Origin: Chromatiales bacterium
GTDB lineage: Bacteria; Pseudomonadota; Gammaproteobacteria; SZUA-152
Assembly (NCBI GenBank): GCA_026982475.1
Contig: JALSHB010000170.1
Location: 1-48,584, forward strand
Length of the DNA stretch: 48,584 nucleotides
Direction of reading: 5' to 3'
This document shows positions 1 to 48,584 of the stretch, piece by piece (the stretch's first letter is position 1; each line of letters opens with the position of its first letter). The notes under the pieces are model-generated. The model ran no database searches and had not been told where the DNA came from. It saw nothing but the letters and a program-made list of their open reading frames with translations. The translations under genes and the position numbers were made by a program.

Positions 1-1076
1 ACGATATTGGGGAACTTGGCGCTGAACTCCTTGGCCTGCAGGGCCAGGCGGGCGGCCATGCGGCGGGCGATCTCGCGGTAGATCTGCGCGATGCGGCTGT
101 CCGGGTCCTTGACCACGGTGGGGTTGCCGCTGTCCACTTCCTCGCGGATCTGGATGTCCAGCGGCAGGGCGCCGAGGAAGTCCACGTCGTAGTCCTCGGA
201 CATGCGCGAGCCGCCGCCCTCGCCGAAGATGTGCTCTTCGTTGCCACACTTGGAACAGATGTGGATGCTCATGTTCTCGACGATGCCGAGCACGGTCACG
301 TCGACCTTCTCGAACATCTTCAGCGCCTTGCGGGCGTCGAGCAGGGCGATGTCCTGCGGCGTGGTGACGATCAGCGCGCCGCTCACCGGCACCTTCTGCG
401 CCAGGGTCAGCTGGATGTCGCCGGTGCCCGGCGGCAGGTCGATGATGAGGTAATCCACGTCCTGCCAGTGGGTGTCGTTGAGCAGCTGTTCGAGGGCCTG
501 GGTGACCATGGGGCCGCGCCAGATCATCGGCGTATCCTCCTCGATCAGGTAGCCGATGGACATAGACTGGATGCCGTGGCCCATCAACGGCTCCAGGGAC
601 TTGCCGTCCCTGGATTCCGGCTTGTCGGACACGCCCAGCATGCGCGGCTGACTGGGGCCGTAGATGTCGGCATCGAGGATACCCACGGTGGCGCCCTCGG
701 CGGCCAGCGCCAGAGCCAGGTTGACGGCAGTGGTGGACTTGCCGACACCGCCCTTGCCGGAGGCGATGGCGATGATGTTCTTGACGCCGGGGATGGGCTT
801 GACGCCCTTCTGCACCGAATGCGGCTCGATCTTGCTGCTGACGTTGATGACGGCCTCGTCGACGCCGTCGATGGCCTCCACCAGCGCCTTCAGCCTGTCG
901 GCCAGCTCGTCCTGCCAGCCCTTGGCGGGGTAGCCCAGCACCACGTCCACGCTGACCTTGCCGCCGTCGATGGCGATGTTCTTGATGCTCTTCGCGCTCA
1001 CCAGGTCCTGTTGCAGATTGGGATCGATGAACTGCTTGATGGCGGACTCGACCTGTTCGCGGGTGACGTCGCTCAT
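1..1076 (-). CDS. mrp: Mrp/ApbC/NBP35-family iron-sulfur cluster carrier ATPase (partial, C-terminus off the window)
   Basis: Reading the minus strand gives an open frame of 358 codons that runs off the left edge. The N-terminus (about residues 1-85) resembles the MIP18/DUF59 domain. A deviant Walker A motif GKGGVGKST lies at residues 107-115, and a CxxC pair (C274, C277) matches the cysteines that bridge a [4Fe-4S] cluster in the ApbC/Nbp35 family. Such proteins are cytosolic, dimeric carriers that pass Fe-S clusters to apo-proteins. The start is fixed by an AAGGAG Shine-Dalgarno seven bases upstream of ATG at 1076. It is divergent from metG, the usual gammaproteobacterial arrangement. The family assignment is secure; only the last few residues are missing. 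Confidence 0.95.
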   Translation of the reverse strand, partial: MSDVTREQVESAIKQFIDPNLQQDLVSAKSIKNIAIDGGKVSVDVVLGYPAKGWQDELADRLKALVEAIDGVDEAVINVSSKIEPHSVQKGVKPIPGVKNIIAIASGKGGVGKSTTAVNLALALAAEGATVGILDADIYGPSQPRMLGVSDKPESRDGKSLEPLMGHGIQSMSIGYLIEEDTPMIWRGPMVTQALEQLLNDTHWQDVDYLIIDLPPGTGDIQLTLAQKVPVSGALIVTTPQDIALLDARKALKMFEKVDVTVLGIVENMSIHICSKCGNEEHIFGEGGGSRMSEDYDVDFLGALPLDIQIREEVDSGNPTVVKDPDSRIAQIYREIARRMAARLALQAKEFSAKFPNI

Positions 1077-1150
1077 GATGGAAACTCCTTGGACTGACCG
1101 GTTTTTCAGGTTCCCGGGCATGCACCCGGGGACCGTAACGAAGCGGCGAG

Positions 1151-1180
1151 TTTACACAATTCGGGGGCCTGTCGTAATAT
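1151..1180 (+). promoter_or_regulatory. candidate sigma-70 promoter for metG
   Basis: In the divergent mrp/metG spacer, TTTACA (1151-1156) is followed after 18 bp by TAATAT (1175-1180). Transcription would start near 1187, giving a leader of about 75 nt before metG. The leader has no clear Shine-Dalgarno. This is inference from hexamer similarity only. Confidence 0.4.
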
Positions 1181-1263
1181 TACCTATTGTATAAACCGCC
1201 AGTGATTCCGGGGTCTTCCGGCTTCCCTGCCCCACACGCACTCCCTGAGCATCCAACAATCCA

Positions 1264-3345
1264 ATGAGCACTGCTTCCAATACGTCCACGCCTGCGCGCA
1301 GAAAAATCCTCGTCACCAGCGCCCTGCCCTATGCCAATGGCGCCATCCATCTGGGCCACATGGTGGAGTACATCCAGACCGACATCTGGGTGCGCTTTCA
1401 GAAGATGCGCGGCCACCAGTGCCTCTACGTCTGCGCCGACGATGCCCACGGCACGCCCATCATGCTGCGCGCCGAGCGCGAGGGAATCACCCCGGAGGAA
1501 CTCATCGCGCGGGTGAAAAAAGAACACGAGGCCGACTTCGCCGCCTTCGCCATCGGCTTCGACAACTACCACTCCACCCACTCGGAGGAGAACCGCGAAC
1601 TGGCGGAGAGCATCTATCTGCGCCTCAAAGAGGCCGGCCACATCGCCGTGCGCACCATCAAGCAGGCCTATGACCCGGTCAAGGAGATGTTCCTGCCGGA
1701 CCGCTTCCTCAAGGGCGAGTGCCCGCGCTGCGGCGCCAAGGACCAGTACGGCGACAACTGCGAGGTGTGCGGCGCCACCTATTCCACCGCCGAGCTGAAA
1801 AACCCGGTGTCGGTGGTGTCCGGCGCCACGCCCGTCGAAAAAGAGTCCGAGCATTATTTCTTCAAGCTGCCCGATTTCGAGGCCATGCTGCGCGACTGGA
1901 CCCACGGCGGCCACCTGCAAGCGGAGGTGGCCAACAAGCTCGACGAGTGGTTCGAGGCGGGCCTGCAGGAGTGGGACATCTCCCGCGACGCGCCCTACTT
2001 CGGCTTCAGGATTCCCGGCACGCAAGACAAGTACTTCTACGTCTGGCTGGACGCGCCCATGGGCTACTTCGCCAGCTTCAAGAACCTCTGCGCACACCGC
2101 GACGACCTCGACTTCGACGAATACACGCGCCCCGACAGCGACACCGAGCTGTACCACTTCATCGGCAAGGACATCATCTATTTCCACGCCCTGTTCTGGC
2201 CGGCGGTATTGCATGGCGCCGGCCTGCGCACGCCGACGGCCATCTTCGCCCACGGCTTCCTCACCGTGAACGGGCAAAAGATGTCCAAGTCGCGCGGCAC
2301 CTTCATCAACGCGCGCGCCTATCTGGATCATCTCAACCCGGAATACCTGCGCTACTACTTCGCCGCCAAGCTCACCAGCCGCATCGACGACCTCGACCTC
2401 AGCTTCGACGACTTCACGGCGCGGGTGAACGCCGACCTGGTCGGCAAGATGGTCAACATCGCCAGCCGCTGCGCCGGCTACATCAGCAAGAAGTGCGATG
2501 GCCTGCTGTCCGCTACTTGCAGTGAGCCCGAGCTGTATCAGCGCTTCGTCGACGCCGGCGAGCAGATTGCCGAACTGTACGAAAAGCGCGAATTCAGCCA
2601 CGCCATGCGCGAGATCATGGCCCTCGCCGACGTCGCCAACCAGTACATCGACGAACAAAAGCCCTGGGTGCTGGCCAAGTCCGAAGACTCCGCGCAGCAG
2701 GCACAGGACGTCTACAGCACCGGCCTCAACCTGTTTCGCGTGTTGATGACCTGGCTCAAGCCGGTGCTGCCGGCGATGGCCGGCCAGGCGCAGGACTTTT
2801 TGAACATCGGCTCGATGGACTGGCACGACTGCGACAAGCCGCTCACCCACCACCGCATCGACAGGTTCAAGCCGCTGATGACCCGCGTGGAGCAGGAAAA
2901 AATCGACGCCATGCTGGCGCAGACCCGCAGCGAGCTGGCCGCGCACGCCGCCGCCGAAGCGGCCGGCGAAGGTGGCGAGGCGGCCGAGCCCGGCCCACTG
3001 CAGGCCGACCCCATCAGCGACACCATCGGTTTCGACGATTTCGCCAGGATCGACCTGCGCATCGCGCGCATCCAAAAGGCCGAGCACGTGGACGGCGCCG
3101 ACAAGCTGCTGCGCCTGACCCTCGACCTCGGCGGAGAGACGCGCAACGTGTTCGCCGGCATCAAGAGCGCCTATGCGCCGGAGGACCTGGAGGGCAAGCT
3201 GACGGTGATGGTGGCCAACCTGGCGCCGCGCAAGATGCGCTTCGGTGTCTCCGAAGGCATGGTGCTGGCCGCCGGTCCGGGCGGCGAGGCGCTGTGGATA
3301 CTGCACCCGGACGACGGCGCACAGCCCGGCATGCGGGTGAAATAG
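1264..3345 (+). CDS. metG: methionyl-tRNA synthetase, long form with C-terminal tRNA-binding domain
   Basis: 693 residues. This class I synthetase charges tRNA-Met and initiator tRNA. The HIGH-type signature reads HLGH at residues 29-32 and KMSKS lies at 339-343. A four-cysteine zinc knuckle (C153, C156, C166, C169) identifies the MetG1 type. After an anticodon-binding helical domain and an Ala/Glu-rich linker near residues 560-580, the last 110 residues form the Trbp111-like OB-fold that dimerises and binds tRNA, as in the 677-residue E. coli enzyme. The ATG at 1264 has no obvious Shine-Dalgarno, but an upstream in-frame start would lengthen the N-terminus beyond the family norm. It is a stand-alone gene followed by a 315-bp spacer. 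Confidence 0.98.
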
Positions 3346-3363
3346 CCAAGCAGTGATCAAGGG

Positions 3364-3445
3364 TAGGTTGGGGTGAGGAACGAACCCCAACAATGCCGGG
3401 TTGGCGCATCGTCCGCTGTCGGGGTTCGTTCTTCACCCCAACCCA
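3364..3445. repeat. long imperfect inverted repeat downstream of metG
   Basis: Two 29-nt arms (3364-3392 and 3417-3445) are inverted copies of one another with only a few mismatches; each carries the core GGTTGGGGTGA and GAACGAACCCC. The 24-nt loop is unrelated. Transcribed RNA would form a very stable hairpin, so it may end the metG transcript, though there is no T-run. Within the window no second copy is seen; it looks like a REP-type palindrome. The rest of the metG-rsxA spacer (3346-3660) holds a tandem repeat and a possible promoter. Confidence 0.75.
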
Positions 3446-3464
3446 CAGACTGAGCAGATGGTGG

Positions 3465-3500
3465 GCGGTACTTCCCACAAAAGCGGTACTTCCCACAAAA
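3465..3500. repeat. perfect 18-bp tandem duplication
   Basis: GCGGTACTTCCCACAAAA occurs twice in direct succession (3465-3482 and 3483-3500) with no mismatch. The first copy is preceded by GTGG, so GTGGGCGGTACTTCCCAC can fold on itself and resembles the GGTGGGCA/TGCCCACC palindromes seen later near 23.7 and 24.5 kb. It is probably a replication-slippage duplication of part of a dispersed palindrome. Confidence 0.85.
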
Positions 3501-3521
3501 CAAGCGCGTCATCATGTCGCG

Positions 3522-3550
3522 CCCGGTGGTATATAACTGCACGATATAAT
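3522..3550 (+). promoter_or_regulatory. possible promoter of the rsx operon
   Basis: A perfect TATAAT hexamer lies at 3545-3550, about 110 nt before rsxA. The bases 17 bp upstream do not resemble TTGACA, so if used it is either activator-dependent or relies on a weak -35 element. No operator or riboswitch was recognised in the leader, which is AC-rich just before the rsxA start. Confidence 0.3.
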
Positions 3551-3660
3551 GTAGTCGTCTATGATTAGGCCATTTTGGTCTTTCAGCATCCACAGAGAGG
3601 TCTGTACCCTGTCCGCCGTCAAAGCCATTCGCCGACGGATCACACACAACACAACACGAC

Positions 3661-4242
3661 ATGACTGAATACGCCCTCATCCTGATCAGCACCGTGCTGG
3701 TGAACAACATCGTACTGGTGAAGTTCCTCGGCCTGTGTCCCTTCATGGGCGTGTCGCGCAAGCTGGAGACCGCCACCGGCATGGCCCTGGCCACCACCTT
3801 CGTGCTCACCCTGTCGGCGGTGTGCAGCTATCTGGTCAACGAATTCCTGCTCATCCCGCTGGGGCTGGAATACCTGCAGACCATCAGTTTCATCCTCGTC
3901 ATCGCCGTCGTCGTGCAATTCACGGAAATGGTGGTGCACAAGACCAGCCCGGTGCTGTATCAGGTGCTGGGCATCTTCCTGCCGCTGATCACCACCAACT
4001 GCGCGGTGCTCGGCGTGGCCCTGCTCAACGTGCAGCATCAGTACGGCTTCCTCGAATCGGCGGTATACGGCTTCGGCGCCGCGGTGGGCTTTTCGCTGGT
4101 GCTGGTGCTGTTCGCCGCCATGCGTGAACGCATCGCCGTGGCCGATGTGCCGCAGGCCTTCCGCGGCCCGGCCATCGCCCTGATCACCGCCGGACTCATG
4201 TCCATGGCCTTCATGGGCTTCGCCGGACTGGTGAAAGGGTGA
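3661..4242 (+). CDS. rsxA: Rnf/Rsx electron transport complex subunit A (membrane)
   Basis: 193 residues and highly hydrophobic, with six predicted transmembrane segments, matching the length of RnfA/RsxA (and NqrE). The N-terminal motif [19 protein letters not shown] contains the cysteine-bearing helix typical of this subunit, and a second motif [12 protein letters not shown] lies mid-protein. With RsxE it forms the membrane core that holds an intramembrane [2Fe-2S] centre. The complex couples ferredoxin:NAD+ electron flow to ion transport, or in E. coli terms keeps SoxR reduced. First gene of rsxABCDGE; separated from rsxB by a 247-bp gap that is almost entirely a palindromic insertion, where operons of this type are usually tightly packed. 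Confidence 0.97.
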
Positions 4243-4486
4243 CCCTCAAAACAGCAGTAGACCGCTTCGACGGCAAATAGAAACCCTTGAGTAGACTCAT
4301 AGTGCCAACGAAATTTACAACCCCGTGCAAGAGTGCAGGCGCTACAGGCCACATGGCACGCCCTCTTGGCCCGACTTGCTATGCAAAAAAATGCATCAAT
4401 GGCTCTACCATTGCCGCATTTTTTTGCTACGCAATACGGGCCAATAGCGCGCACCCTGCGACCTGTTCCACTGCTGCCTTGAGGGT
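4242..4486. mobile_element. MITE-like palindromic insertion between rsxA and rsxB
   Basis: The 245-bp segment begins at the last base of the rsxA stop and ends three bases before the rsxB ATG. Its ends are terminal inverted repeats: ACCCTCAAAACAGCAGTAG at 4242-4260 and the complement of ACCCTCAAGGCAGCAGTGG at 4468-4486 (16 of 19 identical). The centre is a 29-nt inverted repeat (4366-4394 against 4416-4444) with about five mismatches, continued by CAATGG/CCATTG around a 5-nt loop. It has no coding capacity. Its right end supplies GAGG, five to six bases ahead of the rsxB start. No clear target-site duplication was seen, so transposon origin is inferred from structure only. Confidence 0.7.
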
Positions 4487-4489
4487 GGC

Positions 4490-5083
4490 ATGTTAAGCGC
4501 CCTTCTCGCCCTGGGTGCCCTCGGCATCCTGTTCGGCCTGTTGCTGGGTTACGCCGCGATCCGCTACAAGGTGGAAGGCGACCCGCTGGTGGAGGAGATC
4601 GACGCCGTCCTGCCGCAGACCCAGTGCGGCCAGTGCGGCTACCCCGGCTGCCGCCCCTACGCCGAGGCCATCGCCCGCGGCGAGGCGGACATCAACCGCT
4701 GCCCGCCCGGCGGCGAAACGGTGATCATCGCCCTGGCCGATCTGCTGGGCCGCGACCCCAAGCCCCTGGACGAGGAATGCGGCGAGGAAAAGCCCAAGAT
4801 GGTGGCCTACATCCACGAGGAACAGTGCATCGGCTGCACCCTGTGCATCCAGGCCTGCCCGGTGGACGCCATCCTCGGCGCGCCAAAACAGATGCACACC
4901 ATCATCGAATCCGAATGCACCGGCTGCGAGCTGTGCGTGGAGCCCTGCCCGGTGGACTGCATCGAGATGATCCCCGTCAAACAGGGCCTCGACACCTGGA
5001 AATGGCCGGCGCCACCGCCGCCGCCCTATGAACGGCCCGCCGATGACGACGACACGGCGCCACAACCGGCGGGGGCGCACTGA
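4490..5083 (+). CDS. rsxB: Rnf/Rsx complex subunit B, multi-cluster ferredoxin-like protein
   Basis: 197 residues. An N-terminal membrane anchor (about residues 3-24) is followed by the RnfB Fe-S domain with C46, C49, C54 and C71, then a 2[4Fe-4S] ferredoxin domain with CxxCxxCxxxCP motifs beginning at C113 and C143. It takes electrons from soluble ferredoxin and passes them into the complex on the cytoplasmic face. A Pro-rich tail ends the protein. The ATG lies just beyond the palindromic element, which provides its likely Shine-Dalgarno (GAGG at 4481-4484). The stop overlaps the rsxC start as TGATG. Confidence 0.97.
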
Positions 5084-6750
5084 TGCATCGTCTGTTCCAG
5101 TTCAAGGGTGGCGTGGTGCTCAAGGAGCACAAGAAGGATTCCACCGCCCTGCCCGTGCAGCCGGCGAAACTGCCACCGACCCTGACCCTGCCCCTCAAGC
5201 AGCACATCGGCGTCGCCGCCGAGCCGGTGGTGGCGGTGGGCGACGAGGTGCTCAAGGGGCAACTCATCGCCCGCGCCGGCGACACCCTCAGCGCGCCCCT
5301 GCACGCCCCCAGCTCGGGCGCCGTGATCGCCATCGCCGATCAGCCGATCCCACATCCCTCCGGCCTGTCCGCGCCCTGCATCGTCATCGAGACCGATGGC
5401 GAGGAGCGCTGGCGGCCGCGTCAGCGCAGCGTGTTCAATTTCGCCGAGCTGAGCGCGCAGGAACTGCGCGAGATCATCCGCGACGCCGGCATCGTCGGCC
5501 TCGGCGGCGCCGGCTTCCCGGCGGCGGTGAAGCTCGACCCGCGCGGCCACGAGGTCGAACTGCTGATCCTCAACGGCGCCGAGTGCGAGCCCTATATCAC
5601 CTGCGACGAGATGCTGCTGCGCGAACACGCCCTGGAGGTGCTGGCCGGGCTGCTGATGATGCGCCACGCCCTGAACGCCCAGCGCTGCATCATCGCGGTC
5701 GAGAACAACAAGCCCAAGGCCTTCCGCGCCCTGCACGAGGAAATCCAGAACACCGGCGCCAACGTGGAGCTGGTGGAGGTACCCACCATCTACCCCACCG
5801 GCAGCGAGAAACAGCTGATCCAGGTGCTCACCGGCAAGGAGGTGCCGACCGGCGGTCTGCCCATCGACATCGGCATGGTGTGCCACAACGTCGGCACCGC
5901 CTATGCCGTGTACCGCGCGGTGGAATTCGACGAACCACTGATCTCCCGCTATGTCACGGTGGCCGGCAGCGTCGCCCACGCGCGCAATCTGAAAGTGCTG
6001 TTCGGCACCCCGCTGGGCAACCTGATCGAGGAATGCGGCGGCAACCGCCGCACCCTGCGCCGGGTCATCGTCGGCGGCCCCATGATGGGCACCGCCATGC
6101 ACAGCGACACGGTGCCGGTGGTCAAGACCACCAACTGCGTGCTGGTGGAGTCCGTCATGCACGACGTGCCGCTGCCCTCGCGCGACGAGTACGCCATGCC
6201 CTGCATCCGCTGCGGCAACTGCGCCCACGCCTGCCCGGTCAACCTGTTGCCGCAACAGCTGTACTGGTATGCGCGGGCGCGCGATTTCGACAAGATTCAG
6301 GACTATAACCTGTTCGACTGCATCGAGTGCGGCTGCTGCGACTATGTCTGCCCCAGCCAGATCCCGCTGGTGGGCTACTACCGCTACGCGAAGAGCGAGA
6401 TCTGGAACCAGGATGCGGAAAAGCGCCAGGCAGACCTGGCCCGCGAACGCCACCAGTTCCGCGAATTCCGCCTCGAACGGGAAAAGAAGGAACGCGCCGA
6501 ACGCCACAAGAAAAAGCGCAGCGCCGTGAGCAAGGCGGGCGGCGACGACAAGAAGGCCGCCATCGAGGCCGCCATGGCGCGGGTGCGGGCGAAAAAGGCC
6601 GAGCAGGACAGCGCGCCGAAGAACACCGACAATCTCACCCCGGCGCAGCAAAGGCAGGTCGATGAAGCCGACCGGCGGCGCCGTGAAGAAAACCCCGCCA
6701 CGAGCCCCCGAGACAACAAGGCCGAAAACACCCAGGACAGGCCGCAATGA
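5083..6750 (+). CDS. rsxC: Rnf/Rsx complex subunit C, NADH/FMN-binding peripheral subunit
   Basis: 555 residues. The family combines an N-terminal barrel-sandwich region, an NADH/FMN-binding Rossmann-like core (Gly-rich GLGGAGFPAAVK and the LILNGAECEPY motif) and two [4Fe-4S] motifs: C374/C377/C380/C384 and C413/C416/C419/C423. It is the NAD(H)-reactive subunit. The C-terminal tail (about 440-555) is charged and Ala/Lys/Arg-rich, probably coiled coil, and much shorter than the repetitive tail of the roughly 740-residue E. coli protein. Start and stop overlap rsxB (TGATG) and rsxD (ATGA), implying translational coupling. Confidence 0.97.
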   Translation: MHRLFQFKGGVVLKEHKKDSTALPVQPAKLPPTLTLPLKQHIGVAAEPVVAVGDEVLKGQLIARAGDTLSAPLHAPSSGAVIAIADQPIPHPSGLSAPCIVIETDGEERWRPRQRSVFNFAELSAQELREIIRDAGIVGLGGAGFPAAVKLDPRGHEVELLILNGAECEPYITCDEMLLREHALEVLAGLLMMRHALNAQRCIIAVENNKPKAFRALHEEIQNTGANVELVEVPTIYPTGSEKQLIQVLTGKEVPTGGLPIDIGMVCHNVGTAYAVYRAVEFDEPLISRYVTVAGSVAHARNLKVLFGTPLGNLIEECGGNRRTLRRVIVGGPMMGTAMHSDTVPVVKTTNCVLVESVMHDVPLPSRDEYAMPCIRCGNCAHACPVNLLPQQLYWYARARDFDKIQDYNLFDCIECGCCDYVCPSQIPLVGYYRYAKSEIWNQDAEKRQADLARERHQFREFRLEREKKERAERHKKKRSAVSKAGGDDKKAAIEAAMARVRAKKAEQDSAPKNTDNLTPAQQRQVDEADRRRREENPATSPRDNKAENTQDRPQ

Positions 6751-7790
6751 CGCTGCAGACCCCACCCCCACCCCACATCCACTCCGGCCTGCGCATCTCC
6801 CACATAATGTTGCAGGTGATCGCCGCGCTGATCCCGGCCATCATTTGCTACACCTGGTTCTTCGGCTGGGGCTTGATCATCAACACCCTCCTCGCCGTGC
6901 TCGTGGCCCTGGCCAGCGAGGCGCTGATGCTGAAGCTGCGCCAGCGGCCCCTGCGGCCCTTCCTCGGCGACGGCAGCGCGGTGCTCACCGCCATGCTGCT
7001 GGCTTTCTGCATCCCGCCGCTGGCGCCGTGGTGGATCACCGTGCTGGGGGTGGCCTTTGCGCTGATCGTCGGCAAGCACCTCTACGGCGGCCTCGGCTAC
7101 AACCCCTTCAATCCGGCCATGGTGGGCTACGTGATGCTGCTCATCTCGTTCCCGCTGGAGATGACCAGCTGGATGCCGCCCTTCATTCTCGAACAGCTGG
7201 AAATCGGCTTCGTCGACACCCTGGGGATGATCTTCCTCAATCACTTCCCCTACGGCCTCAGCATCGACGCCCTCAGCTCGGCCACGCCGCTGGACGCCAT
7301 GAAGACCGACCTGGGGCTGAACAAGACCGTGTCCGAGATCATGGAGAGCAACGCCCTGTTCGGCGACTTTGCCGGCACCGGCTGGGAATGGGTGGGCAAC
7401 TGGCTGCTGCTGGGCGGCGTCTATCTCATCTACAAGCGCGTCATCAGCTGGCACATCCCGCTGGCGATCATCGGCACCCTGTTCGTGATCGGCTCCTTTT
7501 TCTTTCTCATGGACCCGGACACCTATCCCTCGCCGCTGTTTCACATCTTCGGTGGCGCCACCATCCTCGCCGCCTTCTTCATCGCCACCGATCCGGTCAG
7601 CGCCAGCACCACGCCCAGGGGGCGCATCGTCTACGGCATCGGCATCGGCATCATCATCTACGTGATCCGTGCCTGGGGCGGCTATCCGGACGCCGTCGCC
7701 TTCGCCGTGCTGCTGATGAACATGGCCGCGCCGACCATCGACTACTACACCCAGCCGCGGGTCTACGGGCACGCGCGAGGTAAAGACTGA
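6747..7790 (+). CDS. rsxD: Rnf/Rsx complex subunit D, flavin-carrying membrane subunit
   Basis: 347 residues with about eight to ten transmembrane segments; member of the NqrB/RnfD family. Thr180 in the motif LSSATPLD is the expected attachment residue for covalently bound FMN in this family. The motif GGLGYNPFNPAMVGYV and the C-terminal ATDPVSASTTPRGR are also typical. It carries electrons across the membrane together with RsxG and is the likely ion-translocating subunit. Overlaps rsxC by 4 nt and rsxG by 1 nt (TGATG). Confidence 0.97.
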   Translation: MTLQTPPPPHIHSGLRISHIMLQVIAALIPAIICYTWFFGWGLIINTLLAVLVALASEALMLKLRQRPLRPFLGDGSAVLTAMLLAFCIPPLAPWWITVLGVAFALIVGKHLYGGLGYNPFNPAMVGYVMLLISFPLEMTSWMPPFILEQLEIGFVDTLGMIFLNHFPYGLSIDALSSATPLDAMKTDLGLNKTVSEIMESNALFGDFAGTGWEWVGNWLLLGGVYLIYKRVISWHIPLAIIGTLFVIGSFFFLMDPDTYPSPLFHIFGGATILAAFFIATDPVSASTTPRGRIVYGIGIGIIIYVIRAWGGYPDAVAFAVLLMNMAAPTIDYYTQPRVYGHARGKD

Positions 7791-8494
7791 TGCTGCGCCA
7801 GTACATGACGAGAAGCGCCCTGATCCTGGGCCTGTTCGCCCTGGTGGGCGGCGGTCTGGTGGCCTGGACCTATCAGCTCACCAAGCCGCACATCGAGGAG
7901 GCCGAACGGGCCTACACCCTGCGCAGCCTGCACGCGGTGATCGACCCCTCACTGCACGACAACGATATCTTCCGCGACATGATCACGGTGCGCGACCCCG
8001 CGCTGCTGGGCACCGACAAGCCGGTGCCGGTGTTCCGCGCACGGCGCAACGGCAAGCCGGTGGCGGTGGCCATCATGTCGGAGGCGCCGGACGGCTATGG
8101 CGGCCCCATCAAGCTGCTGGTGGGCATCCATGTGGACGGCACCATCGCCGGGGTGCGCGTGCTGTCACACAAGGAAACGCCCGGCCTGGGCGACAAGATC
8201 GAGGAGCGACGCAGCGACTGGATACTCGGCTTCAACGGCCACTCGCTGCGCAACCCGGAACAAAAGGGCTGGCATGTGCAGCGCGACGGTGGCATGTTCG
8301 ACCAGTTCACCGGCGCCACCATCACCCCACGCGCCGTGGTCAAGGCGGTGTACAACACGCTGAAGTATTATCAACGGCACAAGGAACGCCTGTTCGCGGA
8401 AAAGAGCATCGTGCCGCCGGCGGACAGCGACGACAAGGACGGCAAGAAAGAAGCGAGCAGCGACAACGGGAAAAACGGCAAGCATGGCGGATAA
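7790..8494 (+). CDS. rsxG: Rnf/Rsx complex subunit G, covalent FMN-binding protein
   Basis: 234 residues. One N-terminal transmembrane helix (about 10-32) anchors a periplasmic FMN-binding domain. The motif FTGATITP places Thr177 as the residue that receives FMN through a phosphoester bond, as in NqrC/RnfG. The conserved [11 protein letters not shown] sequence lies ahead of it. The C-terminal 30 residues are Lys/Asp-rich and low-complexity, longer than in E. coli. It overlaps rsxE by 11 nt. Confidence 0.97.
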
Positions 8495-9188
8495 TCCGAA
8501 AGACATCCTCAACGAAGGCCTGTGGCGCAACAACGCCGCGCTGGTTCAGCTGCTCGGCCTGTGCCCGCTGCTGGCGGTGTCCGGCACCGTGGTCAACGCC
8601 CTCGGCCTCGGCCTCGCCACCACCCTGGTGCTGGCCGGCTCCAATGTCACCGTGTCGCTGATCCGCAACCTGGTGCGGCCGGAACTGCGCATCCCCACCT
8701 TCGTGCTCATCATCGCCTCCTTCGTCACCGCCGTGGAGCTGCTGATGAAGGCCTTCGTCTACGACCTGTACCTGATCCTCGGCATCTTCATCCCGCTGAT
8801 CGTCACCAACTGCGTGATCATCGCCCGCGCCGAATCCTTCGCCTCCAAGAATCACGTCGGCCGCTCCCTGCTCGATGGCCTGTCCATGGGCGTGGGCTTC
8901 ACCCTGGTGCTGGTGGCCCTCGGCGCGATGCGTGAAGTCATCGGCCACGGCACCCTGCTGGCACAGGCCGAGCTGATGTTCGGCGCCGGCAGCGAGTGGC
9001 TCACCATCACCCTCCTCGACGACTACCGCGGCTTCCTGCTGGCCATCCTGCCACCCGGCGCCTTCATCGGCCTGGGACTGCTGATCGCGCTGAAAAACGT
9101 CATCGACCGACGGCATGAGACACGCCGCGCCGCCGCCCCCAAGGCCGCCGCCGCACCTTCCGGCACGGAAACCACCGCCACCTCCTAG
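8484..9188 (+). CDS. rsxE: Rnf/Rsx complex subunit E (membrane)
   Basis: 234 residues, homologous to RsxA and NqrD, with six transmembrane segments. [14 protein letters not shown] near residue 25 and [11 protein letters not shown] are the two conserved cysteine-containing half-helices that pair with those of RsxA. The C-terminal tail is Ala/Pro-rich. It is the last gene of the operon: nth, which often follows in enterics, is absent and a type IV pilus gene begins 126 bp downstream. The spacer 9189-9314 shows no obvious terminator or strong promoter, so read-through into the pilus operon cannot be excluded. Confidence 0.97.
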
Positions 9189-9314
9189 CCCCCTCCCCGG
9201 CACCCGCCACCCGATCGACTAATGGCCGGAAAGGCTGGACGGACGGTCGGGAATTCCCCCTGCCCGCGCCGATAACGGAAACAGAGCGTTCCCGTATCCA
9301 CCGCGAGCAGGCCC

Positions 9315-9902
9315 ATGCAGAAGTCACCCACATCATCCGCCGGATTCACCCTTGTCGAGCTGCTGGTCACCCTGGCCCTGGCCGCCATCATCCTCAGCCA
9401 GGCCGTGCCCAGCTTCAGCAGCATGGTCAAGGGCAACCGCCTGGCGACCGAGACCAACACCCTGGTGTCCGACATCAACCTGGCGCGCAGCGAGGCGATA
9501 AAGCGCGGCACGCGGGTCATCCTCTGCCGCAGCGCCGATCCCAGCGCGGCAAACCCCACCTGCGGCGGCAGCGCCAATACCTGGACCACGGGCTGGCTGG
9601 TGTTCGCCAGCGGTGACGCCAACAACACCTACGACAGCGCCACCGACACCCTGATCCGCATCGGCAAGCCACGCGGCGGCCAGATACAGATCATCACCAA
9701 CAGCACCGCGAACAACAATCTGGAATACGACCCGGACGGCACCACCAACGAAGGCGGCTCCACCGCCGTGTTCGCCATCTGCGACGACCAGGGTGAGTCC
9801 CAGGGCCGCCAGATCCAGGTCAACGGCACCGGCCGCCCGCGCCTGGTGAAGGGCACGTCCGCCACACCGATCCCCAGCTGCAGCGCCCCCGTCGCCGCCT
9901 AG
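9315..9902 (+). CDS. fimT: type IV pilus minor pilin, FimT/FimU (GspH) family, operon 1
   Basis: 195 residues. A short leader ends in Gly followed by FTLVELLVTLALAAI, the class III prepilin signal that PilD cleaves before Phe and methylates; Glu at mature position 5 is present. The C-terminal part is a GspH/FimT-type beta domain with two cysteine-bearing loops. These minor pilins prime pilus assembly at the inner membrane and sit at the tip. First gene of a six- to seven-gene operon whose members follow at 0-50 bp. Its Shine-Dalgarno is weak (GCAGG). Confidence 0.9.
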   Translation: MQKSPTSSAGFTLVELLVTLALAAIILSQAVPSFSSMVKGNRLATETNTLVSDINLARSEAIKRGTRVILCRSADPSAANPTCGGSANTWTTGWLVFASGDANNTYDSATDTLIRIGKPRGGQIQIITNSTANNNLEYDPDGTTNEGGSTAVFAICDDQGESQGRQIQVNGTGRPRLVKGTSATPIPSCSAPVAA

Positions 9903-9954
9903 GTAACCCGCCATGCAACGACATTCATCACAGACGACTTCTGGAGAACAGCAC

Positions 9955-10443
9955 ATGCGCATGTCAAATGGGCAGACGGGCTTCACCCTGCTGGAGGTCC
10001 TGATCGCCCTGATCATCCTCTCCATCGGCCTGCTGGGCCTGGCCGGCCTGCAGGCCAACAGCCTGAGAAACAACAACAGCGCCTATCAGCGCACCCAGGC
10101 CAGCCTGCTGGCCAACGAGATGCTGGACCGCATCCGCGCCAACCGCCAGGGGCTGGAGGCCGGCGCCTACGACGCCATCGACAGCACCACCACCAGCGAC
10201 CCCGGCTGCATCACCAGCGGCTGCAGCAGCGCCGAGATGGCACAGTACGACGCCCACGACTGGAGCAACCGGCTGGCCAGCCTGCTGCCCTCGGGCCAGG
10301 GCACGGTGGCGGGCGGCGGCGCCAATTCCGTGTTCACCATCACCGTGATGTGGGACGACGCCCGCACCGGCGCCACCGGCACCGCCTGCAGCGGCGACAC
10401 CACGGTTGACCTCACCTGTTTCACCCTGAGTACACGGCCATGA
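9955..10443 (+). CDS. pilV: type IV pilus minor pilin PilV, operon 1
   Basis: 162 residues from the chosen start. ATG at 9955 is preferred to one at 9913 because GGAG lies eight bases upstream and because it leaves a normal prepilin leader. The signal GFTLLEVLIALIILSIGLLGLAGLQ is characteristic of PilV, as is the following RTQASLLANEMLDRIRANR stretch. A Cys-rich loop near residue 80-90 and a C-terminal pair suggest disulfides. The stop overlaps the pilW start as ATGA. Confidence 0.9.
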   Translation: MRMSNGQTGFTLLEVLIALIILSIGLLGLAGLQANSLRNNNSAYQRTQASLLANEMLDRIRANRQGLEAGAYDAIDSTTTSDPGCITSGCSSAEMAQYDAHDWSNRLASLLPSGQGTVAGGGANSVFTITVMWDDARTGATGTACSGDTTVDLTCFTLSTRP

Positions 10444-11495
10444 ATGCACCACTCTCACGACAAACGCCTGGCGCAAATCAGGCCGGCCTGACCCTGATCG
10501 AGACCATGATCGCCATGACCATCAGCCTGGTGCTGCTGGCCGGCGTGATCCAGATCTTCGTCAGCAACAAGCAAACCTATCGCATGCAGGAGGCCGCCTC
10601 GCAGATTCAGGAAGGCGGCCGCTTCGCCGTGCAGATGATGAACCACGATCTGCGCATGGTGGGCTACTTCGGTTGCAGCAGCCTGGTGACCAGCCCCGTC
10701 AACCAGGTCGACCTCGACAGCGACGGCGTGGCCGACAGCAACGCGGGCTTTGCCGGCAACGGCCTGCAAGGCTACGAGTACAGCGACCTGCCCATCACCA
10801 TCAGCAACACCCAGACGCTGACCACGGCCGACGTCCTCCCCGGCACCGACATCATCAGCATCACCCGTGGCGAGGACATGGGCATCCGCCTGGTCGGAAA
10901 TCTCACCAACGTCAACGCCAACATCCAGTTGGACGCGGCCCTTGCCGCCGGGCGCTTCCAGGCCAATGACACCCTGGTCATCTCCGATTGCAACGAAGGG
11001 GACATCTTCGCCGCCACCAACGTCTCCAACGGCGCCGGCAGGGTCACCATCGCCCACACCAACGCCGTCAACACCGGCAACTCCCTCAGCAAGGCCTATG
11101 GCCCCGACGCCGAGGTCATGGCCCTGGTCAACCGCATCTACTACATCGGCACCGGCAGCTCCGGCCAGCCGTCCCTGTTCCGCTATGCCCTGGGCAACAA
11201 CGGCGTCATGACGGCGGAAGAGCTGGTGGAAGGCGTGGAAGACTTGCAGATCACCTATGGCGAGGACACGGATGGCGACAAGACCGCCAATGTCTATGTG
11301 GACGCGAGCGCCGTGACCGACATGTCGCAGGTGGTCAGTATCCGCGTCGACTACACCCTGCGCAGCCTCGAAGACAACGTCATCGCCGGCACCAGTGGTG
11401 GTGGCGCGGCCTTCGGAGGTGGCGGTGGCGCAGCAGACAGACACCTGCGCCGCAGTTTCAGCGCCACCACCACCATCCGCAACCGCGTCCAGTAG
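10440..11495 (+). CDS. pilW: type IV pilus minor pilin PilW, operon 1
   Basis: 351 residues. The prepilin signal reads GLTLIETMIAMTISLVLLAGV, so mature residue 1 is Leu instead of the usual Phe; Glu5 is kept. The sequence after the helix (QEGGRFAVQMMNHDLRMVGYFGC) is typical for PilW. Asp-rich DSDGVADSN and DTDGDKTAN segments could bind calcium. A Gly-rich stretch near residues 318-330 precedes the C-terminal TTTIRNRVQ, a family ending. It is about 100 residues longer than the PilW of operon 2. Confidence 0.9.
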   Translation: MNAPLSRQTPGANQAGLTLIETMIAMTISLVLLAGVIQIFVSNKQTYRMQEAASQIQEGGRFAVQMMNHDLRMVGYFGCSSLVTSPVNQVDLDSDGVADSNAGFAGNGLQGYEYSDLPITISNTQTLTTADVLPGTDIISITRGEDMGIRLVGNLTNVNANIQLDAALAAGRFQANDTLVISDCNEGDIFAATNVSNGAGRVTIAHTNAVNTGNSLSKAYGPDAEVMALVNRIYYIGTGSSGQPSLFRYALGNNGVMTAEELVEGVEDLQITYGEDTDGDKTANVYVDASAVTDMSQVVSIRVDYTLRSLEDNVIAGTSGGGAAFGGGGGAADRHLRRSFSATTTIRNRVQ

Positions 11496-11511
11496 ACCCG
11501 GAGAACACGAC

Positions 11512-12069
11512 ATGAGCCCACGACACATCATCCCGACCAATGGCGCCCGGCAACAACGGGGCGCGGTTCTCATCGTCAGCCTGATCATGCTGCTGGTAAT
11601 GACCCTGCTCGGCGTCAGCAGCATGAAGGGCTCGGCGATGGAGGAGAAAATGACGCGCAACCTGCACGACAAGAATCTCGCCTTCCAGGCCGCCGAGGCC
11701 GCCCTGCGCGCCGCGGAACAGCATATCCAGGACACCGTCAACGGCACCAACACATTCGACAACAATGGCAGCGACGGCCACTACAACCGTACCGACCTGC
11801 GCATCTGGGAAAATATCAGCTGGACGGCAAACGACAGCCTGGCATACAACGGATTCAGCAGCGCCTATCAGGTCAGCAGTCCACCCCGCTATGTCATCCA
11901 GCACCTGGCCACCACCGTGGACCCCATCGACGCCCTCAACCTCACCTCCGGCTACGGAGAAGGGACCGGCGCAGGCAAGGTCGAGACCTTTCTGATTACC
12001 GCCAGGGGCACCGGGGGCTCCGACGACAGCGTCGTCATCCTTCAGTCCTCCTGGGGAAAGCGCATGTAA
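11512..12069 (+). CDS. pilX: type IV pilus minor pilin PilX, operon 1
   Basis: 185 residues. The start at 11512 is chosen because GGAG lies eight bases upstream and because PilX proteins begin a few residues before the GAVLIVSLIMLLVMTLLG helix; a longer frame from 11395 would run into pilW. As is normal for PilX the helix lacks Glu5 and is followed by MKGSAMEEKMTRNLHDKNLAFQAAEAAL. PilX is thought to bridge the minor pilin core to PilY1. The gene ends one base into the possible upstream ATG of pilY1. Confidence 0.9.
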   Translation: MSPRHIIPTNGARQQRGAVLIVSLIMLLVMTLLGVSSMKGSAMEEKMTRNLHDKNLAFQAAEAALRAAEQHIQDTVNGTNTFDNNGSDGHYNRTDLRIWENISWTANDSLAYNGFSSAYQVSSPPRYVIQHLATTVDPIDALNLTSGYGEGTGAGKVETFLITARGTGGSDDSVVILQSSWGKRM

Positions 12070-12110
12070 TGGCCATGCACGAGCAGCACGAGAGTCAATG
12101 GAGAAGCATC

Positions 12111-15100
12111 ATGAGCAAACACCTCTTTTCCGGTCACACAGCACGTTTGGCTGTGCCGTCACTGCTGGCCGGGCTCTACGCCACCACCGGCCTTGCGGGC
12201 CCCCTGAACCTTTCCGACAACGCCCTGGAAGTCGTCGTGGGCGTGGAACCCAACATCATGATCGTCAATGACGATTCCGGCAGCATGGACTGGGAAGTGA
12301 TGTCCACGGACTATGATCACGGCGGCCTCTTCACCGGCACCCAGCCGGACGGCAGCAGCCCGGCCGGCTCCGGCACCGTCAAACACCGCGACAGCGACGA
12401 TGACGGCATTGCCGACTGCGGTTTCAACAGCGGCACCTTCCACGGCTACCTCTACATCGTCGAATTCGGCAGCAACACCTACGGCGACAATGCCCAGGAC
12501 TGCAACACCGCCGACGACGAGGCCTGGCGCATCCGCAACAGCGACTTCAACCCCATGTATTTCGACCCCAACAAGGTCTACCTGCCGTGGGAGGGGGTCG
12601 ACATCAACGGCAATCCCTATGGCGACATCGACATCACCAACGCCCCCGACAATCCCTACGACCCCCAGGAATTCATCGACCTGACCCGCCACAACTCCAA
12701 CTGGGGCGGCGGCACCACGCGCTTCGAAAGCGACCGCGACGGCGATGGCCAGCCCGATGGCTTCCGCTATTACACCTGGCAGGATCTCGACGGCGACGGC
12801 CTGTTCGATGACGGCGAGGAAACCGAACACAAGATCCGCGACAAGAATCCCGCCATTCAACAGAATTTCGCCAACTGGTTCAGCTACTACCGCAAGCGCG
12901 ACCTGACCGCCAAGGCCGCCTTCAGCGCCGCCGTCAAACCGGCGGAAACGGCGCGCATCGGCTACGCCACCATCAACAACAACGCCAACAACCGCATCCG
13001 CGTGGCCTCCATGAACGTCTCGCCCGCCAGCGGCAACAAACGCGCCCTGCTGGACGAGCTGTTTCAGACCCGTCCCAACAATGGCACGCCCCTGCGCCGC
13101 GCGCTGCGCGACACGGGGCGCTACTTCGACTGCGCCGCCGGCGACATCTTCGATTCCGGCTCCGCCTCCTCCCCCGGCAGCAGCAATTGCCCGGTGCTCT
13201 CCAGCAGCGACGGCGGCCAGTGCCAGCAGAACTACACCATCCTGATGACGGACGGCTTCTGGAATGGCGGCACGCCGGGGGTCGGCAATACCGACAACGG
13301 CAGCGGCGACTTCGACGGCGGCGCCTATGCCGATGGCTTCAGCAACACCCTGGCCGATGTCGCCATGCACTATTACGAAACCGACCTGCATTCCCTGGCC
13401 AACGAGGTACCCACCACCCTGCGCGACATTTCCGGTTACCTGGGTACCACCTCGCCGTTTGAAACCATGCATCAGCACATGGCCACCTACACCGTCGGTT
13501 TTGGCGTCACCGGCAGCATCACGGCCGATCCCACGGACCCCGCGCTCCCCTTCAACTGGCCCGACGCCGCCGCGACCAATGCAGGAAAGATCGACGACCT
13601 GCGCCACGCCGCCTATAACGGCCGCGGCCAGTTCCTCAGCGCCAATGACCCCGTTGGCCTGGCCACGGCCATGAAGGACATCTTCACCGACATCGCCAAG
13701 TCCACCGGCACCGCCACCGCCGTCGCCTTCAACACCCAGGAAGTCGGCCTAGGCAGCCTGGTGTTCCGCGCCTCCTTCAACACCAAGACCAACAAGGGTG
13801 ACCTCGTCGCGCACGCCTTGCGCACGGACCCCGTCACCAAGAAGATTGAAGTCGACCCGGCAATCACCTGGAGCGCGGCGCAACAGCTGGATGCCAAGAC
13901 CGCCAGCAGTTCCGACACCCGCACCATCATCACCTACAAGGACACCGGCACCAACACCAGCGAAGGCATCCCCTTCCGCTGGAACAACCTGACCAGCGGC
14001 AGCGGCAGCCAGCAGGAAGCACTGAACGACCCCCAGCCGGCCAATGTTTCCGCCTCGACAAACACCTTTGGTGACGAGCGCCTGGGCTATCTGCGCGGTC
14101 ACAGCGTGGACGAAGGCGACAGCGCGGCCGATGGCGAATTCCGCGAGCGCTCGGCGATTGCCGGCAAGCTGGGAGACATCGTGCATTCCACGCCCGTGTT
14201 TGTTGGCAAGCCACGGTCTTATGGCCGCTATGGCGGCGCCTATCCGCAGACCCCGGGCACGACTTACGCCGAGTTCATGACCGCCTATGAAAACCGCCAG
14301 CAATTGGCCTATGTGGGCGCCAACGACGGCATGCTGCACGCCTTCGACACCAACACCGGCAGCGAATTGTTCGCCTACGTACCTGGCACGATGTTCAGCA
14401 AGTTGTCGAACCTCACCGACCCCGACTACACCCACGAGTTCTTCGTCGACCTTACCGTCTCCGTCAACGATGTCTTCATGACCCCCACCACCGGCGGCAC
14501 CAACAGCGGCAGTCTGAGCTGGAACACCCTGCTGATCGGCGGCCTCGGCGCCGGCGGCAAGGGCTATTACGCCCTCAACGTCACCGACCCGGCAGACCTG
14601 GACACCGAGAACGAGGCCAGGCACAACGTCCTCTGGGAATTCACCGAGGCCGACGACGGCGGCATCGGCAGCAGCGACCTGGGCTTCACCTTCAGCCAGC
14701 CCCTGATCGACATGAGCAACGTCACCGACGGCAGCGGCAACCAGAAATGGATAGCCGTCTTCGGCAATGGCTACAACAGCACCAGCGCCGATGGCGATGC
14801 GACCCTCTATGTCCTCTTTATCGAAGGCGGCCAGGACGGCGTATGGACCATCGACAGCGACTACATCAAGATCAGCACCGGCAACGGCAAGGCCGAAAGC
14901 GCCGATGGCTCGACACCCAACGGCATCGGCGGCGTGCGCGGCGTCGACATCGACGGCAATGGCACCCTCGACTACGTCTACGCCGGCGACCTGCAGGGCA
15001 ACCTGTACCGCTTCGACCTCACCGGCACCAGCCTGTCTTCCTGGAAGAACACACCGAAAACCATCTTCCAGGCGCGCTATGACCCGCTCGGCAGCAAAGA

Positions 15101-15851
15101 CATTCAGCCCATCACCACCAAGCCCATCGTGGTTCCGCACCCCACCGACAGTGGCCTCATCGTCATTGCCGCCACCGGCAGCTGGATGACCACCGACGAC
15201 GCCACCAGCACGGACATCCAGTCCATCTATGGCATCTGGGACGACCTTTCCAGCAATCCGCTGGTCACCGTCGAGAGCGGTACCAACCAGCTGGTGGAGC
15301 AGGTATTCATCAACGAAATCGACAAGGAACACGGCTATACCGTGCGCACCCTCACCAACAACCCCATCAACTGGAACAATACCGGCTCACCGGCAAACAA
15401 GGTCAAGGGCTGGTACATCGACCTCGACATGCCCGCCGCCAACACCAGCAGCCCGGTGGAATATCCCGGCGAGCGCGCGGTGCGCAATCTGCAGGTGCGC
15501 GGCAGCCTGCTGTTCGTCAACACCATCATTCCGCGCCCCACCAACGCCTGCAGCATTGGCGCCGGCGGCTACGAACTGGGCTTCAACCCCTACACCGGCG
15601 GTTCCGGCAGCAAGGTCATCTTCGACCTCAATGGCGACCAGAACTTCAGCGAACTGGACAACGCCGACGATACGGCGGGAGACGCCAACATCGTCACCGG
15701 CATCCGCTTCGACGCCGGCACCCCCACGGACTCGGCATTCATCGGCAACCAGCGCATGACGCAGGCAGACGATGACATCCGCAGCTTCGGCACCAACACC
15801 GATGGCAACGAGGGAATAGGCCGAACCTCGTGGCGGGAAATCATCAACTAG
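12111..15851 (+). CDS. pilY1: PilY1-type pilus tip adhesin with von Willebrand A-like N-terminus, operon 1
   Basis: 1246 residues. ATG at 12111 has GGAG seven bases upstream and opens a signal peptide cleaved near GLAG; an ATG at 12069 would add 14 residues. A MIDAS-like DxSxS (D54, S56, S58) begins a VWA-like region. Asp-rich thrombospondin-type-3-like runs (DSDDDGIAD, DRDGDGQPD, DLDGDGLFD) lie at about residues 95-245. The C-terminal half is the PilY1 beta-propeller with the signature DIDGNG...YAGDLQGN from residue 946, the calcium site region. PilY1 sits at the pilus tip and controls extension, adhesion and surface sensing. Its TAG stop is part of a CTAG that flanks an inserted element. 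Confidence 0.95.
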   Translation: MSKHLFSGHTARLAVPSLLAGLYATTGLAGPLNLSDNALEVVVGVEPNIMIVNDDSGSMDWEVMSTDYDHGGLFTGTQPDGSSPAGSGTVKHRDSDDDGIADCGFNSGTFHGYLYIVEFGSNTYGDNAQDCNTADDEAWRIRNSDFNPMYFDPNKVYLPWEGVDINGNPYGDIDITNAPDNPYDPQEFIDLTRHNSNWGGGTTRFESDRDGDGQPDGFRYYTWQDLDGDGLFDDGEETEHKIRDKNPAIQQNFANWFSYYRKRDLTAKAAFSAAVKPAETARIGYATINNNANNRIRVASMNVSPASGNKRALLDELFQTRPNNGTPLRRALRDTGRYFDCAAGDIFDSGSASSPGSSNCPVLSSSDGGQCQQNYTILMTDGFWNGGTPGVGNTDNGSGDFDGGAYADGFSNTLADVAMHYYETDLHSLANEVPTTLRDISGYLGTTSPFETMHQHMATYTVGFGVTGSITADPTDPALPFNWPDAAATNAGKIDDLRHAAYNGRGQFLSANDPVGLATAMKDIFTDIAKSTGTATAVAFNTQEVGLGSLVFRASFNTKTNKGDLVAHALRTDPVTKKIEVDPAITWSAAQQLDAKTASSSDTRTIITYKDTGTNTSEGIPFRWNNLTSGSGSQQEALNDPQPANVSASTNTFGDERLGYLRGHSVDEGDSAADGEFRERSAIAGKLGDIVHSTPVFVGKPRSYGRYGGAYPQTPGTTYAEFMTAYENRQQLAYVGANDGMLHAFDTNTGSELFAYVPGTMFSKLSNLTDPDYTHEFFVDLTVSVNDVFMTPTTGGTNSGSLSWNTLLIGGLGAGGKGYYALNVTDPADLDTENEARHNVLWEFTEADDGGIGSSDLGFTFSQPLIDMSNVTDGSGNQKWIAVFGNGYNSTSADGDATLYVLFIEGGQDGVWTIDSDYIKISTGNGKAESADGSTPNGIGGVRGVDIDGNGTLDYVYAGDLQGNLYRFDLTGTSLSSWKNTPKTIFQARYDPLGSKDIQPITTKPIVVPHPTDSGLIVIAATGSWMTTDDATSTDIQSIYGIWDDLSSNPLVTVESGTNQLVEQVFINEIDKEHGYTVRTLTNNPINWNNTGSPANKVKGWYIDLDMPAANTSSPVEYPGERAVRNLQVRGSLLFVNTIIPRPTNACSIGAGGYELGFNPYTGGSGSKVIFDLNGDQNFSELDNADDTAGDANIVTGIRFDAGTPTDSAFIGNQRMTQADDDIRSFGTNTDGNEGIGRTSWREIIN

Positions 15852-16015
15852 GAGCCTGTCGGATTTGGGCAATCGTAGCGAGCATGATGGGAGAGCGAGT
15901 CAAAATGTTTCCGATTTTGAGGCGAATGGTAGTTCTCTTTAACGAAAAATCGGCAATATTTTGGCCGCTCTCCCATCAGCGCAGCAGATTGTTCCCAAAC
16001 CCGACAGACTCCTAG
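15848..16015. mobile_element. 160-bp MITE-like element flanked by CTAG at the pilY1 stop codon
   Basis: The element 15852-16011 has inverted ends: GAGCCTGTCGGATTTGGG on the left and the complement of GAGTCTGTCGGGTTTGGG on the right (16 of 18), followed by a second identical block TGATGGGAGAGCG. It is bounded by CTAG at 15848-15851 and CTAG at 16012-16015, consistent with a 4-bp YTAR target duplication as made by IS5-group transposases. It has no coding capacity. The left CTAG contains the pilY1 stop codon TAG, so insertion left the protein unchanged. The IS5 link is inferred from the duplication, not from a transposase. Confidence 0.75.
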
Positions 16016-16050
16016 CCCCCGGAATAACCAGAGACAGAGGACGAATACCC

Positions 16051-16452
16051 ATGCACAACGCAAGCAGCAAATTGAGCATCGCAGCGGCCCTCATCGGCCT
16101 GCTGCTCGCCGGCCCGGTTTTCGCCGACGAGCGCCTGCCGCAGCACGGCATGCACAACGAAGAAGGCAATGCTGGCCAGGGCCTGCCACATCACAGCCAC
16201 CTGCCGGCGTATTATCCCCCGCGCTTCGACAGGCGGGGCATCATGCGATCCATCGTGGAAGGCGGCAGGGTAACGATCGACGGCGTGCGCTACACGGTCT
16301 CCCCCAATGTGCGCGTTCACACCCTTGAGACCCGCAATGCCTCCGTCTACGCCCTGCGGGAGGGCGCCGAGGTCGGCATCAAATTCGATCCAGCCGGCCG
16401 CACCGTCATCGCCATTTGGGTGCTGCCCAAGGGCTCGGTACCACAAAGCTGA
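16051..16452 (+). CDS. small secreted protein, PilY2-like by position
   Basis: 133 residues. A signal peptide (hydrophobic 10-25, cleavage after VFADE or just before) precedes a His-rich segment (about residues 30-50) and a compact beta domain beginning VTIDGVRYTVSPNVRVHT and ending VIAIWVLPKGSV. GAGG lies ten bases before the ATG. It sits between pilY1 and pilE, exactly where Pseudomonas has pilY2, a small pilus biogenesis protein of similar size, but I cannot confirm homology from sequence alone. Operon 2 has no counterpart. The MITE-like element separates it from pilY1. Confidence 0.65.
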   Translation: MHNASSKLSIAAALIGLLLAGPVFADERLPQHGMHNEEGNAGQGLPHHSHLPAYYPPRFDRRGIMRSIVEGGRVTIDGVRYTVSPNVRVHTLETRNASVYALREGAEVGIKFDPAGRTVIAIWVLPKGSVPQS

Positions 16453-16488
16453 CCACAGCCCCCGGCAAAAACCCAGGAGACACAAGCC

Positions 16489-16977
16489 ATGATTCGACAC
16501 GCCTCATCCCGCAACAAGCCAGGGGCAGCCAGGGGCTTTTCGCTCATTGAACTGCTCATTGCCCTCGCCATCATAGGCATACTGGCAAGCATTGCCGTTC
16601 CCGCCTATCAGGACTCGGTGGAAAAATCACGCCGCGCCGCGGCAAAGAGCGCGCTGAGCGGCTTCGCCAGCGCCATGGAGCGACACGCCACGGAAAACAA
16701 CAGCTACCTCGGCGCCGCCGGCACCTCCACCACCCCCGCCAACACCGGCTCACCCTGGATATTCAGCACCGAGGCCCCCCTCGAAGGCGGCACCAAATAC
16801 TACGACCTGACCATTACCGCGGCGACCCAGAGCACCTACACGCTGCGCGCCACCCCCAAGGGCGCGCAGATCGACGACGGCATGCTGGAACTCGACCATA
16901 CCGGCGCCCAGCGCTGGGACCGCGACAACTCCGGCACCTTCGACGCGGGTGAAAACTGCTGGGAAACCAGCTGCTGA
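16489..16977 (+). CDS. pilE: type IV pilus minor pilin PilE, operon 1
   Basis: 162 residues. A 17-residue leader ends at Gly before FSLIELLIALAIIGILASIAVPAYQDSV, a standard class III signal with Glu5. The C-terminus contains two cysteines in CWETSC that may close a short loop. AGGAG is nine bases upstream of the ATG. In Pseudomonas PilE is the last gene of this cluster and connects the minor-pilin tip to the major pilin shaft. A strong hairpin follows at 16992. Confidence 0.9.
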   Translation: MIRHASSRNKPGAARGFSLIELLIALAIIGILASIAVPAYQDSVEKSRRAAAKSALSGFASAMERHATENNSYLGAAGTSTTPANTGSPWIFSTEAPLEGGTKYYDLTITAATQSTYTLRATPKGAQIDDGMLELDHTGAQRWDRDNSGTFDAGENCWETSC

Positions 16978-16991
16978 AACGACAATCCATC

Positions 16992-17024
16992 TGTCCCGGG
17001 CGCCGGTAACCAGCGCCCGGGACA
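16992..17024 (+). terminator. hairpin after minor-pilin operon 1
   Basis: TGTCCCGGGCGC at 16992-17003 pairs perfectly with GCGCCCGGGACA at 17013-17024 around a 9-nt loop. It lies 15 bp after the pilE stop. No T-run follows (the next bases are AAAC), so it is either a weak intrinsic terminator or an RNA-stabilising stem. It supports two separate operons. Confidence 0.6.
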
Positions 17025-17196
17025 AAACACCCCCTCCAGCGGATGGGGTGAGCCCCTCCCCCCACCACAAACCTTTACGCCATTCATCGGCATTTCAATG
17101 CCGCTCGTCACCTTACCCGCCGCTTAGACCTGTCTCTCACTGCGAGGTGGGTATACATTACGTCCCACACGGTTCATTCGACCCAGAGGACGTCAG

Positions 17197-17748
17197 GTGC
17201 CAGTGCAAAAAGGATTCACACTGCTCGAACTCGTCATCACCGTGGCCATCGCCGCCATCGTCGTCGGCCTGGCCGCCCCCAGCTTCAGCAACATGATTCA
17301 GGACAACCGCCTGAGCAGCCAGACCCTGGATTTCGTCGCCGCCCTCAACCTGGCCCGCAGCGAGGCCATCAAGCGACGCACCCGGGTCGCCCTGTGCAAG
17401 AGTCGCAATGAAGCCGACTGCAGCAGCAATAACGGCGACTGGGAACAAGGCTGGATCGTCTTCGTCGACAATAACGGCAACAACCAGCGGGATGGCGGTG
17501 AAACCATCCTGCGCGTCCATGGCCCACTCAGTGGCAACAACACCCTGGCCGGCAACCACAACTTCAGCAATTTCATTGCCTACTCTCCCAGCGGCAGCAG
17601 CACTCAATTTGGCACCATGTCCCTCTGTGATCCTCGAAGAGACAACAGCAAGGGCAAGGCCATTCGCATCAACAGAACGGGACGGGTTATGGTAAGCACG
17701 ATAGAGGAAGCCATAAGCGACGGGCGGAAACCGAGGACTTGCACCTGA
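17197..17748 (+). CDS. fimU: type IV pilus minor pilin, FimT/FimU (GspH) family, operon 2
   Basis: 183 residues with a GTG start: GAGG lies eight bases upstream and no ATG is available in frame. The leader is only six residues (MPVQKG) before FTLLELVITVAIAAIVVGLA, with Glu5 present. The GspH-type domain keeps the pattern LNLARSEAIKRRTRVALCKS also found in the operon 1 protein, showing these are paralogues. It opens the second minor-pilin set, 219 bp after pilE-1; that spacer contains a hairpin and a TATACA-like hexamer near 17152 but no confident promoter. Confidence 0.9.
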   Translation: MPVQKGFTLLELVITVAIAAIVVGLAAPSFSNMIQDNRLSSQTLDFVAALNLARSEAIKRRTRVALCKSRNEADCSSNNGDWEQGWIVFVDNNGNNQRDGGETILRVHGPLSGNNTLAGNHNFSNFIAYSPSGSSTQFGTMSLCDPRRDNSKGKAIRINRTGRVMVSTIEEAISDGRKPRTCT

Positions 17749-18284
17749 TGGACACTCCCCTGCAAGCACCACGATTGAAGGGCTTCACCCTCATCGAAAT
17801 CCTCGTTACGCTGGTGATTTTTTCCATTGGCCTGCTGGGCCTGGCCGGCATGCAGCTGCGCGGCTCCGAGGGCACCAACACCGCCTACTTCCGCAGCCAG
17901 GCCACCCTCATCGCCAACGACATGGCCGAGCGCATGCACGCCAACCGCGCCGGCGTCGACGCCAACGACTACGACAGCATGGACACCCGCAGCGTTTCCT
18001 GCGACAACGACCCTGCCCCGACCCCTTTCTGCGCCACGCGCGGCGGCAAACCGGGCATCTCCTGCACGCCTGAGGAAATGGCCTTCTTCGACCGCTTCAC
18101 CATCGCCTGCAGCACACAGAACCTGCTGCCGGCAGGCATCCTGACCGTCACCTGCCAGGACGCGGATACCACCGACGCCGACCCCTGCACCGACGGCTCG
18201 CCACACACCGTGACCGTCGCCTGGAGCGAGGTCGACGAAGGCCAGGCACGAACCAGCGACGTCACCCTGGTGGTACGACCATGA
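17748..18284 (+). CDS. pilV: type IV pilus minor pilin PilV, operon 2
   Basis: 178 residues. ATG at 17748 overlaps the preceding stop as TGATG, so translation is probably coupled; a TTG at 17739 is less likely. The signal GFTLIEILVTLVIFSIGLLGLAGMQ and the following SQATLIANDMAERMHANRAG match PilV. It has six or more cysteines between residues 80 and 150, more than the operon 1 paralogue. The stop overlaps pilW-2 as ATGA. Confidence 0.9.
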   Translation: MDTPLQAPRLKGFTLIEILVTLVIFSIGLLGLAGMQLRGSEGTNTAYFRSQATLIANDMAERMHANRAGVDANDYDSMDTRSVSCDNDPAPTPFCATRGGKPGISCTPEEMAFFDRFTIACSTQNLLPAGILTVTCQDADTTDADPCTDGSPHTVTVAWSEVDEGQARTSDVTLVVRP

Positions 18285-19018
18285 AGACACACCTGCCCGA
18301 CAGCGGCCCCGCCGGCTTCTCCCTGGTCGAAATCCTCGTCGCCATGACCCTGGGCGTCGTGCTCCTCGGCGGCGCCCTCACCATCTACACCAGCAGCAAG
18401 GACGGCTACCGCCTGCAGGAAAACATCGCCGGCCTGCAGGAAAACGGCCGTTTCGCCATCCAGGCCCTGCGCCGCAACATGGAGATGGCCGGCTTTCCAC
18501 TGATACTGGAAATCCCCCCCTTCGTCATCGGCGGAGCCAACGGAACCGTCGACGGCGGTGGCAACGCCAGTGATCAGATCACCATCCAGTACCGCTCCGA
18601 TACCGATTGCCTGGGCGCAGGAACCCCCACCAATGCCGCCGCCCCGCGCGTGGCCGTCAATCGCTACCACATCGGCAATGGCGCCCTGCGCTGCGAGGGC
18701 AATGGCAACCCCGGTGCGCCAGAGTCACTGGTGGACAACGTCATCAACATGCAGGCCCTCTACGGTATCGACGACGACAGCGACGGCACCGCCAACCGCT
18801 ATGTCCGCGCCGATCAGGTCGGCACTGGCGGCGTGCCCGGCTGGAACAGTGTCGTCAGCCTGCGCCTGGCATTGCTGGTCTCTTCCGACAGCAACATCAA
18901 CACGACACAACAGGCCGGCGGCTTTGAACTGCTGGACGCGCCAGCCATCAATCCAGGGGACGACCGGCTGTATCGCGTCTTCACCACCACCATCCCCCTG
19001 CGCAACCGCATCCCCTAG
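18281..19018 (+). CDS. pilW: type IV pilus minor pilin PilW, operon 2 (short form)
   Basis: 245 residues. The signal GFSLVEILVAMTLGVVLLGGAL has Glu5, and LQENGRFAIQALRRNMEMAGFP follows as in other PilW proteins. An Asp-rich DDDSDGTANRYV segment matches DTDGDKTANVYV of the operon 1 paralogue at the same relative place. It lacks about 100 residues of the beta region compared with that protein. The C-terminal TTTIPLRNRIP corresponds to TTTIRNRVQ. It overlaps pilV-2 by 4 nt. Confidence 0.9.
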   Translation: MKTHLPDSGPAGFSLVEILVAMTLGVVLLGGALTIYTSSKDGYRLQENIAGLQENGRFAIQALRRNMEMAGFPLILEIPPFVIGGANGTVDGGGNASDQITIQYRSDTDCLGAGTPTNAAAPRVAVNRYHIGNGALRCEGNGNPGAPESLVDNVINMQALYGIDDDSDGTANRYVRADQVGTGGVPGWNSVVSLRLALLVSSDSNINTTQQAGGFELLDAPAINPGDDRLYRVFTTTIPLRNRIP

Positions 19019-19032
19019 GAGGAATCCGCGCC

Positions 19033-19578
19033 ATGCTGCCCCCGACCCCACGGCCCATGCCCCGCCACCAGAGTGGCGCCGCCCTCATCACCGGCCTGCT
19101 GATCATGATCATCATGACCCTCATCGGCATCTCGGCAATGGAATCCTCCCTCGTCCAGACCAGTCTCGCCACCAACACCCAACTGAACACCATCGGCTTC
19201 CAGACGACCGAAGCGGCCCTGGCCCGGGCCGACAACGACGGGGCCCTGCTGGGACAGACGATCAACAACGGCGTCAGCGCCAGCCCGCCCGACACCGGCC
19301 AGGCCGTCCTCGATCAAACGGCACAACGTGGCGGAACGGTCACCGTCACCACCACCATCCAGGCCAACGCCTGCGGTGAACTGCCCGGCGCCCAATGCCT
19401 GGAGCAGGAGCTGAACGCCAACGAATCCGCCAACAACGCGACGCCGATCTGCTTCGCCTACCAGCTCGTCGCCACCACCACGATTGGCAATGCCCAGGCC
19501 AGCAGCACCCAGCACACCCAGACCAACAGCCGTTCGGTCCCCGGGCAGGCCGGTATCGGCCAGTGCAACGCGATCTGA
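19033..19578 (+). CDS. pilX: type IV pilus minor pilin PilX, operon 2
   Basis: 181 residues. TAGGAGG lies a little over ten bases upstream. The N-terminal sequence SGAALITGLLIMIIMTLIGISAMESS is a PilX-type helix with no Glu5, followed by QTSLATNTQLNTIGFQTTEAALARAD, comparable to the same position in operon 1. The C-terminal half has four or five cysteines. It lies 14 bp after pilW-2 and 49 bp before pilY1-2. Confidence 0.88.
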   Translation: MLPPTPRPMPRHQSGAALITGLLIMIIMTLIGISAMESSLVQTSLATNTQLNTIGFQTTEAALARADNDGALLGQTINNGVSASPPDTGQAVLDQTAQRGGTVTVTTTIQANACGELPGAQCLEQELNANESANNATPICFAYQLVATTTIGNAQASSTQHTQTNSRSVPGQAGIGQCNAI

Positions 19579-19627
19579 TCAAAACAGTTACCTCAACGAA
19601 CGACACTTGCCCTTCGGGAGAACCCAG

Positions 19628-22600
19628 ATGAAAGGAAATCACCACCGCCACATCGCCCTGGCCACCCTGCTGGGCCTTGGCATGGCCAGCGCCCCGATCC
19701 AGGCCGAAGACATCGAAGTCTTCTTCTCCAAGCCCGCCAGCACCGTTGCGCCCAATGTACTCTTCATCCTTGATTCCTCAAGAAGCATGGACGAACCCCT
19801 GGGCAATGCCACCCGCCTGCAAGTGCTGAAAGACTCCCTGAACAAGGTGCTCAAGCCCCAGGAAAAATACAAAAAGCTGAATGTCGGCATCATGGACTTC
19901 GGCGGTGACCGCAGTGGCGGCATCGACTTTCCCATCACCGACATCAACAGCGAGGCAAACCTGGTTGACAGCAATATCCCGCCTGGCATCGATGTCGGCA
20001 CCGTCCTCGACTACATCGCCAAGAGCTACACGACCGCCAAGGGGACACCCATGGGCGACGCCCTCTATTTTGCCTCCAGCTATTATCTGGGCGAGAAAAT
20101 CTTCAACACCCGCTGGCGAGGCGACAACCCCAAGACATGGAATGTTGCCACCAACAGTTACACCAATGGTGACGACCAGGCCGACAATCCCGCCGCCTAC
20201 GATGGGAAAGTGGGGTACACCTACCAGCCAGCCGGAGAGCGCGACTGCTCGCCCAGCAGCCCGCGGCCGATCCGCGGCTGCGGTTCCGGCCTCATCAGCA
20301 ACAGCTGCCGAACGGCAACGGCCACCACACAGGCAAGCGCAGGCTCCTGCAGGATCCAGCAAAACGACCGCGCCTGTGACGCCACGGGGCGGGAATGCTA
20401 TGACAACTGGAAGACCATCAGCACCGTTTTCTACGATGGCAGCAACCGCCCTGCAGACCCAGACGGCAGCGGCGACCTCTACCGCGTACGTTGTACCGAG
20501 CCTCGAGCAGCGGGCAGCTATACCTACCAGCGATGCCGGGAAACCTACAACAAACAGGTCTGGGCCCCCACGCCCACCTACAAGAGCCCCATCACCCACC
20601 AGTGCCAGAGCAACTACGTGGTACTCCTCTCTGACGGTGAACCGATGCGCCGAGACACCATCCATCCTATCGCCTCACGGGTCAACCCTGTCATCGGCAG
20701 CAGCGACTACGATGACTGCGCCCCCCTCGGCAGTCTCGGCGGCAACATCCATGCCAATGGCCGCTGCCTGCCCGAACTCGTCCAGTACATGGCCGAGTAC
20801 GACCAATCCACCAGCCTGCCGGGTGATCAGACCATCTCCACCTACACCATTGGCTTCATGCTCGGCAGCAACCCGGGCGCGGAGGATTTTCTTGAACTGC
20901 TGGCCGAAAAGAGCAAGCAACATGGCAGAAAGGAAGGAGGGTATTTCAGCGCCGACAAGGCCACCGACCTGGTGGGCGTATTCAAGAAGATCATCAAGGA
21001 TGTGACCAGCGGTGGCGACGTCAGCTTCTCCGCGCCCGCTGTCAACGTCGATCAAAACAACCGCCTGGCCACCAGCAAATACCTCTACCGGCCGGAATTC
21101 ACGCCCAGCGACAAACCCCGCTGGCGTGGCACCATCATCAGGACCGAGCTGGGTTACGACAGCAATGGCAACCCCACCTTTACCGACGACCCGACAAGCT
21201 TCGCCAGCACCCTGGAGGCCAGCCAGCGGCAGATCTATACCTATGCCGGCGGGAACAAGGACCTCAGCCACAGCAGCAACGCCTTCACCACCAGCAACGC
21301 CTTTCTGACCCGCGCCCAGCTGCAGCTTTCCGCCGGCGTCGACCGCGACAAGCTCATCCAGTGGACCCGCGGGATCGACGTAAACGACGAAAACAACGAC
21401 AATGACACGACCGACCAGCGCAAGCACATGGGCGACTCCCTGCACACCACGCCGGCGCTGGTGAACTACCAGGGAGGCATGCCTTCCCAGGTGCTCTATG
21501 TGCCGACCAATGACGGTTTCCTGCACGCCTTTGACATCTCCAGCGGCGCCCCGAAGGAACTCTTTGCCTTCATTCCGCCGGAACTGCTGCCCAACCTCGA
21601 CACCCTGTATCGCAACAACAACGCGGACAAGAAGGTCTATGGCCTGGACGGCGACATAACCATCTGGCAGACCCCAACCCATGTCTATCTTTACTTCGGC
21701 ATGCGACGCGGCGGCCGCAACTACTATGCGCTGGACGTCACCGACCCGACGCAGCCACGATTCCTGTGGCGCATCCGGGGCGGCGTCGATGCCGGATTCG
21801 ATGAGCTGGGGCAGACCTGGTCCACGCCGCAGCTGACCAGCGTGATGGTTCGCGGCATCGAGACCAAGGCGCTGATCTTTGCCGGTGGCTATGACACCGA
21901 CCAGGACAACCAGACCACGAACAGCGAGCGCAGGAACGACGACCTGGGCCGGGCCATTTTCATCGTCAACGCCGAAGATGGAAGCAAGATCTGGAGTGCT
22001 GGCCCTAGCGGCGGCGGCCACGACCTGACCCTGCCTTTCGACAACAGCATCCCCTCGGAGGCGCGCATCATCGATCTCGACGGCAACGGGTTGAGCGACC
22101 GCCTGTATGTCGGGGACATGGGAGGCCGCGTATGGCGCATCGACCTCGATCAGACCGACATCAACAAGAGCAGCGGCTACCTGCTCGCCGACCTGGCCAA
22201 GGATAACTCCCCCAAGGACAACCGGCGTTTCTATTACCCCCCCAGCGTCGCCTTCGACCGCCAGTTCCGGCTCAGGGTCGCCATTGGCTCCGGCTACAGG
22301 GCGCGCCCCCTCGACACGGCGACCGAAGATCGCTTCTACGTCTTCGAGGACCAGGACGCCAGGCTCGGCCCTCCCGCCAACAATCGCAGCCCCCTGACCG
22401 AGAGCGACCTTGGCGACATCACCGGACAAACGGCCCTGACCACCAACCAGCCCGGCTGGTACCTGCGCCTGAACCCCAGTGAAAAGGTGCTGGCCAAGTC
22501 CGTCATCTTCAACAACAAGGTGATATTCACCAGCTACGAGCCCAACTTCCAGGCCGGCAACGACATCTGCAAGCTGGATGGCAATACCCCCCGCGCCTAC

Positions 22601-22909
22601 ATGCTCGCCCTCGCGGACGGGCGCGCCGTCGCAAACCTGGACAATAACAGCCAGGGCAACAACACCCGCTACAGGGAGCTCGTCTCGGTCCAGTTCATCC
22701 CCGGCTCGCCGTACATCACCTTTGATTCGGGCGGCAACAATGGCGCCAACAACGGCAGCGGCGGCAACGGTGGTACTGGCGGCACTGGTGGTACTGGCGG
22801 TACTGGCGGCGCAAACCCGCCGCCGCCCTGTGCCAATGCCTTCGTCGGCGAGGATCTTCTCGACACCAGCTGCTCCCTGAGCAGACGCATCGCCTGGCAG
22901 AACCGCTAG
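19628..22909 (+). CDS. pilY1: PilY1-type pilus tip adhesin with VWA-like N-terminus, operon 2
   Basis: 1093 residues from ATG 19628 (GGGAG upstream); longer in-frame starts would overlap pilX and lose the signal peptide, which ends near IQAED. A MIDAS-like DxSxS (D49, S51, S53) starts a VWA-like domain. Residues about 190-330 contain a cysteine-rich insertion absent from the operon 1 protein. The propeller half carries the PilY1 signature DLDGNG...YVGDMGG from residue 816. Near the C-terminus a Gly/Thr/Asn repeat links to a short module with three cysteines. Overall it is only distantly similar to the operon 1 PilY1, so the two tips likely differ in ligand. Confidence 0.95.
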   Translation: MKGNHHRHIALATLLGLGMASAPIQAEDIEVFFSKPASTVAPNVLFILDSSRSMDEPLGNATRLQVLKDSLNKVLKPQEKYKKLNVGIMDFGGDRSGGIDFPITDINSEANLVDSNIPPGIDVGTVLDYIAKSYTTAKGTPMGDALYFASSYYLGEKIFNTRWRGDNPKTWNVATNSYTNGDDQADNPAAYDGKVGYTYQPAGERDCSPSSPRPIRGCGSGLISNSCRTATATTQASAGSCRIQQNDRACDATGRECYDNWKTISTVFYDGSNRPADPDGSGDLYRVRCTEPRAAGSYTYQRCRETYNKQVWAPTPTYKSPITHQCQSNYVVLLSDGEPMRRDTIHPIASRVNPVIGSSDYDDCAPLGSLGGNIHANGRCLPELVQYMAEYDQSTSLPGDQTISTYTIGFMLGSNPGAEDFLELLAEKSKQHGRKEGGYFSADKATDLVGVFKKIIKDVTSGGDVSFSAPAVNVDQNNRLATSKYLYRPEFTPSDKPRWRGTIIRTELGYDSNGNPTFTDDPTSFASTLEASQRQIYTYAGGNKDLSHSSNAFTTSNAFLTRAQLQLSAGVDRDKLIQWTRGIDVNDENNDNDTTDQRKHMGDSLHTTPALVNYQGGMPSQVLYVPTNDGFLHAFDISSGAPKELFAFIPPELLPNLDTLYRNNNADKKVYGLDGDITIWQTPTHVYLYFGMRRGGRNYYALDVTDPTQPRFLWRIRGGVDAGFDELGQTWSTPQLTSVMVRGIETKALIFAGGYDTDQDNQTTNSERRNDDLGRAIFIVNAEDGSKIWSAGPSGGGHDLTLPFDNSIPSEARIIDLDGNGLSDRLYVGDMGGRVWRIDLDQTDINKSSGYLLADLAKDNSPKDNRRFYYPPSVAFDRQFRLRVAIGSGYRARPLDTATEDRFYVFEDQDARLGPPANNRSPLTESDLGDITGQTALTTNQPGWYLRLNPSEKVLAKSVIFNNKVIFTSYEPNFQAGNDICKLDGNTPRAYMLALADGRAVANLDNNSQGNNTRYRELVSVQFIPGSPYITFDSGGNNGANNGSGGNGGTGGTGGTGGTGGANPPPPCANAFVGEDLLDTSCSLSRRIAWQNR
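22742..22813. repeat. Gly-rich coding microsatellite in pilY1 of operon 2
   Basis: Repeated GGT ACT GGC and GGC ACT GGT units give Gly-Gly-Thr four times, after an Asn/Gly/Ser run and before Pro-Pro-Pro-Pro. Units of 9 bp are prone to slippage without shifting frame, so the linker length between the propeller and the C-terminal cysteine module may vary between strains. Confidence 0.8.
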
Positions 22910-23038
22910 CAGGCCACCCGGGGTGGGCGGACACCATGCCGCCCACCCCTTTCGTCACGAACCGGGTTGCGGCTCTCTTGCCACCAGATTCCACACGGCA
23001 AATCAGACCTGACAGACCCAAGGAGAAAACAGCCGCAC

Positions 23039-23443
23039 ATGAAAACAGACATACGCCAATCTTGTCCAGGCCAGGGGTTCAGCCTCATCGAACTGCTCAT
23101 CACCCTGGCCATCATCGGCATTCTGGCCAGCATCGCCTATCCCAGTTATCAGAACCATGTGCTGAAAACCAACCGCACGGAAGCCCAAACACTGCTCCTG
23201 GACATTCTCGCCAGGCAGCAAAACTACTTCAGCCGCAATATGACCTATACCATCAACTTGGACACAGCCCTGAATTTGACCGTTCCCGTCACCACCCCGA
23301 ACGGCCTCTATGTCATTACCGCCAACAGCTGCGGCGCCGGTATCGCCACCTGTGTGGTACTTACCGCCACACCTCAAGGCAGACAGATTCCGGACGGCCC
23401 GCTCACCATAGATTCGGTCGGCAGAAAGACCGGCAACTGGTAA
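23039..23443 (+). CDS. pilE: type IV pilus minor pilin PilE, operon 2
   Basis: 134 residues. The leader ends with Gly before FSLIELLITLAIIGILASIAYPSYQNHV, a near-match to the PilE-1 signal, followed by LKTNRTEAQTLLLDILARQQNYFSRN as in PilE proteins. Two cysteines lie about ten residues apart mid-protein (SCGAGIATC). AGGAG is 13 bases before the ATG, slightly far. It ends operon 2; repeat-rich DNA follows. It is 28 residues shorter than PilE-1. Confidence 0.9.
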   Translation: MKTDIRQSCPGQGFSLIELLITLAIIGILASIAYPSYQNHVLKTNRTEAQTLLLDILARQQNYFSRNMTYTINLDTALNLTVPVTTPNGLYVITANSCGAGIATCVVLTATPQGRQIPDGPLTIDSVGRKTGNW

Positions 23444-23549
23444 ACAGCCAGGGGGGGCACTGTCCACCAAAGGGCGGCCGGTAGCCTGCCCGGTGGGCAC
23501 TACTGCCTACCCTGCGAGACTACGCCCGCTGTCGAGAGAAGCAGTCAGC

Positions 23550-23608
23550 CCGCGAATGAACGCCAATGGACACGAATAACGCAGGCGTGAATTTGCGTTC
23601 ATTTGCGG
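23550..23608. repeat. GAATGAACGC inverted repeat
   Basis: CCGCGAATGAACGC at 23550-23563 is matched by its inverted copy GCGTTCATTTGCGG at 23595-23608 (13 of 14), with a 31-nt spacer. The inner sequence again contains a GAAT-rich segment. It resembles a small palindromic repeat unit, and no protein use is evident. Confidence 0.7.
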
Positions 23609-23672
23609 ACAATTTCCCGCCACCAGATCCACCGTACGCCCGCACGCCCATGAAACAGATCAGCAGCCGTAG

Positions 23673-23689
23673 GGTGGGCACTGCCCACC
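23673..23689. repeat. GGTGGGCA/TGCCCACC palindrome
   Basis: GGTGGGCACTGCCCACC is a perfect 8+8 palindrome around one base. Degenerate relatives are seen at about 23450-23515 and 24511-24528, and a partial one at 3461-3480, so it is a small dispersed palindrome family in this genome. Confidence 0.75.
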
Positions 23690-23847
23690 ATTGCACATTA
23701 TTCATGGCCGGATGCGCCAGGCTGCCTGGTTCTGCCATTGCACCGTCATGCCCGTCATGTCTAATAGTGCCCGGAAACGCCGGAACGCCTTCGCGGGCGG
23801 CAGTCCCCGGCAACGGGAACTCTTTGCAAGAAACTGCTTGAAGGGAA

Positions 23848-23949
23848 ATGATCGTGAAAAAGGAATTTATTGTGGCTGCGGCCACATCGGTAACCGTCAA
23901 AACCTTTGCCGCCGGACTGTTCTTTGTCCTCTTGCTGGGCCTGTTTTAA
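23848..23949 (+). CDS. possible 33-residue hydrophobic peptide
   Basis: A short frame encodes a lysine-bearing N-terminus followed by one membrane-spanning stretch ending in LFFVLLLGLF. AAGGG lies just upstream; a GTG two codons later would have better spacing. No family is recognised and it sits within repeat-rich intergenic DNA, so it may be chance. If expressed it would be a single-pass small membrane protein. Confidence 0.2.
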   Translation: MIVKKEFIVAAATSVTVKTFAAGLFFVLLLGLF

Positions 23950-24027
23950 GCGCTGTTCCAATGACGAGAATTTCATGGGCGCCATCGACATTAACGGGTT
24001 CGATATTCATATTATTCTTTTGTATCT

Positions 24028-24155
24028 ATTCACCACAGAGGCACAGAGAACACAGAGAATGCATCGGTGGGAGGCAATGCCCCGGGTGGCGATGTGGCCT
24101 GCCCCGACGACCTGGCATTTCATTTCTTAGTGAACACCGTGTCTCTGTGGTGAAT
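24028..24155. repeat. CACCACAG-bounded dispersed repeat, copy A
   Basis: Perfect 13-bp terminal inverted repeats ATTCACCACAGAG (24028-24040) and CTCTGTGGTGAAT (24143-24155) bound a 128-bp unit. The interior is about 90 per cent identical to a unit at 30920-31031, including GTGGGAGGCAATGCC and GGCGATGTGGCCTGCCCCG. Copy A has a 9-bp internal duplication (CACAGAGAA) that copy B lacks. No open frame is shared. Confidence 0.85.
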
Positions 24156-24193
24156 CAGGGGACGTTGGCACCGGAGGCCGGGCCACGATATCC

Positions 24194-24262
24194 AGCGCAA
24201 AGGGCGCAAAGGTTTTCTGAAAGGATTTCCTTTGCGCCCTCTGCGCCTTTGCGGCCTCTGCG
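24194..24262. repeat. CTTTGCGCC-type inverted repeat
   Basis: GCGCAAAGGGCGCAAAGG on the left faces CCTTTGCGCCCTCTGCGCC on the right about 20 nt later. The right arm continues with CTTTGCGGCCTCTGCG. Close relatives lie at 26511-26545 and 26641-26675, so this is another dispersed family. A further CTCTGTGGTGAG end lies just downstream near 24315-24327. Confidence 0.75.
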
Positions 24263-24510
24263 TTTCATTCCATTTCCGGCACGAACCTGAAGAGCCTTTC
24301 TCTGTACCTCCGTGTCTCTGTGGTGAGCTGAATAGTTACATTTTTTTAGACTGGTCATTTTACCCATAAATTTTATGCCCATAAAATAAGCCCCGCCCGC
24401 ACGCAATCGTGAGACACTGAGAAGAGGTTGTTGAGCTCACCGGCAGCTTTGGAAGCATCCCACCTAGGGCGCAATACAAAGCACAAAGCCGGGTTCATAT
24501 TCTTGGGTCA

Positions 24511-24531
24511 AGGGTGGCATTGCCCACCCTA
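24511..24531 (-). terminator. hairpin overlapping the ispH stop
   Basis: GGGTGGCATTGCCCACCC can form a stem, and the ispH stop codon (24529-24531) lies at its edge. On the minus strand the last codon and stop of ispH are read out of this palindromic repeat. It probably ends ispH transcription, although no T-run is present. Confidence 0.45.
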
Positions 24532-25485
24532 CGAGACCTGCCCTCCCGGCTCATCACCTAAACGCAACTCCCGCGGGAGTGAAAACGTCACTGTTTCCTC
24601 ACGCCCTTCGGCATCCACCGCCTCGTCACAGCCCAACGCCTGCAAGCGCTCGATAACCTCATCGACCAGCACTTCCGGCGCCGAGGCCCCAGCCGTCACG
24701 CCGACTGCGGAACGCCCCACCAGCCATGCCGGCCGGATCTGGCTGGCGTCATCGATGAGGTAGGCGTCACTGCCCAGGCGCTCGGCCAGCTCGCGCAGGC
24801 GGTTGGAGTTGGAGCTGTTGGCGGACCCCACCACCAGCACCAGATCGCAATTGCGCGCCAGGGCCTTGACCGCATCCTGACGATTCTGCGTGGCGTAGCA
24901 GATGTCGTTTTTCTTCGGCCCGACAATGGCGGGAAAACGCGCGCGCAGGGCGTCGATCACCAGCGCCGTGTCGTCCAGCGACAGGGTGGTCTGGGTCACG
25001 AAGGCCAGGCGATCCGGGTCGTTGACCTCCAGCCTCAGCACATCCTCCGGCGTCTCCACCAGGTACATGCCTTCACCCCGGTACTGGCCCAGCGTCCCTT
25101 CCACCTCCGGATGGCCGGCGTGGCCGATGAGTATCACCTCCTGGCCCGCCTGCTGATGACGCACCACTTCCATGTGCACCTTGGTCACCAGCGGACAGGT
25201 GGCATCGAAGACCTTCAGGGCACGCGCCTCGGCCTCCTCGCGCACCGCCTTCGACACGCCGTGGGCACTGAAAATGACCGTGGCGCCGGCCGGCACCTCA
25301 TGCAACTCATCGACAAAAACGGCGCCGCGCTCACGCAGACCCTCCACGACATAGCGGTTGTGCACCACCTCATGGCGCACATAGATGGGCGCACCAAACA
25401 GGTCGAGGGCGCGTTCGACGATCTCGATGGCGCGATTGACGCCGGCGCAAAAACCGCGCGGATTGGCCAGTTGAATCTGCATCAT
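24529..25485 (-). CDS. ispH: 4-hydroxy-3-methylbut-2-enyl diphosphate reductase (IspH/LytB)
   Basis: 318 residues. It performs the last step of the MEP pathway, reducing HMBPP to IPP and DMAPP with a [4Fe-4S] cluster. The three cluster cysteines are C13 (PRGFCAGV), C97 (DATCPLV) and C196 (DICYATQ); the substrate histidines RHEVVH and GHAGHPEV and the [10 protein letters not shown] motif are present. Start ATG 25485 is followed at once by a second ATG, and either could be used. It is downstream of fkpB in the conserved ribF-ileS-lspA-fkpB-ispH order. The C-terminal codons and stop lie in a repeat. Confidence 0.98.
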
Positions 25486-25539
25486 GACTATTTCTCGTTA
25501 CCCTTTGCTGCCACCCGAACCCGCAGATTCAGGCATTGG

Positions 25540-26004
25540 CTAGTCTTCCGCAACTTGCGGACAATTGGAGACCGCCAGTATCTCCACCTCGAAACTTATC
25601 GCATGGCCACACAGGGGGTGATTGAAATCCACCAGCACCTGCTCGTCATCCACTTCCACCACCGTGCCCGGGAGTTCGTCGCCAGTCGGGGTGGTGAAAT
25701 TGACGATCAGGCCCGCCTCTAGCGACATGTCATGGGGGAAATCATGTATCGACAGGGCATGCACGTTGGCCGGATCGGGAAAGCCAAAGGCATCCTGGGG
25801 CTCGATTTCCAGCGTCTGTACACTCCCCCGGCGCAGACCGTACAAGGCCCGCTCAAGGCCGCTGACCAGGGAGCCATCCCCCATGCGAAACTGCAGGGGT
25901 TCACTCTCACGACTGCTTTCAACCACCATGCCTCCCTCCATTCTCAGGGTGAAATGCATCAACACTTCACTGTCGGGGCCGATCACCGTGGCATCGTCAT
26001 TCAT
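25540..26004 (-). CDS. fkpB: FKBP-type peptidyl-prolyl cis-trans isomerase, SlpA/FkpB type
   Basis: 154 residues. A FKBP core (residues about 10-75 and 125-150) is interrupted by the IF (insert-in-flap) chaperone domain with [16 protein letters not shown], the arrangement of SlpA/SlyD proteins. The His-rich SlyD tail is absent, which favours SlpA. It is cytosolic and catalyses prolyl isomerisation and holds unfolded chains. Overlaps lspA by 4 nt (ATGA) and precedes ispH by 54 bp. Confidence 0.95.
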
Positions 26005-26492
26005 GTCTTTTGGTCCATCTCAGGGTGACGGTCGAACAGGCTGTCCAGCACCAACATCACCGCCCCCACCGTGATCGCCGAATCGGCGATATTGAAAGTC
26101 GGCCAGTACCAATCCCGGTAATACACCTGAATGAAGTCCACCACGTAACCCAGCGTCAGCCGGTCCCACAGATTGCCCAGCGCGCCGCCGAGGATCAGTG
26201 CCAGGGCCAGCGCCAGCCAGCGCTGGCCGGGCCTGAGACGCGCCAGCCAGACGACGATGACCACACTCACCACGGCGGCGATGATGGCGAAGAACCAGCG
26301 CTGCCAGCCGCCCGCCGAGCTGAGGAAACTGAACGCCGCGCCCTCGTTGTGCATCAGGGTCAGATTGAAGCCGGGGAACACCGGCAGCGGCTGGTGATAC
26401 ACCAGGTGCTCGCTGGCCAGTGACTTGGTCCACAGGTCCAGCGCCACCACCAGTGCCGACAACAACAGCCATTTAAGGTTGGACAGGCTCAT
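26001..26492 (-). CDS. lspA: lipoprotein signal peptidase (signal peptidase II)
   Basis: 163 residues with four transmembrane helices. The catalytic aspartates are D119 in YVVDF and D137 in NIADSAI, and the conserved N-terminal DxxTK (D19, T22, K23) and NxGAAF motifs are seen. It cleaves prolipoproteins after diacylglyceryl transfer at the lipobox Cys, as needed by the cytochrome lipoprotein encoded nearby. It overlaps fkpB by 4 nt but is split from ileS by 212 bp containing repeats. Confidence 0.98.
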
Positions 26493-26510
26493 GCCGGAAC
26501 CCTTTTTTCA

Positions 26511-26675
26511 ACGCAAAGGCGCAGAGGCGCAGAGGCCGCAAAGAACCCCATTCTCACTCGCACAATGATTCGCTCCCAGGCCCTGGGCGCATTTCCGCAG
26601 AAGGCGAAAGAATGGCTGCTGTTTTTTCCTTCATTTATTGCCTTTGCGCCCTCTGCGCCTTTGCGCCTTTGCGTT
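26511..26675. repeat. inverted pair of CTTTGCGCC-type repeats between ileS and lspA
   Basis: ACGCAAAGGCGCAGAGGCGC at 26511-26530, continued by AGAGGCCGCAAAGAA, is inverted relative to CCTTTGCGCCCTCTGCGCC at 26641-26659, continued by TTTGCGCCTTTGCGTT. The pair spans about 165 bp, with a roughly 95-nt unrelated centre, and could fold into one long stem. It interrupts an operon junction (ileS-lspA) that is normally compact. Confidence 0.75.
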
Positions 26676-26704
26676 TGTAATTTCAAACCCGACAACATCC
26701 CGCC

Positions 26705-29551
26705 TCAGGCAAAGCGCCGCTTTTCGCCGGCGCCTTCGATGTTTTCCACGCAGCGCCCGCACAGTTCGGGATGGGCCGGGTCGGCGCCCACGTCGGCGCG
26801 GTGGTGCCAGCAGCGCACGCACTTGGCATGGGCCGAGGGGGCCACCGCCACCCACAGTTCGTCGTTGCTGGTGAGGGTATAGTGGACAGCGTCATCGGTC
26901 TTTGCCGTGTCACGCGCCAGGCGCGCCTCGGAGGTGATGAGCACGAAGCGCAGTTCGTCGCCGAGGTGCGCAAGACGCTGGAAGATCTCCTCACCGCAAT
27001 ACAGGTCCACCTCGGCGTCCAGCGAGGAGCCGATGCCACCGGCCACACGCAGCTGCTCCAGCTCCTTGCCCACCGCCTCGCGCACCTCCTGCACCTGGGC
27101 CCAGAAGGCCAGGCCCAGTTCGGGATGTTCGGCGTGTTCCGACAGCGTGTACCATTCCTCAAGGAACACCGAGTCACCGCGCGCACCGGGCATGCTCGCC
27201 CAGATCTCCTCGGCGGTGAAGCTGAGGATGGGCGCCATCCAGCGCACCATGGCCTCGATGATGTGGTGCATGGCGGTCTGGCAGGAACGCCGCGCGCGGC
27301 TGTCGGCCTGGGTGGTGTATTGACGGTCCTTGATGATGTCGAGGTAGAAGCCGCCCAGTTCGACATTGCAGAAGTTGTGCAGCTTCTGGTGGATGTGGTG
27401 GAAATCGTAGCTGTCGAACGCCTCGACGATCTCCATTTGCAGTTGGGCGGTGCGCGCCACCGCCCAGCGGTCCAGCGCCAGCATCTCTTCCACCGGCAGC
27501 AGATGCTCGCCGGGGTCGAAGCCGTTGAGGTTGGCGAGCAGGAAGCGCGCGGTGTTGCGCATGCGGCGGTAGGCGTCGGCGGTGCGCCTGAGGATCTCGT
27601 CGGAGACACTCATCTCGTTGCGGTAGTCGGCGCCGGCCACCCACAGGCGCAGGATGTCGGCGCCGAGGCTGTTGACCACCTTCTGCGGCGCCACCGTGTT
27701 GCCCTTCGACTTGGACATCTTCTGGCCCTTGGCGTCCACCGTGAAGCCATGGGTGAGCACGCTGCGGTAGGGCGCCTTGCCGGTGATCGCCACCGAGGTG
27801 AGCAACGAGGACTGGAACCAGCCGCGGTGCTGGTCGGAGCCCTCCAGGTAGAGATCGGCGGGGCGGCGCAGTTGCTCGCGGCGGTCCAGCACGCAGGCGT
27901 GGCTGACGCCGGAGTCGAACCACACGTCCAGGGTGTCGGTGACCTTGTCATAGTCGGCGGCCTCCTCGCCGAGCAGCTCGGCGGGGTCCAGTTCGAACCA
28001 GGCGTCGATGCCCTCGGCCTCCACGCGCTGGGCCACCTGCTCGATCAGCGCAGCACTGCGCGGGTGCAGCTTGCCGGTCTGGCGGTGCACGAACAGGGCG
28101 ATGGGCACGCCCCAGGTGCGCTGACGCGAGATGCACCAGTCGGGCCGTCCCGACACCATGCCCTCGATGCGCGCCTGGCCCCAGTCCGGGATCCAGCGGG
28201 TGTTGCGGATCTCGACCAGGGCGGTGTCGCGCAGACCGGCCTGGTCCATGCTGATGAACCACTGCGGCGTGGCGCGGAAGATGATCGGTGTCTTGTGGCG
28301 CCAGCAGTGCGGATAGCTGTGGCGCAGGGCCGCCTCGTGCACCAACGCGCCCTTGGCGCGCAGCACCTCCACCACGTGGGGGTTGGCCTTGAGCACGTGC
28401 TCGCCGGCGAACAGCTCGGTGTCCGGCAGGAACACACCGTCGCCGCCCACCGGGTTGTCCACCGGCAGGTGGTACTTCTGTCCCACCACGAAGTCCTCCT
28501 GGCCGTGACCGGGGGCGGTGTGCACACAGCCGGTGCCGGACTCGGTGGTGACGTGCTCGCCGAGGATCACCGGCACCTCGCGCGCATAGAAGGGATGGCC
28601 CAGCTTGAGGCCCTCCAGGTCGGCGCCGCGGCAGTAGGCCACCACGCGGCTCTCCACGAACAAGCCGTCCCGCTCCCAGCGCGCCATCACGTCCTTGAGC
28701 AGGGCCTCGGCGAGGATCAGGCGCTCCGGGCCCTGCTCGCCCTCGCTCTGCACCACCACGTAGTCCAGCTCCGGGTGCACCGCCACCGCCTGGTTGGCGG
28801 GCAGGGTCCAGGGGGTGGTGGTCCAGATCACCACCGACACCGGCCCCTCGCCGGTGTGACCCTCGACGTGATGGCAGCGCGCCCACAGGGCCGGCTCGTC
28901 GAGCACCGCGAAGCGCACGTCGATGGCGGTGGAGGTCTTGTCCTCGTACTCCACCTCGGCCTCGGCCAGCGCCGAACCGCAGTCGGTGCACCAGTGCACG
29001 GGCTTGGCGCCCTTGTGCAGGTGGCCGGCCTCGATGATGCGACCGAGGGTGCGGATGATGTCCGCCTCGTACTGGAAGTCCATGGTCAGGTAGGGATTGT
29101 CCCAGTCGCCGAACACGCCAAGGCGCTGGAAGTCGGCGCGCTGCCCGTCCACCTGCTTTTGCGCATAGTCGCGGCAGGCCTGGCGGAACACCCGCGGCTC
29201 CACCTTGACGCCGGCCTTGCCCACCTTCTTCTCCACGTTCAGCTCGATGGGCAGGCCGTGGCAGTCCCAGCCGGGCACATAAGGCGCGTCGAAGCCGCTC
29301 AGGGTCTTGGCCTTGACGATGATGTCCTTGAGCACCTTGTTGACCGCGTGGCCGATGTGGATGTCGCCGTTGGCGTAGGGCGGGCCGTCGTGGAGGATGA
29401 ACTTGTCGCGGCCCTCGCCGCGGGCACGCAGGCGGGCGTAGAGATCCATGGACTGCCAGCGGGCCAGCATCTCCGGCTCGCGCCGGGCCAGGTTGCCGCG
29501 CATGGGAAAATCGGTCTGGGGCAGGTTGAGGGTGGCTTTGTAGTCGGTCAC
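26705..29551 (-). CDS. ileS: isoleucyl-tRNA synthetase
   Basis: 948 residues, near the 938 of E. coli. The class I signatures are HIGH at residues 65-68 and KMSKS at 611-615; the editing (CP1) domain with the [13 protein letters not shown] motif lies between. A C-terminal zinc finger uses C911, C914, C931 and C934. The bacterial (IleS1) type is indicated by this C-terminal zinc site. It is transcribed after ribF (91-bp gap) and before lspA. A nearly as long open frame on the opposite strand is a by-product of the high GC content. Confidence 0.98.
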
Positions 29552-29642
29552 GGGCTTCTCTCGATGGTCGGACGATGGTCGGGCGCGGCGCGCTGAAACG
29601 GGCTATTTTACAGGCTCACGCGCCCCCCTGTCCCGGTTGATG

Positions 29643-30572
29643 TCAGCCGGCGAGCAAAAAATCCCGCGCCTGTTGCGCATCGAGGGCGATCTGCGCCTTG
29701 AGGGCATCGAGGGAATCGAAACGCCGCTCGTCGCGCAGCTTGTGCAGGAACTCCACCTGCACCTGGGCGCCGTAGATGTCACGGTCGAAGTCGAACAGGT
29801 GCACCTCCAGCAGGGTGCGCAGGCCGCCGGCGGTGGGCCGCGTGCCGAGATTGGCGACCCCGGACAGGGGCTCGCCGTGGACGCCGTACAGCTCCACCGC
29901 GAACACCCCGCGCAGCGGCGTGGCCTGGCGGTGGAGGTGGATGTTGGCGGTGGGGAAACCGAGGGCGCGGCCCAGCTTGTCGCCGTGGGCCACGCGGCCG
30001 CTCATGCGGTAGGGGCGGCCGAGCAGCTTCTCGGCCGCGTTGAGATCGCCCGCGGCCAGCGCCGCGCGCACCCGGGTGCTGCTGACGCGCGCGGCGTCGA
30101 GGCTGAAGGTGTGCATGTTGACCACCTCGAAGCCGTGCTCGCGGCCGGCGCGCCGCAACATGTCGAAATCGCCGGCGCGCTGGCGGCCGAAGCGGAAGTC
30201 GTCGCCGATCACCAGATGCCGCACGCCGAGACCGTCGACCAGCACGCCATCGATGAAGGCCTGCGGCTCCTGGGCGGCGAAGGCGGCATCGAAGCGCAGC
30301 ACCAGCAGCCGGTCCACGGCATAGCGCCGCAGCGCCTGCACCTTTTCGCGCAGGCGCGTCAGGCGCGGCGGCGCGGTATCGGGCCGGAAATACTCCTGCG
30401 GCTGCGGCTCGAAGGTGACCACCGCCAGCGGCAGACCCAGCGCGTCGGCCTTCTCCGCCAGCTGCCCCAGCACCGCCTGGTGACCGAGGTGCACACCGTC
30501 GAAATTGCCGATGGTGGCCACGCAGCCCCGGTGCTCGGGGCGCAGGTTGTGGCTGCCGCGGATGACCTGCAT
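29643..30572 (-). CDS. ribF: bifunctional riboflavin kinase/FAD synthetase
   Basis: 309 residues. The N-terminal nucleotidyltransferase has the GNFDGVHLGH motif at residues 22-31; the C-terminal riboflavin kinase domain begins near residue 180 (RPYRMSGRV) and has the GRALGFPTANI motif. It makes FMN and then FAD, the flavins used by the RsxC/D/G subunits encoded nearby. It heads the ribF-ileS-lspA-fkpB-ispH block. No FMN riboswitch was seen upstream: the next gene ends only 13 bp away. Confidence 0.97.
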   Translation of the reverse strand: MQVIRGSHNLRPEHRGCVATIGNFDGVHLGHQAVLGQLAEKADALGLPLAVVTFEPQPQEYFRPDTAPPRLTRLREKVQALRRYAVDRLLVLRFDAAFAAQEPQAFIDGVLVDGLGVRHLVIGDDFRFGRQRAGDFDMLRRAGREHGFEVVNMHTFSLDAARVSSTRVRAALAAGDLNAAEKLLGRPYRMSGRVAHGDKLGRALGFPTANIHLHRQATPLRGVFAVELYGVHGEPLSGVANLGTRPTAGGLRTLLEVHLFDFDRDIYGAQVQVEFLHKLRDERRFDSLDALKAQIALDAQQARDFLLAG

Positions 30573-30585
30573 CGAGGCGTCCGGA

Positions 30586-30882
30586 CTACTCGGCCATGCG
30601 GCTGTGCGCCATCACGTAATCCGTCAGCGAGCGCAGCGCCTCGCCCTGGATATTGGGGAAGGCCGGCATCATCAGCCCACCGCCACGCACCGTCTTGCCA
30701 ACGTCCGAGGTACGCGACAACTCGAAATAGTAACCCTCGCCATCGGCCTGGTGACACTCGGCGCAGGCGGCCTGGAAAATGGCCTCGCCATTCATGCCCA
30801 CGGCGGGCGTGAAATCGTCGTTCTTGGAACAGCCGGCCAGCAGGCTGGCGGCACCAACGGTCAACAACAAGGAATATTTCAT
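30586..30882 (-). CDS. small c-type cytochrome lipoprotein
   Basis: 98 residues. ATG 30882 has AGGAG upstream; a longer start at 30903 lacks one. The signal peptide ends in a lipobox LAGC, so Cys18 would be lipidated and the protein anchored. A single haem site CAECH lies at about residues 40-44, and MMPAF supplies the likely axial methionine. This is a class I mono-haem cytochrome c, presumably carrying electrons in the periplasm; its partners are unknown. It is immediately upstream of ribF (13-bp gap), an unusual neighbour, and could be co-transcribed with it. Confidence 0.88.
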   Translation of the reverse strand: MKYSLLLTVGAASLLAGCSKNDDFTPAVGMNGEAIFQAACAECHQADGEGYYFELSRTSDVGKTVRGGGLMMPAFPNIQGEALRSLTDYVMAHSRMAE

Positions 30883-30919
30883 GGTCGATCTCCTGTTTAT
30901 CAAAATCAGTGGTATCTAC

Positions 30920-31031
30920 TCACCACAGAGGCACAGAGAATGCATCAGTGGGAGGCAATGCCGGGTGGCGATGTGGCCTGCCCCGGCAGCTTGGAATTTC
31001 ATTTCTCCGTGAACCCCGTGCCCCTGTGGTG
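30920..31031. repeat. CACCACAG-bounded dispersed repeat, copy B
   Basis: The unit starts CACCACAGAGGCACAGAGAA (about 30921) and ends CCTGTGGTG (31023-31031). It aligns almost end to end with 24028-24155, in the same orientation, with small differences and a 9-bp and a 2-bp gap. It lies between the cytochrome gene and the murJ 3' end. Confidence 0.85.
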
Positions 31032-31103
31032 GGCCGAATAGTTGCAATCAGTGAACCTATTCAGTTCATATCGGGGGCACAAAGTTCACTGCGAACTGCC
31101 GAT

Positions 31104-32681
31104 TCATCCCGATTCGCCGCCGGCCGCCGTCGAGACGCGGAGAAACTGCCGCGGCCGAACCCCCACCAGCAGCAAGGTCAGAAAATAGCAACCGCCGCCG
31201 GCCATCACCCAGATCAGCAGCCAGCCAACGCGCGCCGTCGCATCGCGCGCCTGCCAGACATCCAGCCCGCCCGCGCCCCACCACAGCAACCCAAACATCG
31301 CCACGCTGGCCGCGGCCACCTGCAGAAACAGCCGCCCCCAGCCCGGCACGGGGCGCAGCACCCCTTCCCGGCGCAGGCCGCGATAGAGCAGACCCGCGTT
31401 GAGAAACGCCGAGCAGGAGGTGGCCAATGCCAGGCCGCTGTGCGGGCCCACCATATCCAGCCACACCATGGGCAGCACGAACAGCAGGTTCAGGCCCATG
31501 TTGGCCAGCATGGCAATGATGCCGATGCGCACCGGGCTGCGCGTATCCTGCCGGGCATAATAGCCGGGCGCAAGCACCTTCACGGCGATGAAGCCCAGCA
31601 GGCCGAGACTGTAGGCCACCAGGCTCAGGCGCGACATCTCGACATCATGGCCATCGAACTCGCCGTAGTTGAACAGCGTCACCAGCAGCGGCCCGGCCAG
31701 CAGCGCCAGGCCCAGCATGGCCGGCGCACCGATCAGCAGCACCCAGCGCAGGGCCCAGTCCAGGGTGCGGGAAAAGGCCGCGGGGTCGGCGTCGGCATGT
31801 TTCTGCGACAGGCTGGGCAGGATCACCGTGGCCAGGGCAATGCCGAACACACCGAGGGGAAACTCCACCAGGCGGTCCGAGTAATACAGCCAGGACACCG
31901 AGCCGGCGACCAGAAACGAGGCGATGATGGTGTCGAACAGCAGATTGATCTGCGCCACCGAGGAGCCGAAGATGGCCGGCAGCATCAGCGTGCCGATGCG
32001 CCGCACGCCGGAATGCCGCCAGCCCCAGCGCGGCAGGCGCAACAAGCCCAGGCGCAGCACGAAGGGCAACTGGAACAGCAGCTGCGCGACGCCGGCGACG
32101 AACACGCCCCAGGCCAACGCCACCACCGGGCGCTCGAAGTGCGGCGCCACCCACAGCGCCACCGAGATCAGCGTCACGTTGAGCAGCACCGGGGTGAAGG
32201 CCGGCACCGCGAAACGCCCGTAACAGTTGAGCACACTGCCCATCAGCGCGGTGAGCGAAATGAACAGCAGGTAGGGAAAGGTGATGCGCAGCATGTCGGC
32301 GGTGAGCATGAAACGCGCCGGCTCGTCGACGAAGCCGGGCGCAAACAACAGGGTCAGCAGCGGCGCCGCCAGCACCGCCAGCGCCGTGATCACGAACAGC
32401 ACCCCGGCCAGGGTGCCGGCGGTGTGGCGGATCAGCTCGCTGACCTCGTCCTGCTCGCGCTGCGTCTTGTATTCCGTGAGCACCGGCACGAAGGCCTGCG
32501 AAAAGGCCCCCTCGGCAAACAGGCGGCGCAGAAAATTGGGGATCTTGAAGGCGATGAAGAAGGCGTCGGTGCCCGCCTCGGCGCCGAACACCCGCGCGAA
32601 CACCATGTCGCGCACCAGACCGAGGACGCGCGACAGCGTGGTCATGGCGCTGACCACGGCGGTGGAGCGGAGCAGACTCAT
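31104..32681 (-). CDS. murJ: lipid II flippase MurJ (MviN)
   Basis: 525 residues with about 14 transmembrane helices of the MOP superfamily. The N-terminus MSLLRSTAVVSAMTTLSRVLGLVRD aligns naturally with other MurJ proteins, so ATG 32681 is preferred over longer in-frame starts at 32726 or 32861. Central conserved pieces are RRLFAEGAFSQAFVPVL and EFPLGVFGIALATVILP. It moves lipid II across the inner membrane for peptidoglycan synthesis. Divergent from rpsT as in many gammaproteobacteria. No Shine-Dalgarno is evident; instead its start overlaps the stop of a 12-codon frame. Confidence 0.97.
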   Translation of the reverse strand: MSLLRSTAVVSAMTTLSRVLGLVRDMVFARVFGAEAGTDAFFIAFKIPNFLRRLFAEGAFSQAFVPVLTEYKTQREQDEVSELIRHTAGTLAGVLFVITALAVLAAPLLTLLFAPGFVDEPARFMLTADMLRITFPYLLFISLTALMGSVLNCYGRFAVPAFTPVLLNVTLISVALWVAPHFERPVVALAWGVFVAGVAQLLFQLPFVLRLGLLRLPRWGWRHSGVRRIGTLMLPAIFGSSVAQINLLFDTIIASFLVAGSVSWLYYSDRLVEFPLGVFGIALATVILPSLSQKHADADPAAFSRTLDWALRWVLLIGAPAMLGLALLAGPLLVTLFNYGEFDGHDVEMSRLSLVAYSLGLLGFIAVKVLAPGYYARQDTRSPVRIGIIAMLANMGLNLLFVLPMVWLDMVGPHSGLALATSCSAFLNAGLLYRGLRREGVLRPVPGWGRLFLQVAAASVAMFGLLWWGAGGLDVWQARDATARVGWLLIWVMAGGGCYFLTLLLVGVRPRQFLRVSTAAGGESG

Positions 32682-32716
32682 GCGGCGGGGTCGTCGGCAA
32701 GGGTATCGTCGGTCAT
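32678..32716 (-). CDS. possible 12-residue leader peptide ahead of murJ
   Basis: A minimal frame MTDDTLADDPAA ends in TGA overlapping the murJ ATG (ATGA). murJ lacks a Shine-Dalgarno at this site, so coupling from the short frame could help start it. The short frame itself has only a weak ribosome-binding site, so this is a hypothesis; the longer murJ start at 32726 would remove it. Confidence 0.2.
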   Translation of the reverse strand: MTDDTLADDPAA

Positions 32717-32793
32717 GGCTAGGCATCTTAACAGGCCGCCGGAAAACCCTCACGCCGCGCCCCGCGCCATCACAAAAAGCGCCCCGCAAACGA

Positions 32794-32824
32794 TTGACAA
32801 GCGGCGCCAAAACACGCATAGTAT
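32794..32824 (+). promoter_or_regulatory. candidate sigma-70 promoter for rpsT
   Basis: A perfect TTGACA (32794-32799) is followed by CATAGT at 17 bp (32817-32822) or TAGTAT at 19 bp (32819-32824). Either would start transcription about 60 nt ahead of rpsT. Confidence 0.55.
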
Positions 32825-32887
32825 GCGGCCTTTCGGGCCACGCCCGACGAACGAACAGCATCTACTGAACATTACGGAGTCAAGACC

Positions 32888-33148
32888 TTGGCCAATTCCG
32901 CACAAGCCAGAAAACGCGCCCGCCAGGCGGAAACCCACCGCCAGCGCAACGCCAGCGCCCGCTCTGCCTTCCGCACCGCGGTGAAGAAAGTCGTCTACGC
33001 CATCGAGGCCGGCAACAAGGAAGAGGCGGAAACCCTGTACAAGGCCGCCGTGCCCCTCATCGACCGCACCGCCGGCAAGGGCCTGATCAGCGCCAACAAG
33101 GGCGCCCGTCACAAGAGTCGCCTGAACAGCCGTATCCGCGCGATGTAA
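32888..33148 (+). CDS. rpsT: 30S ribosomal protein S20
   Basis: 86 residues, highly basic, matching S20 in full: MANSAQARKRARQAETHRQRNA at the N-terminus and KGARHKSRLNSRIRAM at the end. The start codon is TTG at 32888 with CGGAG eight bases upstream; E. coli rpsT also starts with TTG (UUG), and this weak start is part of S20 autoregulation there. S20 binds 16S rRNA early in 30S assembly. Followed by an intrinsic terminator. Confidence 0.98.
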   Translation: MANSAQARKRARQAETHRQRNASARSAFRTAVKKVVYAIEAGNKEEAETLYKAAVPLIDRTAGKGLISANKGARHKSRLNSRIRAM

Positions 33149-33170
33149 GGTTGTTTCGAGACCACATCGA

Positions 33171-33197
33171 AAAAGCCGCTCACCGAGCGGCTTTTTT
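33171..33197 (+). terminator. intrinsic terminator of rpsT
   Basis: AAAAGCCGCTC (33171-33181) pairs with GAGCGGCTTTT (33185-33195) around a 3-nt loop, and two more Ts follow. It lies 22 bp after the rpsT stop. Confidence 0.92.
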
Positions 33198-33222
33198 GTG
33201 CCTGTGGGTTCGAAACATTGTC

Positions 33223-33373
33223 CACCACAGGGGCTCAGCCACGCCGGCTGACCATCACCCCGGCGACCAGCCATGCCATGTTCTGCCGTCAGGTATCACG
33301 GACAAATCTGAGCGCCTGAAGGCAGTGGTTTCAACCTTCAATCAAGGCCAGCGATCTCCGTGCCTCTGTGGTG
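33223..33373. repeat. degenerate CACCACAG-bounded unit, possible copy C
   Basis: CACCACAG at 33223-33230 and CTGTGGTG at 33366-33373 form inverted ends of a 151-bp stretch in the rpsT-proB spacer, and the right end keeps GTGCCTCTGTGGTGAA. The interior is not visibly like copies A and B, so it may be an eroded or different member of the same family. Confidence 0.45.
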
Positions 33374-33388
33374 AAAACGAAGACCGCC

Positions 33389-34513
33389 TCAGACCAACAC
33401 CAGATTGTCACGGTGGATCATCTCCGGCTCATCGACGTGGCCGAGGATCGCCGCCAGCTCCCGGCTCGGCCGGCCGATGATCTTGCGCGCGTCGCGGGCG
33501 CTGTAATTCACCAGGCCGCGGGCGATCTCCCGCCCCGCCTCGTCGACGCAGGCCACCGCCTCGCCGCGCTGGAAATCACCCTCCACCGCCACCACGCCCA
33601 CCGGCAGCAGGCTGCGGCCGGATTCACACAACACCTTCACCGCCCCCGCATCCAGGTGCAGCGTGCCGCGCAATTGCAGATGTCCGGCCAGCCACTGCTT
33701 GCGCGCCGCCTGGGCCTCCTGTTCCGGCAGCAACAGGGTGCCGAGCCGTTCGCCATCGGCGATGCGCTCCAGCACGCGGGGCTCGCGGCCGAAGGCGATC
33801 ACGGTGCCGGCCCCGGAGCGCGCCGCCAGCCGCGCCGCGCGCAGCTTGGTGAGCATGCCGCCACGACCCAGCTCGCCGGCCGAACCGCCGACCATCTCGT
33901 CCAGCGACTCGTCGCCGGCGCGCGCCTCGTGCAGCAGCCGCGCATCGGCGTGGCGGCGCGGGTCGCGGTCGAACAGGCCGGCCTGGTCGGTAAGGATGAT
34001 CAGCGCGTCGGCCTCCACCAGGTTGGCCACCAGCGCCGCCAGGGTGTCGTTGTCGCCGAAACAGATCTCGTCGGTGACCACGGTGTCGTTCTCGTTTACC
34101 ACCGGCAGCACGCCGAATTCGAGCAGCGCGCGCAGGGTGTTGCGCGCATTCAGGTAGCGCTGGCGGTCGGAGAGGTCGTCATGGGTCAGCAGCACCTGCG
34201 CGGTGTGGATGCCGTATTGCTGAAAGTTGGATTCGTAGGCCTGCACCAGCCCCATCTGGCCGACGGCGGCGGCGGCCTGCAATTCGTGCAGCGCCTGGGG
34301 GCGCGACGTCCAGCCCAGGCGCATCATGCCCTCGGCCACGGCGCCGCTGGAGACCAGCACCAGCTCGATGCCGCGCGCGCGCAGGGCAACCATCTGCGTC
34401 ACCCAGTCGTGGATGGCGGCGCGATCCAGCCCCGCGCCATCGGCGGTGAGCAGGGCGCTGCCAATCTTTACCACCCAGCGTCTGGACTGTTTCAGGTCGG
34501 CGCGTTGACGCAT
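33389..34513 (-). CDS. proB: glutamate 5-kinase
   Basis: 374 residues. The N-terminal amino acid kinase domain contains [25 protein letters not shown] and VNENDTVV; a C-terminal PUA domain (about residues 280-374) matches the full-length bacterial enzyme. It phosphorylates glutamate in the first step of proline synthesis. ATG 34513 starts two bases after the obg stop, so it belongs to rplU-rpmA-obg-proB. No proA is adjacent. Confidence 0.97.
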
Positions 34514-34515
34514 GG

Positions 34516-35754
<1,239 letters not shown>

Positions 35755-36018
35755 TCAGGCTTCGGCGGGCACCACGCTGATGAACTGACGCTTCTTCGGA
35801 CCCTTGATCTCGAACACCACCGCGCCATCCGAGGTCGCAAACAGGGTGTCGTCGCGACCGCGGCCGACATTGTTTCCGGGATGAAACTTGGTGCCGCGCT
35901 GGCGCACCAGGATGTTGCCGGCGCGCACCTGCTCGCCGCCGTAGCGCTTGACGCCAAGGCGTTTGGATTCCGAATCGCGGCCGTTGCGTGTACTACCGGC
36001 TGCCTTTTTATGTGCCAT
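35755..36018 (-). CDS. rpmA: 50S ribosomal protein L27
   Basis: 87 residues: begins [20 protein letters not shown] and contains [15 protein letters not shown], the invariant L27 sequences. Its N-terminal arm reaches the peptidyl transferase centre. The GGAG-type Shine-Dalgarno lies in a 25-bp gap after rplU. Followed by an intrinsic terminator. Confidence 0.99.
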
Positions 36019-36043
36019 GGTGAATTACTCCTTGAATCCGTGA

Positions 36044-36358
36044 TCAGCCGGCTGAAATGCCGGTAATCTGCAGTTCGGTGTAGGACTGACGATGACCCAT
36101 CTGCTTGCGATAGTGCTTGCGACGGTTGAACTTGATGATCTCGATCTTCTTGCCACGACCGTGCGACTTGACGGTCGCCGTGACCTTGCCGCCCTCGACC
36201 ATCGGTGCGCCGACCGTGATGTTCTCGCCATCGGCAATCATCAACACCTGATCGATCTCGATGGTTGCGCCTTCTTCGGCTGCAATCTTCTCGACCTTGA
36301 GGGTCTGACCCTCGGAAACCTTGTATTGCTTGCCACCGGTTTTGATTACCGCGTACAT
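36044..36358 (-). CDS. rplU: 50S ribosomal protein L21
   Basis: 104 residues. It begins [18 protein letters not shown] and ends with the basic [16 protein letters not shown] region characteristic of L21, which binds 23S rRNA. First gene of rplU-rpmA-(obg-proB), divergent from ispB, with a strong sigma-70 promoter immediately upstream. Confidence 0.99.
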
Positions 36359-36412
36359 TTAGTGCGTCTCCAGCTACTGCCCACACAGGGCGCCTGCCAC
36401 AAAAGACCGCGA

Positions 36413-36441
36413 ATTCTAGCGTTTACACGACAGCGCGTCAA
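36413..36441 (-). promoter_or_regulatory. sigma-70 promoter of rplU-rpmA
   Basis: Read on the minus strand, TTGACG (36441-36436) and TAGAAT (36418-36413) are separated by exactly 17 bp. The predicted start lies about 45 nt ahead of rplU. This is close to consensus. Confidence 0.75.
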
Positions 36442-36451
36442 ACCCCATAAT
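36422..36451 (+). promoter_or_regulatory. candidate sigma-70 promoter of ispB
   Basis: TTTACA (36422-36427) and CATAAT (36446-36451) with an 18-bp spacer point toward ispB. It overlaps the divergent rplU promoter, so the two polymerases would compete for the same DNA. Confidence 0.5.
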
Positions 36452-36500
36452 AGGCCCCCCGAGGAAACGGGCCGAGCAACAGGGCCCGACAGAATTAAAG

Positions 36501-37502
36501 ATGCTCAAAATCCCCAAGCCACAACAAGCCGTCCTCGATATCGATGCCGTCAACGACCTGGCCCACGAGGACATGGCCACCGTCAACCGGCTGATTGAAA
36601 GGCGCCTGTACTCGGACGTCGCGCTGGTCAATCAACTCGGCAACTACATCATCAACAGCGGAGGCAAGCGCCTGCGCCCGCTGCTGGTGCTGCTGTCGGC
36701 GCGCGCCTTCGGCTATGACGGCGAACAGCACTTCAACCTCGCCGCGGTGGTGGAATTCATCCACACCGCCACCCTGCTGCACGATGACGTGGTCGACGCC
36801 TCGGACCGCCGCCGCGGCAACGAGACGGCCAACGCCCGCTGGGGCAACGAGGCCGCGGTGCTGGTGGGCGACTTCCTCTATTCGCGCGCCTTCCAGATGA
36901 TGATGGAGAGCAACAGCCTGCGCGTGATGCAGATCCTCGCCGACGCCACCAACGTCATCGCCGAGGGCGAGGTCATGCAGCTGCTCAACTGCAATGACCC
37001 GGACACCAGCGAGCAACGCTACCTGGACGTGATCCACTGCAAGACCGCCAAGCTGTTCGAGGCCGCCACCCAGCTCGGCGCCGTGCTCTGCGATGCCGAC
37101 GCCGAGGTGGAGCGAGACATGGCCCGCTACGGCATGCACCTGGGCACCGCCTTCCAGCTCATCGACGACGTGCTCGACTACAGCGCCTCGGCGGAGGAAA
37201 TGGGCAAGAACGTCGGCGACGACCTCGCCGAGGGCAAGCCGACCCTGCCGCTGATCCGTGCCATGCAACAGGGCACCGCCGAGCAGACCGCGCTCATTCG
37301 CCAGGCCATCGAAGCGGGTGGCCGCGAGCACATCGACGCCGTCACCGCCGCCATTGAATCCACCGACGCCATCGCGTACACTGCGCGCAAAGCGAGGGAG
37401 GAGGCCGACAAGGCCATCGCATGCCTGCACGGCATCCCCCCCTCCATCTACGCTGACGCATTGAAAACCCTCGCAGATTTCTCGGTCAGTCGCACTTTCT
37501 AG
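36501..37502 (+). CDS. ispB: octaprenyl/polyprenyl diphosphate synthase
   Basis: 333 residues. The two Asp-rich prenyltransferase motifs are DDVVD (95-99) and DDVLD (222-226); GGKRLRP at 54-60 binds the allylic diphosphate. It builds the side chain of the quinones from IPP and farnesyl diphosphate, using the IPP made through IspH. Divergent from rplU as in E. coli. The chain length (Q8 or other) cannot be told from sequence here. Confidence 0.96.
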   Translation: MLKIPKPQQAVLDIDAVNDLAHEDMATVNRLIERRLYSDVALVNQLGNYIINSGGKRLRPLLVLLSARAFGYDGEQHFNLAAVVEFIHTATLLHDDVVDASDRRRGNETANARWGNEAAVLVGDFLYSRAFQMMMESNSLRVMQILADATNVIAEGEVMQLLNCNDPDTSEQRYLDVIHCKTAKLFEAATQLGAVLCDADAEVERDMARYGMHLGTAFQLIDDVLDYSASAEEMGKNVGDDLAEGKPTLPLIRAMQQGTAEQTALIRQAIEAGGREHIDAVTAAIESTDAIAYTARKAREEADKAIACLHGIPPSIYADALKTLADFSVSRTF

Positions 37503-37516
37503 CTTTCATTCATTAT

Positions 37517-37593
<77 letters not shown>

Positions 37594-37721
37594 TTCAGCC
37601 AGTCATCCGCCATATCCTTCCTCGATTTCCGCTTTGCCCCATGCGCGCAGGTTGTGACATGCTGAACGCCTGACGCCCGCCGGGGCGCCGAAACAACAGA
37701 CACGACAGCGGAGCACGCCCG

Positions 37722-38267
37722 ATGGCAAACTCACTTTTCGAACAGCTGAAAAAAACCGGCCTGGTGGATGAAAAGAAGGCCAGGAAGGTCAAGCAGGGCC
37801 AATACAAGAACAAGAAACAGAAAGGCAAGAAAGGCGCGCCCGCGCCCCTGGGCGAGGCCACCCTGCTGGCCCGGCAGGCGCTGGCGGAAAAGGCCGAGCG
37901 CGACCGGCAGCTGAACCAGCAGCGCAAGGAAGCGGCCGAGCGCAAGGCCATCGCCGCACAGATCCGCCAGCTGATCCTGACCAACCGCATCGAGCACGGC
38001 GACGGCGACGTGGCCTACCATTTCACCGACGCCACGCTGGTCAAGCGTCTGCATGTCTCGCCCCAGGTGCACGCGCAGCTCGCGGCCGGCCGCCTGGCCA
38101 TCGCCAGGCTGGACGACGGCTACGCGCTGGTGCCACTGGCGGTGGCGGAAAAGATCCGTCAGCGCGACGAACAGTGCATCATCCTGTGCGGCCAGCGTGG
38201 CGACAGCGAGACCCGCGAGGACGATCCCTACGCCGATTACAAGATCCCCGACGACCTGATGTGGTAG
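37722..38267 (+). CDS. DUF2058 (YaiL-type) nucleoprotein-like protein
   Basis: 181 residues. The N-terminus ([20 protein letters not shown]) followed by a very Lys/Gln/Arg-rich helical region and a C-terminal domain ending [15 protein letters not shown] is the full pattern of the DUF2058/YaiL family. Members are described as nucleic-acid- or ribosome-associated, but the function is not established. It stands alone between tRNA-Pro and nfi. Confidence 0.85.
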
Positions 38268-38316
38268 ACCTGAACCGACGGATCCAGGGCAGGCGCATCG
38301 GCGCCCGCACCAGACC

Positions 38317-38976
38317 ATGAAAGCGGCACAACCCATCGACTGGCCGAAAAACGTCGCCGAGGCCCGCGCGATACAGGAGCGGCTGCGCGCCCAGGTGATC
38401 ACCGAAAACGCCCTCGGCACCGTCGACCTCGTGGCCGGCGCAGACGTTGGCTTCGAGAAAAAGGGCACCATCACGCGCGCGGCCATCGCCGTGCTGCGCT
38501 TCCCCCAACTGGATGTCGCCGAACAGGCCATCGCCCGCCAGCCGACCCGCTTCCCCTACATCCCCGGCTATCTGTCCTTCCGGGAGATTCCGGCGCTGCT
38601 GGCGGCCCTGGCCAGACTCGCCACCCCACCCGACCTCATCCTCTGCGACGGCCAGGGCCTGGCCCATCCGCGCCGCTTCGGCATTGCCTGCCACCTCGGC
38701 GTGCTGACAGGGCTGCCCACCATCGGTGTCGCCAAGTCGCGGCTGATCGGCAGCCACGACGAACCCGGCGTGAAAAAGGGCAGCTGGACGCCACTGATGG
38801 ACAAGGGTGACGTCATCGGCGCCGTGCTGCGCACCCGCGACGGCGTCAGCCCGCTGTACGTCTCCGTGGGGCATCGCATCGACCTGCAAACGGCCATCGA
38901 TTATGTGCTGCGCTGCACCACCCGCTACCGCCTGCCGGAAACCACGCGCCGGGCGCACCGGCTGGCGTCGGGCTGA
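38317..38976 (+). CDS. nfi: endonuclease V (deoxyinosine 3' endonuclease)
   Basis: 219 residues. The metal-binding acidic residues D43 (AGADVGF), E90 (LSFREIP) and D111 ([11 protein letters not shown]) are in place, and [11 protein letters not shown] is the family's wedge region. The enzyme cuts DNA one bond 3' to inosine and other deaminated bases. The last codons contain a 20-bp sequence repeated perfectly 816 bp downstream. Confidence 0.96.
38952..38971 (+). repeat. 20-bp direct repeat, left copy (3' end of nfi)
   Basis: GGCGCACCGGCTGGCGTCGG occurs here inside the last codons of nfi and again, without mismatch, at 39768-39787. The two copies bracket the MazF-type toxin-antitoxin module. 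A repeat made from the 3' end of a gene at the edge of an inserted block is what site-specific or homology-assisted insertion leaves. Confidence 0.8.
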
Positions 38977-39008
38977 TTCTGCGACAATCGCCATCTGCCG
39001 GACAGCAA

Positions 39009-39032
39009 TACCTGAACTCACGAATTCAGGTA
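39009..39032. promoter_or_regulatory. palindrome 1 upstream of the mazF-type module
   Basis: TACCTGAA and TTCAGGTA are exact inverted arms around 8 nt. A second 24-bp palindrome with the same CCTGAA/TTCAGG arms lies 68 bp further on. Paired palindromes ahead of a toxin-antitoxin operon are a common operator arrangement for autoregulation, but REP-like repeats are an alternative. Confidence 0.45.
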
Positions 39033-39076
39033 GTATCTAGTCGTCTGTTTCAGGGTGCTTACGCCCGGCTTTGATT

Positions 39077-39100
39077 ATCCTGAATCCGCGGATTCAGGAT
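39077..39100. promoter_or_regulatory. palindrome 2 (perfect, 24 bp) upstream of the mazF-type module
   Basis: ATCCTGAATCCG followed directly by CGGATTCAGGAT is a perfect 24-bp palindrome. It shares CCTGAA/TTCAGG and the central CG with palindrome 1. It ends 95 bp before the antitoxin start. Confidence 0.5.
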
Positions 39101-39195
39101 GACGGCAAGAGCCTGTTCGGGGACCAGGCATCGGCAACCTGCTCCACGCCGCCAGGGCCTGGCACACCATTGGCTGGACACGAGGAAATTTCATC

Positions 39196-39405
39196 ATGGC
39201 CACAGAACGCGACCACATACATGCGTTGATCGACAAGCTCGAAACCCTGTCACCGGAACGCGTCGCGGAAGTCGAAGACTTTATCGACTTCATCAGGCAA
39301 CGGGATCAGGACCGGCAATTGACACGCGCCGCCACAAAAACCGCCGAGCAAAGTTTTGATCAGGTGTGGAACAACCCGGACGATGCCGTTTATGACGCCC
39401 TTTGA
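39196..39405 (+). CDS. antitoxin of a MazF/PemK-type toxin-antitoxin pair
   Basis: 69 residues, acidic, with a helical N-terminal half (HIHALIDKLETLSPERVAEVEDFIDFI) and a C-terminal tail rich in Asn/Asp (WNNPDDAVYDAL) of the kind that wraps a MazF-type toxin. It does not show a clear SpoVT/AbrB domain, so the DNA-binding mode is uncertain. It overlaps the toxin gene by 14 nt, typical of such pairs. Confidence 0.75.
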   Translation: MATERDHIHALIDKLETLSPERVAEVEDFIDFIRQRDQDRQLTRAATKTAEQSFDQVWNNPDDAVYDAL

Positions 39406-39730
39406 GTTCGGCGACATCATCCTGGTGCCGTTTCCATTCACCGATCAGTCCAGCAGCAAGAAACGTCCGGCGGTGGTAATCAGCTCCGAAGTCTACAATA
39501 CCTCGCGGCCCGACCTGATCATCATGGCGGTGACTTCACAGATCAGGCCGACATCGACCATTGGTGAAGTGATTGTTCAACAGTGGCAAGAAGCGGGGCT
39601 GCTCAAGCCCTCCGCCATCAAGCCCGTCATCACCACCCTCGAAAAAAACCTGGTCATCAAGGCCATGGGACGATTAGGGAAAGGTGACCAAAAAGCATTG
39701 CGGGAAAGCTTGCAAGAGATAGTGGGGTGA
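39392..39730 (+). CDS. MazF/PemK-family endoribonuclease toxin
   Basis: 112 residues from ATG 39392, which overlaps the antitoxin end. The motif FGDIILVPFPFTDQ at the N-terminus and KKRPAVVISS are hallmarks of the MazF fold, in which the Arg of RPAVV acts in RNA cleavage. A mid-protein TSQIRP and C-terminal MGRLGKGD segment are also typical. Such toxins cut mRNA at short sequences when the antitoxin is degraded. Confidence 0.88.
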   Translation: MTPFEFGDIILVPFPFTDQSSSKKRPAVVISSEVYNTSRPDLIIMAVTSQIRPTSTIGEVIVQQWQEAGLLKPSAIKPVITTLEKNLVIKAMGRLGKGDQKALRESLQEIVG

Positions 39731-39767
39731 CATGAAACCCGCCAGCGACTGCCTTCCCCCCAACCCC

Positions 39768-39787
39768 GGCGCACCGGCTGGCGTCGG
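39768..39787 (+). repeat. 20-bp direct repeat, right copy
   Basis: Identical to 38952-38971 in nfi. It ends one base before the stop of the convergent response-regulator gene at 39789. Confidence 0.8.
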
Positions 39788-39788
39788 A

Positions 39789-40964
39789 CTAGCTCCGGTC
39801 TGACCGATCCGGCGCGGGGCAGCGTATGCCCACCACGCTGATGTCATCCTGGCCGTGGCGCTCGCCGAGGTGCGCCTGCAGCGCCGTGGCAACGCGTCCA
39901 CAGACACTCGGCTCGCCCCGCCCGTCGATGGCCATGGCCAGCCCGTCCTCATCAAAGGTGTTTCCCCGCGCATCATCGGCATCCAGCACGCCGTCGGAAT
40001 ACAGCAGCAGCTCCGCGCCGCCGGCCACTTGCAGGATCTCGGTGCGCGCATCGAAGTCGCCTTCACCGACGATGCCCAGCGGTGGCGAGCAGGGCACAAA
40101 GCGGTGGATGATGCCGGCGCTGTCGTCCACCAGCAGCGCCTCGGGGTTGCCGCCGTTCCACACCTCGAACAGCCGGTTGCATTCATCGAAGGCCACCACG
40201 GTGGCGGCGACGAAACGGTCCCGCGGCATCAGCGCGCGCAGCTGCCGGTTCATGGCGGTGACGATGCTGGAGACGCTGTAGCCGGCCTGGGCCATGTCAT
40301 AAAAGGTCTGCGAGACCGGCATCTGCATCAGCGCCGCCGGCAGGCCGTGGCCGGTGGCATCGGCCAGCAGGACGTAGAGGCGGCCATCGAAGGGCCGGGC
40401 GGCGGCCACCAGGTCGCCGCTCATGTGCACGGCGGGCAGGGTCCAGGCCTTGAGCAGGGGGTCGGCGAGGCTGGCGCTGCGGGTGATGCGCGCCATCAGG
40501 CGGGTCGCCAGCAGCATCTCCTGCTCGGCGTTGTCGCGGTAACGCTGCAGCTCGCTGGCGGTTTCTTCCAGCGCCTGCTGCATCTCGGCGATGCGCTGCA
40601 TGGCGGTGATCTTGGCGGCGAGGATCTTCAGGTTGACCGGCTTGGTGAGGTAGTCGTCGCCACCGGCCTCCAGGCCCATGACCTGGTCATCGACGGAGAC
40701 CTTGGCGCTCATGAAGATGATGGGTACCCAGTTTTCATTACACAGGGTGCGGATGCGCCGCGTGGCTTCGTAGCCGTCCATTTCCGGCATCATCACGTCC
40801 ATCAGCACCAGGTCCGGGCGGCATTCCTCGAAACGCGCCACCGCTTGCAGGCCATTGGTGGCGGAAACCGTCTCGTGCCCCATGCGGCGGATGAACTTGT
40901 CGAACAGGCTCAGGTTGACCTCGGTGTCATCCACTACCAGAACTTTCAATGTCTTACCGGGCAC
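39789..40964 (-). CDS. response regulator fused to a PP2C-type (RsbU/SpoIIE-like) Ser/Thr phosphatase
   Basis: 391 residues from a GTG at 40964, chosen because GGAGAGG lies just upstream and a TATAAA hexamer (near 40983) falls between it and an alternative ATG at 41000. A CheY-like receiver comes first, with the phospho-acceptor Asp56 in LVLMDVMMPEMDG, then a coiled-coil linker (about 125-165), then a PPM/SpoIIE phosphatase domain with MSGDLVAAA, LLADATGHGLPAA and the closing GQDDISVVGI metal-binding motifs. Such proteins dephosphorylate anti-anti-sigma proteins. No partner gene is nearby. Divergent from the pilSR unit. Confidence 0.92.
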   Translation of the reverse strand: MPGKTLKVLVVDDTEVNLSLFDKFIRRMGHETVSATNGLQAVARFEECRPDLVLMDVMMPEMDGYEATRRIRTLCNENWVPIIFMSAKVSVDDQVMGLEAGGDDYLTKPVNLKILAAKITAMQRIAEMQQALEETASELQRYRDNAEQEMLLATRLMARITRSASLADPLLKAWTLPAVHMSGDLVAAARPFDGRLYVLLADATGHGLPAALMQMPVSQTFYDMAQAGYSVSSIVTAMNRQLRALMPRDRFVAATVVAFDECNRLFEVWNGGNPEALLVDDSAGIIHRFVPCSPPLGIVGEGDFDARTEILQVAGGAELLLYSDGVLDADDARGNTFDEDGLAMAIDGRGEPSVCGRVATALQAHLGERHGQDDISVVGIRCPAPDRSDRS

Positions 40965-41004
40965 ATACCTCTCCGTATCGTTTATATCCCTGCCAAACAT
41001 AGCA

Positions 41005-41034
41005 CAGACAAAAGCCGCGCCCGATCCGTATAAT
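41005..41034 (+). promoter_or_regulatory. candidate promoter for the pilS unit, possibly leaderless
   Basis: CAGACA (41005-41010) and a perfect TATAAT (41029-41034) are 18 bp apart. Transcription would start at about 41041-41042, at the ATG of the next gene, which has no Shine-Dalgarno. A leaderless transcript is therefore plausible. Confidence 0.5.
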
Positions 41035-41041
41035 CCACCCC

Positions 41042-41269
41042 ATGCCTTTCTTCCGCTTTCTCATTATCGGCCTCGCCGCCTGGCTGGCCATCGCCCTGAT
41101 CCGGCGGCTGTATTTCAAGCCCCGCGCCAGGGCGCCACGGCCGCTGGAACACTACGTCGAAACCGTCGCCTGCCGACGCTGCGGGGTGCACGTCCCGCGC
41201 GAGCAGGCACTGACTCGGGGGGAAGACTTTTACTGTTCTCCACAGCATCGCGATGCCGGCCGTGATTAA
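41042..41269 (+). CDS. small membrane protein with zinc-ribbon-like Cys pair (PP0621-like)
   Basis: 75 residues. One N-terminal transmembrane helix (about 3-22) is followed by a basic stretch and a short domain with CRRCGVHVPREQAL and a later FYCSPQHR, suggesting a Cys3His or Cys4 metal knuckle. A protein of this build commonly lies directly upstream of pilS in gammaproteobacteria, but its role is unknown. Its 3' end overlaps a possible upstream pilS start. Confidence 0.75.
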   Translation: MPFFRFLIIGLAAWLAIALIRRLYFKPRARAPRPLEHYVETVACRRCGVHVPREQALTRGEDFYCSPQHRDAGRD

Positions 41270-41303
41270 GGCCCGGCAAGGCGGGAACCGTAAGGCCAAG
41301 TTT

Positions 41304-42932
41304 ATGTCCGCATTCTCCTCACCCGACAGCCTACCCGGCCTAGATGCCGACCGCATCTGGCGCCCCCTGCGCTATCTGAATCTGTATCGCATCCTGCTGG
41401 CGTCGCTGTTCGTCAGCTCCTATTACTTCGAAACCAATCTGCCGCAGCTGGGCAACCATGACCCGCGCCTGTTCATCGCCGTCAGCATCGTCTATTTGTT
41501 GCTGGCCAGCGTCGCCAGTTTTGCCATCCACTGGCGCTGGCTCAATTTCCAGCACCTGACCTACGGCCTGGTGGTGCTGGACATCATCGCCCTGACCCTC
41601 TTGATGCGCGCCAGCGGCGGCATCGCCTCCGGGCTGGGCATGCTGCTGGTGGTGGCCATCGCCGGCAACAGCCTGCTGTTGGGCGGCCGAACCTCGATCC
41701 TGTTTGCCGCCATCGCCACGCTGGCGGTGCTGGCGGAACAGGTCTATGCGCAGATCTCGCAGACCCTGCCCGCCAATTACACCCAGGCCGGCATCCTCGG
41801 CGCCACCCTGTTTGCCACCGCCTTTCTCGCCCATGTGCTTTCCACCCGCATCCGCGAAAGCGAAGAGCTGGCCGCCCGGCGTGGCGTCGACCTGGCCAAT
41901 CTGGCACAGCTCAACCAGCACGTCATCCAGCGCATGCAGTCGGGCATCATCGTCGTCGATGCGCACAGCCGCATCCGCCTGATGAACGAGTCCGCCTGGC
42001 ACATGCTGGGCCTGCCATCCCGGAGCACCACCACCCGGAGCCTGAAAGTGGTGTCGCCGGAACTGGCCGAACAGCTGGACGCCTGGCGGCATCACACGCT
42101 CAGCGAGCCACGCATCTTCCGCAGCGGCGGGCAGTCCACCGACCTTCTGCCCAGCTTCACCGCCCTGGGCAGCGATGAGCAGGCCGGCACCCTGATCTTC
42201 CTCGAGGATACCGCGCGCATGGCACAGCAGGCCCAGCAGATGAAGCTGGCCTCCCTGGGCCGCCTCACCGCCAGCATCGCCCACGAAATCCGCAACCCGC
42301 TGGGGGCCATCAGCCACGCCGAACAGCTGCTCGCCGAGGCGGTGCCGGACAACCCCTCGGACCGCCGCCTGCTGGAGATCATCCACAGCAACACCACGCG
42401 TGTGAACGACATCATCGAAAACGTGCTGCAGCTCAGCCGCCGCGACCGCGCCAGGCCCGAGGATCTGCCACTCAAGGACTGGCTAACGCAGTTCATCACC
42501 GAATTCACCCTCAGCCAGGGCTGCGCCCCGGAGGACATCAGCATCCACGTCGAGCCCGCCGACATCACCGTGCGCATGGATGCCTCCCAGTTCCACCAGG
42601 TTCTCTGGAACCTGTGCCAGAACGGCCTGCGCTACAGCCGTGACCATCCCCGTCAACCCAGGCTGACACTGCACGGCGGACAACAACCCGGCAGCAGCCA
42701 TGCCGTGCTCGACGTCATCGACCACGGCCCCGGCATCGCCCCGGCGGACGTGCAACACATCTTCGAACCCTTCTTCACCACCGACGCCAAGGGCTCGGGA
42801 CTGGGGCTCTACATCGCCCGGGAACTCTGCGAAGGCAACGGCGCCCGCCTCAGCTATATCGCCGTCCCCACCGGCGGCAGCTGTTTTCGTATAGAATTTG
42901 CCGATACCCGGACATACGCCAGCCAGCCATGA
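41304..42932 (+). CDS. pilS: sensor histidine kinase PilS
   Basis: 542 residues from ATG 41304, which is preferred over 41253 because that would overlap the preceding gene and has no Shine-Dalgarno. Six transmembrane helices (about 28-180) precede a PAS region (about 200-300), a HisKA domain with phospho-accepting H327 in SIAHEIRNPL, and an ATPase domain with N (NLCQNGLRYS), G1 (DHGPGIAP), F (EPFFTTD) and G2 (GSGLGLYI) boxes. It senses pilin level in the membrane in Pseudomonas and controls PilR. Overlaps pilR by 4 nt (ATGA). Confidence 0.96.
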   Translation: MSAFSSPDSLPGLDADRIWRPLRYLNLYRILLASLFVSSYYFETNLPQLGNHDPRLFIAVSIVYLLLASVASFAIHWRWLNFQHLTYGLVVLDIIALTLLMRASGGIASGLGMLLVVAIAGNSLLLGGRTSILFAAIATLAVLAEQVYAQISQTLPANYTQAGILGATLFATAFLAHVLSTRIRESEELAARRGVDLANLAQLNQHVIQRMQSGIIVVDAHSRIRLMNESAWHMLGLPSRSTTTRSLKVVSPELAEQLDAWRHHTLSEPRIFRSGGQSTDLLPSFTALGSDEQAGTLIFLEDTARMAQQAQQMKLASLGRLTASIAHEIRNPLGAISHAEQLLAEAVPDNPSDRRLLEIIHSNTTRVNDIIENVLQLSRRDRARPEDLPLKDWLTQFITEFTLSQGCAPEDISIHVEPADITVRMDASQFHQVLWNLCQNGLRYSRDHPRQPRLTLHGGQQPGSSHAVLDVIDHGPGIAPADVQHIFEPFFTTDAKGSGLGLYIARELCEGNGARLSYIAVPTGGSCFRIEFADTRTYASQP

Positions 42933-44275
42933 CACCGCCCTCACTCGCCCTCATCGTCGACGACGAACCCGACATCCGCGAACTCCTGGAGCTGACCCTG
43001 GGACGGATGGACATCGAGACCCGCGCGGCGGCGGATCTGGCCGAGGCCCGCGAACTGCTGTCACAGCACCGCTTCGACCTCTGCCTCACCGACATGAAGC
43101 TGCCGGACGGCAACGGCATCGAACTGGTCGAGCACATCACCGCCCACCACCCCAAGACCCCGGTGGCGGTGATCACCGCTCACGGCAACATGGAATGGGC
43201 CATCCGCGCCCTCAAGGCCGGCGCCTTCGATTTCGTCTCCAAGCCGGTGGACCTGCACATCCTGCGCAACCTGGTCAACACCGCACTCAAGGTCTCCGAG
43301 AGCCAGCCACGCCTGGACCGCCGCTCGCGCCACGAACTGCTGGGCAACTCCGAGGCCATGCGGCGCACCCGCGCCACCATCGCCAAGGTGGCGCGCAGCC
43401 AGGCGCCCATCTACATCAGCGGCGAATCCGGCACCGGCAAGGAACTGGTCGCCCGCCTGATCCACAACAAGGGACCACGCGCCAACCAACCCTTCGTGCC
43501 CGTCAACTGCGGCGCCATTCCCGACGAACTGATGGAAAGCGAATTCTTCGGCCACAAGAAAGGCAGCTTCACCGGCGCCGTGGCCGACAAGGACGGACTG
43601 TTCCAGGCCGCCGAAGGCGGCACCCTGTTCCTTGACGAGGTCGCCGACCTGCCCCTGCACATGCAGGTCAAGCTACTGCGCGCAATCCAGGAAAAGGCCG
43701 TGCGCCCGGTCGGCTCGGCCACGGAGATCCCGGTCGACGTGCGCATCCTCAGCGCCACCCACAAGAATCTCGCCACGCTGGTCGAAGACGGCAAATTCCG
43801 CCAGGACCTCTACTACCGCATCAACGTCATCGAGCTACACGTCCCGCCCCTGCGAGAACGCCCCGAGGACATCCCCCAACTGGTCGAACACACCCTGGGC
43901 AAGCTAGCCCGGCAGATTGGCATCGACACGCCGAGAATCACCCCCGACGCACAGAAAAGCCTCAACGACTATCCCTTCCCCGGCAACGTCCGCGAACTCG
44001 AAAACATCCTCGAACGCGCCATGACCCTGTGCGAAGACAACACCATCCGCGCGCATGACTTGCAGCTGCGCGCCGCCACCCAAACCGCTCAACCCATGCC
44101 CGGCCCCCTCGACTCCGGCCGGATCCAGCTGGAAGAGCACCTCGGCGAAATCGAGAAAAAGGCCATCCTGCAGGCCCTGGAGCAGACCAGATACAACAAG
44201 ACCGCCGCCGCCAAGCTGCTCGGGCTCAGCTTCCGGGCGCTGCGCTATCGGCTGAAAAAGCTGGGGCTGGACTGA
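42929..44275 (+). CDS. pilR: sigma-54-dependent response regulator PilR
   Basis: 448 residues. Receiver domain with Asp55 (LTDMKLPDG); AAA+ sigma-54 activator domain with Walker A GESGTGKE (165-172), the sigma-54 contact loop GSFTGA (212-217, Ser in place of the usual Ala) and Walker B GGTLFLDEV; C-terminal Fis-type helix-turn-helix (NKTAAAKLLGLSFRALRYRLKKLG). Phosphorylated PilR activates pilin transcription at sigma-54 promoters, two of which are visible downstream. Confidence 0.97.
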   Translation: MTPPSLALIVDDEPDIRELLELTLGRMDIETRAAADLAEARELLSQHRFDLCLTDMKLPDGNGIELVEHITAHHPKTPVAVITAHGNMEWAIRALKAGAFDFVSKPVDLHILRNLVNTALKVSESQPRLDRRSRHELLGNSEAMRRTRATIAKVARSQAPIYISGESGTGKELVARLIHNKGPRANQPFVPVNCGAIPDELMESEFFGHKKGSFTGAVADKDGLFQAAEGGTLFLDEVADLPLHMQVKLLRAIQEKAVRPVGSATEIPVDVRILSATHKNLATLVEDGKFRQDLYYRINVIELHVPPLRERPEDIPQLVEHTLGKLARQIGIDTPRITPDAQKSLNDYPFPGNVRELENILERAMTLCEDNTIRAHDLQLRAATQTAQPMPGPLDSGRIQLEEHLGEIEKKAILQALEQTRYNKTAAAKLLGLSFRALRYRLKKLGLD

Positions 44276-44304
44276 AGACACCACACATCACACCACGCCC
44301 CGAG

Positions 44305-44319
44305 TGACCAAAATTGTCA
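44305..44319. promoter_or_regulatory. possible PilR-binding inverted repeat
   Basis: TGAC and GTCA arms around 7 nt lie 177 bp upstream of the pilA1 -24/-12 site, a normal distance for an enhancer. The 421-bp pilR-pilA1 spacer otherwise shows only AT-rich tracts that could bend. The link to PilR is inference. Confidence 0.3.
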
Positions 44320-44495
44320 CCTTCTGACCTTATGGGCAGCCCACACCCACAGACATCCCCCCTCCCCCAGGCAACACCAGCGCCCCTCAACAACCGTCGA
44401 CAGATAACGAAAAATCTCACAACCGACTGATTTTCCACGAATATCTGCAAAAAACAAGAAGCGCCCGAAAGAGAATTTCGAGGAGTCAAGAATCC

Positions 44496-44510
44496 TGGCA
44501 CGCCCCATGC
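44496..44510 (+). promoter_or_regulatory. sigma-54 (RpoN) promoter of the first major pilin
   Basis: TGGCACG, four bases, then ATGC: GG (44497-44498) and GC (44509-44510) are exactly 10 bp apart. The -24 element is perfect and the -12 element has one change (ATGC for TTGC). It gives a leader of about 175 nt before pilA1. Confidence 0.88.
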
Positions 44511-44696
44511 TTACATCCAAGCAAGTGCAGATTTCCCGTCTTGATCAATCGCCAGGGGATTAAAGGATTTCTGGCAACGACCGTAAAGGGAAGGCGTCAC
44601 CCAACGGCATCACTGGTAAAGACACGCTGGTCAGCACCGGAAAATGCGCGAACGACATCTATTTTGACTATTGAAAACACAGTGGAGGATTCATCC

Positions 44697-45170
44697 ATGC
44701 AGCACATGAAGAGCATTCGCAAGGCCCAACAGGGCTTCACCCTCATCGAACTGATGATCGTGGTCGCCATCATCGGCATCCTGGCGGCCATCGCCATTCC
44801 GGCGTATCAGGACTATGTCACACGCGCCAAGTGGTCTGACAACCTCTCCAGTCTGGCCGCACTGAAAACCGCCATTACCCAATGCCTTAACGACAAGGCA
44901 GGTGCCAGCGGCGACTGTGACTCAGCAGCCGATCTGGCAGATTATGGCATAGCTGCACTCCCGCAACCCAAATATGCAACAGCTGCGGTAACGCTTGGCA
45001 ATGGTGGTGGCACCAACGATGTCAGCATCACCTTTACAGGAACCGCGGAGGTAGGTGGTTATGTATATGCAGCCCAAAGCGCACTGGATGCCAGCGGGAC
45101 CAAGATATCCTTCGCAGCAACTGCTACTGACACCATTCCCGCAAAAATCCTGAAAGCCAACAACCGTTAA
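44697..45170 (+). CDS. pilA: type IV major pilin PilA, first copy
   Basis: 157 residues. ATG 44697 has TGGAGG eight bases upstream and gives a 13-residue leader; an upstream in-frame ATG at 44541 would make an implausibly long one. PilD would cut before [28 protein letters not shown], leaving 144 residues. The only cysteines are C63 and C74 (mature 50 and 61), close to the N-terminal helix, in place of the usual C-terminal disulfide loop. The end reads [13 protein letters not shown]. Forms the pilus shaft; followed by a strong terminator. Confidence 0.96.
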
Positions 45171-45189
45171 TCAGGAGTGTTGTCACTAT

Positions 45190-45219
45190 AAAACACCCGG
45201 CTTGAATGCCGGGTGTTTT
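45190..45219 (+). terminator. intrinsic terminator of pilA1
   Basis: AAAACACCCGGC (45190-45201) pairs with GCCGGGTGTTTT (45208-45219) around 6 nt, ending in a T-run. It lies 20 bp after pilA1 and separates it from the second pilin. Confidence 0.93.
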
Positions 45220-45283
45220 ACATCAACACTGTCGCCAACGCAGGCTAGATAAATCTTTCAACGACAGCATATAGACCGAAATA

Positions 45284-45298
45284 GGCTAACAGATTGCA
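45284..45298 (+). promoter_or_regulatory. possible sigma-54 promoter of the second pilin
   Basis: GG (45284-45285) and GC (45296-45297) are 10 bp apart; the -12 box TTGCA is perfect but the -24 box reads AGGCTA instead of TGGCAC. It lies 16 bp ahead of the first pilA2 ATG, so the leader would be only a few bases to the first ATG or about 30 nt to the second. Confidence 0.5.
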
Positions 45299-45313
45299 AC
45301 CCACACCAGGACC

Positions 45314-45793
45314 ATGCAAGCGCAGGGCTTGAAAAAAATGGACAAAAGTCAACGGGGACTCACCCTTATCGAGCTGTTGGTCGTCGTCGCTATCATTGGC
45401 ATCCTGGCCGCGATCGCCATACCAACCTATCAAGACTATATCACCCGTTCAAAATGGTCCGATAACATCTCAGCACTTGCATCACTAAAGAGCGCCATAG
45501 CTGAGTGCCTCTCTTTTTCGGCAGGTAACAGCAGCGATTGCGTCACACCTACTCAGCTCAAGCTCCCCGGCGCCACATTACCAACTCCAAAGTATGGATC
45601 AACCGTAACCCTAACCGCAGGCGGCACGCCTGGCGACTATGCGGTCAACATCAGATTTTCAGGAAGCGCAGAGGTCGGAGGCTATATATACTCGGCCACC
45701 AGTACTCGAGACCCTAGCCAAACCAGGCTGTACTATGTGAAAACCTCCGCAGACACCATCCCAACGAAGATCATAAAATCAGGGCGCCGTTGA
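45314..45793 (+). CDS. type IV major pilin, second copy
   Basis: 159 residues from ATG 45314; ATG 45338 (seven-residue leader) is an alternative. Mature sequence begins [28 protein letters not shown], with Leu at position 1. After processing it is 144 residues, the same as pilA1, and the two share YxTRxKWSDN, CL...DC, GSAEVGGYIYS and DTIPxKIxK. C65 and C76 (mature 50 and 61) match the pilA1 pair exactly. The codon use looks less GC-rich than in pilA1, so a different history is possible. Confidence 0.93.
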   Translation: MQAQGLKKMDKSQRGLTLIELLVVVAIIGILAAIAIPTYQDYITRSKWSDNISALASLKSAIAECLSFSAGNSSDCVTPTQLKLPGATLPTPKYGSTVTLTAGGTPGDYAVNIRFSGSAEVGGYIYSATSTRDPSQTRLYYVKTSADTIPTKIIKSGRR

Positions 45794-45801
45794 CCCTGAG
45801 G

Positions 45802-45822
45802 AAAAGGGGACGCTACCCTTTT
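45802..45822 (+). terminator. hairpin after the second pilin
   Basis: AAAAGGG and CCCTTTT (45802-45808 and 45816-45822) pair around the 7-nt loop GACGCTA, 9 bp after the stop, with T-rich 3' side. It probably ends pilA2 transcription. Confidence 0.7.
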
Positions 45823-45921
45823 CAGTATAGTTTAGGCATGGGAGATCGTCATCGATGCTCGCGGCTATGCCACACGCGAATGATGACCACGATCTTGCCA
45901 TCTATTACACCTTCTACACCT

Positions 45922-46206
45922 TCATTCACGCACAGGTGGCCACTGGCGGGCGGTATGGACCAATACCAGTATCCACACTGTTTCGTGCTCGATCTCATAC
46001 ACAAGACGATAGTTCTCGTGTGGGATTAGCTCAAGGGTGCCCGGGATCTTTCCCTGATGGCCAAGCATGGGGTGTGCCACCAGTCGGGCCGCCGCCGCGC
46101 TGAACAGTTCATCCATTCTAACCGCTGCTTGCGGGTTTTCGGCGACGAGGTAATCCCAAATATCGGCGCGATCTTGTTGCGCTTCTGGCGTCCAAATAAC
46201 CCTCAC
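45922..46206 (-). CDS. RelE/ParE-family toxin
   Basis: 94 residues. The pattern VIWTPEAQQDRADIWDYLVAENP, GHQGKIPGTLEL and NYRLVYEIEHETVWILVLVHTARQWP is that of the RelE/ParE superfamily; residues near the end (HTARQWPP) match the ParE-like C-terminal form. Target (gyrase or mRNA) cannot be told. Its start overlaps the antitoxin stop by 4 nt (ATGA). Confidence 0.9.
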   Translation of the reverse strand: MRVIWTPEAQQDRADIWDYLVAENPQAAVRMDELFSAAAARLVAHPMLGHQGKIPGTLELIPHENYRLVYEIEHETVWILVLVHTARQWPPVRE

Positions 46207-46478
46207 GCCCGACGCGACACCTTGGCGCGTCGCGCGGCAAAGTCAGCTTCTACCTCATCGTTCAGGCATCCCCGTCCGGAGTGCATTGATTTCCGGCCGG
46301 CTTCAACCTTGCGCTGCAAGTAGTCCTCATACTCGGCGGCTTCGTGCTGCTGACGCACAAAGTCGCGCATGAAGTCGCGCAGAAGCTGTGCGCTGGTACG
46401 GTCGCGCGCCTTGGCGGTCGTCGCGAATTCGTCTTTCAGGGCCTGGTCGACTCGAAAAGTGAAGGTTGCATCGCTCAT
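46203..46478 (-). CDS. ribbon-helix-helix antitoxin of the RelE/ParE pair
   Basis: 91 residues from ATG 46478 with GAGGAC upstream; a longer start at 46520 is less likely. The N-terminal TFTFRVDQALKDEFATTAKARDRTSAQLLRDFM is a ribbon-helix-helix DNA-binding domain and the rest is a charged toxin-binding tail. It lies upstream of the toxin and should repress its own operon. Confidence 0.88.
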   Translation of the reverse strand: MSDATFTFRVDQALKDEFATTAKARDRTSAQLLRDFMRDFVRQQHEAAEYEDYLQRKVEAGRKSMHSGRGCLNDEVEADFAARRAKVSRRA

Positions 46479-46586
46479 GGCGCTGTCCTCGCGTGTTACT
46501 CGATAATTACAGGATAGCACATCAAGGAGGACTGGTCACTTTCTGACCAGGACCGCCATCACTGGCCGGGTGTGGTGCGCCGACGC

Positions 46587-46621
46587 TTATCCACAGGGTT
46601 GCCCACAAAAATTGTGGATAG
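46587..46621. promoter_or_regulatory. two inverted DnaA-box-like sites
   Basis: TTATCCACA (46587-46595) is a perfect consensus DnaA box; TGTGGATAG (46613-46621) is the inverse box with one mismatch. They lie in the spacer between the antitoxin and a secreted-protein gene; 46479-46721 otherwise holds no gene I can support. Confidence 0.45.
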
Positions 46622-46721
46622 GCTGGCGTTGTCCGTGATTGCTTGTATGTGTGTGGGGCCGCAGAGGCGTGTGTTCGAATGACGATTCCATCTTGGTATC
46701 TCCCTAAGCCAATCCTTGAGT

Positions 46722-47750
46722 TCAGTCAGTTTCAGGCACTATCGTTACCGTTCCGCCGCCTTTTATCGTCCAGCCTGAAAGGCCCTGAGAGAAATCGTTG
46801 TTGTCGATATCCGATGGGTCGCCAATACCCCTCACCTCGATGGTGACCGCCGAATCCATCCCACCTATGAGCGCAGCGGAGCCAAACTCATTCGCGGCCG
46901 TCGTAGCCTCGATGATCACTGTGCGCGAGGGCAGATTGAGCGCTTGGTAAACGCCGCCTTGGGCCTCCGCATCCACGCCAACCGCCTTGTCGTCCGCCAG
47001 GCGCAGCTTCAGATTGGCCGTTACCGATTGCCCTGATTCGTTGACTACGCTGATATAGGCTGAATGACTGCCCGCCCACAGGGTGATGCCGAACGTCAAC
47101 TGGTTGTTATTGCTGTCGTTAGCGTAAACGACAATTTCATTTCGGCCATCCACGAGTAGATTCGGGGCAGTGATGGACCCGGGTTCGACAATCAGTGACT
47201 TGACGAGGTTTTCGTTGCGCAGAAAGGTGACTTCATTGGCACCGAGCGAGAATTGCGCACCGCTGACGGTCAGTACCACGTCGGTACCGACGGGGTACAG
47301 CTTTCCTTCTCTCAACGCTGTGGAGATATGTCCGCTTGAAAGGGACTCATCGTCGTCACTGGGCGGGCCGTCGACGATGATATCTCCAGTGAACGCCCAG
47401 GACAGCGCGTCCGGGTCAAATGAGATACGCCGATCCACCCGCAAGATGATCGTATCGTCGCTGGTCACGGCAACACCGCCTGGCAGGTCGCCAATGTCGA
47501 CTCGATCATCAATGGGCAGAATCGAACCGGCAGAACTGCTCACCACACCGACCACGTTTCTGGCGCCAGGGCCAGCGTTGCTGAAACCGACGCGGTAGAC
47601 ATAGTCGAAGGTCGACCGGCCTGCCCGCGCCTTGCTTACCAACTCCATCGATGTTGCCTCAATGCCGGTGAGGGTTTCGGCGTGGGCCGGGGTACAAAGC
47701 CAGGAAAACACGGCCAACAGCACAAGGCCCTTCAGTCGCATGCCGTTCAT
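46722..47750 (-). CDS. secreted protein of unknown function, probably C-terminally truncated
   Basis: 342 residues. A signal peptide (cleaved near AHAE) is followed by beta-rich, Asp/Gly/Ser-rich sequence: an N-terminal segment with TSMELVSKARAGRSTFDYVYRVGF, an IPT/Ig-like segment (about 155-230) and another about 230-300. The last 30 residues, IDNNDFSQGLSGWTIKGGG, are the opening of a carbohydrate-binding-like jelly roll that would normally continue for over 100 residues; here a TGA stops it. GGAGG lies six bases upstream and the start overlaps the preceding PEP-CTERM gene (ATGA), so the two form one unit. Confidence 0.6.
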   Translation of the reverse strand: MNGMRLKGLVLLAVFSWLCTPAHAETLTGIEATSMELVSKARAGRSTFDYVYRVGFSNAGPGARNVVGVVSSSAGSILPIDDRVDIGDLPGGVAVTSDDTIILRVDRRISFDPDALSWAFTGDIIVDGPPSDDDESLSSGHISTALREGKLYPVGTDVVLTVSGAQFSLGANEVTFLRNENLVKSLIVEPGSITAPNLLVDGRNEIVVYANDSNNNQLTFGITLWAGSHSAYISVVNESGQSVTANLKLRLADDKAVGVDAEAQGGVYQALNLPSRTVIIEATTAANEFGSAALIGGMDSAVTIEVRGIGDPSDIDNNDFSQGLSGWTIKGGGTVTIVPETD

Positions 47751-48296
47751 TTCACACCTCCTGTGGCGAACAAGCCTTTCAGGCCGGACTTCCTCGAGAC
47801 TTTTGTCGACAAGGCGATGCCGACAAGGCCAAATGCCAGCAAGGCCAACGGCGCAGGCTCGGAAATCGCAACGGTCTGCAGGGTGGTCTGGCCAGAGTCC
47901 AGGATGGTAAACGTGACGGGATCGACAACCTCGAAAGACTGGAGCATGGATGCGCTCCCACCCAACCAGCCAAAACTGACGACAAACCCACCCTGCGAGT
48001 CACCGCTGGCAATTCCCGAGGTCAGCGTCAGGGCGTCATAGAGGCCGTTATCGGGAATGCTTGGGTCAGGCTGGAGGACGAGCGGATCCCACCCTGAAGG
48101 CGTTGAAACCGCCGAAATGTTTTCATAGAGGTTGAGGTCGAACCAGATGGTGAAGCTCAACGAGTCATTTTCTATCGCGTACTCCGCCTGCCAGGTGTTG
48201 CCGGAGAGATTCGTCAAGTCAGTGCTGACGAGGGTCGCCTGAGCCGAGAAAGGAAACAGGAGCGAGAAGGCTGGCCAATAGATATCGATTCTTCAT
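47747..48296 (-). pseudogene. PEP-CTERM-type secreted protein with a frameshift in the signal peptide
   Basis: From ATG 48296, which has AAGGA eight bases upstream, the frame reads MKNRYLLASLLAPV and stops soon after. The mature part (QATLVSTDLTNLSGNTW onward, to 47747) lies in the next frame and begins with LLFPFSAQAT, the natural end of the same signal peptide. Joining the two gives MKNRYLLASLLA+LLFPFSAQA, so two bases seem missing around 48258-48262. The C-terminus has a PEP-CTERM-type sort signal: SEPAPLALLAFGLVGIALS then basic residues. A sequencing error is an alternative to true decay. Confidence 0.7.
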
Positions 48297-48493
48297 TTGT
48301 CATTCCTTTGAAATAGTCGATGGAACGGATAAAAACCTGTGAAGGTCCATCCTGCAATCCGTAGCACAAGAAGATACTTGTACACTATTGACGTTTTGGC
48401 AAGCTGCGAATAACACCTTCAGGCCAATATTGAACCTGAGTCGCAAGCGGCGATGGATTAACATGGGATCTGCGTCATGCGTGCGCCCATCAT

Positions 48494-48584
48494 TCATGCG
48501 ACGACCAGGGATGGCCGGCCATCCCAGGTACGTCCCTCGAACAGGCGTCCGTTCTGTGACTTGCGCCGCTTCACGCCATCGGCG
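48494..48584 (-). CDS. C-terminus of a phage-type Gp37/Gp68 (DUF5131)-like protein (partial)
   Basis: Only 29 residues are in the window. The sequence KRRKSQNGRLFEGRTWDGRP recalls the common ending (GR-L-GRTWD-P) of DUF5131 proteins, which are found in phages and mobile DNA. The call rests on this short motif alone. The 197-bp spacer to the PEP-CTERM gene (48297-48493) shows no other gene; a TTGACG hexamer on the plus strand near 48389 is not in a clear promoter. Confidence 0.4.
   Translation of the reverse strand, partial: ADGVKRRKSQNGRLFEGRTWDGRPSLVVA
48508..48525. repeat. perfect 18-bp palindrome
   Basis: GGGATGGCC followed by GGCCATCCC is exactly self-complementary, and flanking CC/GG extend it with one A-A mismatch on each side. 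It lies within the last codons of the partial DUF5131-like frame. Confidence 0.75.

Follow-up and report, generated by a model that had tools for sequence, protein, structure and literature searches.

A small gene for a putative PEP-CTERM surface protein lies close to the end of a gammaproteobacterial contig with its signal peptide divided between two reading frames, which raises the question whether the gene has been broken in the genome, is switched or recoded, or merely appears broken owing to an error of sequencing or assembly. The window considered here is the whole of this contig (C170, 48,584 bases), one of the 224 contigs of a 3.0 Mb genome. Elsewhere in the window, minor pilin genes of type IV pili were observed by eye in two sets between 9315 and 23443, each set accompanied by a long PilY1-like gene (by eye; 1260 and 1141 codons).

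A first-pass annotation of the window had described a gene at 47747-48296 on the minus strand, and both the coordinates and the strand are correct; the frame break was confirmed in the sequence. The first frame (48219..48296, minus strand) begins with an ATG at 48296-48294, comprises 25 codons (MKNRYLLASLLAPVSFLGSGDPRQH) and ends with a stop codon at 48221-48219; it contains the start and the first half of the signal peptide, followed by out-of-frame residues. The start is preceded, as had been claimed, by a Shine-Dalgarno-like AAGGA (48304..48308, minus strand, by eye), 7 bases 5' of the ATG. The second frame (47747..48262, minus strand) carries LLFPFSAQA, the second half of the signal peptide, ahead of the mature beta-sandwich domain, a PEP-CTERM-like tail and a TGA stop codon, and continues after a cleavage site placed by eye as TLVSTDLTNLSGNTWQ... 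It is open from 48292 to its stop codon at 47749-47747, with 171 codons counted from 48262 and no further stop within these past the break. No ATG, GTG or TTG occurs in the second frame upstream of the mature part, the first being a TTG at 48217 that already lies inside it. Thus, the signal peptide of the window copy, as distinct from that of an exosortase substrate, is not in frame with the mature protein. Since the second frame aligns with relatives in other genomes (see below) and is the only open frame 3' of the signal peptide (no stop codons, against seven and seven in the other two), the break is more than a chance juxtaposition of open frames.

The annotation had proposed that the loss of one CT unit, at 48255-48265, would explain the break. 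Both frames are open from about 48292 to 48222, and the frame change, equivalent to one base modulo three, falls within 48257..48293 (minus strand). When codon usage was scored after training on 25 genes taken from contig C170, a shift immediately after codon 2 scored best and the CT site lies 9.7 natural-log units lower, whereas the signal-peptide character (basic start and leucine-rich core, by eye) favours a later change, at the place originally proposed; as the two disagree, only the range 48293-48257 is given here. Only the size of the displacement modulo three can be derived from the sequence, and both a loss and a gain of bases fit. A two-base CT loss is one among several changes that fit, pinned neither to 48255-48265 nor to a CT unit; as the unique cause it is unsupported, since a change anywhere in about 48293-48257 fits.

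Relatives of the protein were sought among 40 relatives, 24 genomes of the family, 369 genomes of the class and GTDB genome contigs. The 20 rows retained correspond to 18 distinct loci, L003 and L004 duplicating the contigs of L056 and L061 and being counted once; other class-level matches, which were weak (E 5e-6 or worse) and mostly C-terminal, were left out. Comparison with homologues, suggested by the annotation as a check, showed all 18 related loci to be unbroken between start and mature domain, with start codon, signal-peptide-like stretch (by eye) and mature domain in one frame; this includes L027, the frame of which is ended further on by the end of its contig. The second frame of the window copy aligns with 18 sequences from 17 of these loci at 31-51% identity (19 sequences with the window copy; L060 contributes two and L027 is omitted). 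A second genome of the species was not found in the search. Matches to the family occur in four of the 24 genomes of the taxonomic family, its own included, that in G019 being weak and C-terminal only, and among the six other genomes of the genus a match is present only in G004.

The sorting tail proposed for the second frame is present as a PEP-CTERM-like tail (SEPAPLALL..., 47807..47866, minus strand) that scores below the Pfam cut-off for exosortase substrates (PF07589, 16.2 bits against 20.7), and among Pfam and NCBIfam models none reaches its cut-off on the window copy. At E-values up to 0.1, the PEP-CTERM motif is found in 11 of the 14 family members scanned, the window copy included, which together with the single frame of all the relatives upholds the description of a PEP-CTERM gene with a break in the signal peptide. 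Apart from three weak Pfam matches, each seen once, the models matched by the 14 members are tail models (PEP-CTERM and similar) or families named as PEP-CTERM or exosortase-dependent, and hence the mature domain seems to be without a curated model. The relative L051 is predicted to form a beta-sandwich with a helix at either end of the chain (mean pLDDT 86.6), and the prediction for the second frame of the window copy has a like strand order at lower confidence (74.5), the two models having been compared without superposition. The best structural match of L051 is YcnI (Z 12.1, 2.9 A over 114 residues), followed by one unnamed Ig-like protein and then by cohesin and CBM2/CBM3 modules (cohesin-like and CBM2, Z 9.8). 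The folds of YcnI, cohesin and CBM2/CBM3 resemble that predicted for L051, yet sequence identity is 6-15%; a named function was rejected, since what is shared is a common beta-sandwich only, and a shared fold shows no function.

The genome retains an exosortase (C172:23645-24397 of the same assembly; 248.8 bits, model positions 2-254 of 254, no stop codon) and the regulator PrsR (model positions 1-445 of 445, 718 bits). All five other PEP-CTERM genes over the cut-off have an in-frame N-terminal signal-like stretch (by eye). According to Haft et al. (2006; PMC1569441), most PEP-CTERM genes form single-gene operons and a sigma-54 box lies upstream of 99 of 167 proteobacterial genes. The window gene resembles the PEP-CTERM/exosortase substrates described there in its signal peptide, model-less mature domain and C-terminal tail and in the presence of an exosortase and PrsR in the genome, and differs in its split frames, lower-scoring tail, paired gene and lack of a detected sigma-54 box. 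It resembles the flocculation PEP-CTERM protein PepA (NF033554; PMC9850573) in being small; the match is weak, confined to the second half and, at 14.9 bits, far under the NF033554 cut-off of 80 bits, and the window gene differs further in having no detected RpoN box and in being broken.

The composition and the upstream region of the gene were examined for further signs of its condition. Sites of the -24/-12 type were scored against a sigma-54 consensus that we presume to be the standard one. In the 288 bases upstream of the window gene the best site scored 8 of 12, a value reached by 147 of 200 shuffles, so that the box, which is not required of exosortase substrates, was not detected there. 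Among the five sister PEP-CTERM genes, two have a perfect site upstream (12/12) and one scores 10/12. Scores of at least 10 were obtained in the relatives L051, L053, L057 and L060 (in L060 the site lies 248 bases from the start); as the remaining nine of the 13 relatives reach no more than 9, the missing site is weak evidence of decay. The GC content of the gene is 56.5%, against 63.3% for the contig, and its mean codon score is 0.016, the 25 contig genes having a median of 0.44 and a range of -0.24 to 0.60; the low values are as compatible with foreign origin or weak expression as with decay.

The gene is followed by a partner (46722..47750, minus strand; 342 codons) with a signal-peptide-like start (by eye), the start codon of which overlaps the stop codon of the PEP-CTERM gene as ATGA (47750-47747) and which has a Shine-Dalgarno-like AGGAGGT of its own 5' of 47750 (by eye). 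The N-terminal domain of the partner is the conserved neighbour domain of the family to which the small protein belongs. Using a profile built from six partner proteins, this domain was found in the gene directly downstream (same strand, starting within about 620 bases) at 13 of the 17 loci where the sequence extends past the gene, including eight that had not supplied seeds. An unbroken pair is present, for example, at the Thalassomonas locus L054. At three of the 13 loci a single open frame encodes both the small protein and the partner (L023:1483-3507, L025:1366-3519 and the second copy of L060, 4514-8410), the fusions in L023 and L025 carrying in their middle a PEP-CTERM-like tail together with another signal-peptide-like stretch. 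The neighbour domain lies upstream instead in L052 and in another gene about 3.3 kb further on in L058 (E 4e-10), and it was not found in L026 and L062. For this domain, six partner proteins gave no Pfam match over a cut-off, and the C-terminal parts of the partners vary, including what we take to be multicopper oxidase-like (L023), cadherin/Ig-like (L025) and FG-GAP-like (L061) parts. The similarity between the window partner and that of L055 is N-terminal only. A truncation of the window partner, suspected from its abrupt end, is not demonstrable, as its C-terminal part has no relative in the 368 other genomes of the class. A toxin-antitoxin-like pair (RelE/ParD-like, by eye) at 45922-46520 on the minus strand adjoins the 3' end of the partner.

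The gene is probably a recently formed pseudogene within a patch of gene remnants, its frame being broken where the relatives are in one frame. Of the three explanations offered by the annotation (a slippage switch, true decay or an error), true decay is the best supported because remnant genes lie alongside and the window copy has a gap of its own. This five-residue gap, with its junction at 48154..48155 (minus strand) around an xxIEE(F) motif, is unique to the window copy among the 19 aligned sequences, a few relatives having a one-residue gap there. The missing residues correspond to positions 50-54 of the L051 model, the loop and the start of a strand after the second strand, a placement in the predicted structure where their loss may be tolerated. 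At columns at least 70% conserved, the window copy departs at 15 of 53 (28%; relatives 4-40%); at columns at least 80% conserved it departs at 10 of 34, a share exceeded by one of 18 relatives (range 0-37%), and at columns at least 90% conserved at two of 16, which is not unusual (relatives 0-29%). Its end branch (0.48) equals the median in a tree that is poorly resolved. Substitution load was, therefore, set aside as proof of decay; with no further stop codon, a median branch and departures within the range of the relatives, the mature domain shows no firm sign of long decay, and any loss of function would be recent.

Further damaged genes were identified on a contig that shares its end with the window. 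The last 127 bases of C170 (48458..48584) are identical to the end of contig C135, the overlap being exactly 127 bases and no longer, as an assembly with k=127 leaves; hence, C170 and C135 are probably contiguous in the genome, and the assembly was probably made from short reads by a de Bruijn method with k=127. The 3' end of a gene remnant that we take to be DUF5131/phage Gp37-like (48494..48584, minus strand) continues on C135 and is cut off there at its 5' side, where a 21-base repeat (GGGTAGCGTCCCCTTTTTCCC) occurs twice, 27 bases apart (L067:3726 and 3753). Beyond this remnant and the short repeat preceding it lies a sigma-54 activator gene that is divided between two frames (C135:14496-15077 and 15065-15286), about 1.2 kb from the window gene if C135 adjoins. 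Its region corresponds to L067:2368-3566 (C135:14367-15565), the break falls at a run of seven C and the remaining frame has no receiver domain. A minus-strand frame with its first codons antisense to the activator remnant was also observed (L067:2076-2582); it has no NCBIfam match at E-values up to 1e-6 and may represent two truncated genes joined. The break at the seven-C run could itself be an error. Since the patch holds several damaged genes, real decay is favoured over a single read error.

An intact gene into which the contig has introduced a small insertion or deletion is unlikely, while being the most serious of the alternatives. The species is represented by one assembly and the contig ends about 300 bases away from the site, both of which count against a pseudogene; the median branch and the absence of further stops would also be expected of an intact gene, and the seven-C run at which the nearby activator breaks is a typical place for errors. 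Against this, homopolymers of five or more bases are absent from the gene, the probable short-read assembly would rarely make indels outside homopolymers, and the neighbouring remnants look truncated beyond a mere shift of frame. As a control, 20 well-known genes of the contig were chosen by us, and 18 of them match a curated NCBIfam model above its cut-off along 90% or more of the model, the other two, which are PilS- and PilR-like, having no model above the cut-off; contig C170 is, therefore, not generally indel-ridden. The error proposed by the annotation is thus possible and is not favoured, and the change would be a real one in the DNA.

It is very improbable that an exported protein is made from the gene as it stands through a +1 frameshift in translation or through initiation at a rare codon of the second frame. 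The mature frame is preserved, both frames are open over some 70 bases, and the second frame is favoured by codon usage from very near the beginning. However, the split arrangement is seen in none of the 18 relatives examined, where a programmed frameshift would be conserved, the second frame has no ATG, GTG or TTG before 48217, and neither a prfB-type stop codon nor an internal Shine-Dalgarno sequence was recognised by eye at the site. A literature search for PEP-CTERM proteins paired with frameshifts found no paper. That the break is reversible or read through, toggling the surface protein between exported and unmade states without the usual long repeat, is considered equally far-fetched. 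The weakest proposal, a slippage on/off switch of the surface protein, hardly deserves credence: phase-variation switches do occur in the signal peptides of surface proteins in other systems, the break falls in such a signal peptide and the overlap at which the contig ends could reflect variants, but the site has no tandem repeat (the sole dinucleotide run of at least three units in the gene lies outside it, at 48204, and CTCT/AGAG, with its two units, is found at 135 places in the contig), and in the 18 relatives the first 100 bases hold no dinucleotide or trinucleotide run of more than three units and no single-base run longer than seven T (L023, L061), for which reason the switch was rejected. 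A literature search on PEP-CTERM proteins and phase variation yielded a single paper.

For the favoured reading of a recent pseudogene, the following course of events is proposed. The ancestral gene would have encoded a small exported protein made up of a signal peptide, a beta-sandwich domain and an exosortase-type tail, and would have overlapped the gene for a second protein that is also exported. The frame would then have been moved by one base through an indel in the first dozen or so codons, so that translation from the normal start would now stop after 25 codons. The mature part would be left without a usable start supplying a signal peptide, and no protein would be expected to reach the membrane or the exosortase; having lost its signal peptide, any product should be unable to enter the exosortase path as modelled by Haft et al. 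(2006).

As it stands, the gene is of little consequence, being a further accessory surface gene that is broken while the genome retains its exosortase system. What the analysis yields besides is a family of PEP-CTERM proteins with a beta-sandwich fold and seemingly no curated model of its own. Its members mostly stand ahead of a second, unnamed surface domain, with which they are in some cases fused, and the pairing of the two could represent a two-part surface module.
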